Below are positions 1 through 56,303 of a DNA stretch of 56,303 nucleotides, piece by piece. The stretch's first letter is position 1, and each line of letters begins with the position of its first letter. Both the position numbers and the translations under genes were made by a program. This stretch comes from Acidobacteriota bacterium (GTDB taxonomy: Bacteria; Acidobacteriota; Terriglobia; Versatilivoradales; Versatilivoraceae). The DNA is taken from positions 1 to 56,303 of the forward strand of contig JAPPDF010000020.1 of the NCBI GenBank assembly GCA_028875575.1, read 5' to 3'. The notes under the pieces were generated by a model. That model did not search any database. It was not told the DNA's origin and was given only the letters and a program-made list of their open reading frames with translations.

Positions 1-247
1 CCGCATTTCTCACCAGGGGGCATGATCATGGCGCAGGAATTTTCCCTTCAGCGCGTGCTCGCGACCGAAGAGCGTAGCGGTCACTACGGTCGAGGGAGCC
101 TGTGCGCGCTGAAGGGAAAAGGACACGCTAGGGCATGCCCAGCGCCGCCTGTTACCTGCAAGCCCTTACCATGGAGCCAATCAAGGTACTGAAAGATAAA
201 CTACCTTTCGTCATGCTACCAGCGACCTGGTGAGAAATGCGGGCTAG
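1..247 (+). mobile_element. Family-1 inverted-repeat element (MITE-like), copy 1
   Basis: The right end reads CCTGGTGAGAAATGCGGG followed by CTAG (244-247). The left end begins at base 1 already inside the inverted copy of that sequence (CCGCATTTCTCACCAGG), so only its outermost bases are cut by the window edge. Inside is a perfect 16-bp stem (40-55 with 105-120) around a loop holding smaller complementary stretches (GTAG/CTAC, GACCG/CGGTC). A second, inverted copy lies at 20759-21008 and is similar along its whole length. No transposase is present. Flanking CTAG with a TA core is the target known for IS630/Tc1-mariner elements, so a non-autonomous IS630-type element is my inference. The TAG stop codon of the archease gene lies in the terminal CTAG. 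Confidence 0.8.
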
Positions 248-663
248 ATGTCCAGGAACACCTGCAGCCAATGGCCCGACCGGCGCTTGCGGATCTCGAG
301 CTGGTGGTAGGTGATGGCCTTGACGTCCAGCCGAACGCTGTGGCGCAGGCGATCGAACGGCTCTCCTCGAACCCGTGCCTCCAGGAGATGGGAAGATACC
401 CGTCCGATCTTGAAGACCCGTGGGACGAATTTCAAACCGTCGTAGAGGTAAAGCACCTCGGTCAACCACCTGACCAGAAGTTGCTGATGGTCTCCTGCCT
501 CGATCTTCACCGTCCTCGACTCGACCAGCCGCACCGAGTCGGGGTCGACAATCACGGACATAAGCCCGCAGGCCGCCTGCTCAAGGGTTTCCGCCAACGT
601 GTTCCCACGGGCTTCGACCCCCAGGTCGGCGGGGTGGTCCAGGATCCGGTAGCCGGCTTCCAT
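244..663 (-). CDS. Archease (RtcB RNA-ligase cofactor family)
   Basis: Protein of 139 residues. Archease helps the RNA ligase RtcB to guanylylate and turn over; the family is small (about 140 aa), cytoplasmic and metal-binding. Visible family marks are the N-terminal LDHPADLGVEA stretch with acidic and His residues (about residues 8-18), a central LLVRWLTEVLYLYD segment, and the C-terminal KAITYHQLEIRK block ending in the conserved Asp-Ile. I start at ATG 663 because the family begins directly with this sequence; a start 36 bases upstream would add 12 unconserved residues. No rtcB is present in the window. The stop codon is formed in the CTAG at the edge of the adjacent inverted-repeat element, yet the conserved C-terminus is intact. 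Confidence 0.88.
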   Translation of the reverse strand: MEAGYRILDHPADLGVEARGNTLAETLEQAACGLMSVIVDPDSVRLVESRTVKIEAGDHQQLLVRWLTEVLYLYDGLKFVPRVFKIGRVSSHLLEARVRGEPFDRLRHSVRLDVKAITYHQLEIRKRRSGHWLQVFLDI

Positions 664-717
664 TGTCCTACTGGTTTCCCTCCAACGTCCGCGGTGCATA
701 GACCGGCTGAGAGTGGG

Positions 718-3700
718 TTACCTGGGAAGATCCACCCAAAGGGAATTGTTCCGGGTGGTGATCTCTTCCACCTCGGGCCCGGACAGCAGCTGGAGGTGAA
801 GCCTTGAACCGTCGCTGGCAGCCCGCAATCCGCTGACGGGAACCGCCGTGGTCTTGGGGCGAAGGTCCAGCGGAGCCGGCAGCGAGGCGACCCGGCGTTC
901 GAGAATCACGCTTCCCCTGGCATTGCGGATCTGCAGACTGAAGGGTTGCGAAGGGGCAGAGCCCAGGTTGTGGAGCGTCACTGTCCCCTGGTCGTCGTTG
1001 GCCTCGTATCGAAAGTCTTGTGAGCCCAGGGCCAGGTCGGGAAGCTGCCAGACCGGAGTTCCCTTCTCATTCTGCCTGGCCTTGATGATGGTTGACTTTC
1101 CCCCGCGCAGTGTCAAGGGAATGGAACTGTGACGCTTGAGCCTTAGAATCCTGCGGGTGAGGCCGAGGTCGACCAGTCCGTCGTCATTGAGATCCAGGCC
1201 CTCGGTCACCTCGTAGGTGCCGTTTTCCAACTGCCACACCCGCATCCGGACGTCTTTCAGGGTCTTGCCCAAATTGAAGACGGTGACCTCCAGAGCATCG
1301 GGCTTGGCCAGGGAGACCAGAGCGGCCACCTGCCCGCGGGTATTCTCCCAGCTCAGCGCGTGTCCCGCGTAAATCTGTTCGTCTGCATGGGCGACTCCAC
1401 CGAGGCGAGCCCGCTGGGTGGCCCGGTGGGGAATAAAGACACCGGCCGGGCTTGGTTCCGCCTCGGTATAAAGAGTCCGGTTCTGTTCCAGGTGCTTGAG
1501 CAGCGCGGCCTGGTAGTCGAGCAGAAAGCCTCTCTTGCCTGTAGCCTCGTAGGCATATTGACGCGACAGCAGCGCCGCCTCTCTGAAGTGCAGGTGACGG
1601 TTCCAGAGGTTCAGCCGGGGAAGCAGACTCAGAAAGGGGCCAGGGGTGGCAGCCTCCGGCAGAAACGGTTGCCACCGCGCCGCGGTCGTCTGGGCAGTGT
1701 CCGTATGGCCGGTCTTTACCAGCCTGCCCAGGGGCCGCAGGTATGCAGGGTCGCCGGTCACCCGGAAGACTCCCCACATCAGGTCCAGCAGGGGGCGACC
1801 GGGCAGTCCTCTGCTCAGGGTCTCGTCGGTAGGAAAGTGGATGGCCAGGGTCAGTCTCGGATAGCGGTCTTTCTTCCAGTGCTCCAGCCTCGCCGCGGCA
1901 TACTCCTTCAACTGGTCGACCAGGACTGGGTTGCGATTGTACTCGGCCAGCGTCAGGGCCGAGTGCCAGAGGAGAGGACTCCAGGCCTCTTCCCGGGCGT
2001 GGATTCCCTGCCGCACCGATTCGGTTGCGCTCAGTCGGGAGGTTTGAAAATGGCGGTGGCCTGCCGGGTTGACGGCGGTGAGGCGGTCCAGGTGACGGGA
2101 GTTCTCCATCAGCATTTCGATCCAGCGGGGATTGCCGTAATCCAGCAGGGCCAGCATCGGAGCCAGGCTCAATCCCGCCTGGTAAGCCTGGCGGACGGAT
2201 TGAACCTGACGGTTGAATCCTTTTTCCAGAGTCCCGTCGCGCATGCGGGACTCGATCAGGGAGGCCAGGGACTCCCTGAGTCGGGGTGCCGGGCCCTCCA
2301 TCAGCGCGATCCCCGGCCAATGCGCCGCCAGTCGGGTGTCCCCGTCGAGTCCACCTCCGAATGCTCCGTCCGGGAGTTGTCGATTGTCGATCCACCAGCG
2401 AGCAATGCGCCGGAAGTGGTCCACCAGCCGCTTTTGTTGAACGGCCCATTGGGGGAATGCGGGAGGAGGGGCGAATTGGTCTCGATGTTCGGGCGGGATG
2501 GAATCGGGTTGAAGCAGGCCCTTGAAGGCCAGCCCCTGCGGATCCTTGGGCCTGGATTGCAGCAGTCCCTCCACCAGGCGGAAAGTCTCGTCAACGCTGC
2601 TGAAATTGCGTCGAGCCGAGGCAAAGTCCATGGACATCCAGTCCAACCGCCGGGTCAGGTTGCGCAGACCCTGGCGGATCAACAGATAGCGCTCGTTAAA
2701 GGGGTCGGTCTGCACGGATCGATTCCCGGACAGCCGCCACTCTGTGGCAGTGCGCACCCGGATCTCCGCACTTTCGAAATGTTGCCTGGAGAAGTCGATC
2801 CGGTCACTGGCCACTGTCATCCAAAGGGGCTGACCCGCAGGGACAAAGCAGTTGTCAAGATCGAGATCGATGTCGAGCGGATTTTCCGCCGACCAAAGAA
2901 AATCCAGGGAAAACAGATCCCGTTGGGGGAGGATGGGGTCCTTCACCGTCCATCGCACCCTAGACTCCAGCGGGATGCCCTCCCCGGAGCCGGCAAGGCG
3001 CAGCCGGATGGCCTTCACGGCGGTGTGGCCCAGGAAGGGGGGTAGAAAAATATGTCGATAGCCCTGGGTAGGAGACGTTTTCAGCGGGGCGGAGGGCGCC
3101 TTGTAGCTTTCCTTGGGGACAGCCACCCAGGCCTCCCGATCCCGGGGAATATAGCCCGCACGCAGATCCGTTCGTCGCCCGAAGAAAGACCTGACCTGCC
3201 GGGCAGACTGTCCCGGAAGGTCGGCCGCCAGTTCCACGGGCAGCAGTCGAAAGGTCAGCCACCCGCTTTCGCTCCCGTTCCCGGGTGCTTCGCGGATCGA
3301 CAGCAGAGAAAATTCTCGAACCTGACCGGACACTCTTTCCACTTCGATCCGGGGAATGGACAGGGGCGCATTCAGGAGCTTGGAGGCGTCACCGGTCCCT
3401 TGCAAGGAAAGATCCCAAAGCAGCCGGCGCCGGCTTCCCTCGCTTCCATAGATCTTTCCCTTCAGATTGCCTCGCAGGCTGAGGTAGCTGAAGGCCTCCT
3501 GCGGAGCCTCGAGCTGCAAGGTCCTTCCCTCTTGTGGATATCCCTGCATTGCCGGCGGCCATGAGCTTTCGGAGAAACCGTCCACGGCTGCCGGCGAGGC
3601 TCGCTTGAGGTCCCGGGCGGACAGGATTCTCACCGGGCGAATGGAGATCGGGGCCCTCAGCGCCAGCGTGGCTTCCGGATTGTTCCATCCGAAACGCTGG

Positions 3701-4512
3701 GCCCAGTGGCCGGAACGCAATCCGGCGTCGACCTTTTTCGCCGAAGGGTGCCGGCCGGAACGACCGGCGCCGAGCTGAGAAAGGTTTGCAATGGCTCCGG
3801 GACTCAAGGCTTCCGCAAAAATGCGGAATTCGTCCACATAGGCGCGTCTCTCATTGCCCTTCCGGTAGTAGGGGGTCAGCGCCTGGGTGTGAATGCCGAT
3901 CTGGCCCAGCCACCTGCCAAAATGGTATCGCCCCAGGCTGTTGCCAACCTCCCTCCCGTCCATGAAGAAGCGCAGTCCCTCCAGTTCATGCCAGGTAAAG
4001 GCCAAAAGGATCCAGCGGCCGGCTACGACGCCGGCGTTGGTTCCGGCATCCGCCTCCAGGATTCGAGAGTCCCGGTCGAAGAGCCTCAATTTGAGCGTTT
4101 CACCTGTCCAGAAGAGGTGAGCGAAGAGGTGTTGGGGGGAATGAAGCTGCCGGGTACTGATACGAATGAGGGAAAAAGGGGTCTTTCCGGGAGGCTCGTC
4201 CAGTTGCCACCAGAAGGACAAGGTCCCTTGATGAGGATAGACATTGCCGGCTGCGGCAAAGCTGAGCAGGGCTCCCCAGTCCAGAAACAGGGCTCTTCCC
4301 TGTCGGCCGCGCCTGGCGATGCGCACCTCCCTGTTACCCAGGGGAGCGGCGTCTCCCTCCGCCTGGTCGGCTAGAACTCTCTTTTCAAAGGAAGCGTAAA
4401 AAAGGGGCGAGGCGCTTCGATCGGCCAGGGACTCCTCCGCAGAGCCTGCCAGCGGAATCGCCGAGAGTAAAAGTAATGGGGCCCAATAGTGTCTTCTGAT
4501 GTGCGTGGTCAC
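718..4512 (-). CDS. Very large exported protein with N-terminal LamG/concanavalin-like domain
   Basis: Protein of 1264 residues with a GTG start. Residues 1-25 form a signal peptide (basic start, LLLLSAIPLAG core, cleavage near AGSAEE). Residues about 35-245 look like a LamG/concanavalin-like jelly roll: FSFWWQLDE-type strands, FFMDGREVGN, and the closing DEFRIFAEALSP motif typical of LamG-3 domains. A middle region with beta character follows (about 270-620). A helix-rich stretch at about 700-1060 (ARWWIDNRQLPDGAFGGG, GYR-like turns) resembles alpha/alpha-toroid folds of polysaccharide-active proteins, but I cannot assign an enzyme. The last 200 residues look like beta-sandwich. It follows tex by 30 bp on the same strand. 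Likely periplasmic or surface exposed; a carbohydrate-related role is only inference. Confidence 0.7.
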   Translation of the reverse strand: MTTHIRRHYWAPLLLLSAIPLAGSAEESLADRSASPLFYASFEKRVLADQAEGDAAPLGNREVRIARRGRQGRALFLDWGALLSFAAAGNVYPHQGTLSFWWQLDEPPGKTPFSLIRISTRQLHSPQHLFAHLFWTGETLKLRLFDRDSRILEADAGTNAGVVAGRWILLAFTWHELEGLRFFMDGREVGNSLGRYHFGRWLGQIGIHTQALTPYYRKGNERRAYVDEFRIFAEALSPGAIANLSQLGAGRSGRHPSAKKVDAGLRSGHWAQRFGWNNPEATLALRAPISIRPVRILSARDLKRASPAAVDGFSESSWPPAMQGYPQEGRTLQLEAPQEAFSYLSLRGNLKGKIYGSEGSRRRLLWDLSLQGTGDASKLLNAPLSIPRIEVERVSGQVREFSLLSIREAPGNGSESGWLTFRLLPVELAADLPGQSARQVRSFFGRRTDLRAGYIPRDREAWVAVPKESYKAPSAPLKTSPTQGYRHIFLPPFLGHTAVKAIRLRLAGSGEGIPLESRVRWTVKDPILPQRDLFSLDFLWSAENPLDIDLDLDNCFVPAGQPLWMTVASDRIDFSRQHFESAEIRVRTATEWRLSGNRSVQTDPFNERYLLIRQGLRNLTRRLDWMSMDFASARRNFSSVDETFRLVEGLLQSRPKDPQGLAFKGLLQPDSIPPEHRDQFAPPPAFPQWAVQQKRLVDHFRRIARWWIDNRQLPDGAFGGGLDGDTRLAAHWPGIALMEGPAPRLRESLASLIESRMRDGTLEKGFNRQVQSVRQAYQAGLSLAPMLALLDYGNPRWIEMLMENSRHLDRLTAVNPAGHRHFQTSRLSATESVRQGIHAREEAWSPLLWHSALTLAEYNRNPVLVDQLKEYAAARLEHWKKDRYPRLTLAIHFPTDETLSRGLPGRPLLDLMWGVFRVTGDPAYLRPLGRLVKTGHTDTAQTTAARWQPFLPEAATPGPFLSLLPRLNLWNRHLHFREAALLSRQYAYEATGKRGFLLDYQAALLKHLEQNRTLYTEAEPSPAGVFIPHRATQRARLGGVAHADEQIYAGHALSWENTRGQVAALVSLAKPDALEVTVFNLGKTLKDVRMRVWQLENGTYEVTEGLDLNDDGLVDLGLTRRILRLKRHSSIPLTLRGGKSTIIKARQNEKGTPVWQLPDLALGSQDFRYEANDDQGTVTLHNLGSAPSQPFSLQIRNARGSVILERRVASLPAPLDLRPKTTAVPVSGLRAASDGSRLHLQLLSGPEVEEITTRNNSLWVDLPR

Positions 4513-4542
4513 CGGAAAAAATGCGGGCAGACTCGGGTGCTG

Positions 4543-7500
4543 CTAACGGATCCCGCTGAACTTTTCCTGGAGGAGGCGAATCTTCTCCGAAAAGGATAGA
4601 TTGGAAGTGTCCGGGAGAACTTCGGGTTCAGGAGTCCTGGTTCGATGGCGCTGGATGGCCGCGGTCTTGAGGGCGGTGGCCTGGCGCTTTTTCCCCGGAC
4701 GCCCCTTGCGGCCAACAGGTTTCCGTTCCGGCCTCCCGGAGCGGCGCTTTTCCTGGTAGTCGCCCTTTCCGTCGGTGGATGCATGCCTGGGCCTGGGCGT
4801 GGATGGGCGGGAGTCTGTCTTGAGCGGCTTTTTCTTCTTGCGCTTTCTGGAGTTTTCCCTGACCCGGAGTGCCTTGATCGAGAGCGAAATCCTGTTGGTG
4901 TCGGTGTCCACTCCAATGACTTTGGCCTTGATCACCTGGCCTACGTGGACCGCTTGGTTCGCGTCCTGCACAAACCGGCTGGATAGTTCGGAAATATGAA
5001 CGAGCCCTTCCTGTTGCACTCCGATATCCACGAATGCGCCGAAACTGGTCACGTTGCTCACCGTACCCTCGACCAACATCCCCTTCTGCAGATCCGACAG
5101 CTCCTTGACATCCGCGCGAAACGAAGGTGGAACGAAGGCTTTCCGACGGTCTCGCCCACGGCGACTCAGTTCCCGTCTAATGTCCTGCAGCGTCGGCAGT
5201 CCGAACCGATCATTGGATAGTTTCTCCAGATCCAAGGCCTTGAGTTTCTCCGGACTTTCCATCAGTTCAGCCACGGTCGCCTGCACCGATCCAGCCATCT
5301 CCTCCACCAGGCTGTAACACTCGGGATGAACGGCCGTTCGGTCCAGGGGCTGTTCGCTCTCGGGAACCCGCAGGAATCCGGCGGCCTGCTCGAAGCTGTT
5401 GTCGGTAACGCCCGGAACCTCCATCAGTTGAGAGCGCGAGGAGAAGGGGCCGTGCTGTCGGCGGTATTCGACGATGCTCCGAGCCAAGGATGTGTTCAAC
5501 CCGGCCACGTGAGCCAGCATTTCCACCGGCGCCGTGTTCACGTCCACACCCACCTGGTTGATACAGGACTCCACGGTTCCGTTCAGTTTCCGCTTGAGGC
5601 GCTGCCGGTCAACCTCGTGGGGATCCGGACCCGCTACGACGGCCGCGGGCTGAATCTTCGCCAACTCGGACAACGGATCCTGCATTCGCCGGGCGATGGA
5701 AATAGCTCCACGAACTCCAAGGTCCAGTCTGGGAAATTCCTTTCGCGCCGCCTCCGAGTTCGCATAGGCTGCCGTTCCGCCCTTGTGGACGATGGCGGAA
5801 AAGATCGGCTGTCTTTGGGACTGCTCCGCATCCTGTGGAGCCTGCTGAGTCTCAGCCGGAGCCGGTGCTGCTTCTGTCGGCGAGGGAGTCTCAATGTCAA
5901 CCGGTTTCGAGGGCACCGTCTTGCCACTCTGCTGGCTGCTTTCGGCGGAAGCGCTCGCCGCGCTGTCGGCCGATGGAGAGGCCGTCGGGGCGGGGTCGAC
6001 CGCATCCTGTGAAGCCTGTTGAGTCTCAGCCGTAGCCGGTGCTGCTTCGGCCGGCGGGGGAGTCTCGGTGTCACCCGGTTTCAAGGACACCGTCTCGCCG
6101 CTCTGCTGGCTGCTTTCGGCGGAAGCACTCGGCGCGCTGTCGGCCGATGGAGAGGCCGTCGGGGCGGGGTCGACCGCATCCTGTGAAGCCTGTTGAGTCT
6201 CAGCCGTAGCCGGTGCTGCTTCGGCCGGCGGGGGAGTCTCGGTGTCACCCGGTTTCAAGGACACCGTCTCGCCGCTCTGCTGGCTGCTTTCGGCGGAAGC
6301 ACTCGCCGCGCTGTCGGCCGAGGGAGAGGCCGTCGGGGCGGGGTCGTCTTCGGATAACGGGTCGGCGGGGGAGCTACCCGAGTCGATTCCCCCTTCGCTT
6401 TTCTGCATGACCGGATCGGACACCACCGCGGGATCATTCCCGTCGGAGGCTGACGGAGAATCTTCCTGGGGGGGATTGGGCTTCTCCACCGCGTCGGTTA
6501 GAGGAGGCGGGCTTTGTTCTCCCGGGGCGGAAGGTTCACTGGCCGTCTGGCCATTGACTGTTTTCCCCTTTTTGGATGGAGAATCGGATCGGGCTGCCTT
6601 GCCGCGGACCAGAGAGAGATCGAAGGAGTGCCCGGAGTGATACTTGGCCAGGAAACTCTTGACGAAACGCTCGGTTTCCCGTGAGCCGACTCCATTGCCG
6701 ATGGCGATGGCATGGGTTCCGTGGCGTTGGATGAGCCGGTAGAGGATGGCCTCGGCCCGATCGCTGTTTTTCCGCGGCAAGCCGGGAGCAAGGGTGGCGT
6801 GCTCACGATAGCCCCCATTCCCGTCGATGACCGCTATCCTGCAGGCCGGCCGGGCTCCGGGATCGATTCCGATGACTGGAACCGACCCCACCGGAGGGGC
6901 CAAAAGCAAATTGGCAAGATTGGCTTGAAACAGTTTCAGCGCTTCGTTTTCGGACTTTTCCTTCAGGTTGGATCGGACTGCAGCCTGGAGGAGAGGTTTC
7001 AAGGAGTGGAAGTAGGCATTCCGGATGGCTTTCTCCAGATGAGGAACGCAAGGGGAATCGGTTTGGCGGATGGCCTTGTCCTTGATCAGCTGAAGCGCCT
7101 TTTGATCGTCCAATTCGATTTCAAGGGTCAGAATTCCTTCCCTGGCGCCGCGTCGCAGCGCCGTCATGCGCTGGAAGGGAATCCGGGAAATTCCTTCGCG
7201 GAAGTCGTAGAAGCTCTCGTATTTGCTCTTTTCTCCCTCTTTTCCTTCAACGACCTTCGCAACCAGCACGCCATCCGACACCATCAATTTCCTGAGAGCA
7301 CCTCGAATGGCGGCATCGTCCGCTACCCACCCGGCCACAATTGCCAGCGCGCCTTCGATGGCCTCCTCTCTTGTGGCAACGGCCTTCTCCTCCGAGAGAA
7401 ACTCTTCGGCCGCGGCGTCGACGGAGAATTCCCCGGTTTCCTGCTCCCACAGCTTTTTGGCCAGGGGCTCCAGCCCTTTCTCTCTGGCGGCGGATGCTTC

Positions 7501-7851
7501 CTTGCTTTCCTTGCGCTTGAAGGGAGAGTAAAGATCTTCCAGCCTGGTCTTGTCGTTGCAGGCCAGAATCCGGTCCCTTAGCTCCTCGGTGAGCTTGCCC
7601 TGGTCTTCAATCCTGGCCAGAATCGACCGCCGTCGCTTCAGCAGTGCCCGATATCGGCCGTGGCATTCGGCAATTCGTCGAATCCTGGGCTCGTCCAGGT
7701 TCCCCGTGACTTCCTTGCGGTACCTGGCGATGAAGGGGATGGCCGACCGCTTTTCCAGCAAGTCCAGGGTGGAGGCAACCTGTTTGGTTGAGGCTCCGGA
7801 TTCCTCGGCGATCTTTTGGAGTAGGGTGGGGTCCAGATCCATGCGGTTCAT
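4543..7851 (-). CDS. tex: Tex-family RNA-binding transcription accessory protein with large internal insertion
   Basis: Protein of 1102 residues; typical Tex is about 720-800. The N-terminal Tex domain spans roughly 1-320 (IPFIARYRKEVTGNLDE, LEDLYSPFKRK). A YqgF/RNase-H-like domain begins near 325 (IGIDPGARPACRIAVID, AIGNGVGSRETERF), is interrupted after about residue 417, and resumes at about 681 (AYANSEAARKEFPRLDLGV, GAISIARRMQDPLSEL). Helix-hairpin-helix repeats follow (about 765-828, NTAPVEMLAHVAGL), then an S1 domain (about 920-995, GTVSNVTSFGAFVDIGV) and a Lys/Arg-rich tail. The 260-residue insertion is Pro/Ala/Ser/Glu-rich, looks disordered, and contains three 58-residue repeats (174-bp DNA repeats). 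Tex binds nucleic acid through S1 and HhH and affects transcription and toxin expression in other bacteria. A TAGGAA sequence precedes the ATG. Confidence 0.9.
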   Translation of the reverse strand: MNRMDLDPTLLQKIAEESGASTKQVASTLDLLEKRSAIPFIARYRKEVTGNLDEPRIRRIAECHGRYRALLKRRRSILARIEDQGKLTEELRDRILACNDKTRLEDLYSPFKRKESKEASAAREKGLEPLAKKLWEQETGEFSVDAAAEEFLSEEKAVATREEAIEGALAIVAGWVADDAAIRGALRKLMVSDGVLVAKVVEGKEGEKSKYESFYDFREGISRIPFQRMTALRRGAREGILTLEIELDDQKALQLIKDKAIRQTDSPCVPHLEKAIRNAYFHSLKPLLQAAVRSNLKEKSENEALKLFQANLANLLLAPPVGSVPVIGIDPGARPACRIAVIDGNGGYREHATLAPGLPRKNSDRAEAILYRLIQRHGTHAIAIGNGVGSRETERFVKSFLAKYHSGHSFDLSLVRGKAARSDSPSKKGKTVNGQTASEPSAPGEQSPPPLTDAVEKPNPPQEDSPSASDGNDPAVVSDPVMQKSEGGIDSGSSPADPLSEDDPAPTASPSADSAASASAESSQQSGETVSLKPGDTETPPPAEAAPATAETQQASQDAVDPAPTASPSADSAPSASAESSQQSGETVSLKPGDTETPPPAEAAPATAETQQASQDAVDPAPTASPSADSAASASAESSQQSGKTVPSKPVDIETPSPTEAAPAPAETQQAPQDAEQSQRQPIFSAIVHKGGTAAYANSEAARKEFPRLDLGVRGAISIARRMQDPLSELAKIQPAAVVAGPDPHEVDRQRLKRKLNGTVESCINQVGVDVNTAPVEMLAHVAGLNTSLARSIVEYRRQHGPFSSRSQLMEVPGVTDNSFEQAAGFLRVPESEQPLDRTAVHPECYSLVEEMAGSVQATVAELMESPEKLKALDLEKLSNDRFGLPTLQDIRRELSRRGRDRRKAFVPPSFRADVKELSDLQKGMLVEGTVSNVTSFGAFVDIGVQQEGLVHISELSSRFVQDANQAVHVGQVIKAKVIGVDTDTNRISLSIKALRVRENSRKRKKKKPLKTDSRPSTPRPRHASTDGKGDYQEKRRSGRPERKPVGRKGRPGKKRQATALKTAAIQRHRTRTPEPEVLPDTSNLSFSEKIRLLQEKFSGIR
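5825..6346 (-). repeat. Three tandem 174-bp coding repeats inside tex
   Basis: The sequence GCCGTCGGGGCGGGGTCG recurs starting at 5981, 6155 and 6329, an exact 174-bp period. Each unit encodes 58 residues beginning DPAPTASPSADSA and ending AETQQASQDA. The two units nearest the gene's 5' side are nearly identical; the one nearest 5825 has diverged (Lys, Pro and Ile substitutions). The period is a multiple of three, so copy-number change would keep the frame. Confidence 0.95.
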
Positions 7852-7871
7852 TTCCTACCAGCGGGCGGATA

Positions 7872-7877
7872 ATTATA
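7872..7877 (-). promoter_or_regulatory. Candidate -10 box for tex
   Basis: On the minus strand TATAAT occurs 20 bases upstream of the tex ATG, in the short AT-rich gap between tex and the AlaX-like gene. A good -35 is not seen at 17 bp, so this is a possible extended or activator-dependent promoter at best. Confidence 0.35.
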
Positions 7878-7929
7878 CCAGAACAGGCTTCGCGGCGGTG
7901 CCGCAACCCCTGCATGGGTTTGAGTTCAC

Positions 7930-9132
7930 TTAACCGTTCGCCAGGGCCAGTACTCGTCGGGCCGCGCAATCCAGGGCGTTGCGAAGTTGGCTGGAATCGC
8001 TCCCACCGCCCTGAACCAGGGCCGGTGAGCCCCCGCCCCTTCCCGATATTATGAGGCTGCACTCTTTCATCACTGGGCGAAGATCGCCGGGTAGAGACTG
8101 GCTCCGGGCCAGGAGAAGTTGTGCTTGCTCTCCGCCGTTGCCCAGCAGAACCCAACACGGACCGCAAGCCAGGAGACGTTGTGCCAACAGGGTCAGGAAG
8201 GTTCGCTCTTCTCCTTCAAATTGATGCTGCACGATTCGGATTCCCTCTTGGGATGGCGACTGGTAGAAAAGGTCTTGCGCCAGCAGTTCAGCCAGCCATT
8301 CGTCCTTTGCCTTCAAGCGTTTACGTATGTTTTTCATTTCCCGCGTCTGCTTCTCCACTCGGTCGGGGGCATCCTGAGGGGCTACCGAGAGTCCCTTGGC
8401 GATTCGATCCAGGTCCTCCGAGCAGCGGCGATAGGAGTGGAGTGAACGCCCCCCGCAAACGAATTCGACGCGGGTCCGGCGGTTCACGCGCTCAACCCCA
8501 TTGATGAATATTCCACCGATTTCCCCGGTTTGCCTCACATGGGTGCCGCCACAGGCTGAAACGTCAAAGTCCCGGATGGAAACCACTCGAAGGATTCCTT
8601 CCCGCTGGCTTGGCTTGCGCAAGTTGAGTCTGGCAGCTTCATCGGGGGGGACCAGCTCCGAAGTGACACTCCGATTCTGGTAGACGATCGAGTTGGCCAG
8701 ATCCTCTGCCGAGCGCAAGGCATTCGGGTCTACATCAGCCGCTTCGAGATCGATGGTGGAATACCCGGCGCTGAGATGAAATCCAACGGTGGCGAGTGAA
8801 GCGACTCGGATAAAGGATTGCGAAAGGATATGCTGGCCCGTGTGCTGCTGCATGTGGTCGAAACGTCTCGGCCAATGGACTTGGCAGCGGACCCTGGTCG
8901 GGCCTGGACGGTGTTCCAGTCGATGGATGATGGTCCCGCCGGGTCCATCATCCACTTCAACGACCGGATGTCCCTCGATGGAGCCCAGATCATGAGGCTG
9001 GCCGCCGGAGGTCGGATAGAAGGCCGTTCGATCCAGCCTCACTTCAAAAAGCTTCCCTACCTGTTCTCCCTGAAGAACGCGGGCTTCGAACTCGGCCAGA
9101 TAGCTGTCCGAATAGTAGAGTCGGTCGGTCAT
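7930..9132 (-). CDS. AlaX-type alanyl-tRNA editing protein with DHHA1 domain
   Basis: Protein of 400 residues. Hydrolyses mischarged aminoacyl-tRNA(Ala), typically Ser-tRNA(Ala). It has the editing half of AlaRS: an N-terminal beta domain (FYPTSGGQPHDLG, residues 39-50), the zinc/catalytic motif HTGQH (His97, His101), and CGGTH (Cys194, His198). A coiled coil at about 240-275 (VEKQTREMKNIRKRLKAK) leads to a C-terminal DHHA1 domain with the Gly-rich GRGGGSPALVQGGG motif. This arrangement equals long AlaX (AlaX-L); the catalytic AlaRS domains are absent, so it is not AlaRS. I start at ATG 9132, directly before the conserved DRLYYSD segment. Confidence 0.9.
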   Translation of the reverse strand: MTDRLYYSDSYLAEFEARVLQGEQVGKLFEVRLDRTAFYPTSGGQPHDLGSIEGHPVVEVDDGPGGTIIHRLEHRPGPTRVRCQVHWPRRFDHMQQHTGQHILSQSFIRVASLATVGFHLSAGYSTIDLEAADVDPNALRSAEDLANSIVYQNRSVTSELVPPDEAARLNLRKPSQREGILRVVSIRDFDVSACGGTHVRQTGEIGGIFINGVERVNRRTRVEFVCGGRSLHSYRRCSEDLDRIAKGLSVAPQDAPDRVEKQTREMKNIRKRLKAKDEWLAELLAQDLFYQSPSQEGIRIVQHQFEGEERTFLTLLAQRLLACGPCWVLLGNGGEQAQLLLARSQSLPGDLRPVMKECSLIISGRGGGSPALVQGGGSDSSQLRNALDCAARRVLALANG

Positions 9133-9190
9133 GGAGAGCCTTCCCAATGTGGCTTGGCCTGGCAATCGCGGCGGCAAGGGGCCGGAACCG

Positions 9191-10360
9191 TCAAGCCTCG
9201 AATAGATGCAGGTACTTTAACCCCGATCCGGTATTGAAGAGGACGACTTCGTCGGAAGGGCGGACAAAACCGGATCGGATCAGCTTCTTCAGAGCGGCCA
9301 GGGTGGCTCCGCCTTCGGGACAGACAAACAGACCTTCCGATCGCCCCATGGCTCTGGCATCGGCCAACATTTCTTCATCGGTTACGGCCACCGCCGTACC
9401 ACCGCTTTGACGCAGGATTTCCAGGATCAGGAAATCGCCGATGGCTCGCGGCACCCGCAATCCGGCCGCAAGTGTCGCGGCGGAGGACCAGGGTTCGCAT
9501 CTCGAGTGGCCTTGCTCGAACGCCCTTACGACCGGCGCACATCCGACAGCCTGAACGCTTACCATTTTGGGTTGCTTGGAATCGATCCAGCCCAGTTGCC
9601 GCATTTCATTGAAGGCCTTCCACATTCCCACCAGGCCTGTTCCTCCTCCGGTGGGATAAATGATGACGTCGGGCAGGCGCCACCGGAGCTGCTCGGCCAA
9701 TTCCAGACCCAGCGTCTTCTTGCCTTCGATCCGGTAGGGCTCCTTCAGGGTGGCGACGTCGAACCAGCCGTTGTCTTTGGATTCCCGGGCCACCAACCGG
9801 CCGCAATCGGTGATGAGACCATCCACCAAGTGGATGTGGGCTCCCAGGGTTTCGCACTCGATGCGGTTGGCGGGCGGGACATCCCGGGGCATGAAAACGT
9901 GGGCTTGCAGCCCGGCCTGGGCGGCGTAGGCCGCCAGTGCTCCACCCGCATTGCCGGCCGACGGAATTGCCAGATTTTCGGCACCCAGGGCCTTGGCCAT
10001 GGTTACCGCTGCCGATAGCCCCCGGGCTTTGAAAGAACCCGTGGGATTGGTGCCCTCGTCCTTGATCCAAAGTCGGGACAAGCCAAGGCTGGACGCCAGT
10101 CTCTCGGCATCGACCAGCGGAGTGCCGCCCTCGCCCAGGCTGATTCTGGCGTGCGAATTTCCCGGAGGCAACAGTTCCCGGTACCTCCACATCGTATGAG
10201 GTCGACTCCCGAGGACCTTCCGGGAAAGCTTCGCTCGGACTGCCGAAAGGTCATAGCGGACCAGCAAGGGGCTCCCGCAGGGACACAGGTTGATCAGTTG
10301 TCGCGGCGGCAGGATTTTCTCGCAGGCGCTGCATTCCAGATGGGTCACAAAGGGGTTCAC
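9191..10360 (-). CDS. thrC: Threonine synthase
   Basis: Protein of 389 residues. Converts O-phosphohomoserine to threonine with PLP. An N-terminal zinc-ribbon-like element has C10-x2-C13 and C26-x-C28, the PLP lysine is K111 in TGSFKARG, and the phosphate-binding Gly loop is PTGGGTGLVGMWK. The GTG at 10360 is chosen because a GGGAGG Shine-Dalgarno lies 8 bases upstream and the zinc-ribbon of related thrC products starts right after; the open frame extends 72 codons further upstream without conserved sequence and would overlap the divergent promoter at 10489-10516. The AlaX-like gene follows 58 bp downstream on the same strand. Related PLP enzymes (cysteate or threonine deaminase types) are less likely given the N-terminal Cys motif. 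Confidence 0.88.
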   Translation of the reverse strand: MNPFVTHLECSACEKILPPRQLINLCPCGSPLLVRYDLSAVRAKLSRKVLGSRPHTMWRYRELLPPGNSHARISLGEGGTPLVDAERLASSLGLSRLWIKDEGTNPTGSFKARGLSAAVTMAKALGAENLAIPSAGNAGGALAAYAAQAGLQAHVFMPRDVPPANRIECETLGAHIHLVDGLITDCGRLVARESKDNGWFDVATLKEPYRIEGKKTLGLELAEQLRWRLPDVIIYPTGGGTGLVGMWKAFNEMRQLGWIDSKQPKMVSVQAVGCAPVVRAFEQGHSRCEPWSSAATLAAGLRVPRAIGDFLILEILRQSGGTAVAVTDEEMLADARAMGRSEGLFVCPEGGATLAALKKLIRSGFVRPSDEVVLFNTGSGLKYLHLFEA

Positions 10361-10488
10361 CGCAGATACCTCCCGAAAGGAGGATAGTGAAGACGGACCA
10401 TTCGCCAGTATACCCCATGTCCCGCTTGCCTGAACCCATCCAGCGGTTGTCCAGCAGGGCACATCCCACCCTTGCAAAGGCATGAAAA

Positions 10489-10516
10489 TTGGGTTAAAAC
10501 CTTGATGCCGTAGAAT
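10489..10516 (+). promoter_or_regulatory. Candidate sigma70-type promoter for the TPR gene
   Basis: TTGGGT (10489-10494), 16-bp spacer, TAGAAT (10511-10516), about 95 bases before the GTG start of the exported TPR protein and in the intergenic gap opposite thrC. Confidence 0.5.
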
Positions 10517-10610
10517 CGAGCCCTCAAGGACCGTCGTGACAGTTCTTATCGACTTCGCCCTGACGCGGAGCCTCATGGACGGATCACGGCTGTCTCAAAG
10601 GAGGGGAAAC

Positions 10611-11693
10611 GTGGCAAAGCTCTCAAGCAGGATCGGTTGCCTGAAGGACCCTGCCAGACTGATGCCGGTTGTGCTGCTAGTGGTATTGGTTGTCTCTGCT
10701 TCCGCGCTCGCCCAGCAGAAGAAGGATGCTCCCCGGCCCAAGACCAGAGCCGAATTCGACGCCTACACCCAGCTTTACAACGAGAAGGATATGCGCCGAA
10801 AGGCGATGCTGGCCGGAAAGTTCATCGCCGACTTTCCCGAGTCCGACTACCTCCTCGGCGCCTATCAATTGGATATTCAGGCCAATGACGCGTTGGGCAA
10901 CCATGAGAAGGTGGTTTCAGCGGGAGAGAGGGCATTGCAAGAGTTCCCCGAGGCCGGCAAGGCGCCCAAGATTTTCATCCTTCAGCGGATGATCCGCAGC
11001 TACCAGCAGCTCAACGATCCTCCCAAGACCATCGAGGCGGCCGAGAGGCTGCTGACGGTGGAGTCCAGCCACTTGCCGACCCTCCTCACGCTCTCGATGG
11101 TGCTTCCGAGGTTCCTGCCCGAGGACGAGACGGGCCGGGCCCGGCAATTGGGCAGAGCGCTTGAAATCGCTCAACGGGCCCAGCGCCGGGTCGAAGCCAT
11201 TGTCAGCGGACCCAAGCCGTCAGCAATGACGGCAGCTCAATGGGTCCGGCAAAAGGCAGACCTGCCTGCCCGCGTTCATTCCGCCCTGGGTTTGATTTAC
11301 TTCAATAGCAAGGACTATCCGAGTGCCATCGAGGAGTACGAGAAAGCGACCGCTCTGGCCAGGGGTGACAGCGTCGATTTCTACAGGATGGGGATCGCCT
11401 ACTATTATCAGGCACTGGCCGTCAGCCAGGAGCTGGCTGAATGGGATCAGAAGGAAAACCCCGATACCGCGGCCAAAGAGGAAAAGGAGGCCCAGTTTGC
11501 TTCCTGGAGGGACAAGGCCATCACTGCCCTGGCCAAGGTGATCGTGTTGCGGGAAAACGCCCCTGCTCAGGTGGTTGAGTCCGCCAGGGCTCAGTTGGAG
11601 AGTCTCTACAAGAGCAGGAACAACGACTCTCTGGATGGATTGGAAGCGGTGATCGCTGAGGCTGACAGAGAGTTGAGGAACGGGACTCGGTGA
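10611..11693 (+). CDS. Exported tetratricopeptide-repeat protein
   Basis: Protein of 360 residues. The GTG start at 10611 has an AAAGGAGGGG Shine-Dalgarno (10597-10606); longer frames upstream lack one. An N-terminal hydrophobic segment (MPVVLLVVLVVSASALAQ) predicts export. The rest is helical with TPR-like units, clearest at about 230-275 (ALGLIYFNSKDYPSAIEEYEKA). The C-terminus LESLYKSRNNDSLDGLEAVI is closely echoed by the TPR protein at 37711-38766 (LESLYRTTHQNSLDGLQDLL), so the two are paralogues of the same architecture. Probably a periplasmic scaffold; no partner is evident from its divergent neighbours. Confidence 0.82.
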   Translation: MAKLSSRIGCLKDPARLMPVVLLVVLVVSASALAQQKKDAPRPKTRAEFDAYTQLYNEKDMRRKAMLAGKFIADFPESDYLLGAYQLDIQANDALGNHEKVVSAGERALQEFPEAGKAPKIFILQRMIRSYQQLNDPPKTIEAAERLLTVESSHLPTLLTLSMVLPRFLPEDETGRARQLGRALEIAQRAQRRVEAIVSGPKPSAMTAAQWVRQKADLPARVHSALGLIYFNSKDYPSAIEEYEKATALARGDSVDFYRMGIAYYYQALAVSQELAEWDQKENPDTAAKEEKEAQFASWRDKAITALAKVIVLRENAPAQVVESARAQLESLYKSRNNDSLDGLEAVIAEADRELRNGTR

Positions 11694-11703
11694 ATTGACG
11701 GCG

Positions 11704-12282
11704 CTACGGCGACAGGGCCGTCAGCAAGTCGGAGCGGTCCATGGGGCGAGGCGTTTGCACCAGTACTGAGAATCGCCGGCGTGGATCGGCCTGGTGGGTG
11801 ACCGAGTAGCTGTTCCGGCCGAACAGCCCATCGCAAAAGGAGCTGATCTCGGGGCTCAGCGAAGCGTAGGTCTCCTGGTTATTGGGGGCCAGCAGTCGAT
11901 CGTTGACGCCAATCTCGAATGCCCGGCTCGCGAAGCCCAGCTTCCCCTCCAGGCGTCCATCCTCCTCCAATCTCCTGCAGGTCATCAGCACTGCCCGCAA
12001 GGCCTGGCGAAAGCGGTCATGGTTTTCGCCCTTCAGCCTTGCCTTGCGGTTGTAGCGAACGCCGAGACGGTTGTCGCTCCAGTCGAGGCTGAAATCGGCT
12101 TCATGGCCCACCAGAAGAATGCCGGGGCCGGCGGGCACATGGCGGTAGTCGGCCACATCCACCAGCGTTTCCTCACAACTCTGCTCCCTCACCCAGTCAT
12201 GAAAGATCGGGATCAAGGGCTCCAGGTCAACCATGCCTGAGTGCTCGAGGTGCAGCTTCAGGTAGAGGTGTTGGATTTCCAT
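11704..12282 (-). CDS. Conserved protein of unknown function linked to nitrite/sulfite reductase
   Basis: Protein of 192 residues that I do not recognise as a named family. It has no signal peptide or membrane segment. Features seen are a basic central RYNRKARLKGENHDRFRQAL stretch, a CRRLEEDGRLEGKLGFA helix-turn region, and a C-terminus with DPRRRFSVLVQTPRPMDR. It begins 10 bp after the stop codon of the nitrite/sulfite reductase on the same strand, so the two are almost certainly co-transcribed. A role as an assembly, electron-transfer or regulatory partner of the reductase is inference only. Confidence 0.7.
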   Translation of the reverse strand: MEIQHLYLKLHLEHSGMVDLEPLIPIFHDWVREQSCEETLVDVADYRHVPAGPGILLVGHEADFSLDWSDNRLGVRYNRKARLKGENHDRFRQALRAVLMTCRRLEEDGRLEGKLGFASRAFEIGVNDRLLAPNNQETYASLSPEISSFCDGLFGRNSYSVTHQADPRRRFSVLVQTPRPMDRSDLLTALSP

Positions 12283-12292
12283 TCGGTAAGAA

Positions 12293-14566
12293 TCAAGCAG
12301 TAGCCGCGCTGGGAGTAAGTCCCATGCGGTTGAAGCAGCCGTGGCAGGCCTCGATAAAGAGCTGGGCCTCCTCGATCAGCCGCCTGGAAGATTCCCGCGT
12401 GTGGCCGTTTCCCGAGCTTCGGTGGGCGGCGAAGAGGTAGTTGGCGAACTTGGGACCGGCAAAGGGATCGAAGATTTTCCGGGTGTCGAAATATCGAGTG
12501 CGGAACTCGGCTATGATGACATCCTGATCATCGGCAACATCCAAAAACTCTAATTTAATCAGTCCCTTGGCAGCATGGAGCATGGCTCCGTAGGCGGTCT
12601 CGCCGGCCTTCTGGAAATTGCTCCCCTCGGCAAGTACCTGTGCCTCGAAGACCTGACGCTCGGCCGCCACCAAATCGAACTCCACCGCGGTGACTACCTC
12701 GCCGGCGCACTCGCCTTTTCCAATGTCGCTGATGCTGTATTCTCTGGGGTCCCCCCAGTCGCTGAAGTAGGAGCGGTCGGCTTCATAGCCGGGAACCTTG
12801 GCCAGATCCTCCAACAACTTTCGGACCTGCAGCTTCCCGGTGCGTTTGACGAATTCCTGAAAGTTCTCTCCCTGCAGGCGATCACTGACATAGCGTTCTC
12901 CCAGGCGGGAAACCACCTCGGGGATATTCTTGGAGGGGATGGCAACGATGGGCAGGCCGTAGGAGGCAGCATTTTGGGTCCACTGGCCTCCCAGAACCAC
13001 CTGAAAATGGGGTACGGCGTAACCACCAACCTTTCGACTCACTCCATAAAACCCCAGGTCGGCGATGTGATGCTGGCCACAACTGTTGAAGCAGCCGCTG
13101 ACCTTGATGTGCAGATCCTGGATGGCTTGATCCATCTCCGCACCCTTGTCGGCCAACCGGCGTTGGAGTTCGGCAGCCAGCCCCCTCGATGAAGAGATCC
13201 CCAGCTTGCAGGTGTCTGTACCCGGACAGGCCACCACATCGACGATGTTGCTTGCCCCGGGCTGGGCCAATTGGGCCGATTCCAGGGCTTGGTAGAGTTG
13301 GGCAAGGTCGCTTCGACGCACCCAGCGCAGGACGATGTTTTGTTCCACGGTCGTGCGTACCCCATCCGGAGTGAAGCGGCGGGCGATGTCCGCCAGAGAG
13401 CGAAGCTGATCGGAACTGATATCCCCCACGGGCAGGCTGACGGTGGCAACCACAAAGCCTGTCTGTCTTTGTGGCCGTACGTTGGTCTTCAACCACTGCT
13501 GGAATTCGGGCGACGCCGCCCCCGGCTCGGACAGGTCGTCGCCCGCCATGGCCGATTCTTCCCCGGATGCCGCCAGCGCCTCATCGACATATTGCTGCCA
13601 TCGGGGATCCCGAGGAAGGCGGTCGCGCTCTTCCAGAACCAGGGCCTTGAACTTCTCGATGCCCAGGTCGTGCACCAGGAACTTGATTCGGGCTCTGGCT
13701 CGATTCTTCTTCTCGCCGAGTCGGCCGAACACGCGGGCAATGGCCTGTGCGGTCGGTAGCAGTTGTTCCGGAAGCAGGAACTCATCGAAGAGTTTGGCCT
13801 GATAAGGAACGGCCCCCAATCCGCCGCCGACATACAGTTCAAACCCGCGGGCTTCGACGCCGTTCTCCCTGCGAGTCACGGCGATGGCGCCCAGATCGTG
13901 CATGGTGGTGAGTCCGCAGGCGTGCTGGCTACATCCACTGAAGGCCGGTTTGAATTTTCTGCCGAAGTTCTGGCAGTCGGGGTGGCCCAGCAGGAATCGG
14001 GACAGAGCCTTGGCATAGGGAGTTACATCGAATGCCTCGTCCGGGCAGACCCCGGAATAGGGGCAGGCGGTGACGTTGCGAACCGAATTGCCGCAAGCCT
14101 CACGAGTGGTGATTCCGACCGCCGCCAATCGTCGCATCAGAGTCGGAGTGTCCTCCATGTGAACGAAGTGTAGCTGGAAGTCCTGCCGGGTGGTGATGTG
14201 GGAGATACCGTCGGAGTACTCCTCGGCCAGGTCGGCCATCACCTCGAGTTGAGCGGGATCGAGTCCACCGTAGGGAATTTTGATTCGCTGCATACCCGGG
14301 GCATCCCAGAGGGTGTTGGGGCCCTTGGTCGGATTGGTGGTGGGATACTCCAGGGATCTGGCGACTTTGCCGTCGTGCCGTTGACCGTTGTCGTATCGCT
14401 GTCCGTAAACGCCACGTCGCAGCCGGGTCTCCGCGAAGACCCGCTCATCCACCTTCCCCTGTCGCCGCAAGTCGATCTCGGTTTCGAAGATATCGATTTC
14501 CCGGTTCAGGGGCTCGGCGATTTCGCCTGCAAGCCGTTCTTTCCAAAGATGGTTGGAAGCTTTCAT
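12293..14566 (-). CDS. Ferredoxin-type nitrite/sulfite reductase (siroheme, 4Fe-4S)
   Basis: Protein of 757 residues. Six-electron reduction of nitrite to ammonia or sulfite to sulfide. It contains the tandem ferredoxin-like/siroheme halves of the family; the cluster-siroheme cysteines are C447 and C453 (CPGTDTC) and C492 and C496 (CFNSC). The N-terminal half also carries C168/C174 (CPYSGVC) and C212/C217 (CSQHAC), an echo of the same quartet. Residues after about 600 form an additional helical C-terminal domain beyond the usual reductase core. Nitrite versus sulfite preference cannot be settled from sequence. A good promoter (TTGCAA-N17-TAGAAT) lies 88-117 bases upstream, its -35 within an adjacent repeat. 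An unknown 192-aa gene follows by 10 bp. Confidence 0.9.
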   Translation of the reverse strand: MKASNHLWKERLAGEIAEPLNREIDIFETEIDLRRQGKVDERVFAETRLRRGVYGQRYDNGQRHDGKVARSLEYPTTNPTKGPNTLWDAPGMQRIKIPYGGLDPAQLEVMADLAEEYSDGISHITTRQDFQLHFVHMEDTPTLMRRLAAVGITTREACGNSVRNVTACPYSGVCPDEAFDVTPYAKALSRFLLGHPDCQNFGRKFKPAFSGCSQHACGLTTMHDLGAIAVTRRENGVEARGFELYVGGGLGAVPYQAKLFDEFLLPEQLLPTAQAIARVFGRLGEKKNRARARIKFLVHDLGIEKFKALVLEERDRLPRDPRWQQYVDEALAASGEESAMAGDDLSEPGAASPEFQQWLKTNVRPQRQTGFVVATVSLPVGDISSDQLRSLADIARRFTPDGVRTTVEQNIVLRWVRRSDLAQLYQALESAQLAQPGASNIVDVVACPGTDTCKLGISSSRGLAAELQRRLADKGAEMDQAIQDLHIKVSGCFNSCGQHHIADLGFYGVSRKVGGYAVPHFQVVLGGQWTQNAASYGLPIVAIPSKNIPEVVSRLGERYVSDRLQGENFQEFVKRTGKLQVRKLLEDLAKVPGYEADRSYFSDWGDPREYSISDIGKGECAGEVVTAVEFDLVAAERQVFEAQVLAEGSNFQKAGETAYGAMLHAAKGLIKLEFLDVADDQDVIIAEFRTRYFDTRKIFDPFAGPKFANYLFAAHRSSGNGHTRESSRRLIEEAQLFIEACHGCFNRMGLTPSAATA

Positions 14567-14654
14567 TCAGGGTTCTCCCTGGCGGTGTCGGTGAAGGAAA
14601 CCACCGATGGTTCAAGCCGAGATGCCGTTAACTCCCGAACCGCTCGGAGAGCCT

Positions 14655-14683
14655 ATTCTATAGTCAGGGGGAGCTTTTTGCAA
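14655..14683 (-). promoter_or_regulatory. Promoter of nitrite/sulfite reductase with repeat-borne -35
   Basis: On the minus strand TTGCAA (14683-14678), 17-bp spacer, TAGAAT (14660-14655). The -35 hexamer is part of the terminal inverted repeat of the family-2 element that starts at 14674; the -10 lies just outside it. The ATG is at 14566. Confidence 0.6.
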
Positions 14684-14864
14684 AATTCGCAACGGGGCAG
14701 GTCATTTTGCCGGCGAACGTGATGTTCTGCCTTTTTCGATATCGGGTGCGACCTGGTGAAAAATGCTGTCTAACCACAAAAAGCACAAAAGTCACCAATT
14801 GTGTTTTGTGCCTTTTGTGGCCATTCCCGGCAAGGATCCCGCTGCCGCATTTCGCAAATGCCTC
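14674..14864 (+). repeat. Family-2 dispersed repeat, copy A
   Basis: About 190 bp bounded by inverted ends (TTTTTGCAAAATTCGCAACG at left; GCTGCCGCATTTCGCAAATG at right). Inside is a long hairpin with arms CCACAAAAAGCACAAAA and TTTTGTGCCTTTTGTGG, and the sequence GCGACCTGGTGAAAAATGC, which resembles the end of the family-1 element. Three relatives occur at 21821-21928, 26673-26887 and 51798-52042. It fills most of the 326-bp gap between the reductase and the dehydratase. Confidence 0.8.
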
Positions 14865-14892
14865 GGCTGACCAAAATGTTCCCGCGCCGCAA

Positions 14893-16887
14893 TCAGCTTT
14901 GGTTTTCCTGTGCCCGGGCGCCGGCCTCCAGGGTCCTGACAATGGTCTCCACATCGAAGACACAGCCACCCCAGGTCCCCCCGCTCACCTGCTGCAGGGC
15001 CGCCCAGAGACGCGAGTCACCGGGAAGCCGGCTGTCGTGAGTGAGGTGGTCTGGCGCTGCCCGCGACGCCAGGATTTCGCTTCCGGCTACGGCTCCAAGC
15101 ACTTTCCCCTCGTAGCCCACCAGGTCGACACTTCCCTCCAACCGATTTCGATCGATGACGATTTGTATGATGTCGCCGTCTCTGACCTTGCCGATCGGCC
15201 CGCCGGCCAGCGCCTCCGGGCCGACATGGCCGATACAGGCTCCCGTGGAGACTCCTGAAAAGCGGGCGTCGGTCACCACAGCGATGTGTTTCCCGAAGGA
15301 GAGGTGTTTCAGAGCGGATGTGATCTGGTAAATTTCTTCCATCCCCGATCCGGCCGGGCCGCGACAGATCAATACCACGATATCCCCAGGCTTGACCCGG
15401 TCTTGCTGCCGGCTCTTGATGGCGGCAATGGCGTCGGTCTCCCTGGTAAATACCCGGGCCGGACCTACCTTGCGGTAGACGCCGTCCGGATCGACCACCG
15501 ACGGATCGATGGCCGTGCTCTTGATCACCGAGCCCTCCGGAGCCAGGTTCCCCCCGGGAAGGGTAACGGTGCTGGTCAATCCCCGTCGTCGAGCCTCTGC
15601 GGGGCTCATGATCACGTCGTCCGGGTCGACGCCGTCCAGTTCCCCAAGCCTGCGGCGCAAGTCACGTCGCCGGTCGGATCGCTCCCACCATTCCAGGACC
15701 TCCCCCAGGGACAGCCCGCTGACGGTCTGGGCATCCAGATGCAGGAGTTCGAGATCCCGCAGGTGCAGCATGACCTCGGGGACGCCTCCGGCAAGGAAGA
15801 CGCGAACCGTCGGATGGTGCCGGGGGCCGTTGGGCAGTACATCCACGATGCGCGGCACCCGGCGGTTCATTGCGGCCCAGTCAGCCGCCGTTGGACGCCG
15901 TAGTCCGGCTCCATGGGCGATAGCCGGGAGGTGCAGGAGCAGGTTGGTGGACCCGCCAAAGGCGGCATGCACAGCCATCGCATTGTGAATGGACTTCTCG
16001 GTCAACAGCCGGCCCGTGCTGAGGTTTTCTCTCTCCAGCAACATTAGCGCCCGTGCCGACCGGCGAGCCATGTCGAGCCATATCTCCTGGCCCGATGGAG
16101 CCAAAGCCGAGTGCGGCAGGGCCAGACCCAGGGCTTCTCCGACGACCTGCGCCGTGGCCGCCGTTCCCAGAAACTGGCAGCCGCCCCCCGGAGAGGCGCA
16201 GGCCCGGCACAGAGCTTCGGCGGCATCCTCCAGAGTGGCTTCTCCGTGGGCAAAGCGCGATCCAATGGATTGGACGGTGCCGGCATCCTCTCCCTCGGCA
16301 GGAGGTAGAGTCACCCCCCCGGGGACCAGGACGCAGGGCAGATCTCGGGTTGAGGCCAAAGCCATCATCATGGCAGGCAGTCCCTTGTCGCAGGTGGCCA
16401 CTCCCATTACGCCGCTGCGGGTGGGCAGCGATCGGATCTGACGGCGAAAAATCTGGGCGGCGTCGTTGCGGTAAGGGAGGCTGTCCATCATTCCCGGCGT
16501 GCCCTGAGTGCGACCATCGCAGGGGTCGGTACAGTAGGCGGCATAGGGAATGCAGCCGGAGGCGCGGATCTCTTCCGCGGCCGCCTGCATTAACAGTCCT
16601 ACCTCCCAATGTCCCACGTGGTAGCCCAGAGCCAGAGGCCGTCCGTCCGGGGCCCGAATGCCCCCCTGGGTGCTCAGGATGAGAAACTCCCTTCGACCCA
16701 GTTCGGAGGGATTCCAGCCCATGCCCGCATTTTGACTGAAGGCGAAGAGGTTGCCGCTGGGAGCGTGGCGGAGCAAGTCCTCGTTGATCGGAACACGGCC
16801 CTCCGGGCCCCGCGCCTTGGTGCGGATCTCATACAGAGCCGGATCGTTGGAATCGAGAATGCGGTTGTTCCCTTCCCCATGGCTCAT
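14893..16887 (-). CDS. IlvD/Edd-family sugar-acid dehydratase (YjhG/YagF type, D-xylonate dehydratase-like)
   Basis: Protein of 664 residues, the size of the YjhG/YagF branch and longer than IlvD. These Fe-S enzymes dehydrate aldonic acids to 2-keto-3-deoxy acids. Likely cluster cysteines are C123 (DPCDGRTQG), C166 (ATCDKG) and C237 (GGCQFLGTA), matching the three-Cys pattern of the family; the C-terminal half carries [12 protein letters not shown] and the substrate/Mg region. The ATG at 16887 has a GGGGAGG Shine-Dalgarno. It lies downstream of, and is co-directional with, a KDPG-type aldolase and a PfkB-family sugar kinase, so the three make a plausible sugar-acid route to pyruvate. The exact substrate (xylonate, gluconate, galactonate) is not determined by sequence inspection. 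Confidence 0.85.
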
Positions 16888-17055
16888 AGTGAGCCTCCCC
16901 AATCGTTTGTTTTAAATGTGTGCCGCCGCCGACGACAGGCGGATCATTCGAGAGTGAAGTAATCTGAAATCGACCATCCATTCGTGACCCTTGCATTCCG
17001 TCGCGGTCAACCTCAAACCCTTAGTGGCCCTTCGTGAATCTTCGTGTGTCTTGGT

Positions 17056-17080
17056 GGATAACTCTTTTTCTCTGTTTCAG
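17056..17080 (+). repeat. Short dispersed repeat (GGATAACTCTTTTT type)
   Basis: GGATAACTCTTTTTCTCTG followed by TTTCAG, preceded by CCTTCGTG-like words. The reverse complement with near-identical sequence lies at 40601-40634 and a degenerate relative at 26969-27058. Located between the aldolase and the dehydratase. Confidence 0.5.
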
Positions 17081-17099
17081 GTCGCCCCGCTGGCCGGGT

Positions 17100-17747
17100 T
17101 CAGGAGGTTCGGCCTTTTGCGACCTCAGCCACAAAAGCCGCCGCGCGGCGGCGCAGGTCCTCCATGTTGCCCGAGTCGAGCAGCTTCTGGTTGATCAGGC
17201 TGCTTCCGACCCCCAGCACAGCAGCTCCGTTTCTGATGAAGTCGGCTGCCGTATCCAGGTTCACTCCTCCGACCGGAACGATCTCCAGTTGGGGCAGTGG
17301 CGCCCGAATGGCCTTGATGTAAGCGGGTCCGCCAACGTCCGCCGGGAACAGCTTGATCATGGAGGCGCCCGCTTCCCAGGCGGTCAGCATTTCGGTGGGG
17401 GTGTAGCAGCCCGGAAACACCGGTACGCCGTACCTGAGGCAGAGCGCCACCATTTCCGGGTTGAGGGTCGGCGCCACCACGAAGTCGGCCCCGGCCAGAA
17501 TGGCGGCACGAGCCGTTTCGGGGTCGAGTACCGTGCCTGCTCCAAAAAGGGTTTCCCCGCGGTATCGCCGGCTGGCCGTACGAATGGTCTCAATGGCACC
17601 CGGAGTGGTCATGGTGACCTCGATGGCCCGCACGCCGCCTGCCCTTATGGCGTCAGCAGCGGCAATCAACTGATCGGAACTGTCCGCCCGCATAATGGCA
17701 ATCAATCCCGTCTGCCTCATCAGGTCCAGCTTTTGGTCCTTGGTCAT
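17100..17747 (-). CDS. KDPG/KHG-type 2-keto-3-deoxy-acid aldolase
   Basis: Protein of 215 residues. Class I aldolase cleaving 2-keto-3-deoxy-6-phosphogluconate (or 4-hydroxy-2-oxoglutarate or similar) to pyruvate and an aldehyde. Family marks are E43 in IEVTMTTPGA, GAGTVLDPETA, the Schiff-base lysine K132 in SMIKLFPADVGGP, and PVGGVNLDT. Residue numbers correspond closely to those known for the E. coli enzyme (E45, K133). I start at ATG 17747; the frame extends 19 codons upstream with a basic sequence that is not conserved. Flanked on the same strand by the sugar kinase (upstream) and dehydratase (downstream), which supports an Entner-Doudoroff-like role. Confidence 0.92.
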   Translation of the reverse strand: MTKDQKLDLMRQTGLIAIMRADSSDQLIAAADAIRAGGVRAIEVTMTTPGAIETIRTASRRYRGETLFGAGTVLDPETARAAILAGADFVVAPTLNPEMVALCLRYGVPVFPGCYTPTEMLTAWEAGASMIKLFPADVGGPAYIKAIRAPLPQLEIVPVGGVNLDTAADFIRNGAAVLGVGSSLINQKLLDSGNMEDLRRRAAAFVAEVAKGRTS

Positions 17748-17863
17748 GGTGAACGCCCTCCGGCATGCTTTCTTGACGGGCCGCCGGTAAGTGATAAAAA
17801 CCACTTCATTTCAGTAACTTGAGTGTCCCGTGTTCCAGTATTCCCAAAGCAGTCTGGCATCCA

Positions 17864-19018
17864 TTAGCGGGACGTACGTTTCCCGCCGCCCAGCACGTCC
17901 GATCTCAGCAGCGCCTGAACTTCCGCCTTGTCGACAATGGGAAGATCGAACATCAGGGTCTGTTTCAGGCGGGTGGCGGCATCTCCGGTCAGGACCCCTT
18001 TCTCCATTCCTTCCCGGTTGAATCCCGAGGTGAGCAGGCCGTAGTAGAATCCGGCGTTCCAGGTGTCCCCGCCACCCAGGCGATCCCACAGGGTAATGGG
18101 TCTTTCGGCAGGCGAACGAAAGAAACGCCCCTGAGAATCGATGGCTGCCGACTCCCAGCGGTGTTGCTCGAAGTTGTCCGGATAGCGGATGGTGATGGCC
18201 ACCATCCGGGCTTGAAATCGGTCCCTTACCTGGCCGGCAAAGGCGCGAAGATCGTCATCGTCGATGGGCCCCAGGTCGCCGTCGACGATCTGTTTGGCGG
18301 AACAGCTTCCCAAGCTCATCCCGTAGAGCCTGGCCATGTCCTCAATGGTGGTGATGAGCACGTCCACGTGGTCTGTGGCGATGGGTGTCAGAACCTCGCA
18401 GGCCTCTGCGGGTGACCACAAGGTCCCGCGATAGTTGAAGTCCATTCCAACCAAGCAGTTGGGAGGCTTGTTCTCAAGTGCTTCCTGGAGTGCTTCCAGG
18501 TTGTAGTTGCGTTCATATTGGCTATGGCCGGCCAAGCCGAAGGTGATTCCGGAGGTATGGAACAGCCGGGCGTCTTTCAGAGCCTCGTGCCAATTCACCA
18601 TTCCGGCCCCCAGTCTGGATGCCGCCGAGTACATGCGCTGGTAGATTCCGATGTTTCGACGCGGCGTGCGACCGATTTCATAGATCAGGCGGCCAATGGG
18701 TTCGGTCTTGGGAGCCCAGACCATGTTGCCGGTGTCGATGCCCTGCTCCCGAGCGGCATTTCGCACTGCAAAGCCGTAGGGGTTTGCCGGAACGCGGGTG
18801 ATGTAGGCGGAGGGAACGCCGAACCGGCTGACGGCGGTGGCCAGTGTAAATTCACTTCCCGCCAGGGACAGATGGACCAAACGGGTCCGTTCGGGGCGCT
18901 CCAGGTCGCCCGGCGTCTCCCGCACCAGAACCTCTCCAAAGGTCACAAAGACCGGGCCGCTGCCCTGCAACCCGGACAGATCATCCTTGGTGATATCGAA
19001 CCTCACCTCTCCTGGCAT
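17864..19018 (-). CDS. PfkB-family sugar kinase, likely 2-keto-3-deoxygluconate kinase
   Basis: Protein of 384 residues. Ribokinase/PfkB fold: N-terminal FVTFGEVLVRETPG strand, substrate-binding LAGSEFTLATAVSRFG region, and C-terminal signature GGGDTWNAGF (residues 315-324, catalytic Asp318). Somewhat longer than typical KDG kinases (about 310-340). First gene of a minus-strand set with KDPG-type aldolase and YjhG-type dehydratase, which is the reason for preferring a KDG-kinase role over fructo- or adenosine-type kinases. An AGGAGGAAAT Shine-Dalgarno precedes the ATG at 19018. Confidence 0.85.
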   Translation of the reverse strand: MPGEVRFDITKDDLSGLQGSGPVFVTFGEVLVRETPGDLERPERTRLVHLSLAGSEFTLATAVSRFGVPSAYITRVPANPYGFAVRNAAREQGIDTGNMVWAPKTEPIGRLIYEIGRTPRRNIGIYQRMYSAASRLGAGMVNWHEALKDARLFHTSGITFGLAGHSQYERNYNLEALQEALENKPPNCLVGMDFNYRGTLWSPAEACEVLTPIATDHVDVLITTIEDMARLYGMSLGSCSAKQIVDGDLGPIDDDDLRAFAGQVRDRFQARMVAITIRYPDNFEQHRWESAAIDSQGRFFRSPAERPITLWDRLGGGDTWNAGFYYGLLTSGFNREGMEKGVLTGDAATRLKQTLMFDLPIVDKAEVQALLRSDVLGGGKRTSR

Positions 19019-19095
19019 GGGATTTCCTCCTTCGGGTCCGTCATTCCGCCCGGCCGTGATCGGCGGTGATCAAGCCAATGCCGATCGGAAGTCTT

Positions 19096-19108
19096 GTAGT
19101 GTCACTAC
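19096..19108. promoter_or_regulatory. Palindromic operator candidate upstream of sugar-acid genes
   Basis: GTAGTGTCACTAC is a perfect 6+1+6 palindrome 78 bases before the kinase start, in a 167-bp gap. Size and symmetry resemble GntR-type operators, but no regulator gene is in the window. Function is inferred from position only. Confidence 0.4.
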
Positions 19109-19185
19109 CTCTCGGCATGAAATGCGAGTCGGACCGGCAGCGCCTCATCATAACCGCAGCACTTAAAAACAGAAAGGACTACAGG

Positions 19186-20769
19186 TCAGTGATCATTCGA
19201 ACGGTACCATCTGCTTGCTGTAACGCTCGGGATCAGGCTCAGCGCCAGACAGAGCCAGGCAAAGAGGTCTCCATTCCGGGAATAGAAGGTGGGTGTCTGT
19301 CGGAAGCGGAAGCCACCATCCAGCACCGTACGGCGATGGAGGCCGGTGCTGGAGAGGACTCTCCCCTTTGGGTCGATGACGGCGCTGATCCCGCTGTTTG
19401 CGGCTCTCAGCAGGTACCGCCGGTTCTCGACGGCCCGCATACGAGCCATTAGCAGGTGCTGGTGGGGAGCGGCCGAGTTGCCGAACCAGGCGTCGTTGGT
19501 GATGTTGACCAGAACCTCGGCTCCTTCCGCCACAAAGCGGCGTACCAGGTTGGGCACGATCGCCTCATAACAAATGAAGACCCCCACCTTTTCTCCGGAT
19601 TCCAAACGCGAGACGACCACCCGGCTGCCGGGCTGATAGTCCCCTACCCCGGTGGATATCTTTTCCACAAAGAAGAACAGCCAGGACCAGGGAACGTATT
19701 CCCCAAACGGAACCAGGTGTATTTTGTCGTACTGGGCAATCAAATCCCCGTCAGGAGACATCGTCCCGACGCTGTTGTAAGGGCCCGTGTGGGAACCATC
19801 ATCTCCCGAAGGCCAGTCTACGAATCCGAACAGCAGCGAGGAGCCGGAAGATTCTGCCAGCCGGTTCATATTTCTTCGGAACGATGGATCCTCATGAAAA
19901 TAGAACGGCGCCGGAGTCTCCGGCCAAACGAGGAGGCTTGCCCGATGCGGTGCGGACAGCGGTGGGTCGGCTGCAGGGGTGTTTGCCGAATCCTGGATCG
20001 GGGGCGACAGAGACAGCTCGATCAACTCTTCCAGCAGCCGGCTTTGCGATTGTGGGTCCCAGGGGTGATCCAGAGGAATATGGGTCTGCACCAGGCGGGC
20101 GTGAGCCTCCCCGGCGTGGTTGGTGTCGAGTGGCTTTGTTCCCACCCACATCAGAACCCCCAGGAACGCCAGGGTCACCGGCAGGCTCAGGAGGGCCGGC
20201 TTGGACCGGAAGAAAAGGCCGGCGATGGAAGCGTTGATCAAAACCACCAGGAAGGAGAGTCCGTAGACCCCGGTGAAGGTGGCGATCTGGGACAGGGAGG
20301 TGTTGTCTATCAGCCCGTAGCCCGTCAGGCACCAGGGAAATCCGGTCAAAAGGTATCCCCGAAGGTATTCCGTGGCAACCCATAGGCACGGGGCCAGCAG
20401 GAAGCAGACTCCGGGAAATTTCAGCGAAGTCTCGGAAAATGCGCAGGCGAACAGACCGGGGAACAGAGACAGGTAGACGATCAGGAGACCAAACAGCAAA
20501 AGGGCTCCCGACCAATGCATGTCGCCGTAGCCTTGCAGTACGTCCAGGATCCAGTAGCAGCATCCGGAAAAGAAAACGACACCGAAGATCCACCCCAGCA
20601 ACAGCGCCCGCTTCCAGGAAGTTTCTCGGAAGAGGGCGATCAACAAGGGAACCAGGGCGACCCAGCTCACCCAGGACAGGGAAAACTTGGGGAAGAGAAG
20701 GATCTGCAGGACGCCACTGAGAATGGCCAGGCCGGCCGCTCGGTAGGCCCTGAAGGGGCTAGCCCGCAT
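19186..20769 (-). CDS. lnt: Apolipoprotein N-acyltransferase
   Basis: Protein of 527 residues. Transfers the third acyl chain to the N-terminal Cys of lipoproteins in the inner membrane. About seven hydrophobic segments cover residues 12-210, followed by a periplasmic nitrilase domain with the catalytic triad Glu284 (LLVWPETPAP), Lys349 (YDKIHLVPFGEYVP) and Cys400 (GVFICYEAI), and a final membrane segment near the C-terminus. The only ATG available is at 20769, inside the terminal inverted repeat of the family-1 element (GGTGAGAAATGCGGG). An in-frame TGA lies two codons upstream, and the next GTG codon is already within the first membrane segments. The element therefore seems to supply both the start codon and a Shine-Dalgarno-like GGTGAGAA. 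Confidence 0.93.
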   Translation of the reverse strand: MRASPFRAYRAAGLAILSGVLQILLFPKFSLSWVSWVALVPLLIALFRETSWKRALLLGWIFGVVFFSGCCYWILDVLQGYGDMHWSGALLLFGLLIVYLSLFPGLFACAFSETSLKFPGVCFLLAPCLWVATEYLRGYLLTGFPWCLTGYGLIDNTSLSQIATFTGVYGLSFLVVLINASIAGLFFRSKPALLSLPVTLAFLGVLMWVGTKPLDTNHAGEAHARLVQTHIPLDHPWDPQSQSRLLEELIELSLSPPIQDSANTPAADPPLSAPHRASLLVWPETPAPFYFHEDPSFRRNMNRLAESSGSSLLFGFVDWPSGDDGSHTGPYNSVGTMSPDGDLIAQYDKIHLVPFGEYVPWSWLFFFVEKISTGVGDYQPGSRVVVSRLESGEKVGVFICYEAIVPNLVRRFVAEGAEVLVNITNDAWFGNSAAPHQHLLMARMRAVENRRYLLRAANSGISAVIDPKGRVLSSTGLHRRTVLDGGFRFRQTPTFYSRNGDLFAWLCLALSLIPSVTASRWYRSNDH

Positions 20770-21008
20770 TTCTCACCAGGCCGCTCGATTCATAGAGGAA
20801 AGTCCATCTATTTTCAGCACCTCATGGGTCTGATTGGTACGTCTTGCGGTTACACACGGCGCTGGGCGTGCCCTGGCTTGTCCTTTTCCCCTCAGCGCAT
20901 CCATGCTCGCTCGACCGTAGTAACCGCTACGCTCTTCGCTCCCGAGCACGCGCTGAGGGGGAAATGACTGCGCCATCATCACGCCCCGTGGTGAGAAATG
21001 CGGGCTAG
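20759..21008 (-). mobile_element. Family-1 inverted-repeat element (MITE-like), copy 2
   Basis: Complete copy of 250 bp including a flanking CTAG on each side (20759-20762 and 21005-21008). Terminal inverted repeats share 16 perfect bases (CCCGCATTTCTCACCA). It is in the opposite orientation to the copy at 1-247. The long stem (20884-20899 with 20949-20964) is preserved; one pair is T-A in copy 1 and C-G here, one end pair is G-T, and one pair is mismatched. The interior can be read as a 74-82 codon frame (MAQSFPPQRVLGSEERSGYY onward) ending at the TGA beside the lnt start; copy 1 has the same words with its frame broken. Lies between lnt and the SPOR-protein gene. Confidence 0.85.
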
Positions 21009-21058
21009 GCAAGGAGAACACGAATGGTCTTCAGAAAGAAGGGCATGCGGGATTCGTT

Positions 21059-21730
21059 TCACTGGCGCCGCAGAATGGAATCATAACCGTCCCGGGCCAG
21101 CCGGGCTTTGACTTGGGATATTTCCCGGGTGCTGCGATAGGGTCCAACCTTGACCCGGATCCACTGCGGGTTTTCGGCCTTTGACGGAGATAACACCACC
21201 ACAGGGTATCCCTTGCCCCGCAGCTCGTCGGCCAGGCGATTGGCATCGGCGCGTTTCCGAAGAGCGGCTACTTGCAAATGGAGCAACCCCCCGGCGTTGG
21301 CAGCGGAACCGGAAGAAGCTCCGCGAGCCCTGGACGGCTGGCGAGCCTGTTTTGGCTTCTCCTTTCCGGAAGCGCGCGGACTGAAGTTCTCATCCACGCG
21401 TTGATCCTTTACGGCGCTGTAGAAGTCCAGTTCCTTTCGCAAGTCCGGTGGGCCTGCCGGGTCCTGCATGGTGGATCCCGCCCCGTCGGTCCCTCCCTGA
21501 GAAGATGCCCGGGTTCCCTCTGTGCCCCTGGGTGGGCTCACAGCACTCGAAGCCGTCAGTCTGGACTGGGCTCCCTCTCCGAAAGACAGCGTTGCTTCCC
21601 CGGCCTGTCCGCGTCCCATCCAGAAACCCAGGGCAAAAAAACTGGCACAGATCAGGACGGCCCCTAGGAAAAAGAGCAGCAAATGCCGGTTGTCGAGCCG
21701 CAGCTCCTTGTTCTCAGGGCTCCTCTCCAT
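21059..21730 (-). CDS. SPOR-domain membrane protein
   Basis: Protein of 223 residues. One N-terminal membrane segment (about 17-38, LLLFFLGAVLICASFFALGF), a low-complexity Gly/Ser/Arg linker, and a C-terminal SPOR domain (about 148-223: LLHLQVAALRKRADANRLAD, WIRVKVGPYRSTREI). SPOR domains bind denuded glycan strands of septal peptidoglycan, so a cell-envelope or division role in the periplasm is likely. Same strand as slipin/NfeD upstream and Lnt downstream, with small repeat elements in both gaps. Confidence 0.85.
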   Translation of the reverse strand: MERSPENKELRLDNRHLLLFFLGAVLICASFFALGFWMGRGQAGEATLSFGEGAQSRLTASSAVSPPRGTEGTRASSQGGTDGAGSTMQDPAGPPDLRKELDFYSAVKDQRVDENFSPRASGKEKPKQARQPSRARGASSGSAANAGGLLHLQVAALRKRADANRLADELRGKGYPVVVLSPSKAENPQWIRVKVGPYRSTREISQVKARLARDGYDSILRRQ

Positions 21731-21820
21731 GAAATCGCCTCCTTACCGCTGCTGGTCGGCTCCTGCCGGGAAATTGACCGCTCACCCATTTACTGCCTGG
21801 AATAAGACCAACTACTGAAT

Positions 21821-21928
21821 GCTTTGCAATATTCGTAGCGGGCAGGTCATCTTGGCGGCAAACCTGAGGTTGTGCCTTTTGTGGCCATTTCCGACAAACG
21901 TTTCGCTGCCGAAATTTGCAAAAGGCGC
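21821..21928 (+). repeat. Family-2 dispersed repeat, copy C (short form)
   Basis: 108 bp with ends GCTTTGCAATATTCGTAGCG and GCTGCCGAAATTTGCAAAAG. It keeps both inverted ends and one TTTTGTGG arm but lacks the middle of the longer copies, so it looks like an internal-deletion form. Its right edge coincides with the stop codon (21928-21930) of the slipin gene. Confidence 0.75.
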
Positions 21929-22695
21929 TACTTGCTCTTTTTCAGAAAGGGCTCCAGGATGTCGATCGCCAGCGGAAAAACCAGGGTGGTGTTTCTTTCG
22001 ACTCCGATGTCGGTCAGTGTTTGCAGATACCTCAACTGCAGGGCCACCGGCTCCTTGGCCACCACCTCGGCGGCTTGAGCCAGCTTTTCCGAGGCCTGGA
22101 ACTCTCCATCGGCGTGGATGATCTTGGCTCGCCGTTCTCGTTCCGCTTCGGCCTGCTTGGCCATGGCCCGCTGCATTTCCTGGGGAAGGTCCACTTGCTT
22201 CACCTCGACCGTTCCGACCTTGATGCCCCAGGGATCGGTGTGCTGGTCCAGGATGCTTTGCAACCGGACGTTCAGGGTCTCGCGCCGGCTGAGCAGATCG
22301 TCCAGGGACACTTCGCCGAGAACCGAACGCAGAGTGGTCTGGGCAAGCTGGGAGGTGGCATAGAGGTAGTTCTCGACCTCCACCACTGCCTTCAAGGGGT
22401 CCATCACGCGAAAGTAGACGACGGCGTTGACCTGGACCGACACGTTGTCGCTGGTGATGATGTCCTGCGGCGGCACATCCAGAGTCACCACTCGCAACTC
22501 CAGTTTGACGATTCGGTCTATGGGCCACCATACGATGATGAGGCCGGGTCCCTTGGGCTGCGGCAACAGGCGCCCCAAGCGAAAGATGACTCCGCGCTCG
22601 TATTCCCGCAGGACGTGCAGGGAGTTGAAAAGGACGATGACTACCAGCAGCAGCCCAAAGAGACCCGGGGCTGAAATCAAATCGAATTCGAACAT
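21928..22695 (-). CDS. Slipin (SPFH/band-7 membrane protein)
   Basis: Protein of 255 residues. An N-terminal membrane segment (about 12-30) is followed by a band-7/SPFH domain ([38 protein letters not shown]-type strands) and a charged coiled-coil stretch rich in Ala/Glu/Arg ([18 protein letters not shown], about 175-215). Forms oligomeric membrane scaffolds. It lies 13 bp downstream of the NfeD-type protease gene, the classic slipin-nfeD pair; in archaea the protease cleaves the slipin C-terminus. The stop codon abuts a family-2 repeat. Confidence 0.92.
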
Positions 22696-22708
22696 GAGTC
22701 TCTCCTTT

Positions 22709-24010
22709 TCAGCTCGAGGGAGCCCCGGAACCGTCTGCCCGGGTCACCTGGATGTTGAGTCCCTCCACCGCTACCACTCGGACCCGGTTGCCGGATTCGA
22801 TCGGCTGAGGGCTGCTGGCCTGCCAGATCTCGCCGTGGACCTGCACTTTGCCCTGGGAGCCGATGTCGGTCAACGCCGTTCCGATCTCTCCGACCATGCC
22901 CTCTTTGCCGGTCACCGACTTGTTGCGGTGGGCCAGAATGACCAGCCGCATGAGAAAGATGGTGATGGCGGCAAAGGGGAGGGTAATTCCCACGGCCGTG
23001 ATCAATTGTACCCGCAACTCGGGGAGTGGCGAGTTGATGAGGATCAAGGAACCGAGGATCATGACGGCGATTCCAAGAGAAGCCAGCAGTCCGTAGCTGG
23101 TCACTTTTGCCTCCAGAACGAAGAGAACGATGGCTGCCAGGATCAGCACCACTCCCAGGAGGTTGATGGGCAGGATATTGAATGCCACCAGCGCCAGGAA
23201 GATACAGACCCCGCCGACCACACCGGGAAAGATCAGACCGGGATTGCTGAATTCGATGTAGAGCCCGAGCAGGCCGATCAGGCCCAGAATCAGTGCAATA
23301 TTGGGGTTCAGCACCTTTGAGAGGACCTTCTGGCGAGCCGTCATTTCAAACGCCTTCAGCCGTTCGTTCTTCAACTGCAGAACCTGTTTTTGGCCGTCGA
23401 AACGCTGAATCTCCCTTCCGTCGAATTTTGTGAGAATCTCGTTCAGGTCGTGGGCAATGCCGTCGATGAGATTGCCCTGCCGCGCTTCCTCTTCGGTGAA
23501 GGACAGGCTCTCCACTACCCCTTTCTCCGCCAATTCGACGTTACGGCCGCGTTGGGCCACGAAACTGCGGATATAGGCGGCAGCATCGTTTTCCACCTTC
23601 TTCTGCATGACTTCATCCAACTTGCCCCCGCCCAGGGGCACGGGATGAGCGGCTCCGGTGTTGGTGCCCGGGGCCATGACGGCCAGGTCTCCCGACAAGA
23701 GGATAAAGAATCCGGCGGATGCAGCTCTGGCGCCGCTGGGACCGACAAAAACGAGCACGGGAGTCTCCGACCGCAATATCTTCTCGATGATTTCCCGCAT
23801 GGAGGAGTCGAAGCCTCCTGGAGTATTCATCTGGATGATCACGGCCGTAGCACCTTCCTCTTCAGCTTGCTCCAGCCCACGATCGATGTACTCCGCAATC
23901 ACGGGATGAATGACGTCATCAACCTCCAGAGTGAGCACCACCGCCTCGGCCGAAGGACCGGCGGCCGCCAGAATTGCCAGCAAGACTATCCCGAGTCCCT
24001 GCCTGGTCAT
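22709..24010 (-). CDS. NfeD-family membrane serine protease (ClpP/SppA-like)
   Basis: Protein of 433 residues. A signal peptide (about 1-23) is followed by a ClpP-like protease domain with IIQMNTPGG (oxyanion region), nucleophile Ser98 in GARAASAG and Lys138 in MQKKVEN, nearly the numbering of the archaeal 1510-N protease dyad (S97/K138). Then come several membrane segments (about 230-350) and a C-terminal OB-fold NfeD domain (about 370-433, [19 protein letters not shown]). I start at ATG 24010 because it gives a clean signal peptide and matches family numbering; ATG 24031 adds seven residues and cannot be excluded. Paired with slipin. Confidence 0.9.
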
Positions 24011-24300
24011 GCGAATCCCCGTAAACACCATTTCGAATTCATCTGGAACTTCAGCAACTCGCCTGCCCGAAAACCCCGCTTGGTGCAGATTATAACAGAG
24101 TTGCGAACCGCTTACCGGGCCATCTGGAACTACCGCGCAGTGCAGTTCACCGCAACGTCTTGAGGCTCGCAATCCCCGGAATTCGGCCTATCAAGCTGCC
24201 GTGGACAAAGCGCCTTTGTTCAGGTATCCGGCGCTCGAGGTGGCATTGCGGGTTACAATCGACCAGGTAACTCCCTGGCACGGATCGGTCGGTTCCCAAA

Positions 24301-25893
24301 GTGACTCGACAGGCATCAGTCAAAGCGGCAACGGCGGCGCTACTTGTCTGCGCCCTGCTGTTCGCAGATTCGTCGGTCTTTCTCTCGAGTGGTGAGTCTT
24401 CTCCCGAGACCCAGGAAGCCAAGCTCTCTTTTCCGAAATCGTTCTATCGCCAGCTGGAAGCCTATGGGGCGGTGTTGAGCCTTGTGGAAAACGGGTATGC
24501 GGAGCCGATAGATGTGAATCGAGCCATCGCCCGGTCGATTCAGCGCATGCTGGGCCGCCTGGATCCGCATTCCAGTTTTTACGACCCCAAGACCTTCGGC
24601 GAACTGCGCTCCTACCAGGGAGGCAACTACTCCGGAATCGGTGTACGCGTGGCGCCGGCGGACGGGAAGATGATGGTGCTCTCGACGAATCCAGGGTCGC
24701 CGGCCGAGGAATCCGGAATCCGCCCTGGGGATGTCATCCTTTCGGTTGACGGAATCTCCACCAAAGAACGTGCCGGAGCGGAGGTGGTGAGCCTGTTGCG
24801 TGGCCCGCGGGACACGCCGGTCGAGGTCCTGATCGAGAGGATAGGTGTCGATCGCTCCTTGGGCCTCCAGGTTCTTCGAAAGGAAATACCCGAACCCAGC
24901 CTGCCTCTCTGTTATGCCATCCTGCCCGGGGTGGTGTACCTGCAACTGGTGGCTTTCACGGCAACCACCGAAGATGAGGTTGACCAGGCGCTAAAGCCGT
25001 TCCAAGCCGATTTACAGGGTCTTGTCCTGGACTTGCGGGACAATCCGGGAGGAAACCTGCAAAGCGCCATCGGGGTAGCCGATCGCTTCCTGGATGTAAA
25101 CCAGGTCATTTTGATCACCAAGGGGAGGCTTCCCAACGCCAATGTCAAGTATCTGGCCACTCGCGGATACGATCGGGAACCCTATCCGATGGTCGTCTTG
25201 ATCAATGAGCAGACGGCCAGTGCGGCCGAAATTCTGGCGGGAGCCATTCAGGATGCCCGGCGGGGAATCATCGTCGGAGAAAACAGTTTCGGCAAGGGAC
25301 TGGTGCAGACGGTTTTCCCACTGAGCGGTGGCAATGGACTTTCCCTGACGACCGCCAAGTGGTTCACGCCCAACGGACGCATGATTCAGCGCAACTACAA
25401 GAATCGCTCTCTCCTGGAGTATCTGAAATTGGTCGAAGGGTTGGGGAGGCGCCGTCCGCGCGCCAGCCAGGGGGCTGAGGGCATTCCTTTCGAACCTGGC
25501 GGGGGCGGTATCCTTCCGGACGTCTTGACTGACTCGGTCTCCTTGACATCCTTTCAGCATCGCCTGCTGTCTCGACATCTCCTTTTTGCTTTTGCCCGGG
25601 AATTCAAGGCCAGGTATCCGGTGCTTGCCGCCACGGCAATTGTCAGCCCCTTGGTGCTGGGGGAATTGCGTGACTATCTGGCTGCACGGGAAATGATTCA
25701 TTCCGAGCGGGAGTTTGACGACCACCTTCCTTTCATCCAGCGCACCCTTCGCAGCCGGCTGTTGCTCCTTTCCCTGCAGACCAAGCAGAGCATGAAAGTG
25801 GAACTGGAAGGCGATCCACAGGTCGTTCAAGCCCTGGCATCCCTGCCCCGGGCCGAACTGCTCCTCAGCCGCGACCGATCGGGTGGGGAGTAG
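24301..25893 (+). CDS. S41-family C-terminal processing peptidase with PDZ domain
   Basis: Protein of 530 residues with a GTG start. An N-terminal hydrophobic segment (about 9-24) predicts export. A PDZ domain at about 108-185 (YSGIGVRVAPADGK, GDVILSVDGIS) precedes the S41 protease core: LRDNPGGNLQSA, catalytic Ser307 in TASAAEI and Lys332 in SFGKGLVQ. A C-terminal extension of about 170 residues is longer than in minimal CtpA. Cleaves C-termini of periplasmic proteins. No strong Shine-Dalgarno is seen before the GTG, so the start is less certain than the identity. The stop TAG is embedded in TAGTGTCCTG, which recalls short IS630-like ends seen elsewhere in the window. Confidence 0.92.
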   Translation: MTRQASVKAATAALLVCALLFADSSVFLSSGESSPETQEAKLSFPKSFYRQLEAYGAVLSLVENGYAEPIDVNRAIARSIQRMLGRLDPHSSFYDPKTFGELRSYQGGNYSGIGVRVAPADGKMMVLSTNPGSPAEESGIRPGDVILSVDGISTKERAGAEVVSLLRGPRDTPVEVLIERIGVDRSLGLQVLRKEIPEPSLPLCYAILPGVVYLQLVAFTATTEDEVDQALKPFQADLQGLVLDLRDNPGGNLQSAIGVADRFLDVNQVILITKGRLPNANVKYLATRGYDREPYPMVVLINEQTASAAEILAGAIQDARRGIIVGENSFGKGLVQTVFPLSGGNGLSLTTAKWFTPNGRMIQRNYKNRSLLEYLKLVEGLGRRRPRASQGAEGIPFEPGGGGILPDVLTDSVSLTSFQHRLLSRHLLFAFAREFKARYPVLAATAIVSPLVLGELRDYLAAREMIHSEREFDDHLPFIQRTLRSRLLLLSLQTKQSMKVELEGDPQVVQALASLPRAELLLSRDRSGGE

Positions 25894-25950
25894 TGTCCTG
25901 CTCCTCGCCGGAGGCGGCACTCATCCTGAGGAGGCCCAGGTAAACTCGGG

Positions 25951-26661
25951 TCAGCCGAGGACCCTTACCACTCGAAATCCATAATCGGTGTACTTGTAGG
26001 AGGGATCCAGACTACTGCGGGCGGCGCAGCGGCTCACCTTGATCTGGTGGCGCCAGGCTCCGCCCCGAGATGCCCGGCGATGGGTCTCGTCCCGATTGAC
26101 GGGATTGTCGCCGGGTGACCGCTGGTAGAAGTCGCGCGCATACCAGTCCAGGCACCACTCGTGGACATTGTCGCCCAGGTCATAGAGGCCGAATCGGTTG
26201 GGCGGCCGCATTGCCACCGGTTGCGGGCGCCGGTCCCGCCAACCAGTGCGGTACAACTCGAATTCGGAAGGATCTTCATCGCCCCAGGCATACAAGCATC
26301 CTTCCCGATTCTGGCGAATGGCCCATTCCCACTCGGCCTCGGTGGGCAGGCGCCAGGTTTGGCCGGTCCACTCGCTCAGCCAACTGCAATAGTCGGTCGC
26401 CTCCAGCCAACTGACCGACACCACGGGCTGTCGCGGATGGCTGAACCGGGACTCGAGGAACGATTCGGGCATCAGTCCCCCGATTCGATTCACAAAGAAC
26501 CGGTATTGCTCGTTGGTCACTGTCGTAATGCCCATGGCAAGGGCATCGACCTTGACGCGATGAACCGGTCGCTCGTCCGCACGCCCCTGCTCGCAGCCCA
26601 TGAGATACTCGCCGGCTGGCAACGCCACCACGGTTGGAATGTGGCTGGTGATCCTGCTCAT
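25951..26661 (-). CDS. SUMF1/FGE-fold protein lacking the formylglycine-generating cysteines
   Basis: Protein of 236 residues. Sulfatase-modifying-factor fold: PAGEYLMGCEQG, WRLPTEAEWEWA, NVHEWCLDWY, RGGAW and the closing DYGFRVVR. In genuine formylglycine-generating enzymes the strand after GGS/GGA contains a Cys pair that binds copper; here the sequence reads RGGAWRHQIKVSRCAARS, and neither of those Cys is present (the remaining Cys corresponds to a structural position just before AARS). It is therefore unlikely to make formylglycine and more likely a binding or other enzymatic SUMF1 variant. No sulfatase gene is nearby. ATG 26661 is chosen over a start 24 bases upstream inside the adjacent repeat region. 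Confidence 0.82.
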   Translation of the reverse strand: MSRITSHIPTVVALPAGEYLMGCEQGRADERPVHRVKVDALAMGITTVTNEQYRFFVNRIGGLMPESFLESRFSHPRQPVVSVSWLEATDYCSWLSEWTGQTWRLPTEAEWEWAIRQNREGCLYAWGDEDPSEFELYRTGWRDRRPQPVAMRPPNRFGLYDLGDNVHEWCLDWYARDFYQRSPGDNPVNRDETHRRASRGGAWRHQIKVSRCAARSSLDPSYKYTDYGFRVVRVLG

Positions 26662-26672
26662 ACTGTTATTCT

Positions 26673-26887
26673 GAGCCCTTCGCAAAATTGGCAGCGGGTC
26701 AGGTCATTGTGCCGGCAAACGGGATGTTCTACCTTTTTCGATATCGGGTGCGACCTGGTGAGCCATGCTTGTTAACCACAAAAAGCACAAAACGAATTTT
26801 CTGAGATCGTTCTGCTCTCTATGTGTTTTTTGTGCCTTTTGTGGCCATTCCCGGTAAGCATCCCGCTGCCGAATTGTGCAAAAGGCT
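26673..26887 (+). repeat. Family-2 dispersed repeat, copy B
   Basis: 215 bp, ends GAGCCCTTCGCAAAATTGGC and GCCGAATTGTGCAAAAGGCT; arms CCACAAAAAGCACAAAA and TTTTGTGCCTTTTGTGG form a hairpin. Almost collinear with copy A (14674-14864) but with a longer hairpin loop. The left end is 12 bases from the ATG of the SUMF1-like gene. Confidence 0.82.
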
Positions 26888-27053
26888 CCCACGTTAAACA
26901 AGAAATTGAAGTAACACATGGATAGCCAATACGCTTGGCTGAGGGTAAACGATGACAAGCCCACTCTGTCGTTTTTCTTCGTGTTCCTTCGTCGTCCTTC
27001 GTGCCCCTTCGTGGCTATCTCTCTTTGTCTGCTCGTCGGTCTGAGACAGGACA
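26888..27053. repeat. Intergenic stretch with CCTTCGTG words and an IS630-like end
   Basis: Between copy B and the PgpH stop codon. Contains repeated CTTCGTG/CCTTCGTCG words (26975-27020) and CTGAGACAGGACACTAG (27041-27057, running just past this interval), the last almost identical to a sequence at 30480-30496. No gene is seen. Confidence 0.45.
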
Positions 27054-29381
27054 CTAGGGTGCGGATTCCTGGGTGCGTTCGAACTCGAATCCGGGATAGG
27101 TGATGCGGGCGTGGTAGACGCTGGAAAGGGTCTCGAGGAAGCTGAAGGCAATGCGGTCGATTTCAGCCAGGGTGATGTCACACTCCGATAGCTGTCCATC
27201 CTCGGTTGTACTGGCCACGATCTTTTGAATCAACTCCAGCAACTTTTCCTGGGAGTGGTCATCCAGTGTTCTGGCAGCCGCCTCCACGGCGTCGGCCAGC
27301 ATGATGATGGCCGCCATCTTCGTTTGCGGCTTGGGACCCGGATAGCGGAAGCGAGCCTCCTGGACTTCGTCGCGTCCAGCCGCGTTTGCCTTGGCCTTCT
27401 CGTGGAAATAGGTCAAGAGCTTGGTGCCGTGGTGCTGGGGAATGATGTCGATCATCGAGGAAGGCAGTTTGGCGGCTCGAGCCATTCGGATGCCCATGGT
27501 CACGTGCCGCACAACCAGCTTTGCGCTTTCCTCGGGGCTGATGCGGTCATGGATGTTCTCGCCCCGCTGGTTCTCCACGTAATATTCGGGATGAATCGTT
27601 TTTCCGATGTCGTGATAAAAACAGGCGACGCGGGCAAATACCGGGTTTAGTCCGATGGCCTCGGCGGCTCCTTCGGAGAGCGTTCCGACCGCGACGCTGT
27701 GGTTGTAGGTTCCGGGGGCCTTCAGGATCAGCTCACGAATCAGCGGCAGGTTGACGTTCCCGAGTTCCTGCAGCCTCATGATGGTAGTGACCATGAAGAA
27801 TCTCTCGAACAGAGGCAACAGGAAGACCAGCAGCCCGGTGTTGATCGGTCCGGACAACAGGGCCAACGTAGCCCCCAGAAAGCCGGTGCCCAAGTCGAAC
27901 GGAGCCAGCTTGGCGTACTGCAGAACCACGAAGAGGCCGATGGCGGCCGATCCGAGCTTGAACCCGGCGCCCACGAAACCCACTCTTTGCACGGCGCTGC
28001 GTATGGTGAGAATGCCGATCAGGTTGGACATCAGCACATAGAAGAAACCATAGATGTCGCTACCCAGGGTTAGTACGGCCAGAATGCTTGACAGCAGGGA
28101 AAAGATCAGACCGGCACGGTCATCCACCAGGATGGTGACCAGCATCGCCCCCAGTGCAAAAGGCAGAGCAAAAAAGAAATAGGCCTCGTCGTTGTCGGGG
28201 AATCCCGCAAAGCTAAGGCTGAGGGACTCGCTGAGAGCCTCGCCTACAAATCCAAACACCTTGAGAACGATGGTCTGAGTGACCAGAACGGTGCCGGCCA
28301 GCACTGCCAGTCTCATGAAATTCCACTGCGTCGGCCACAGGTTCCTCAGCAGGTACCCGAACACGGCCAGAAGCGAACCGATAAGCAGCGCCAGGCTGAC
28401 GACTTGCGCCGGCGACGAGGACTCCCGGGGAAGGTTGCCAATGGCTTCGATCTGTCGTAGTTGCCCCGAACCAATCTCGTCTCCCTGGCGAACGACCACC
28501 TTGCCCTTCTTGAGAATGACGAAGACCGGGTCAACATTGGCCACCGCTTCGCGTTGGGTGGCCTGGGTGGCCTCAACGTCATAGGAAAGATTGGGTTGCA
28601 GCAGGTCACCGACCAGCCTGCTCGTCGGTTGCAGCGGGAGTTCGTGGTATCGCAGCAGCGCCGGCAGCCAGGTGTCAACTTCCTGACGGATGCTGTCCAA
28701 GGTCTTGACCTGGTCCACCGGTATCGTCGTTCTTTCTCCCGAACCGGTGCCGGAAAGGACGTGGATGCTCCCCTGTTCCCGAATCAGATCCCTCGCGCTT
28801 TCAATCACCAAGGAACTGTTGGCCTTGCGAAGCGCTTGCTCCAGAGCCTGTTGCAGGGGTTGGCTGAATCCAGTGCCGGACAGGAACCTGGCGGCGGATT
28901 CCGGATTGGACTCCGGCATCAGTCGCCTCAACTGTTCTCCGAGGCTTGCCTGGATTTCCGGCGGCAGCTTGTCGAAGCTCCAGCCCGCCCCCGGTGAACC
29001 GTTCGGGTTGAGGGGTTTCAGTTGGCTTCTCAGTGTGGAAAACAGTCGGCAAATCCGTTCGATTCGGGCCTGGGCCTGGTTGACGGAATGGCGATATACG
29101 GGAAGAGCAGCGTTTCGGGCTTCCTCCTGTCGGATTCTGGTGGCTTCTTCGTCCTGCATCGGAACATCCGCCGGGACCAGGATATCGGAGGTGGCAATGT
29201 CTCCCACCCGATACTCGGGCAGGCTGAAAATCCTGTAGGTCGAGCAAAAAAAGGTGAGCACGCCTGTCAACACGACCAGGAGCAGGATCAGACCCGGTAT
29301 CCGGCCGGGGCTCACCTGGTCCGACCTCGATCCCAGGGGATCACTGGAACTGCCCTTTGTCCTCAGACTGATGACTTTCAT
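27054..29381 (-). CDS. 7TM-HD phosphodiesterase (PgpH type, c-di-AMP hydrolase family)
   Basis: Protein of 775 residues. A first membrane segment at about 28-50, an extracytoplasmic 7TM-HDED domain (about 55-330), seven membrane segments (about 335-515), then a cytoplasmic HD domain with YNHSVAVG, the ACFYHDIGK metal motif, PEESAKLVVRHVTMGI and DIIPQHHG. PgpH enzymes hydrolyse c-di-AMP to 5'-pApA. GAGG before the ATG is consistent with the start. It starts 9 bp after the Fpg stop codon, so the two are likely one operon. The C-terminal tail after the HD domain is short. No c-di-AMP synthase lies in the window. Confidence 0.9.
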   Translation of the reverse strand: MKVISLRTKGSSSDPLGSRSDQVSPGRIPGLILLLVVLTGVLTFFCSTYRIFSLPEYRVGDIATSDILVPADVPMQDEEATRIRQEEARNAALPVYRHSVNQAQARIERICRLFSTLRSQLKPLNPNGSPGAGWSFDKLPPEIQASLGEQLRRLMPESNPESAARFLSGTGFSQPLQQALEQALRKANSSLVIESARDLIREQGSIHVLSGTGSGERTTIPVDQVKTLDSIRQEVDTWLPALLRYHELPLQPTSRLVGDLLQPNLSYDVEATQATQREAVANVDPVFVILKKGKVVVRQGDEIGSGQLRQIEAIGNLPRESSSPAQVVSLALLIGSLLAVFGYLLRNLWPTQWNFMRLAVLAGTVLVTQTIVLKVFGFVGEALSESLSLSFAGFPDNDEAYFFFALPFALGAMLVTILVDDRAGLIFSLLSSILAVLTLGSDIYGFFYVLMSNLIGILTIRSAVQRVGFVGAGFKLGSAAIGLFVVLQYAKLAPFDLGTGFLGATLALLSGPINTGLLVFLLPLFERFFMVTTIMRLQELGNVNLPLIRELILKAPGTYNHSVAVGTLSEGAAEAIGLNPVFARVACFYHDIGKTIHPEYYVENQRGENIHDRISPEESAKLVVRHVTMGIRMARAAKLPSSMIDIIPQHHGTKLLTYFHEKAKANAAGRDEVQEARFRYPGPKPQTKMAAIIMLADAVEAAARTLDDHSQEKLLELIQKIVASTTEDGQLSECDITLAEIDRIAFSFLETLSSVYHARITYPGFEFERTQESAP

Positions 29382-29390
29382 GAGACCTCG

Positions 29391-30320
29391 TTAGCCGGCC
29401 GGGCCTGCCGGCTCTGCCGTCAGGGATGCCCGTCGGGACTCTTGCTCTTCCAGAGTCCGTGGCCAGTCCCGTTTCAAGAGCCGGGAGAGCGCCCGATCGG
29501 CCAACAGCTTTCCTCGGGTCTGACAGGGGCTGCAATAATTGGCTTCGTTTCCGACATAGACGATCCGCTGTACCGGGGCCCCGCACCGGGGACAGGGTTT
29601 GCGAAATCGGCCGTGTACGGCCATGCCTTCCCGAAAGGCAGAGACCCGTTTGGGAAAGCCTCCCTGGAGTTCGTCCCGCAGCTTGTTCAGCCAGTATTCC
29701 AGGGTCTCCCGCACAGCCAGGTAAAGACGCCGGACTTCCCCTTCTGTCAGTTTTTGACTGAGGGCCAGGGGTGAGAGTTGAGCTCGATGGAGAATTTCGT
29801 CGGAATAGGCGTTTCCGATGCCGCTCAGGATGCGAGGGTCGGTCAGGGAGCGTTTCAGGGTGTGATTCTCAAGGGTCAAGCGTCGCCGAAAGGTGTCGAA
29901 ATCGACGTTCAACGGCTCGATGCCGCCCGGGTCATGTTTGGCCAAGGCGTCCTTCCCTTTCACGAGGTGGAGAGAGGCCCGTTTCTTGGAACCCGGTTCG
30001 GTCAGGAGAAGCGAACCGGTGGAAAAGTCCAACGCCGCCAGGTCACTTCTTCGCCAGGTTCGCATAGGCTTCTCTTTCCAGTGGAAGCGCCCGGCAATCA
30101 TCAGGTGAAAGACCAGAAAGACGGCTCCCTCCAGCTCGATGACCACCCTTTTCCCCATTCGGCACAACCCCACGACCCGGTGATTCTCCACTTCTTCCGG
30201 CCGCGGCGAGACGGTTCGGAGCAGAAACGGACTGGCGATACGAATCCGCTCCAAGCGTTGGTGAAGTATTCTGGCCTGGAGAGATTCGAGGTAAACAACA
30301 ATATCGGGTAGCTCGGGCAC
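29391..30320 (-). CDS. Formamidopyrimidine-DNA glycosylase family (Fpg/Nei)
   Basis: Protein of 309 residues. Removes oxidised purines and nicks abasic DNA. The GTG start at 30320 is required because the mature enzyme must expose Pro2-Glu3: the sequence reads PELPDIVVYLESL; Lys57 (RMGKRVV) is the expected catalytic lysine. H2TH region: LTDPRILSGIGNAYSDEILH. The C-terminal zinc finger has CPRCG and YCSPCQ (about 241-266). Unusually, about 40 basic residues follow the finger, whereas most Fpg proteins end there. Upstream of pgpH by 9 bp. Confidence 0.88.
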   Translation of the reverse strand: MPELPDIVVYLESLQARILHQRLERIRIASPFLLRTVSPRPEEVENHRVVGLCRMGKRVVIELEGAVFLVFHLMIAGRFHWKEKPMRTWRRSDLAALDFSTGSLLLTEPGSKKRASLHLVKGKDALAKHDPGGIEPLNVDFDTFRRRLTLENHTLKRSLTDPRILSGIGNAYSDEILHRAQLSPLALSQKLTEGEVRRLYLAVRETLEYWLNKLRDELQGGFPKRVSAFREGMAVHGRFRKPCPRCGAPVQRIVYVGNEANYCSPCQTRGKLLADRALSRLLKRDWPRTLEEQESRRASLTAEPAGPAG

Positions 30321-30614
30321 CGGTTTCCTGTCTCCCAACTATAATTAACGTCTCCGATGGAAGTTGAGCTGGACCGGCGCCGCCCTCAGTATTGCTCCTC
30401 CTCACACTGAACGGGCATCGCCTGGTCGTCGCTTCTTGAATCCGAGGCCGTCGCGCTCCGCAATTTGGCAACCCGATTCCTGAGACAGAACACTAGCACC
30501 GACGTCCATGACGGTCAAGTTGTGTCCTATTAACGTGTTGCATTGTGATCAAGCCACGGATGGGGGATGGCGCCGGGATGAAGGACCGGCAATCCGGGAC
30601 GGAGGAATCCCCCG
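30321..30614. other. Intergenic region with an IS630-like fragment
   Basis: No gene is visible. CTGAGACAGAACACTAG at 30480-30496 matches 27041-27057 with one change; both terminate in CTAG and may be ends of a degenerate element. The rest has no recognised structure. Confidence 0.4.
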
Positions 30615-30622
30615 ATGGGATC

Positions 30623-30652
30623 TTGTTTCGCAGGCACCCGGCGCGCTATTCT
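30623..30652 (+). promoter_or_regulatory. Candidate promoter of the thioredoxin-fold gene
   Basis: TTGTTT (30623-30628), 18-bp spacer, TATTCT (30647-30652), 58 bases before the ATG at 30711. Confidence 0.4.
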
Positions 30653-30710
30653 TGATTGCAGTCCAAATGGAAGGACGTTCGCCGGACACAAAATCAAAGG
30701 AGCCGATATT

Positions 30711-31271
30711 ATGGTCTTGACACCTTCAATCATGATCGCACTGGGATCGCCAGCGCCCGATTTTCAGCTGCCGGATGTCGTGTCGGGAGACACGGTCACG
30801 CTCGGCAGTTTTGCGAACAAGGAGGCGCTTCTGGTGATGTTCATCTGCCGGCACTGTCCCTTCGTGGTGCATATCCAGGAGGAGTTGGCCCGTCTGGGCA
30901 GCGACTATAGCACCAGGAACGTGGGCATTGTGGCCATCAGTTCCAATGACGCCGAGACCTACCCTGATGATGCACCTGCCAACCTCAAGGCCATGGCGGA
31001 GGAACTCGGCTTTACCTTCCCCTACTGTTATGACGAAAGTCAGGAGGTAGCCCGGGCCTACCAGGCGGCCTGCACGCCCGACTTCTATCTCTTTGACGGC
31101 CAACGGGAGCTGGTTTATCGGGGTCAGTTGGATGGGAGTCGGCCCGAGAACGATGAACCGGTCACGGGCAGGGATCTGAGGGAAGCCATGGATGCCGTGC
31201 TATCGGGGACCCCGGTCTCAACAACCCAGATGCCCAGCATCGGCTGCAACATCAAGTGGAAAGCCAATTGA
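30711..31271 (+). CDS. Thioredoxin-fold redoxin (AhpC/TSA-like, PRX-like family)
   Basis: Protein of 186 residues. Starts with the redoxin pattern ALGSPAPDFQLPDVVSG and has a CRHC motif (Cys46, Cys49) in FICRHCPFV, then AISSNDAETYPDD and a C-terminal GCNIKWK signature common to this PRX-like group. Likely a cytoplasmic thiol oxidoreductase or peroxidase-like protein. The start at 30711 is fixed by AAAGGAG eight bases upstream; the frame runs 32 codons further upstream without conservation. No signal peptide. Confidence 0.88.
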   Translation: MVLTPSIMIALGSPAPDFQLPDVVSGDTVTLGSFANKEALLVMFICRHCPFVVHIQEELARLGSDYSTRNVGIVAISSNDAETYPDDAPANLKAMAEELGFTFPYCYDESQEVARAYQAACTPDFYLFDGQRELVYRGQLDGSRPENDEPVTGRDLREAMDAVLSGTPVSTTQMPSIGCNIKWKAN

Positions 31272-31294
31272 GCGGAAGGAATCCTGAAACGAAA

Positions 31295-31320
31295 AACCCC
31301 CGGGCGCCAGCCCGGGGGTT
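31295..31320. terminator. Strong hairpin, probable bidirectional terminator
   Basis: AACCCCCGGG and CCCGGGGGTT form a 10-bp stem with a 6-base loop, 23 bases after the redoxin stop. On the minus strand the stem is followed by TTTTTCGTTT, the better T-tract, so it may also stop transcripts from the propeller genes. Confidence 0.6.
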
Positions 31321-31325
31321 CCATT

Positions 31326-31810
31326 TAGCCGCGAATGCGGCGGCGGGTGATTGTGACGTGGGGCGGCGTTTCTTTGGAGAGGCAAAGCCTTCCCGAACGG
31401 GTGCTTTCTATGCGCCGCATTCGCGGCTAGGTTGGCGCGGAATTCAGACGACCCCGGGTTGACACCCGGGGCTACCCTGAGCCGCTGCTACGCAGCTCTA
31501 TAAGGATGGCTTGTAGGAAACGTCTCGCCGGGTAACCCACGTCAACCGCAGCTTCGCAGCTCCCACCTAACCCACAAAGCTGCAAGGGGAAACCTGCTTT
31601 TCTATCGGGAATAATGCCCCGGGCCAGAGCCCGGGGGAGCCATCGGAAAACGTCACGTAGCGGAGTAGAGCCACGAACGCGGCGGCAGCAAACGCCGGTA
31701 AACCAAACTCAAGCGCACGCTCGTTGCTCATCTGCAAAAACGCCGCGTGAGCCAGACTCCTTGACAGCCGCGAATGCTGCGGCAGCAGGTAGCCGCGGGG
31801 GTAAGACGGG
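31326..31810. repeat. Cluster of GC-rich palindromic repeats
   Basis: No gene is seen. Two further CCCGGG hairpins (31452-31471, CCCCGGGT/ACCCGGGG; 31617-31636, CCCCGGGC/GCCCGGGG) repeat the stem at 31295-31320 at spacings of 157 and 165 bases. Between them are AGCCGCGAATGCGGCG-type words (31327, inverted at 31411-31427, degenerate at 31769). Typical of dispersed extragenic palindromes; purpose unknown. Confidence 0.6.
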
Positions 31811-31832
31811 GCGAAAGCCCATTGGAGGGCTT

Positions 31833-33263
31833 TCACTGCTTCTCGATTGCGTAGACATGAGATCGGGTCATGATGTAGAGAGTGCCGTTGGCAACCACGG
31901 GCGTGCTGTAGACGGTGTTGCCGAAGTTGGTTTCGTCGATGAGTCTCTTCTGGCGACCCGCCTCCAGAATGGTGAGGTCACCGTCCTCGTCTCCCAGCAT
32001 GACCTTGCCGTCGACCACGAAGGGTGAGCCCCAGACAGCCGCCAACATGTCGTGTTCCCAAAGCAATTTGCCGGTCTTCAGGTCCAGAGCGTGAAAGAAG
32101 CCGCTGAAATTGGCGGCGTAGAGCAGGCCGTCACGGATGGCCACGGTCGAGATGCTGCGGCGGAAGTCGTGGTGCCAGACGGCCCCGGTCTCCGTAATAT
32201 CCCCTGACTGAGTGGCGTCGATGGCAAAAAGGTGTCCCACGCCTTCGCCGTGCTCCGGATCCTGGCCCACCGCGATATAGACCATGTCGTTATAGACGAC
32301 GGGTGTCCCGATCAGATTGTTGCGGTCCCCCCTGCCGTTCTTCCATTCCGATTCCTTCGGATTGCAGTCGAACCGCCAGAATTCCTTGCCGGTCCGGGCT
32401 TCAAAGGAATAGAGCCAGCCGTCGCCGCCGGCGAAGATGACCTGGGGCCTGCCCGCGATCTCTCCGTAGGATGGAGAAGACCACTGGCCGTGGAGAACCG
32501 CATCCCCGGGCGCCGAGTTCTCCCAGGCCAACTTGCCGCTGTGGCGGTTCACGGCCAGGAAACTGGGTGCTCTGGGTACGGGAATATTGATATGGCTCTC
32601 ATCGGTGCCGTTGGAGGTGTTGACGAAAATCAGATCCCCCACCAGCAGCGGTGAGCTGGTGGCCAGGTTGTGCGGAAAGACCCCCAACTCTTCAATCATG
32701 TCGAAGGTCCACACCACGTCCCCGTCGATGGGGGAGGAGTGTTTCTCGTCCTTCACGGGGCCGTCGTTCTCCCCGTCCAGGAACCCTTCGGTGTCCAGGG
32801 CCACCACTTCCGCCCGGTTGGAGACATAGTAGAGTCGATCTCCGGACAGCGCCGGCGAGGAGCAAATGCCCTGCTCGGGCCAGTCATTGACTCTGCCGGC
32901 AGCCAGTTTTTCGTGGGTCATCTGCCAAAGGAATTTCCCGTCCTTCTCCCGGAAACACATGATGACGCCCCGGTCTCCGGTCTGTTTGGGATTGCGCAGC
33001 CGCTGGTTGTTGGTGCCCACAAAGACCTTGCCACCCAATATCGTGGGATTTCCATAGGACTGGGAGCCGATTTCGGCAACCCACTTGATGTTTTTCCCGG
33101 TCTTCAGGTCCCATTCGGCCGGTATTCCGGTAGCGTCCGAAACCATGTTCCTGTCGGGCCTGCCTCCCCACATGGGCCAGTCCCCCGCCAGTCCGGAGAT
33201 TTTCGCTCCGCCTGCCAGCAGGAGAACCACTGCTGCAACGACCTTAAGCTTTGGCAATGACAT
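31833..33263 (-). CDS. Exported PQQ-like (BamB-type) beta-propeller protein
   Basis: Protein of 476 residues. Signal peptide (about 1-24), then repeated propeller blades with Trp-docking motifs such as GKFLWQMTH, GKLAWENSA, GKEFWRFDC, GKLLWEHDM and the opening GDWPMWGGRPDRN. These repeats are those of PQQ-like/BamB proteins; the catalytic residues of quinoprotein dehydrogenases are not evident, so it is not called an alcohol dehydrogenase. Shine-Dalgarno GAGAGGA precedes the ATG. A larger propeller protein lies 38 bp upstream on the same strand, so they are probably co-expressed in the periplasm. Confidence 0.85.
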   Translation of the reverse strand: MSLPKLKVVAAVVLLLAGGAKISGLAGDWPMWGGRPDRNMVSDATGIPAEWDLKTGKNIKWVAEIGSQSYGNPTILGGKVFVGTNNQRLRNPKQTGDRGVIMCFREKDGKFLWQMTHEKLAAGRVNDWPEQGICSSPALSGDRLYYVSNRAEVVALDTEGFLDGENDGPVKDEKHSSPIDGDVVWTFDMIEELGVFPHNLATSSPLLVGDLIFVNTSNGTDESHINIPVPRAPSFLAVNRHSGKLAWENSAPGDAVLHGQWSSPSYGEIAGRPQVIFAGGDGWLYSFEARTGKEFWRFDCNPKESEWKNGRGDRNNLIGTPVVYNDMVYIAVGQDPEHGEGVGHLFAIDATQSGDITETGAVWHHDFRRSISTVAIRDGLLYAANFSGFFHALDLKTGKLLWEHDMLAAVWGSPFVVDGKVMLGDEDGDLTILEAGRQKRLIDETNFGNTVYSTPVVANGTLYIMTRSHVYAIEKQ

Positions 33264-33301
33264 GCGTTCCTCTCAACTCCTCGACCCCGACCGGAGGATC
33301 C

Positions 33302-35530
33302 TCAATGACCGGCCGGAGTGACGGAGACGTTATCGTAGTAGATTTCAGCTGCGGAATAGCCGTAGATGCCCGGGCTGCCCTGGCGGTGAACGATGGGGTC
33401 CTCGACCTCGATGGTCCATCCTTCGGGCTCGGGCTCATCACGCTTCCAGACCTTTCCCCGGATCATTCCTCCGGTTCCCTCCGAGAGAGTCTCGACCCGA
33501 AGCTTCATCCGGTACCACACGTCCGGGTCGACCCGGTAGTCGATGGTCTTGGAGAAGTGTCCCAGCTCCGACAGCCAGCTGCGGATCTGCAGCTTCTGGC
33601 GATTGCCCATCAAGGACAGGATATAGCGCTGGGCGATCAGACCCATGTCCGGAAGACGCCGGCGTTGTTCGGTGCCCATCATCTCTGCCTGAATCTCGTA
33701 GCCGGATGTCTTCCAGTCTCCCAGATATACCATGGTCCGCCAGGATCGAGGGTTGGCGGACAACTTTTTCAGAACCTTGTTGCCGTCCAGGGAGGTCACC
33801 ACAAATCGGCCCCGGGCGGAATTCCAGCCTGTAGCCACCGTTCCTTCTTCGAGGCGCTCAAAATCCTCCTGGAAGGGAATGGCGGGACGGGAGCTGATGC
33901 GAGCCGTTCCCTTCAGGTCGCCGACCTGGGCAGTGATCAGGCCTCCCTGAGGGATATTGCCGTCACTGAGGGTGAGTCGTCCGTCGGCGGAAACCTTCCC
34001 CTGGATTCCCTGCAGGGACCACACGGCCTGAGCCGTTTTCTTCCGTCCCCGGGCATCCACAACCCGTGCCGTGAAGGTCCTGGAGGCTGCTGGAGAGAGG
34101 ACGACCTCCCCGGGCTCCACCAACACACTTCGGGCTGGTCCCTCAAAAGAGTCGGAATCCCCCGGTTGCGGTTCCCCCCCAGCGGCAGCCGCCGGGCTGC
34201 GGTCTTCGAGTCCGATGCAGTAGAGCATGTTGCGAGTAAACAGATAAATGCGGCCATCGGCCACGGCAGGCGAGCCGTTGATGGACACGGCTGAGCCGTC
34301 GGCATTGGAGAATCGCTCCAGGTCCAGCTTTTGGGGAGGCTGGTGGCCGCGCAGTCCCAGAATGTGAAACTGCCCGTCAACGTCAGAGACAAAGAGCTTG
34401 CCGTCGGCGACAACCGGGGAGGCTCGCTGCATGACTCCCAGGTTGTACTTCCAGAGCTGTTTCCCCGTATCGGCCTGAAAGGCAACCAGATTGGCGGAAT
34501 TGTCCACGTGATAGAGGATGTTGTCGGCCAGGGCGGGCGAGGCATAGCCGGCGGTAAATCCGTCCACCTGCCAGACCAACTCGGGCTTGCCGTCAACAAT
34601 TTTACCGGCGTCCAGGCACACCAGCCGGCCCATGGCCGTGCTCTCGTCGACATTTTCTTCGCCGTGGGAGGCGAAAACCCGACTGCCCTGAACCACCACC
34701 GACGAGTTGATCCCTCGCTTGCTGAAGGGGAATCCCCAGACCCTTTCGCCGGTCGCCAGGCTGAGGCCGTAGACCGAGCCGTCGGCGTTGCCGCCGATCA
34801 GCAGGTCCCGGCCGTTGATTCGGCTCACCACCGGGACCGTGTAGGTCGTGTCCTTGGGCGCCTTGCCGGGTGTGGTCAGCCAGACGGTTTCCCCGGTGCG
34901 CTTGTCCAGGGCATAAAAACGATCCCGTGGGATCGCCGTGGCGCCCCATCCGGCGTTCAGGAAATTGACGAACAGCAGGTTACCGTGCAGGGTTGGAGTC
35001 ACTGTCCGCCCCCCGTAACCGGATATTCTCCCGACTTCCTCCTTGAGTGATCTCGACCAGACCACCTTGCCGTTGGGGTCAAGGCAGTGCACCATCCCTT
35101 CGATTCCGTTGGCGTAGATATGACCCGTATCGGGGTCGGCCGCCAGGCTGGCCCAACCGACCCGGTGGTGAGGGATATCGGTCAGGAACACCTTGTAGCG
35201 AAATTCCCAGCGCAAATCGCCTGTCTCGGCGTCGAAGCAGGAAATCTGCTCCTGCCAGCGGGACGGCGTTTCCGGTTCGGCCAGGGTGATGACACAGACC
35301 CGTCCGTCCACCACAATCGGCGTCGAGCGCCCGCCGATGGGCCGCTTCCACCTCAGGTTTTCTCCCTCCGGAGACCAGGTAGACGGAAGCCCGGTTTCCG
35401 CCGAAACGCCATCGGCGTTGGAACCTCTCCACATGGGCCAGTCAGTGGCTCCGGCAGGAACCGACAGACACACCAGGCTGCCAACGGAGAATGCAAGCCA
35501 TGCCTTCAGGAACTGTTTTGCCATCCGCAT
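33302..35530 (-). CDS. Exported PQQ-like propeller protein with Ig-like and concanavalin-like C-terminal domains
   Basis: Protein of 742 residues. Signal peptide (about 1-27), a propeller opening with TDWPMWRGSNADG and blades such as GDLRWEFRY, GKVVWSRSL, GERVWGFPF and GKQLWKYNL (about 30-440). A probable bacterial Ig-like domain follows (about 465-545, FTARVVDARGRKKTAQAVWS). The last 190 residues look like a concanavalin/3-keto-disaccharide-hydrolase-like sandwich (GYEIQAEMMG, WYRMKLRVETLS, IYYDNVSVTP). I choose ATG 35530 because GGGAG lies 10 bases upstream; an ATG 21 bases earlier is less well placed. Likely a periplasmic binding or enzyme complex component; the substrate is unknown. Confidence 0.82.
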   Translation of the reverse strand: MRMAKQFLKAWLAFSVGSLVCLSVPAGATDWPMWRGSNADGVSAETGLPSTWSPEGENLRWKRPIGGRSTPIVVDGRVCVITLAEPETPSRWQEQISCFDAETGDLRWEFRYKVFLTDIPHHRVGWASLAADPDTGHIYANGIEGMVHCLDPNGKVVWSRSLKEEVGRISGYGGRTVTPTLHGNLLFVNFLNAGWGATAIPRDRFYALDKRTGETVWLTTPGKAPKDTTYTVPVVSRINGRDLLIGGNADGSVYGLSLATGERVWGFPFSKRGINSSVVVQGSRVFASHGEENVDESTAMGRLVCLDAGKIVDGKPELVWQVDGFTAGYASPALADNILYHVDNSANLVAFQADTGKQLWKYNLGVMQRASPVVADGKLFVSDVDGQFHILGLRGHQPPQKLDLERFSNADGSAVSINGSPAVADGRIYLFTRNMLYCIGLEDRSPAAAAGGEPQPGDSDSFEGPARSVLVEPGEVVLSPAASRTFTARVVDARGRKKTAQAVWSLQGIQGKVSADGRLTLSDGNIPQGGLITAQVGDLKGTARISSRPAIPFQEDFERLEEGTVATGWNSARGRFVVTSLDGNKVLKKLSANPRSWRTMVYLGDWKTSGYEIQAEMMGTEQRRRLPDMGLIAQRYILSLMGNRQKLQIRSWLSELGHFSKTIDYRVDPDVWYRMKLRVETLSEGTGGMIRGKVWKRDEPEPEGWTIEVEDPIVHRQGSPGIYGYSAAEIYYDNVSVTPAGH

Positions 35531-35590
35531 CAAGTAGGATCTCCCTTCCATTCATTATCAGGTTAAGGGACAAAAAACAACCGGCGCCAC

Positions 35591-37288
35591 TTACGGGTCG
35601 GCCTTCCCCGGTCCGTCCAGGAATTTTCCCGGCCTGGCGTCAAGAGGACGTCCGGCTTCGACGACCAGCGTCCCGTTGACGATGACGTACTCAATACCCT
35701 CCGCAAATCGATGGGGCTCCTGAAAGGTGGCGGGGCCGGCGACCCGCTCAGCGTCAAAAATGGTGATATCGGCCTTCATGCCCACCTGGAGGAAGCCTCG
35801 GTTTCGGAGCTTCAACTTGGCTGCATTCATGCCCGTCATCTTGTGAATGGCCTCTTCCAGGTCCAGCACCCCTTCCTTTCTCACATACTTTCCCAGGACT
35901 CGGGCAAAGGCGCCATATCCATGGGGTCGAGTCACCTCCCCACCCGACGGATCGATGCCGGCGGTGGCGCCGCCGGAGCCGATGGAGACCCAGGGCGCCT
36001 GCAGGACGCTACGCAGATCCTCCTCGCTCATGAGAGAGTAGAGGACTGCCACCAGACCCTCGGTTTCCCGTAAAATATCAACCAGCGTGTCTCCGGGTTC
36101 TTGACCCAGTTCGGTCGCGATTGCCTGAATGCTCTTCCCGGTCAGAGCCTGAAATTTTCGGGAGTTCGCCTCCAACAGCACCACTCCCTCCCAGCCCCCC
36201 GCAGCCAGGAAAGCATTGAACTGCCCAGGCCGCTTGCGACGGAGTTCTCTCAGGATGCGGGCGCGAAGGTCGCTTCGGGAGAGCCGCTCCAACAGTTTCT
36301 CCCGCCCCCCCTCGGTTGCCCAGGGGGGCAAAAAGTTTTCCAGATTTGCCCGGGCGCTTCGATAGGGAGACAGGCTGGCAGTCAGAGCCAGTCCCGATTC
36401 CCTGCCCTTTTCGATGGAATCGAACACCTCTTGCAACTGACCGCGGCCAGGGTGGCCGGAAAGTCTCAAGCCCGGAATGTCCAGGGGGATCTGAGCTTGC
36501 TCCGCAAACTCCATGGCCTCCTTGATCGAATTGTCGATACCTGCGCGGGAATCGATCCCGGCGGAGTAGATCCCGCCGTGAGGGGTCACCTCCCGAGCCA
36601 ACTCGGCCAGTTGCTCGCCGCTCAGAATGCCTGCCGGAGACAATCGCACCGAGTTGGCAAGCCCCAGTGCACCCTCCAGCATGGCCTGCCCGACCGTCTG
36701 CTTCATTGCGGCAACTTCGGGCTGGGTGGGTTCCCGCCTGTCGTGGCCCAGGACCGAGCGCACGACATCTCCCACCTGGACGTATGCAGCCACGTTGAGG
36801 GGAAATTCCCCTTGCCGAAGCCGGTGGAAGGCTTCCCCCCACGGGGGGCGATCGGCCGAGACTTCCCGGAGCTCGGGTTCCGGCCCGGCGCCGGCCTGGA
36901 AAAAACGGCTCGGGTGTCCGCCTCCCAGGATCTCGGTGGTCACTCCCTGGCGCACCTTGCCGAGGGAGTCTGGATGGAACATATGCTCGGGTTCGGAACG
37001 ACTGTGGCTATCGATAAAACCGGGAGCTACCCATAGTCCCCGCGCGTCGATCACTTGACGCCCCTTCTGCTCCCGATCCTTCAACTCCCCCATGTAGACG
37101 ATCTCTTCGCCGTGAATGGCCAGGTCCCCGGGAAACCATAGTGAGCCGGACCCGTCGACGAGCTTGCCGCCGGCGATGATCAGGTCAAATTCGTATTGGG
37201 GAGATTGCCGGCAGGCCAGCAGGGTGCAGCAAAGAGCCAGCGCCAGCATGGCCCGCTTCAGCGAAGGCTGCGGCATCTTGAGAATCAT
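35591..37288 (-). CDS. D-aminoacylase-family lipoprotein, predicted catalytically inactive
   Basis: Protein of 565 residues. A lipobox LLAC (Cys26) anchors it as a lipoprotein. The amidohydrolase scaffold of N-acyl-D-amino-acid deacylases is clear: LIIAGGKLVDGSG, APGFIDSH, GVTTEI, GGIY, IGSGG, GYGAFARVLGKY, MTGMNAAKLKLRNRG, IVNGTLVVEAGRP. All five metal ligands I can align are replaced: the HxH motif reads HSR (His95, Arg97), the bridging Cys position is Gly124, the two later His positions are Gly244 and Gly273, and the Asp of IGSDG is Gly439. The reading frame is intact, so this looks like a retained pseudo-enzyme. AGGAAAG precedes the ATG. It lies between the propeller proteins and the bacilliredoxin. 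Confidence 0.85.
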   Translation of the reverse strand: MILKMPQPSLKRAMLALALCCTLLACRQSPQYEFDLIIAGGKLVDGSGSLWFPGDLAIHGEEIVYMGELKDREQKGRQVIDARGLWVAPGFIDSHSRSEPEHMFHPDSLGKVRQGVTTEILGGGHPSRFFQAGAGPEPELREVSADRPPWGEAFHRLRQGEFPLNVAAYVQVGDVVRSVLGHDRREPTQPEVAAMKQTVGQAMLEGALGLANSVRLSPAGILSGEQLAELAREVTPHGGIYSAGIDSRAGIDNSIKEAMEFAEQAQIPLDIPGLRLSGHPGRGQLQEVFDSIEKGRESGLALTASLSPYRSARANLENFLPPWATEGGREKLLERLSRSDLRARILRELRRKRPGQFNAFLAAGGWEGVVLLEANSRKFQALTGKSIQAIATELGQEPGDTLVDILRETEGLVAVLYSLMSEEDLRSVLQAPWVSIGSGGATAGIDPSGGEVTRPHGYGAFARVLGKYVRKEGVLDLEEAIHKMTGMNAAKLKLRNRGFLQVGMKADITIFDAERVAGPATFQEPHRFAEGIEYVIVNGTLVVEAGRPLDARPGKFLDGPGKADP

Positions 37289-37316
37289 CTTTCCTAAGGG
37301 TTTGGGTCGGATCAGG

Positions 37317-37673
37317 TCAGGACTGAAGGAAGCGGCCGGCCACCTCGTTCATCTTTTCCAGCGTCAATCTCCAATGGGAGTCGTGCCAGAGGACCTTGGA
37401 GCCGGAAATGAGTAGAATTTGCGGGGATTCATGCTCCACCCCCAATTCCTCTGCGATTTGATTGGAGAGCGGGCGCTCCTCGATCACGCGAACCAGGGCG
37501 CAGTTCCAGGGGCGGTTGGTTCCGCCCTGTCGGTCGAATTCGGAGAAGGCGGAATAGACCTCGGCGCTGATGGGGCACTGGCTGCTGTGCTTCAGCAGAA
37601 AGACCGGCTCCCTATCGGAACCCGCCAGTAGTTCCTGCACATCCGCCGGAGTCTTGAGCTGAATAAAGGACAT
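37317..37673 (-). CDS. ytxJ: Monothiol bacilliredoxin (YtxJ/BrxC family)
   Basis: Protein of 118 residues. Thioredoxin fold with the single active-site cysteine Cys33 in LLKHSSQCPIS, followed by the family block VIEERPLSNQIAEELGVEHESPQ and KVLWHDSHWRLT. In Firmicutes these proteins remove bacillithiol from modified protein thiols. Its presence suggests bacillithiol or a similar low-molecular-weight thiol; no bshA/B/C genes are in the window. Starts about 35 bases after the upstream TPR gene; 28 bases separate it from the lipoprotein gene. Confidence 0.9.
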   Translation of the reverse strand: MSFIQLKTPADVQELLAGSDREPVFLLKHSSQCPISAEVYSAFSEFDRQGGTNRPWNCALVRVIEERPLSNQIAEELGVEHESPQILLISGSKVLWHDSHWRLTLEKMNEVAGRFLQS

Positions 37674-37710
37674 GGACGCAAACTCTCCCTTCAGAGGAAC
37701 TTGAATGCAA

Positions 37711-38766
37711 TTACTCCGAGTCGGGCTCGGCGGGGTCCTCGACCGCCGGCGCAGGCTTGCCGTTGCCGCCTGTCAGATCCGCCCGCGCCTGAGCCAACAG
37801 GTCTTGTAGTCCATCCAGAGAGTTCTGGTGGGTTGTTCGGTAAAGAGACTCCAGGTTGCGACGGGAAATCTCCTGATAGCCGCCCTCCAGGAGGGAAGCT
37901 CGGGCAAAGGCATTCATGGCTTGCGGGAGTCGCTTCAACCGGGTGGATACCACTCCCAGCTGGAAGTGAACGAATTGGGACCGCGGTTCCTCATTCAGAG
38001 ACTTGGTGAGATATCCGTAGGCCCTGGCCAGCAGGAGTGTGGCCAGCCTGGAACTGCCGGCGGTTGCGGTGCTCGGGCTCTTTGGCTGGGCGGGGTCTGT
38101 TTCGGTGCCAGCTGGGCTTGGAGAGCTCTCCTGCAGCGCAGCAGACTCCTTCGAGGCCTCCCGTTCCATCTCATACTTGACCAGATAGGCGTGGCCCAAC
38201 CCGGCTAGGCTCTGGGCCATATATCGGCGGTACTCGGCCTCCCACTGCTGCTGGTCGGTGTTGGCGGGCCGGACGATCTTTTGCAGCAGCCCCAGGGATC
38301 GGGTGGCCAGTTGAATGGAACGGTCGGGGTCTCCCTTGTCGGAGTGAGCCAGGGCCATCAGCGCCAGAATCGGAATGTTGTCGGGCGAATGTCCGAGCGT
38401 TTTCTGTCCGTGCTCAAACATTTTCTCCGGCCGATTCAGGCTTCGGTAGTCCATGGTGGCCATATGGTGAACCTGGCCCAGATATTTGGATTCGGGATAT
38501 TTCTGAATGAATGCCTCGATCAGCACGCTGCGCGGGGCAGGGTCGGTAGACTGCTTTAACTGGAGAAAGTCCTCTTGTTCCTGCGGGTCTTGGGCCAGCT
38601 CGTCAGCGGGCTCCGGAGCGTCGTAGATCCTTAGCTTGCCGGTTCCAGAGGACGGTGGGGTTTGAGCGAAGAGAGAGGTGGCCCCCAGGCCCTGGCACAC
38701 CGGCAGGTTTGGGGTGAGACCTGTTCCCGCAAGCAGCAGACCAATAGAGAGCGCTCTCAGGTTCAT
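37711..38766 (-). CDS. Exported tetratricopeptide-repeat protein, paralogue of 10611-11693
   Basis: Protein of 351 residues. Signal peptide from ATG 38766 (LRALSIGLLLAGTGLTPN); the frame extends upstream 23 codons without signal character. Helical TPR-like repeats follow (AFIQKYPESKYLGQVH, ALAHSDKGDPDRSIQLAT, FQLGVVSTRLKRLPQAMNAFARA). The C-terminal LESLYRTTHQNSLDGLQDLL corresponds to that of the other TPR protein. A Pro/Ser/Thr linker at about 215-240 resembles an inserted flexible segment. Probably a periplasmic scaffold; specific partners are unknown. Confidence 0.8.
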   Translation of the reverse strand: MNLRALSIGLLLAGTGLTPNLPVCQGLGATSLFAQTPPSSGTGKLRIYDAPEPADELAQDPQEQEDFLQLKQSTDPAPRSVLIEAFIQKYPESKYLGQVHHMATMDYRSLNRPEKMFEHGQKTLGHSPDNIPILALMALAHSDKGDPDRSIQLATRSLGLLQKIVRPANTDQQQWEAEYRRYMAQSLAGLGHAYLVKYEMEREASKESAALQESSPSPAGTETDPAQPKSPSTATAGSSRLATLLLARAYGYLTKSLNEEPRSQFVHFQLGVVSTRLKRLPQAMNAFARASLLEGGYQEISRRNLESLYRTTHQNSLDGLQDLLAQARADLTGGNGKPAPAVEDPAEPDSE

Positions 38767-38842
38767 GGTTATCCCGAAACAATCCGCACTTCCACCACTC
38801 CTGCCAGAATAGCAAAAATGAAAATGGCAGGTCACCCTTTTC

Positions 38843-39748
38843 TCAGGACACGATTCGGGCTTCGTTGGTGAGCGTGCCGATTTCCGGAATGGTAATTTCG
38901 ACGGTGTCTCCCTCCTGCAGAGCCGCCGCTTCGGTCTGAATAATTCCCGTACCGGTCAGCAACACGGTGCCGTCGGGAATCGGATTGGCGTAGAAGAGCC
39001 AGTCGATCAATTCCTGGATGGTTCGCTTCATCATGCTCAGCCGGGTGTCGCCGGAGAAAATGACCTGGTTGCCTCTTTTGATCTCGCAACGGATCGACAG
39101 GGCGTAGGGATCGGGAACTTCATCGGCAGTCAGCAGGACCGGACCCAGGGAGCAGCACCCGGTGTAGATCTTGGACTGGGGAAGGAAGAGAGGGTTTTCC
39201 CGCTCAATGTCCCAAGCCGAAACGTCATTGGAGACCAGGAACCCGAGAATCTCGCGTTTGGAAGAAAGCAGGACGCCCAACTCCGGCTCCACAGCCGTAA
39301 ACCTGGAGTCTTTCCGTATGCCGATGAAGTCGTTGGGACCGGTGCATCGGGCTTCGGTGCCCTTGAAGAACAGTTCCGGCCGATCGGAAAAATAGACATG
39401 GTCGTAGATTCCCGCGGGCGCTTGTGTGTCCCCGTCCCGGAATTCGGCGCTCTTCTTGTAGGTCACCCCGCAGGCCCAGACCTCGGGCGGATGAACGGGA
39501 ATGGCAGCATGGGGCTTTGTCGGGCTTGGCGAGACATTCAGCTCCGACCAGGTCAGGGAGAGGGCCTGGGAGGAGCAGTGTCTTTCCACCAGGTCCACAA
39601 GAGCGATCCCCTCCCGGTCGGCTCCGCGGGCGAAGTCCAGCAGTGTGCGCAGTCCGTTGGCTTCCGCCAGGACCGGGTAGACACTCTCGTTTTCCACTTT
39701 TGCCAGGTGAAGTCCAATTTCAGGGTCATGGATTTGAGCCAGTTTCAT
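38843..39748 (-). CDS. FAH-family enzyme, 2-keto-3-deoxypentonate dehydratase-like
   Basis: Protein of 301 residues. Fumarylacetoacetate-hydrolase fold with metal ligands in TAVEPELGVLL (Glu-x-Glu) and the following NDVSAWDIERENPLFLPQ block. The latter, with YDHVYFSDRPELFFKG and QSKIYTGCCSLGP, is characteristic of the branch containing 2-keto-3-deoxy-D-arabinonate (KdaD-type) dehydratases, so I favour that over simple FAH hydrolases; substrate is inference. AAGGAGATC before ATG 39748 fixes the start. The ACT/DUF5612 gene is upstream and the TPR gene downstream on the same strand. The YjhG-type dehydratase elsewhere in the window could feed the same pathway. Confidence 0.8.
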   Translation of the reverse strand: MKLAQIHDPEIGLHLAKVENESVYPVLAEANGLRTLLDFARGADREGIALVDLVERHCSSQALSLTWSELNVSPSPTKPHAAIPVHPPEVWACGVTYKKSAEFRDGDTQAPAGIYDHVYFSDRPELFFKGTEARCTGPNDFIGIRKDSRFTAVEPELGVLLSSKREILGFLVSNDVSAWDIERENPLFLPQSKIYTGCCSLGPVLLTADEVPDPYALSIRCEIKRGNQVIFSGDTRLSMMKRTIQELIDWLFYANPIPDGTVLLTGTGIIQTEAAALQEGDTVEITIPEIGTLTNEARIVS

Positions 39749-39778
39749 GAAGATCTCCTTCGCAGACAACACTGGGCG

Positions 39779-39796
39779 GCCCGTTGAGAAATGCGG
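39779..39796. repeat. Solo fragment resembling the family-1 element end
   Basis: TTGAGAAATGCGGGCC, with GGCCCG 5' of it, gives a small hairpin (GGCCCG/CGGGCC) around the TGAGAAATGCGGG core shared with family-1 ends. It lies between the ACT protein stop and the FAH gene start. Confidence 0.4.
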
Positions 39797-39802
39797 GCCA
39801 TG

Positions 39803-40462
39803 TCAGTAACGTCTGGATCGCTGCAGGGTGATGTCGAACGTGGCCGTATCGGCAACTGCCATGACAGCCATGACACCGGCTTGAACGGGGTCGCTCACGA
39901 TCAGATCGGCCGCCTCGGGCACGGTGCCGGCCATGTTGAGGGACAGCACGGTAATTCCCTGCCCCTTGATTTCCTCTACGGCCTGGGCGATGTCTCCGCC
40001 CATGATGGCTCCCGCCATGACCAGAACCCTTGCCCGGGGCAGCAGGGCCACTGAGCGCACCGCAGCCGCGATGTGGTCTTCGCCCACCAGCGGGATGGTG
40101 TCCACCGAAATCCTCTCGCCACGCAGGTTGTGCCGGTCGGCCTCGCTGATGGCGCCCAGAGCCACCTGTCCCACCTGGGCTCCGCCGCCGATGATGATGA
40201 TCCGCTTGCCATAGACTTTGAGCAACGGATCGAGCGAGTCTACCGCCGTGACCACCTCCAGTGCTCGCAGGTCTCTGAGGAGTGCGTCCACCTCCTTGAC
40301 ATCGCGCAGCTCCAGGTAGACGCTGGCCGCCTGGGTTCCCCGTTTCACAATGTCCACGGAGCTGATGTTGGCTCCGTGTTCGGCGATGGTCCGGGTGAGT
40401 TGAAAGAGCACCCCGGTACGATCCTGCGCTTGGATGAGCAGGGCAATGGATTCTGATTTCAT
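39803..40462 (-). CDS. ACT-domain protein with Rossmann-like C-terminus (DUF5612 type)
   Basis: Protein of 219 residues. An ACT domain at about 5-75 (LLIQAQDRTGVLFQLTRTI, GANISSVDIV) senses small molecules, usually amino acids. The C-terminal part begins IIIIGGGAQVGQVALGAI, a Gly-rich nucleotide-binding-like loop, followed by EADRHNLRGERISVDTIPLV and VLVMAGAIMGGD. This architecture is known mainly from methanogenic archaea as an uncharacterised family. ATG 40462 is chosen because the ACT domain starts immediately after it. Co-directional with the FAH-family gene 54 bp downstream. Confidence 0.8.
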   Translation of the reverse strand: MKSESIALLIQAQDRTGVLFQLTRTIAEHGANISSVDIVKRGTQAASVYLELRDVKEVDALLRDLRALEVVTAVDSLDPLLKVYGKRIIIIGGGAQVGQVALGAISEADRHNLRGERISVDTIPLVGEDHIAAAVRSVALLPRARVLVMAGAIMGGDIAQAVEEIKGQGITVLSLNMAGTVPEAADLIVSDPVQAGVMAVMAVADTATFDITLQRSRRY

Positions 40463-41161
40463 TCGGACCCCACCCCGGCGGTATCGAATGCGCAAAGTTC
40501 CGCGTTGCCGAAATCTAAATCAAGGCTGGTGTCAAGTCAACCGTGGCAAGTGGAGAGTGGAGAGTGGAGAGTTGTTGGATCGACACGTTAAGCCTCTTAT
40601 CTGAAACAAACGAAAAAAAGAGTTATCCACGAAGGCCCTGAAGGGCCACCAAGCGTGCCGGCTCTGCCGCATCGGCCGGGCTCAGGCCCGGCAAGCCAGC
40701 GCGTGGCCCCGTGAGAAGCAAGAGTGGTGGGAAGAGGCCCACCCGGGAGCGCGGGCGTCCCGCCCGCATGCTATTCCCTTCGGTGCCGCTCAGTTCCCCT
40801 CGATTTGGCACCCGGCCACCCTGCCGGCGGGAACGGCATGGGCTCGGCCGAAGCAGAGTCCCGGCGCCGTTGCCGGTCGAGCCGCGTGGAGGAGATGGGC
40901 GAGGCCTCGCCAGTGTGGTGCGGGCGTCCCGCCCGCACAAGGCCCGACTACGCCAGCTCGATTCAGCAGCGTCCTGATCTGCTCAAATGGATGGTGGGAC
41001 GCAGCCGCCGGAGCCTTGGCGCCGGTTGCGAGGTTCCCCAAAAGCGGGTATTCTCACAGCCGGTAATTGCGGAAGACCATTGGATACTTCGGGGACCACG
41101 GGATCGAGCTTCAAATCACCGGTCGTGGCACCGATATTCGCTTGAATCCAGGGGAATACCC
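40463..41161. other. Long intergenic region with short repeats
   Basis: About 700 bp without a supported gene. It holds GTGGAGA direct repeats (40552-40573), the reverse complement of the GGATAACTCTTTTT repeat (40601-40634), and two perfect copies of GCGGGCGTCCCGCCCGC (about 40752 and 40921). The open frame crossing it is the in-frame upstream extension of the oxidoreductase gene and has no conserved sequence. Confidence 0.55.
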
Positions 41162-42517
41162 ATGACCCATCAGAGCCGCCGAAACTTCCTGCGCCAGTCC
41201 ATTGGAATCACCGGAGTGGGCGCCTCCGCTTACCTTGCATCCAGTCCGCCCCTGCGGGCGGGGTCTCCAGCCCATTCCGATGCCCTGGGCGCCAACGACA
41301 GGATTCGGGTTGGCCTTATCGGATGCGGGGGAAGAGGCCGCAGGCTCCTGGAACTTTTCCTCAAGGTGGACGGGGTCAGTTGCGCGGCCCTTTGCGACGT
41401 GGACGATGGGCAAACCGGGAAGGCACTGCGTTCGATTGAAGCTGCTAATGGTCCCGCGCCCTTGCAGACCAGGGACTTTCGCCGGGTCCTGGACTTGAAG
41501 GAGCTGGATGCCGTCATCGTGGCGACACCCGATCACTGGCATGCCCTCCAATCGGTGGCGGCCTGTCAAGCCGGCAAGGATATCTACGTGGAGAAACCGC
41601 TCTCCTTGACCATTCAGGAGGGGCGAACCATGGTCAGGGCTGCTCGCCTCTACCAGCGAGTGGTCCAGGTGGGGACTCAGCAACGAAGCGCCCCCCAATT
41701 CGCTCAGGCGGTGGAGTATGTGAAATCCGGGCAACTTGGCCGGATTCGCCTGGTTCGGACCTGGGCCTACCTGGATTGGAAGGGAGCCACCCCCAAGGCT
41801 CCCGACGGTCCCCCGCCCGCCGGGGTGGACTACAACCTGTGGTTGGGTCCAGCCAGGCGCCAACCCTTCAACCCCAATCGGTTCCATTTCACCTTCCGCT
41901 GGTACTGGGATTATTCGGGAGGGCTGATGACCGACTGGGGGGCCCACATGGTCGATATCGCCAACTGGGGCATGGGGGTCAAGGCTCCCTCCGCTGCATT
42001 CTCAGCCGGAGGAAAATTCGCCTATCCCGACGACGCCATGGAGACTCCCGACACCCAGCAGGTCACCTGGGCCTTTCCCCATTTCAGCATGATCTGGGAA
42101 CACGCCCTGGGCGTGGGACGCGGACCGGAGGCACGGGAGCACGGGGTTGCCTTTCACGGAGAGGACGGGGTTCTGGTAGTGGATCGCTTCGGCTGGGAGG
42201 TGTTTCCCGAAACGCGGAGAATCGATAGCAGGCGGCGCACCTACAAGGCGGCGGGGCTGCCCCGGCAGAGGGTCGGACGGGACTATGCCCCCGACCACGT
42301 GCAGAACTTCCTCGACTGCATGCGCTCCCGAGAGACGCCGGTGGCGGATGTCGAAATCGGGCACAATTCGGTCATTGCCTGCCACCTGGGCAATATCGCC
42401 CAGCGCCTGGGACGTCAGGTCCGCTGGGACGTCGACAAGGAACAGGTGATCGGCGACCCTGAAGCGGAAGCCCTGACCGGCGTGAACTACCGGACTCCCT
42501 GGAAGCTGGCGCTATAG
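41162..42517 (+). CDS. Tat-exported Gfo/Idh/MocA-family oxidoreductase
   Basis: Protein of 451 residues. Twin-arginine signal SRRNFLRQ at residues 5-12, then an NAD(P)-binding Rossmann fold (VGLIGCGGRGRRLLELF), VATPDHWHAL, the conserved EKPLSL lysine motif, and a C-terminal beta domain (TFRWYWDYSGGLMTDWGAH). This Tat-type branch acts on sugars or cyclic polyols with NAD carried into the periplasm. Start at ATG 41162 with AGGGGAAT upstream. Gene neighbours give no clear substrate. Confidence 0.9.
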   Translation: MTHQSRRNFLRQSIGITGVGASAYLASSPPLRAGSPAHSDALGANDRIRVGLIGCGGRGRRLLELFLKVDGVSCAALCDVDDGQTGKALRSIEAANGPAPLQTRDFRRVLDLKELDAVIVATPDHWHALQSVAACQAGKDIYVEKPLSLTIQEGRTMVRAARLYQRVVQVGTQQRSAPQFAQAVEYVKSGQLGRIRLVRTWAYLDWKGATPKAPDGPPPAGVDYNLWLGPARRQPFNPNRFHFTFRWYWDYSGGLMTDWGAHMVDIANWGMGVKAPSAAFSAGGKFAYPDDAMETPDTQQVTWAFPHFSMIWEHALGVGRGPEAREHGVAFHGEDGVLVVDRFGWEVFPETRRIDSRRRTYKAAGLPRQRVGRDYAPDHVQNFLDCMRSRETPVADVEIGHNSVIACHLGNIAQRLGRQVRWDVDKEQVIGDPEAEALTGVNYRTPWKLAL

Positions 42518-42584
42518 CCACTCCATGTTGTCCACGGTGGAAAAAAGAGTAATCACTGACAATCTGGATCACCTGGGAGGTCCC

Positions 42585-43031
42585 ATGGCTGAAGAAGACA
42601 GTGGCTTCAAGGTTGCCGATCGCCGCAAGTTCACCGAGGAGGGGGAGTTACGGGACTCGGCCAAGGAGGCTCCCAGCCGGCCCGCCAGTCCTGCCGGCCC
42701 GTCTGGTGTCGCCCAGGGCCAGGAGCGGGCCGGCGCGAGCGCTTCGTCTCCGGTTGTCGGCCAGGACAGCCGGGAACCCAAAATGGACTTTCCCACCTTG
42801 GTTCTGTCTCTCTCCACCACGGCCATGCTCCAGATGGGCCTGGTCCCCGATCCTGCAACCCAAAAGATGGAGAAGAATCTCCCGGCGGCGCGGCAAACCA
42901 TCGATGTCCTGGAGATCTTGCAGGAAAAGACCCAAGGGAATCTGAAACCCGATGAAACCCGGCTCCTGGATCGATGCCTGCACGACCTCAAGATGAGCTT
43001 CGTCCAAAGCTCCCGAAAGGTCACCTTGTGA
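42585..43031 (+). CDS. DUF1844 protein
   Basis: Protein of 148 residues. A low-complexity Pro/Ala/Ser/Gly N-terminal half is followed by the DUF1844 block DFPTLVLSLSTTAMLQMGLV and a helix ending TRLLDRCLHDLKMSFV (about 68-140). Function is unknown; the family is frequent in Acidobacteriota and deltaproteobacterial lineages. Start at ATG 42585 with a GGGAGG Shine-Dalgarno. Between the Tat oxidoreductase and the NSS transporter. Confidence 0.85.
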   Translation: MAEEDSGFKVADRRKFTEEGELRDSAKEAPSRPASPAGPSGVAQGQERAGASASSPVVGQDSREPKMDFPTLVLSLSTTAMLQMGLVPDPATQKMEKNLPAARQTIDVLEILQEKTQGNLKPDETRLLDRCLHDLKMSFVQSSRKVTL

Positions 43032-43119
43032 TCCCCGCCGTCCCCCGCCGGACCACCGTCTCCCATCCCCGGCGCGATGTTTTCGCGCTCAATCCCGATC
43101 CCCTTCCAACGGTTTAAGC

Positions 43120-44619
43120 ATGTCCGATCACGCTGACAGCAGCATCCATCAACGATTTTCTACCCGATGGGGCCTTCTGTTCAGCGTCTTGGGGGTGGCC
43201 GTGGGGACCGGAAACATCTGGAGGTTCCCCCGCATCGCCGCTCAAAACGGAAGCGAGCACGGCGCGGGCGCCTTTCTGGTCAGTTGGGTGCTGTTTCTGT
43301 TTCTATGGAGCATCCCCTTGATCGTGGCCGAATACGCCATTGGTCGGCGCAGTCGCAAGGGCCCCGTCGAGGCGCTGGCCGCCATTGGGGGCCGAAACCT
43401 GTCCTGGACCGGTGGCTTCGTCGCTTTTGTCTCGGCCGCCATCACTTTCTACTATGCGGTGGTGGTGGGGTGGTGTCTCTACTACCTGCTGCAGACGGTC
43501 ACCGCACCCCTGCCGCTGTCCACCGAGGCTGCCTTCTCGACCTGGAACCGCTTCCAGGCTTCGGCATGGCCCTCATTCTTCCACCTCCTCGCCCTGGTGC
43601 TTTGCGCCCTGGCCATCTGGCGAGGGATCCGCTCTATCGAACGCCTCAACCGCTGGATGATTCCCACACTGCTGGCAATCGTCCTGATCTCGCTGGTCCG
43701 CGCCCTGACACTTCCCGGTTCCTGGGCGGGCGTGGCCTACCTCTTTACTCCCGACTGGGAGCAATTGCTCCAGCCGAAAATCTGGCTGGAGGCCCTCAGT
43801 CAGAATGCCTGGGACACCGGAGCCGGTTGGGGGCTCTTCCTGACCTATGCCGCCTATATGCAACGGCAACAGCCCATCGTCAAGAATGCCATCCTGACGG
43901 GCATCGGCAACAACCTGGTTTCCTTGCTGGCGGCCTTGATCGTATTTGGAACGGTCTTTTCGGTCCTTCAGACGGAGATGACCCTCTCCCGGCAGGAGAC
44001 TCTCGAGGTTCTGCGTTCCAGCGGCCCCGCTTCCACCGGTCTGACGCTGATTTGGATGCCGCAGCTCTTCGCCCGCATGTCGTTGGGGATTCCCCTATCC
44101 ATTCTGTTTTTCCTGGGACTGACGCTGGCCGGCTTCAGCTCTCTGATGGCCATGCTGGAACTGCAGACCCGGGTCCTGGTCGATGCCGGATTGACCCGAT
44201 CCAGGGCGGTGCTGCTGATGGCGGTCGTCAGCTATCTGATGGGCATTCCCTCTGCGCTCAGCCTTTCCTTTTTTGCGAACCAGGACTTCGTCTGGGGTGT
44301 GGCCTTGATGATCTCGGGGGCTCTGGTCGCCTTTGCCGTGACCCGATACGGATGTGAGCGGCTGCGGGGAGAGGAGCTGACGGCCGATTCCGGCGACCTG
44401 TCCCCGGGTCGCTGGTGGGATGCCTCCATGCGGTACGTGGTCCCGGTTGGGGCCTCGGTGCTGTTGTTGTGGTGGCTATCCCTTTCGGCCACCGTTTACG
44501 CCCCGGATGAATGGTACAATCCCCTGCTTCCCTACAGCGTCATGACCTGCCTGTTGCAGTGGGGGACCGTGCTGACGGTGCTGTGGCTCTTCAATCGCCG
44601 CCGTTCCCGGCGCAGATGA
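43120..44619 (+). CDS. Neurotransmitter:sodium symporter (NSS/SNF) family transporter
   Basis: Protein of 499 residues with about 12 membrane segments. N-terminal signature SVLGVAVGTGNIWRFPRIAA (about 21-40) with the unwound TM1 that binds Na+ and an amino acid, then FLVSWVLFLFLWSIPLIVAE. LeuT-like fold; imports an amino acid or related compound with Na+. Followed after 454 bp by a proline racemase gene, which makes an amino-acid substrate attractive but unproven. Confidence 0.93.
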   Translation: MSDHADSSIHQRFSTRWGLLFSVLGVAVGTGNIWRFPRIAAQNGSEHGAGAFLVSWVLFLFLWSIPLIVAEYAIGRRSRKGPVEALAAIGGRNLSWTGGFVAFVSAAITFYYAVVVGWCLYYLLQTVTAPLPLSTEAAFSTWNRFQASAWPSFFHLLALVLCALAIWRGIRSIERLNRWMIPTLLAIVLISLVRALTLPGSWAGVAYLFTPDWEQLLQPKIWLEALSQNAWDTGAGWGLFLTYAAYMQRQQPIVKNAILTGIGNNLVSLLAALIVFGTVFSVLQTEMTLSRQETLEVLRSSGPASTGLTLIWMPQLFARMSLGIPLSILFFLGLTLAGFSSLMAMLELQTRVLVDAGLTRSRAVLLMAVVSYLMGIPSALSLSFFANQDFVWGVALMISGALVAFAVTRYGCERLRGEELTADSGDLSPGRWWDASMRYVVPVGASVLLLWWLSLSATVYAPDEWYNPLLPYSVMTCLLQWGTVLTVLWLFNRRRSRRR

Positions 44620-45073
44620 GTCCGGCTTACGCCGTTCCGGATGGATCATTGGAGGAAGAATCTGCCGTTCGTTGTTGAAGACCAACCACGAACAAACACA
44701 AAGTCCGATGGACCTCCCATGATGCGACGACGTCAAGGGAGAAAGCCACCCCGATGGTGCGGTGGGGGATGTCGGGGGAGCGACTCCTCTGAAAGCCGTC
44801 CTGCACCCTCTTGGGAAGCACCCGCAACGCGACTGGCATGCCGGTGGGAAGGCTCTTCCATTTCGGCAGACCGACTCTCGAATGCAATCGCTTGGCCCGA
44901 AGCAGCACCAATGTCCAGGACTGCAAGTCCGCCGTATCGGCAAATTATCTTGTGCATCCTGTGCATCGATGTGAATCAAAAATCTGCCCATGCTCGACTT
45001 TGAATCGGTTTCCATCCACCCGGCAAAGGCGTTTTTGTCAAATGGGTCCTGAATTCCAAGCGTTTCCAGAAGC
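44620..45073. other. Intergenic region, no recognised feature
   Basis: 454 bp with open frames on both strands but no frame with a recognised domain, plausible Shine-Dalgarno or codon signal. TCTTGTGCATCCTGTGCATCG at about 44946-44966 is a small internal repeat of TTGTGCATC. No tRNA or strong terminator is seen. Confidence 0.4.
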
Positions 45074-46024
45074 ATGAAACGAATCCGCGTCATTGATTCC
45101 CATACCGGAGGAGAACCGACCCGGGTGGTGGTCGAGGGAGGACCCGCCCTCGGAACCGGTCCCATGGCCGCGAGAATGATCTGTTTTCGGGACCGTTTCG
45201 ATCCTTTTCGCTCCGCGGTCGTGAACGAGCCGCGCGGTTCCGATACGCTGGTCGGAGCCCTTCTCTGCGAGCCCTGCAGGGCGGACTGCGCCGCCGGAGT
45301 GATTTTTTTCAATAACGTAGGCTACCTGGGAATGTGCGGTCACGGCGCCATCGGGGTAGTCTCCACCCTGGGTTACCTGGGTCGCATCCAGCCCGGCCGG
45401 CATCGCCTGGAAACCCCCGCGGGCACGATTGCCGCCAGCTTGCAACCGTCAGGGGAAGTCGTCATTGAAAACGTGGCCAGCTATCGGTTGGCCAAGGGGG
45501 TGGCCCTGGAGCTGGACGGTTACGGCCGCCTGACGGGAGACGTGGCCTGGGGAGGCAACTGGTTCTTCCTGAGCGAAGACCACGGACTTCAGCTCTCCGA
45601 GGACAACATCGACTGCTTGCTCGAATGTACCTGGAAGATCAGGCGAGAGCTACGCCATCGGGGAATCACCGGCAGGGACCGGCGGGAGATCGATCACATT
45701 GCGCTCTACGCCCCACCGCAGCGGGCCGACGCCGACTCCAGGAACTTTGTTCTCTGCCCGGGGGGCTCCTACGACCGCTCACCCTGCGGGACCGGCACCT
45801 CTGCAAGAGTTGCATGCCTGGTCGCCGACGGCCGTTTCGGCCCGGGACAAACCTGGCGGCAGGAAAGCATCATCGGCAGTCTGTTCGAGGCCACGGTCCG
45901 TCTCGACCAGGGTCGCATCGTGCCTTCCATCAAGGGTTCTGCGTTTGTCACCGCCGAGGCAACCTTGCTGCTGGATCCTCGAGATCCAATGAGGATGGGC
46001 CTCAAGCCAATGGCCAGCCCCTGA
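45074..46024 (+). CDS. Proline racemase / 4-hydroxyproline 2-epimerase family
   Basis: Protein of 316 residues. PLP-independent racemase with two catalytic cysteines: Cys88 in GMCGHG and Cys238 in SPCGTGTSA. Two Cys rather than Cys/Thr distinguishes racemases/epimerases from dehydratases. The opening MKRIRVIDSHTGGEPTRVV is typical of hydroxyproline 2-epimerases. Located between an NSS transporter and an SSS symporter, consistent with use of hydroxyproline or proline; downstream pathway genes are not present. Confidence 0.9.
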   Translation: MKRIRVIDSHTGGEPTRVVVEGGPALGTGPMAARMICFRDRFDPFRSAVVNEPRGSDTLVGALLCEPCRADCAAGVIFFNNVGYLGMCGHGAIGVVSTLGYLGRIQPGRHRLETPAGTIAASLQPSGEVVIENVASYRLAKGVALELDGYGRLTGDVAWGGNWFFLSEDHGLQLSEDNIDCLLECTWKIRRELRHRGITGRDRREIDHIALYAPPQRADADSRNFVLCPGGSYDRSPCGTGTSARVACLVADGRFGPGQTWRQESIIGSLFEATVRLDQGRIVPSIKGSAFVTAEATLLLDPRDPMRMGLKPMASP

Positions 46025-46074
46025 AGATTCGACCTGTCGTTCGACGCCGCTACCCAAACCGCCGGATTCTTTTT

Positions 46075-46103
46075 TTGGTTCAGGCGCCCAGAGAACCTAT
46101 AAT
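46075..46103 (+). promoter_or_regulatory. Near-consensus sigma70 promoter with long leader
   Basis: TTGGTT (46075-46080), 17-bp spacer, TATAAT (46098-46103). The next start codon on this strand is the SSS symporter ATG at 46376, giving a leader of roughly 265 bases. Confidence 0.6.
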
Positions 46104-46375
46104 GCCGCAGCGGTGGCGGCATCATGACCTCCCCACACCGGCCATGACCGAATATCCCGCCGGGCACGCCCTGCCATTTCATTGCCGGAAAAACTTTCCA
46201 ATGGGTATGGCAAGATGCTGAACAACAAAAGCTTGTGGTGATTTGTGCGGCGACCGGCACGGTTGGCCGGGACAGGTGCGAGAGGGACTGCAACTGCAAG
46301 GATCGATAACGGAGTGGAGGCCTGGGCGCTCCCGTAAAGCGATCGCATACATCCCCGTCCCTTGGACGTGACGAC
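46104..46375 (+). other. Probable 5' leader of the symporter gene
   Basis: Begins with a hairpin-forming ATGCCGCAGCGGTGGCGGCAT. I recognise no riboswitch class or leader peptide. Unexplained length is the only reason for interest. Confidence 0.35.
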
Positions 46376-47929
46376 ATGATTTCAGAACATTTGCTGAGGT
46401 GGCCCGACCTGGTGGCCATCTGCATCAACTTGAGCGCGATGGTGGCGATCGGCGTCTATACGGCCCGACGCAACCGTTCGGCCGATGCCTACTTCCTGGC
46501 CAATCGCAGCATGCCGGGCTGGATTGTCGGATTTTCGCTGATGGCCACCATCATCAGCTCGATGACCTTCCTGGCCATTCCCGGCTTCACCTTTGCAAAG
46601 GACTGGCGCTACATGCCGGCCCACTTCTTCTACTTCATTCCGGCCATCGTCGCCTATTTTCTGTTCATGCCCTACTTTCGCCGGGGGCACGTGCGCTCGG
46701 CCTACGAGTACCTGGAACGTCGCTTCGGCACCTGGGCCCGGCTCTATGCCGCCGCCGGCTTTCTGGTGTTTCAGATGTTTCGCACCGGCGTCATTCTCTA
46801 TGCCGTCTGCCTGCCCTTCGGTCCCATGACCGGTTTCCCGCTGGAGTGGGTCATCCTGGTGCTGGGCATCCTGGTGGCCACCTACACCATCCTGGGCGGC
46901 CTGGAAGCCGTCATCTACACCGACCTGCTTCAAGGTATCGCCCTGATTGTCGGGGGGCTCATCTGCATTCCCATTGCTATCGACCTGATTCCGGGTGGGC
47001 TGTCGCAGGTGTTCAGCGAAGCGATAGCCGACGGGAAATTCGCGGTGGGCAGCACGGGCTGGGACTGGAACGAACAAACCGTCTGGGTGCTCATCATCGT
47101 CTACCAGTTCATCTTTTTCCAACTGCTCTGCACCGATCAGAACGCCGTCCAACGCTACATTGCCATGAAGACCGACCGGGATGCCAACCAGGGGCTGATC
47201 CTGTCGACCGTCATGACCATTCCGGTCTGGATCTATTTCGCTTTCATCGGGACGGCCTTGTATGTCTATTACAAGCACTTCCCCGCCGCGGAGCTGGACA
47301 GCCTGGTTGCCGAGCAGGCCTTTCCCTTCTTCGTGCTGACCCAGGTCCCGGCCGGTGCGGCCGGTTTCGTCCTCTCCGGGCTGCTGGCGGCAGCCATGTC
47401 CACGCTCGACTCCGGCATCAACGCCTCGGCCGCCACGCTGACCAATGACTTCTACCGCCGATTCAAGAAGTCGGTGGAGGATGAGCGGCACTATCTCAGG
47501 TTCGGCCGCTGGGTTTCGGTAGGCTTTGGCGCGATCATGATCACGGTGGCGCTTTTCATCCATTTCGCTCGCACCCAGACTCTCATGGACTTGCAGACCC
47601 TGGTGTTTTCGATTCTCAGTGGAGGACTGCTGAGTATCTTCCTGCTGGGATTTCTTACAGAAAGAGTCCACAGCCGAGCGGCGCTGATTGCCACCATCGT
47701 CACGGTTGCAGGGGTCTGTTTCTGGCTGTTTGCGGACTCCGCCGCGGGAACTCGACTGATGCCCGAGCTCAAGCAGGTCCTGCCGGACAAGTTCTGGATC
47801 GTGGTGTTTTCGAATATCTTTCTGTTCGGGCTGGCCTATCTCTTGAGTCGCTTCTTGCGCCCTCGAGACGCCAAAAACCTGCAGAATTTGACCGTATGGA
47901 CCTCCAGGGCCGATAATCTCCCCGGCTAA
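46376..47929 (+). CDS. Sodium:solute symporter (SSS family)
   Basis: Protein of 517 residues with about 13-14 membrane segments. Family features: YFLANRSMPGWIVGFSLMAT near the N-terminus, FAKDWRYMPAHFFYFIPAI, GGLEAVIYTDLLQG (the family signature region) and TDQNAVQRYIAMK. Imports an organic solute with Na+. The HpcH/HpaI aldolase starts 46 bp downstream, then a FAH-family gene, so the cargo is likely a carboxylic or sugar acid degraded by them. Confidence 0.93.
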   Translation: MISEHLLRWPDLVAICINLSAMVAIGVYTARRNRSADAYFLANRSMPGWIVGFSLMATIISSMTFLAIPGFTFAKDWRYMPAHFFYFIPAIVAYFLFMPYFRRGHVRSAYEYLERRFGTWARLYAAAGFLVFQMFRTGVILYAVCLPFGPMTGFPLEWVILVLGILVATYTILGGLEAVIYTDLLQGIALIVGGLICIPIAIDLIPGGLSQVFSEAIADGKFAVGSTGWDWNEQTVWVLIIVYQFIFFQLLCTDQNAVQRYIAMKTDRDANQGLILSTVMTIPVWIYFAFIGTALYVYYKHFPAAELDSLVAEQAFPFFVLTQVPAGAAGFVLSGLLAAAMSTLDSGINASAATLTNDFYRRFKKSVEDERHYLRFGRWVSVGFGAIMITVALFIHFARTQTLMDLQTLVFSILSGGLLSIFLLGFLTERVHSRAALIATIVTVAGVCFWLFADSAAGTRLMPELKQVLPDKFWIVVFSNIFLFGLAYLLSRFLRPRDAKNLQNLTVWTSRADNLPG

Positions 47930-47975
47930 GGGGAATCCAACTCAACTTGCACGCCAGCGGGAGGGAAGCCTGCCC

Positions 47976-48758
47976 ATGTTTGAGAATCGGGTAAAGCAGC
48001 TATTGCAGGAAGGAAGGGCCGCCTGGGGAGCCGGTCTGGCCGACGCCTCAGAGATCGTGGCCCAGACGACCATCGAAACCGGCATCGATTTTCTGTGGAT
48101 CGACCTGGAGCATCGTCCCTACGAGGTGGAGGCCGTGCGCTGGATCCCCCTCTTGTGCCGCCGAAATTCATGTGTCCCGCTGATTCGGGTGGCGGGGCTG
48201 GAATCCCATCTCATCAAGAAGGCCCTCGACATCGGCGCCAGCGCCATCATGGTGCCGCAGGTCAACTCGGCTGAGGAAGCCGAGCTGGCCGTGCAATATT
48301 GCAAGTACCCGCCCGAGGGAACCCGAGGCGTCTCGCCGCTTTGGCCCCACTTCGAGGGAGTGTCCTGGAGCGACTACTTGCCCCGGGCCAACCAGGAAAC
48401 CCTGGTCGTCGTGCAGATCGAGACGGAGTCAGGCATCGAGAACCTGGAATCCATTGCGGCCTTGCCGGGCGTGGATGTTCTGTTTTTGGGCCCCACCGAT
48501 ACCTCTGCCGCTCTGGGTCATATCGGTCAGATTGAGCATCCGGAGGTTCAGGCTTTCCTGGCGGACTTTCCCCGCCGGGTGGCTCCATCGGGAAAGGCCG
48601 CCGGGATCACGCTGCAATCCCTGGAGGAGTGCCGGAGGGCTCATGAACAGGGTTATCGGTTTATCTCTTGCGGCAACGTCGTGCTCAGCGGCAAGGCGGC
48701 TCTAGCCTCGGATCTGGGCCGGTTGAGAGCCATGGAATCTTCCAAACGCGACGATTGA
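47976..48758 (+). CDS. HpcH/HpaI-family class II aldolase
   Basis: Protein of 260 residues. Metal-dependent aldolase of 2-keto-4-hydroxy acids to pyruvate or related. WIDLEHRPYEVEAV and ALDIGASAIMVPQVNSAEEA are hallmark blocks; ligands are in QIETESGIENL and GPTDTSAALG. The family covers 2,4-dihydroxyhept-2-ene-dioate aldolase, 2-keto-3-deoxy-L-rhamnonate aldolase and others; specificity is not resolved. Between the SSS symporter and a FAH-family gene on one strand. Confidence 0.9.
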   Translation: MFENRVKQLLQEGRAAWGAGLADASEIVAQTTIETGIDFLWIDLEHRPYEVEAVRWIPLLCRRNSCVPLIRVAGLESHLIKKALDIGASAIMVPQVNSAEEAELAVQYCKYPPEGTRGVSPLWPHFEGVSWSDYLPRANQETLVVVQIETESGIENLESIAALPGVDVLFLGPTDTSAALGHIGQIEHPEVQAFLADFPRRVAPSGKAAGITLQSLEECRRAHEQGYRFISCGNVVLSGKAALASDLGRLRAMESSKRDD

Positions 48759-48816
48759 TGGACAGAGAGCCTGCCAGAGGCAGCCGGCGATCAAGGAGGC
48801 CCGCGCTACCGGGTGA

Positions 48817-49590
48817 ATGATGTCCAAGACCGCTTTCATGCGCTACCGGAAGGATGCCAGGGTCCACTATGGAATCCTGGAAGGAGATCGTCTCCGCCAA
48901 CTGGAAGGCAACCCCCTGCATACCCGTCAGACGACCGGGACTGTTCACCGGCTCTCCGAGGTCCGCACCCTGGTTCCCTGCGAACCGTGCCAGATCCTGG
49001 CTGTGGGCCGAAACTACCGGAGCCACCTCAAGGGAAGACCGGCGCCCTCCCGCCCGGAAATCTTCTACAAGCCCTTCAATTCTCTGCAAAATCCGGACTC
49101 TCCCATCGTTATTCCGGCCGAAGCTAATGAGGTTCACCTTGAAGGCGAGCTGGTTGTGGTGATTGGACGGACCGCACGAAACGTCTCACCCGAGCAGGCG
49201 GAATCGTTTATCTTCGCTCTGACCTGCGGCAACGATGTCAGTGCCCGAGGGTGGCAGCGGGGTCCCGACCAGGACCTGCAGTGGTGGCGCGCCAAGGGGT
49301 GCGATACCTTTGGTCCCGTCGGACCGGTAATGGTTCAGGGGCTGGATCACCGAAATCTGCAACTGCAGACCCGTCTCAACGGCCAGGTGGTTCAGCAACA
49401 GTCTACGGCCGATCTCATGTTCGACTGTGCCACCGTGGTCAGCTACATCAGCCGTTATCTCACCCTCAGCCCGGGAGACCTGATATTCACAGGCACTCCG
49501 GGAGCTACCGACTGGCTCAAACCCGGCGATGTCGTCGAAGTTGAAATCGAGGGCATCGGGGTGTTGAGCAATCCGGTCGAGGCCGGCTGA
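48817..49590 (+). CDS. FAH-family hydrolase/isomerase
   Basis: Protein of 257 residues. Core motif ILAVGRNYRSHL, metal ligands in HLEGELVVVIG (Glu-x-Glu), FALTCGNDVSARGWQRGPDQ and the closing FTGTPGATDWLKPGDVVEV. This is the common FAH branch of 2-hydroxyhepta-dienedioate isomerases and acylpyruvases, distinct from the KdaD-like FAH protein at 38843-39748. Two adjacent ATGs (48817, 48820) are possible starts; GGAGG lies about 18 bases upstream, farther than usual. Likely co-transcribed with the HpcH/HpaI aldolase. Confidence 0.88.
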   Translation: MMSKTAFMRYRKDARVHYGILEGDRLRQLEGNPLHTRQTTGTVHRLSEVRTLVPCEPCQILAVGRNYRSHLKGRPAPSRPEIFYKPFNSLQNPDSPIVIPAEANEVHLEGELVVVIGRTARNVSPEQAESFIFALTCGNDVSARGWQRGPDQDLQWWRAKGCDTFGPVGPVMVQGLDHRNLQLQTRLNGQVVQQQSTADLMFDCATVVSYISRYLTLSPGDLIFTGTPGATDWLKPGDVVEVEIEGIGVLSNPVEAG

Positions 49591-49664
49591 TATGTTCCGG
49601 AAGACTTCAACGCCGCCCCGTGCGTGCAGCCTCTTCCCTCCCCTTTGCCGCCTTCATTGACTTC

Positions 49665-50621
49665 ATGGAGATTACCTACGGCTACAGATCCTATCGGACA
49701 GACCGCGGGAGTTCCCTGACCATTGGCAATTTCGACGGTTTCCACCTGGGTCACCAGCGCATCCTGGACACCCTGGTGGATGCATCCCGGGCCTCGGGAA
49801 CGCGGTCGGTCCTGCTCAGCTTCCAGCCCCACCCCTTGCAACTGCTGGCGCCGGACAACGCCCCCCGGGCAATCACTCCCCCGGAGGAAAAGACTCGACT
49901 CCTGGGCGCCAGTCGGCTGGAGGTGCTTGCCGTTCTGGACTTTGACCGGGCCCTGTCCCGAATGACCGCTGAGGAGTTCGTGCGGGAGATCGTGGTGGGG
50001 GTATTCCGGGCGCGGGAGGTTTTCGTCGGGAGCGATTTCGCCTTCGGATACCGTCGTACCGGCGACGTTGCCTTGCTTCAAGAGCTTGGCCGGAGACTCG
50101 ACTTTCAGGTCCGCATCTGCCCTCAAGTGGTAGTCCGCGGGTCCAGGGTGAGCAGCACGCGAATACGCGAGTTGATCGGTGCCGGGCGCATCAGCAGCGC
50201 CAACCGCCTGCTCGGGAGGTTTTTCAGCCTGAAGGGGAAGGTCGTGTCCGGGCGAGGTCTGGGACGAGAATCCCTGTTCCCCACCTTGAACCTGCGCCCT
50301 GGCGACGAGTTGATCCCTCGACCCGGGGTCTATGTCACCCAGGCCACATTCACTCATCAGACCCATCCCGCCGTAACCAACGTCGGCTGGCGCCCCACGG
50401 TCGCCGGGAAGGATCTCACCGTGGAAACCCACCTTATCGACACCAGCCTGGACAGCCCCCCGGACGATCTCGGCCTGGCCTTCTTGCACCGATTGAGAGA
50501 CGAAGAAAGGTTCGGGTCGCTGCAGCAGTTGAGAGGCCAGATTGCCCGAGACTGCCAGCGCACCCGCCGGTTCTTCCGTCTTTTCAAGCGACTTGGTCGA
50601 CCGCTGGCGCCGGCAGGCTGA
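49665..50621 (+). CDS. ribF: Bifunctional riboflavin kinase / FAD synthetase
   Basis: Protein of 318 residues. N-terminal FMN adenylyltransferase domain: LTIGNFDGFHLGHQRIL nucleotide-binding motif, FQPHPL, VGSDFAFGYRRTGD and STRIRELIGAGRI. C-terminal flavokinase domain: GRGLGRESLFPTLNL (the PTLN loop), GVYVTQ and NVGWRPTV. Makes FMN and FAD. ATG 49665 is preferred; a GTG 45 bases upstream is in frame but the added residues are not conserved and neither has a good Shine-Dalgarno. Confidence 0.93.
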   Translation: MEITYGYRSYRTDRGSSLTIGNFDGFHLGHQRILDTLVDASRASGTRSVLLSFQPHPLQLLAPDNAPRAITPPEEKTRLLGASRLEVLAVLDFDRALSRMTAEEFVREIVVGVFRAREVFVGSDFAFGYRRTGDVALLQELGRRLDFQVRICPQVVVRGSRVSSTRIRELIGAGRISSANRLLGRFFSLKGKVVSGRGLGRESLFPTLNLRPGDELIPRPGVYVTQATFTHQTHPAVTNVGWRPTVAGKDLTVETHLIDTSLDSPPDDLGLAFLHRLRDEERFGSLQQLRGQIARDCQRTRRFFRLFKRLGRPLAPAG

Positions 50622-50682
50622 CCGCTTGGAGCGCCACCCAACGAGAAATGCAGGTTGGCGGGTCAAGGCCCCCCGACAAGGG

Positions 50683-51600
50683 TCAAGCCTTCCTGGGCTC
50701 CCGAGCGGCAACCCGGAAGGTGCCGACCGCGAAGATGCTGGGGATTTCCAGGTGCCATGCACCCTGAGGGGATCGGTAGCGCTGTTCCAGTTCGGGAAGA
50801 GTGAGGTTCTCTAGCGTATCGAAGCCACGAGCAGCCATCAGCGCTTTCATCGACGCCAGGGAGTATTCGGCGATCATGGGCTCACTCCGCTTGGCTACGA
50901 AAGCTTTCAATTTCTCTTTCATGACCCGGTGTTCGGAGCTCGAGGAGGTCTCGTCCAGCAGGTAGTCGAGCAGCAGGAGGGTACCTTCAGGCAGGTTTCG
51001 GGCAATGGATTCCGCCGTCTCACCCAGATCCTCGGCACTGAGGTAGTAGGCAACTCCCATCAGGGTCAGAAAGGTGGGCCGGGACCGTTGGAAGCCTGAG
51101 CTTTCCAAGGCCTCGACAGCGGAAATTTTGGTGAGGTCGGCGGAAACAAAATGCAGGCGAGGGGGAATGGTCCATCCTGCCCGGCGGATACGGGCCAACT
51201 TCTGGTTCTGGGTGAGGGGATGGTCGATCTCGAAGACATCGATGCGACGCATCAAGTCGGGCCGCCGGAAGGCAAAGGAATCCATCCCGGCTCCAATGAT
51301 CACATATTGGTCGATACCCTTCTCTACGGCGGCTTCCAAAGCTCTTTCGGCATGTCGCGCCCGCACCAGCACGCACAAGGACACGGGTTCTATGGCTCTC
51401 AACACGCCCTTGATGAGAATCCACGACAGCGGAGGAATCCGGACCACCAGTCGCCAGAACCATCCACAGAGTAACCTGGCAAAGGGGTCCTCGAACAGCC
51501 GCACCCGATTCCTGTGGTGGATGGCCCGCACAGCGGCGGTGAGCTCGGCGGTCGAGGCTTTGCTCTTTTTGTGTAGAGATGTGGGCGTGCGAAGGCTCAT
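50683..51600 (-). CDS. Class I SAM-dependent methyltransferase (LCM/PPM-like, TIGR00027 type)
   Basis: Protein of 305 residues. SAM-binding YVIIGAGMDSFAFR, IDVFEIDHPLTQNQK and FLTLMGVAYYLS fit the leucine-carboxymethyl/PPM-like family often called TIGR00027; in some bacteria these act on small molecules or tetrapyrrole or polyketide compounds. ATG 51600 is preceded by AGAGGG and is followed by the usual N-terminal basic SLHKKSKASTAEL. The frame is open a further 119 codons upstream through repeat DNA, which I exclude. The substrate is unknown. Confidence 0.87.
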   Translation of the reverse strand: MSLRTPTSLHKKSKASTAELTAAVRAIHHRNRVRLFEDPFARLLCGWFWRLVVRIPPLSWILIKGVLRAIEPVSLCVLVRARHAERALEAAVEKGIDQYVIIGAGMDSFAFRRPDLMRRIDVFEIDHPLTQNQKLARIRRAGWTIPPRLHFVSADLTKISAVEALESSGFQRSRPTFLTLMGVAYYLSAEDLGETAESIARNLPEGTLLLLDYLLDETSSSSEHRVMKEKLKAFVAKRSEPMIAEYSLASMKALMAARGFDTLENLTLPELEQRYRSPQGAWHLEIPSIFAVGTFRVAAREPRKA

Positions 51601-51797
51601 GTGTGCCCTCTTGAACCGGTTGGATTCAATTTCCGCAGTCCCGGTCTGCAACCCGGACAGGTCGCCCATTATGCCACGGTCGGCCCGGCTTGCCGCTGAC
51701 TGTTGACTCAGGAGAGGTCCTGTTTGCCCCCCAACGGCTCGACCGTGGCCGACTCTGCCGCGAGGGATAGGGATTCGTGGTTCTCGGGGAATGACGG
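51601..51797. other. Gap between methyltransferase and repeat copy D
   Basis: No gene or strong promoter is seen. The in-frame upstream extension of the methyltransferase frame crosses it without conserved sequence. Confidence 0.4.
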
Positions 51798-52042
51798 CGT
51801 TCGCGAAAATTCGGCAGCGAGATCTTTGCCGGAAATGGCCACAAGAGGCACAAAACACACAAAGAGCCGGACGATGAGAAACGACCACGGCATGCGGGCC
51901 TTGTGTGATATCCAGAAACTCGTTTTGTGCCTTTTGTGGTGAACCCGCATTTCTCACCAGGTCACACCCGACACTGATGAAGGCAGAACATCACCTGTGC
52001 CGGCACAGTGGCCTGTTCCTCTGCGAATTTTGCAAAAGGCAC
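51798..52042 (-). repeat. Family-2 dispersed repeat, copy D, enclosing a family-1-like end
   Basis: About 245 bp, inverted relative to copies A-C. Ends TTCGCGAAAATTCGGCAGCG and CGAATTTTGCAAAAGGCACG. Inside are CACAAGAGGCACAAAAC and TTTTGTGCCTTTTGTGG, then CCCGCATTTCTCACCAGG, identical to the family-1 terminal repeat. The last shows the two families share sequence. Confidence 0.78.
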
Positions 52043-52076
52043 GAGGGGATTGATATCGCGTTGAGACCGCTCGGGA

Positions 52077-52105
52077 TTGTAATTGTAGGGTCAGGCTGTT
52101 AGGAT
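52077..52105 (+). promoter_or_regulatory. Candidate promoter of the metal-efflux operon
   Basis: TTGTAA (52077-52082), 17-bp spacer, TAGGAT (52100-52105), 20 bases before the ATG at 52125. The 17-bp spacing is ordinary; MerR-type regulation would prefer 19-20. Confidence 0.45.
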
Positions 52106-52124
52106 AGTCTTGAGGCAGGCAAGC

Positions 52125-52556
52125 ATGAAACGAGCGATTACCTATCTGCTGCTCATCCTCTTTGTGGGATCGCAGGCGGGTGACCTGGTCCGAGTCTGTG
52201 CGGAATGGCTGTGTACGGAGGGCCAAGCCCACAGTTGTTGCCACCAGTCACAATCCGAGAAAAGCAGGCTGACGGTCAAGGCGGAAGCCGGCCACTGCGC
52301 GCCGGCGGAGACAGCAAGTCCCCCTGAGCTGAATCGGGGGCTTTGCTGCGAAACTTCGTCCGAGGCCACCAACAGCTTCTTCCGCACGGCAGAGCGATTC
52401 TCCAAGGACACTATCAGGCAATTGCTCCTCTCTTCCGCCAGATCATCCGGCCAGCCGCTCTCTCCGGGCGGCTCCAGTTCTCTTGGCGGCCCTCCGCCAC
52501 AATTCCTGCAGGATCTGTCCCCTCCCGACCTCCTTTCGACGGTCCTCCGTATCTAG
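52125..52556 (+). CDS. Small exported Cys-rich protein leading a copper/silver-type efflux operon
   Basis: Protein of 143 residues. N-terminal signal or anchor (AITYLLLILFVGSQAG), seven cysteines: 25, 30, 38, 39, 58, 74 and 75, plus His37, His40 and His57, all in the first 75 residues of the mature part, then a low-complexity Ser/Pro/Gly tail. I recognise no domain. It is followed on the same strand by tolC-, cusB- and cusA-like genes, so a metal-binding or metal-sensing role in the periplasm is likely but inferred. A weak GAGGCAGG lies before the ATG. Confidence 0.65.
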   Translation: MKRAITYLLLILFVGSQAGDLVRVCAEWLCTEGQAHSCCHQSQSEKSRLTVKAEAGHCAPAETASPPELNRGLCCETSSEATNSFFRTAERFSKDTIRQLLLSSARSSGQPLSPGGSSSLGGPPPQFLQDLSPPDLLSTVLRI

Positions 52557-52698
52557 ACCCCAAGCCATCCGATTGATCGGTCCCACCTGATGAGGGTGCC
52601 GGCGTGGCATCGCGTCCGAACCCCCTCGGATGCCTGGCTGTATTCCCCCAGCACCGTTGTGGTTCGCAGCGTCGGCCCTCAATTGGAATGAGGGAAAT

Positions 52699-54036
52699 AT
52701 GAAGTCATACCCGATTGGAAGGCGAGGCACCAAAACTCTGCCCCGGGCAATCGTCGGCGGAATCCTGATCCTGGTCGGATCGGTATCCTCGCACGCCGCG
52801 GAACTCTATTCCAGCTACGGAGATCCCCGCCTGAACGAATTCATCCGCCTGGCGCTGAATCGCAGTCCCCTGCTCCAGCAGAGCCTGGCGGACTACCGGG
52901 CATCGCTGCAGCGGCTTCCCCAGGTTGGTCAACTGCCCGACCCGATGTTGGCGATCACCCAGTATGCACGCCGCCCTGAAACCAGAGTGGGGCCGCAAAC
53001 CACCATGGTGACCCTGTCGCAGCGCTTTCCCTGGTTCGGCAAGCTGAAAGACCGGGAGCAGGTGTCGGTGCAGCGATCCATGGTTCTACGGGAGCAGCAT
53101 CGAGCCCGCGAGGCTGAACTCGTCCGAAAAGTCAAGGACGCCTATTACAGTCTGGCCTACCTGGATCGTGTCCTCGAGATCACCCGGGAGGATGAATCCA
53201 TTCTTGGGCACTACGAAACCCTTGCCCAGGCCCGCTATGCCCAGGGAGCGGGTTCGCTGCAGGGAGTGGTCAAGTTGCAGGCCCAAATCACCCGATCTCA
53301 ACACCGTTTGCAGCTTTTGCAAACCCAGCGTGTGGATGTAGAAGCCCGATTGAACGGTTTGCTGGACCGGTCGGCCGCCACGGCCGTAGGCCCGGTCCGC
53401 CTGCCCTCTCCTCCTCCGCGCTCAATCGACGTCAAGCAGCTTCTGCAGACGGCACGGGTCAATCGGCCTGAGGTTCAAGCGGCGGGTCACCGAATCGAGG
53501 TGGGAAAAAGACAGATCGAGCTGGCCCAAAAGGGCTATCGCCCCGACCTCTCATTCGGAGTCAGCTTCGTCAACGTGGCAGGGCGTTCCGATCGGTTGGG
53601 AAGACTGAACCCCCCGGACCAGAACGGGAAGAACATCTACGGCCTCACCCTGGGAGTCAACCTACCCATCCGCCGCAAGAGTCAGGACGCGGCCGTGCTG
53701 GAGGCCACCGAAAGCACCATCTCCTCCCGGCGCGGCTACCGCAGCCTGATCAGGCAGGTGGAGGTCTCCATCCGTGCTGTTGGGTTTCGCATTCAAACCC
53801 TGGCGGAACAGATCGGGTTATTTGAACGGACGCTGCTTCCCCAGGCCGAACAGGTCCTTCATTCCACGGAAGAAGCCTATGCCACGGGCAGGCTGGGAGT
53901 GCTGGACCTGTTGGACAGTGAACGCGATCTATTTCAACTTCGGACAGGATTGGCCAAATTGATCAGCGACTACATGAAGTACTTAGCTGAATTGGAACGC
54001 GCGGTCGGCGTTCCGTATCGGGAGGTGAAACCATGA
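52699..54036 (+). CDS. TolC-family outer-membrane efflux protein (CusC/CzcC type)
   Basis: Protein of 445 residues. Signal peptide (IVGGILILVGSVSSHAAE), then two structurally repeated OEP halves with long coiled-coil helices (LALNRSPLLQQSLADYRASL; ARVNRPEVQAAGHRIEVGKR) and TEEAYATGRLGVLDLLDSERDLF near the end. Forms the outer-membrane channel of the tripartite pump. ATG 52699 has GAGGGAAA directly upstream. Its stop overlaps the cusB-like start (ATGA), showing translational coupling. Confidence 0.92.
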   Translation: MKSYPIGRRGTKTLPRAIVGGILILVGSVSSHAAELYSSYGDPRLNEFIRLALNRSPLLQQSLADYRASLQRLPQVGQLPDPMLAITQYARRPETRVGPQTTMVTLSQRFPWFGKLKDREQVSVQRSMVLREQHRAREAELVRKVKDAYYSLAYLDRVLEITREDESILGHYETLAQARYAQGAGSLQGVVKLQAQITRSQHRLQLLQTQRVDVEARLNGLLDRSAATAVGPVRLPSPPPRSIDVKQLLQTARVNRPEVQAAGHRIEVGKRQIELAQKGYRPDLSFGVSFVNVAGRSDRLGRLNPPDQNGKNIYGLTLGVNLPIRRKSQDAAVLEATESTISSRRGYRSLIRQVEVSIRAVGFRIQTLAEQIGLFERTLLPQAEQVLHSTEEAYATGRLGVLDLLDSERDLFQLRTGLAKLISDYMKYLAELERAVGVPYREVKP

Positions 54037-55505
54037 AATCCTACGGCGGTTGGATCCTCGGCCTTTTGCTGGCCTTTCTGCTGGGATTGGCGCTACCGCT
54101 GGCGGTCGATGTGAATCTGCCGGATTGGGAGCGGCTTGCCGGCTGGTTGGACCGCCTGCAGCCTTCCGGCCCGGGATCCGATCTCGGGCAGCAGTTGGGG
54201 CAACTCCAGCTCTGGACCTGTGGAATGCATCCCCAGGTGATTCAAAAGGAGCCTGGCAGTTGTCCCATCTGTCACATGGATCTGGTTCCGGTGAGGGAGA
54301 CCGCCACTGAACCGGAACCATCGCAGAAGGAACGCAGGATTCGGCATTGGCAAGCGCCCATGGATCCTACCTATATTTCCGACAAACCAGGAAAATCACC
54401 CATGGGAATGGACCTGGTTCCGGTGTACGAGGAACCGGCCGAGGCACAGTCCGGCATACGGGTGGATGCCGATTTCCTGCAGAATTTCTCCATTCGAACA
54501 GCTCGGGTTGAAAGGGGGCGGATCCCGCGGCTGATCCGGACCATCGCCACCCTTCACTACAACCCCAGGACCATGGTGTCGATCAACACCAAGTACGAGG
54601 GTTGGATTGAAGCGGCTCACGTCAATTACCTGGGCCAGCGGGTGCGCAAGGGCGACCTGCTGTTCGAAATATTCAGCCCTCAACTGCTCACCACCCAGCA
54701 GGAGTATCTGGCAGCAATCCAGTATCTGGAGCGACTCCGCGGGCAGGCTCATCCAAAGGCCGTCAAACGGGCTCGGGACCTGGTGGAGGCTGCCCGCCAG
54801 CGATTGCTGTTTTGGGACGTCACCGAAGATCAGATCGGAACGCTCAAAACCCAGGGCAAGGCATTCAGGCGATTGAAAGTCGCTTCGCCGGCTTCGGGCG
54901 TGGTGGTCGATCAGGCCGCCGAAACACTCGAGGGCATGAAGGTCTCCCCGGGGATGAACCTCTACCGGGTTGCCGACCCCTCCACTGTCTGGGCGCAGGT
55001 GGAAATCTATCAGCATGAGATGCGGCACCTGCGAATCGGACAGAGAGTTCGGGTCAGCCTGGACGCCTTTCCCGAGCGAAAGTGGCAAGGCACCGTGGTT
55101 TCCCTGAACCCGGAGCTCGACCCCCGTACTCGAACCCTGGGAGCCCAGGTTGAAATTCCCAACCGTGACGGGCGCCTCCACCCTGAAATGGTCGCGGAGG
55201 TGGAGCTTGAAATTCCCGGACCCGCCAGGGCGCTCAAGGTGCCCGAGGAATCGGTGCTCCATACCGGAGAGAGGAGCGTGGTTGTCGTGCAGAAGGAGAC
55301 CAATCTGTTTGAGCCCAGAGAAGTCGAGCTGGGAGCCGCGGGCGGCGGTTTTCAAGAAATCAGAAAGGGCTTGAAGGCCGGCGAGCGCGTGGTGACATCT
55401 TCCCAATTTCTGATCGATTCGGAAAGCAACCTGAGAGAAGCCATCAACAAAATTGCGGCGCAAAGCGAAGTCGGACGGGAGTTGGAGGCAACCGATAACC
55501 GCTAG
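54033..55505 (+). CDS. cusB: RND efflux periplasmic adaptor (CusB type) with two metal-binding motifs
   Basis: Protein of 490 residues. A single N-terminal hydrophobic segment (about 7-25) is followed by a Cys-type heavy-metal-binding motif, WTCGMHPQ with CPICHMDLVP (Cys63, His66, Cys77, Cys80), then a Met-type motif like that of CusB: APMDPTYISDKPGKSPMGMD (Met110, Met124, Met126). The membrane-fusion part follows (barrel-sandwich, lipoyl-like and helical hairpin, about 140-430). Met-rich ligation suggests Cu(I)/Ag(I) rather than Zn/Co. Coupled to the TolC-type gene by a 4-bp overlap and to the RND gene 26 bp downstream. Confidence 0.92.
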   Translation: MKSYGGWILGLLLAFLLGLALPLAVDVNLPDWERLAGWLDRLQPSGPGSDLGQQLGQLQLWTCGMHPQVIQKEPGSCPICHMDLVPVRETATEPEPSQKERRIRHWQAPMDPTYISDKPGKSPMGMDLVPVYEEPAEAQSGIRVDADFLQNFSIRTARVERGRIPRLIRTIATLHYNPRTMVSINTKYEGWIEAAHVNYLGQRVRKGDLLFEIFSPQLLTTQQEYLAAIQYLERLRGQAHPKAVKRARDLVEAARQRLLFWDVTEDQIGTLKTQGKAFRRLKVASPASGVVVDQAAETLEGMKVSPGMNLYRVADPSTVWAQVEIYQHEMRHLRIGQRVRVSLDAFPERKWQGTVVSLNPELDPRTRTLGAQVEIPNRDGRLHPEMVAEVELEIPGPARALKVPEESVLHTGERSVVVVQKETNLFEPREVELGAAGGGFQEIRKGLKAGERVVTSSQFLIDSESNLREAINKIAAQSEVGRELEATDNR

Positions 55506-55531
55506 CCAGACCAAATCGCGAGGAAAGGGCG

Positions 55532-56303
55532 ATGCTGACGAATATCATCGACTGGTCCATCCGTAACAAATTATTGGTATTGCTGGGAGCGGCTTTCCTC
55601 TCGCTGGCAGGCGTCTACGCGGTTCAGCAGGTGCCCGTGGACGCCATTCCCGACCTCTCCGACGTTCAAGTCATCGTTTACACCGAATACCCGGGACAGG
55701 CCCCTCAAATCGTGGAGGACCAGGTTACCTATCCCCTGACCACGCGAATGCTGTCGGTGCCCTTTACCAAGGTGGTTCGGGGTTACTCCTTCTTCGGCTA
55801 CTCCTTTGTCTATGTTCTGTTCGAAGACGGCACCGACATCTATTGGGCGCGCAGCCGGGTCCTGGAATATCTCGACGCCGCCTCCCAGATGCTTCCCGCA
55901 AACGTCACGCCGACTCTGGGTCCCGACGCCACAGGGGTCGGGTGGGCGTTCATGTATGTCCTGCAATCGGATCGCCACGATCTCAGTCAACTGCGCTCCA
56001 TCCAGGACTGGTATCTGAAATACGAGCTAACAGCGGTCCCGGGTGTTTCGGAGGTCGCCAGCGTCGGCGGTTTCGTACGGCAGTATCAGATCACCGTCGA
56101 TCCCAACAAGCTTCGAGCCTACAACATTCCCATTTCCCAGATTCGGCGCGCCGTTCAACGCAGTAACAGCGACGTCGGTGGACGCTTGCTGGAAGTTGCC
56201 GAGCGGGAGTTCATGATACGAGGTCTGGGCTACATCCAAAATCTGGAGGATATCCGCAGGATCGTGCTGGGGGTAGGCAGCAATGGAGCCCCCATCCTGC
56301 TGG
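55532..56303 (+). CDS. CusA/CzcA-type heavy-metal RND pump, N-terminal part
   Basis: The first 257 codons; cut by the window end. Begins LTNIIDWSIRNKLLVLLGAA with the first membrane helix, then QVPVDAIPDLSDVQVIVYTE and YPGQAPQIVEDQVTYPL, characteristic of heavy-metal HME-RND pumps, followed by the porter domain (IYWARSRVLEYLDAA). GAGGAAAGG lies before the ATG. The metal-coordinating Met triplet used to tell Cus from Czc pumps lies beyond the window, so Cu/Ag specificity rests on the adaptor. Confidence 0.92.
   Translation, partial: MLTNIIDWSIRNKLLVLLGAAFLSLAGVYAVQQVPVDAIPDLSDVQVIVYTEYPGQAPQIVEDQVTYPLTTRMLSVPFTKVVRGYSFFGYSFVYVLFEDGTDIYWARSRVLEYLDAASQMLPANVTPTLGPDATGVGWAFMYVLQSDRHDLSQLRSIQDWYLKYELTAVPGVSEVASVGGFVRQYQITVDPNKLRAYNIPISQIRRAVQRSNSDVGGRLLEVAEREFMIRGLGYIQNLEDIRRIVLGVGSNGAPILL

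Follow-up and report, generated by a model that had tools for sequence, protein, structure and literature searches.

A lipoprotein of the D-aminoacylase lineage that has lost nearly all of its active site and is probably retained for a non-catalytic role

The locus and its neighbours

The window, which is the whole stretch of 56,303 nucleotides analysed here, is part of a draft genome of an Acidobacteriota bacterium of the order Ca. Versatilivoradales (class Terriglobia). The order was sampled as 12 genomes in four genera: g1, the genus of the window (7 genomes), g2, g3, to which genome G008 belongs, and g4. Among the loci, 'Candidatus Versatilivorator vitaminiformans' is the closest relative that has a name, and a sponge habitat is our guess for the window's bacterium from the group to which it belongs. 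The gene of interest and its neighbours are as follows.

31833..33263, minus strand: second exported PQQ-like beta-propeller protein, 476 aa (Pfam PQQ_2)
33302..35551, minus strand: exported PQQ-like beta-propeller protein, 749 aa, 39 bp downstream of the gene of interest (Pfam PQQ_2)
35591..37288, minus strand: site-less lipoprotein of the D-aminoacylase lineage, 565 aa (open reading frame; PDB D-aminoacylase match; Pfam Amidohydro_3)
37211..37222, minus strand: lipobox LLAC with the lipidated Cys26 (read from the translation; congeners also carry a lipobox)
37317..37673, minus strand: bacilliredoxin-like YtxJ/BrxC gene, the upstream neighbour
37711..38835, minus strand: exported TPR-like protein, also conserved beside active orthologues
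38843..39772, minus strand: FAH-family hydrolase gene, a conserved neighbour in all four genera

The 565-aa protein starts with an ATG, its translation reads as carrying a signal peptide, and its frame is open throughout, in agreement with the preliminary description, which had noted neither stop nor frameshift. The landmarks named there (APGFIDSH, GYGAFARVLGKY and MTGMNAAKL) are all intact. Pfam and NCBIfam place the protein among amidohydrolases, its closest solved structures are D-aminoacylases (1V4Y/1M7J, E 7e-51), and its homology to the D-aminoacylase-type (subtype V) enzymes spans both the barrel and the beta-sandwich (1V4Y, E 7e-51). With these matches and the lipobox around Cys26, its assignment as a D-aminoacylase-family lipoprotein is borne out. 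An AlphaFold2 run on six close sequences reached a pLDDT of 34 and the model was not used, and scans of viral contigs for further usable sequences yielded two relatives only.

The gene order in g1 is ACT/DUF5612, FAH, TPR, BrxC, the site-less gene, PQQ_b and PQQ_a, with gaps of 7–39 bp in the window, and that of G008 is FAH, the site-less gene, PQQ_b and PQQ_a. In g2 and in one g4 genome, FAH and TPR accompany the active orthologue, and the two propeller genes are found on a different contig. The site-less gene is thus orthologous to the active ones, and the propeller adjacency is confined to the two genera that lack the site. Every genus of the order has kept the two propeller genes as a pair, and on inspection of the translations the site-less protein and both propellers carry export signals. 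The YtxJ/BrxC gene lies inside the g1 operon, and the corresponding loci in the other genera show none. Elsewhere in the window, a Gfo/Idh/MocA open reading frame (40724–42517) probably starts about 125–147 codons downstream of its listed GTG, since its relatives match only from that point.

Loss of the active site and its spread among relatives

The following positions were located by alignment to the D-aminoacylase 1M7J, in which the metal-binding and catalytic residues are H67, H69, C96, H220, H250 and D366; their counterparts are His95, Arg97, Gly124, Gly244, Gly273 and Gly439.

36998..37006, minus strand: HxH position on strand 1, here His95-Ser96-Arg97 (HSR)
36917..36922, minus strand: bridging-ligand position, Gly123 (Glu in intact relatives) and Gly124 (1M7J Cys96)
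36557..36559, minus strand: Gly244, replacing His220
36470..36472, minus strand: Gly273, replacing His250
35972..35974, minus strand: Gly439, replacing the catalytic Asp366

The preliminary description had read the HxH as HSR, the two later His as Gly244 and Gly273 and the Asp as Gly439, all of which the alignment confirms. It had also concluded that every metal ligand was lost, which goes one residue too far for the window's species: five of the six positions are replaced and the first His of the HxH (H95) is retained. In the congener G004 position 95 is Leu, so that the remaining His is gone too. The bridging position, described as a Cys turned to Gly124, is indeed Gly by alignment, but in nearly all close homologues the bridging residue is the Glu of a GEG motif, in the column preceding that of the Cys and occupied here by Gly123; the ancestral bridging ligand is therefore likely to have been this Glu, and is unlikely to have been Cys.

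The loss extends beyond the metal site, as R246, E248, K275, W282, Y307, H454 and R456, positions at least 90% invariant among 46 intact homologues, are also replaced. In our own alignment the changes K275R, Y307S, D439G and R456H match Lys254, Tyr285, Asp368 and Arg379 of OngB, which bind a sulfate taken to indicate where the carboxylate of the substrate would lie (PMC12017989). In OngB each His of the HxH is essential and zinc is bound by Cys/His/His (PMC12017989). The window protein is without the subtype V zinc ligands (bridging Cys/Glu and two His), the catalytic Asp and the HxH, and none of the genus-invariant His, Asp, Glu, Cys and Lys residues examined in its barrel suggests a replacement metal site.

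The same pattern of loss is repeated in five other, separately assembled g1 congeners, and a sixth (G002), readable only from aa 392 (the C-terminal third), has Gly in place of the Asp. In G008 all six residues are lost, with different replacements (QTN, F, N and V among them). The search for orthologues with the same losses and the same neighbours, proposed in the preliminary description, thus found them in the readable members of g1, and found the loss of all six beside the propellers in G008. The g2 and g4 orthologues retain HSH, Glu, His, His and Asp; Glu, His, His and Asp are invariant at the site in the 46 intact homologues, and a scan of 396 phylum genomes added 24 homologues that retain these four and the HxH, the HxH excepted in one branch. 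An error of assembly or of a single genome is ruled out by the recurrence of the loss in other genomes, and this recurrence in separately assembled congeners, set against invariance in 46 intact homologues, likewise argues against chance. In the tree g1 and g3 form one clade within the order (98/98) on a long stem, with 0.88 changes per site for g1 compared with 0.08–0.21 on the end branches of g2 and g4. The exact position of G008, itself a long branch, needs care, and synteny agrees with it. The ancestor would have been a deacylase of the D-aminoacylase type with Glu, His, His and Asp in its site.

Three other departures from the canonical site were seen in the family. In a large Acidobacteriota branch (whose members include L018, L020, L021, L023, L026, L029, L031–L033 and the genome's own paralogue L002, G000:C26:18240-19907) the HxH is changed to LGQ or LSW while the Glu, both His and the Asp are kept; these proteins are possibly mononuclear enzymes with no need of the HxH, although each of its His is essential in OngB. 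L011 (G011:C265:5536-7194), an otherwise intact active orthologue, carries one in-frame TGA near aa 283 in the numbering of the window protein, which is either a sequencing error or a recent inactivation. Finally, L070 (G001:C1:3157393-3158973), an intact paralogue of the L005 type, has YSH in place of the HSH found in the five congeners compared.

Selection, constraint and loss of the insertion domain

Within g1 the pairwise dN/dS of the site-less gene is 0.25–0.36 and the pooled value is 0.31 (bootstrap 0.26–0.36), as obtained by counting (NG86), with no likelihood test and from pairs of related genomes that are not independent. Four neighbouring genes have values of 0.11–0.14, the TPR gene 0.26 and the active pair G009/G011 0.10; the mean for PQQ_a was left out of the neighbour comparison owing to a wrong match in G005. 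By these values the gene is under purifying selection and not simply decaying (dN/dS about 0.3). The constraint is distributed unevenly over the protein, as estimated with the published domain borders of OngB.

37022..37198, minus strand: N-terminal half of the beta-sandwich, aa 31–89 (alignment to D-aminoacylase/OngB), dN/dS 0.14
35924..37021, minus strand: catalytic (beta/alpha)8 barrel including the insertion domain, aa 90–455, dN/dS of the core 0.42
36041..36361, minus strand: insertion ('lid') domain as defined in PMC12017989, aa 310–416, dN/dS 0.25
35816..35923, minus strand: last barrel helices, aa 456–491, the most conserved part, dN/dS 0.06
35609..35815, minus strand: C-terminal half of the beta-sandwich, aa 492–560, dN/dS 0.21

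For the whole beta-sandwich dN/dS is 0.17, and the ratio of barrel to sandwich is 2.43 (1.57–3.79). The same ratio is 0.45 (0.24–0.80), 0.56 (0.28–1.07) and 0.73 (0.43–1.24) for three intact paralogues in the same five genomes, and 0.85 (0.37–1.95) for the active orthologue pair, so that the usual order of constraint is inverted only in the site-less protein. Accordingly, 41 of 43 near-invariant positions are retained in the sandwich and alpha-8, compared with 30 of 52 in the barrel (Fisher p 1.5e-5), where only 11 of the 27 polar ones remain. As the barrel value of 0.42 is below 1, some residual function of the pocket may persist.

The insertion domain, which follows beta 7, is present in the window protein, absent from G001 and mostly absent from G008. 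In G001, a single-contig genome, a 324-bp deletion removes aa 310–416 and a second deletion removes 33 bp; both are multiples of three and in frame, and the remainder is open to the end. The larger one corresponds to about 287–344 of 1M7J, within 1–2 residues of the published domain after a small numbering offset, and almost the same segment is missing from G008, where its ends differ slightly. A deletion shared by descent was rejected, as G001 groups in the tree with five lid-bearing congeners, and this grouping implies that the two deletions are independent. In OngB this domain (Ser290–His347) contributes to substrate binding (PMC12017989), and its loss fits a protein that no longer handles substrate.

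A probable non-catalytic role

Two properties mark the protein as a probable pseudoenzyme of the amidohydrolase superfamily: its catalytic residues are lost relative to an intact ancestor (alignment and tree) and selection on it is maintained (dN/dS). In our preferred reading, to which we assign a probability of about 0.78, this pseudoenzyme is retained for a non-catalytic role of the beta-sandwich and the last barrel helices (alpha-8 region), the former enzyme having probably been taken over as an anchor or binding protein without enzymatic function. The lipid-anchored protein would bind no zinc and activate no water, and would thus be inactive; its barrel would persist as a loosened scaffold in which the substrate-binding insertion domain is dispensable, while the sandwich and last helices would retain a function other than catalysis, most likely to hold some other exported protein or to set its position. 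The adjacent propeller proteins would be the first candidates for such a partner. The preliminary description had proposed a new binding or structural job, perhaps with the propellers; the loss in two genera, the dN/dS of about 0.3 and the shift of constraint, absent from four intact controls, speak for the non-catalytic part of this proposal, whereas the link to the propellers is circumstantial.

A narrower version, which overlaps with the pseudoenzyme reading as a special case, has the protein serve the two exported propellers next to it as a docking subunit. It draws on the propeller adjacency, found in both site-less genera and absent with the active orthologues, on the conservation of the pair throughout the order and on the export signals of all three proteins; it remains doubtful, because the adjacency amounts to a single evolutionary coincidence, because bacterial gene neighbours often share no complex, and because the FAH and TPR neighbours are older. 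A fuller picture, of a lipid-anchored deacylase turned adaptor that carries the propeller pair with the sandwich and alpha-8 as binding surface, the barrel as spacer and the lid excised at least twice, is a shade more speculative still.

The main rival to the pseudoenzyme reading supposes slow decay, in which catalysis has become useless and the remaining constraint serves only to keep the lipoprotein from misfolding or becoming toxic, no new function having been gained. A dN/dS 2–3 times that of most neighbours (0.31 compared with 0.11–0.14), the loosened barrel and the disappearance of most or all of the insertion domain in G001 and G008 are what such decay predicts. We nevertheless disfavour it as unlikely, given the strong partial constraint and the frame-keeping deletions: the frame is intact in all readable species, even past the two deletions in G001, the dN/dS of the sandwich and alpha-8 (0.06–0.2) is near the values of the active relatives, and the gene persists in two genera. 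It is very improbable that the protein still catalyses a reaction in its barrel through a rebuilt site or one that needs no metal. Although several acidic residues of the barrel are genus-invariant and a metal-independent subset is said to exist in the superfamily (PMC12017989), these acids are mostly present in intact relatives too, no barrel His or Cys before position 456 is genus-invariant, the flanks of the former site differ among congeners and constraint is weakest in the barrel.

D-aminoacylase (AfDam, 1M7J/1V4Y), N-acyl-D-glutamate deacylase (3GIP) and OngB (9KB1) are subtype V amidohydrolases whose sequence homology to the window protein covers the sandwich and the larger part of the barrel; the domain order is the same, with the insertion domain after beta 7. 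In contrast with them, the window protein has neither a Cys/His/His zinc site nor a catalytic Asp, its HxH is broken, its substrate-carboxylate residues are changed, and two of its relatives have the insertion domain deleted. As these defining features of the site fail, it descends from the D-aminoacylase family but lies outside that enzyme class. Amidohydrolase pseudoenzymes are already known. The CRMPs, dihydropyrimidinase-related pseudoenzymes of animals, have likewise lost metal ligands (CRMP-4 keeps 2 of 6) and lack the parent activity (PMC4051505); they belong to another branch and keep an active-site-like cavity, whereas here constraint has left the barrel. In bacteria, an inactive dihydroorotase of Pseudomonas is needed for assembly of the ATCase holoenzyme (cited in PMC4581275); it is a cytosolic protein of another branch with ATCase as its partner, whereas the window protein is a lipoprotein with only candidate partners. 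A search of one paper library for pseudoenzyme and D-aminoacylase together found no paper, which is weak evidence of novelty only. Because the order contains intact orthologues, the same genomes contain intact paralogues and the place on the tree is defined, the steps from enzyme to non-enzyme can be traced here: ligands were lost, the barrel loosened, the substrate lid was excised and the gene neighbours changed. Pfam passes the protein as an amidohydrolase, which is a warning for annotation.
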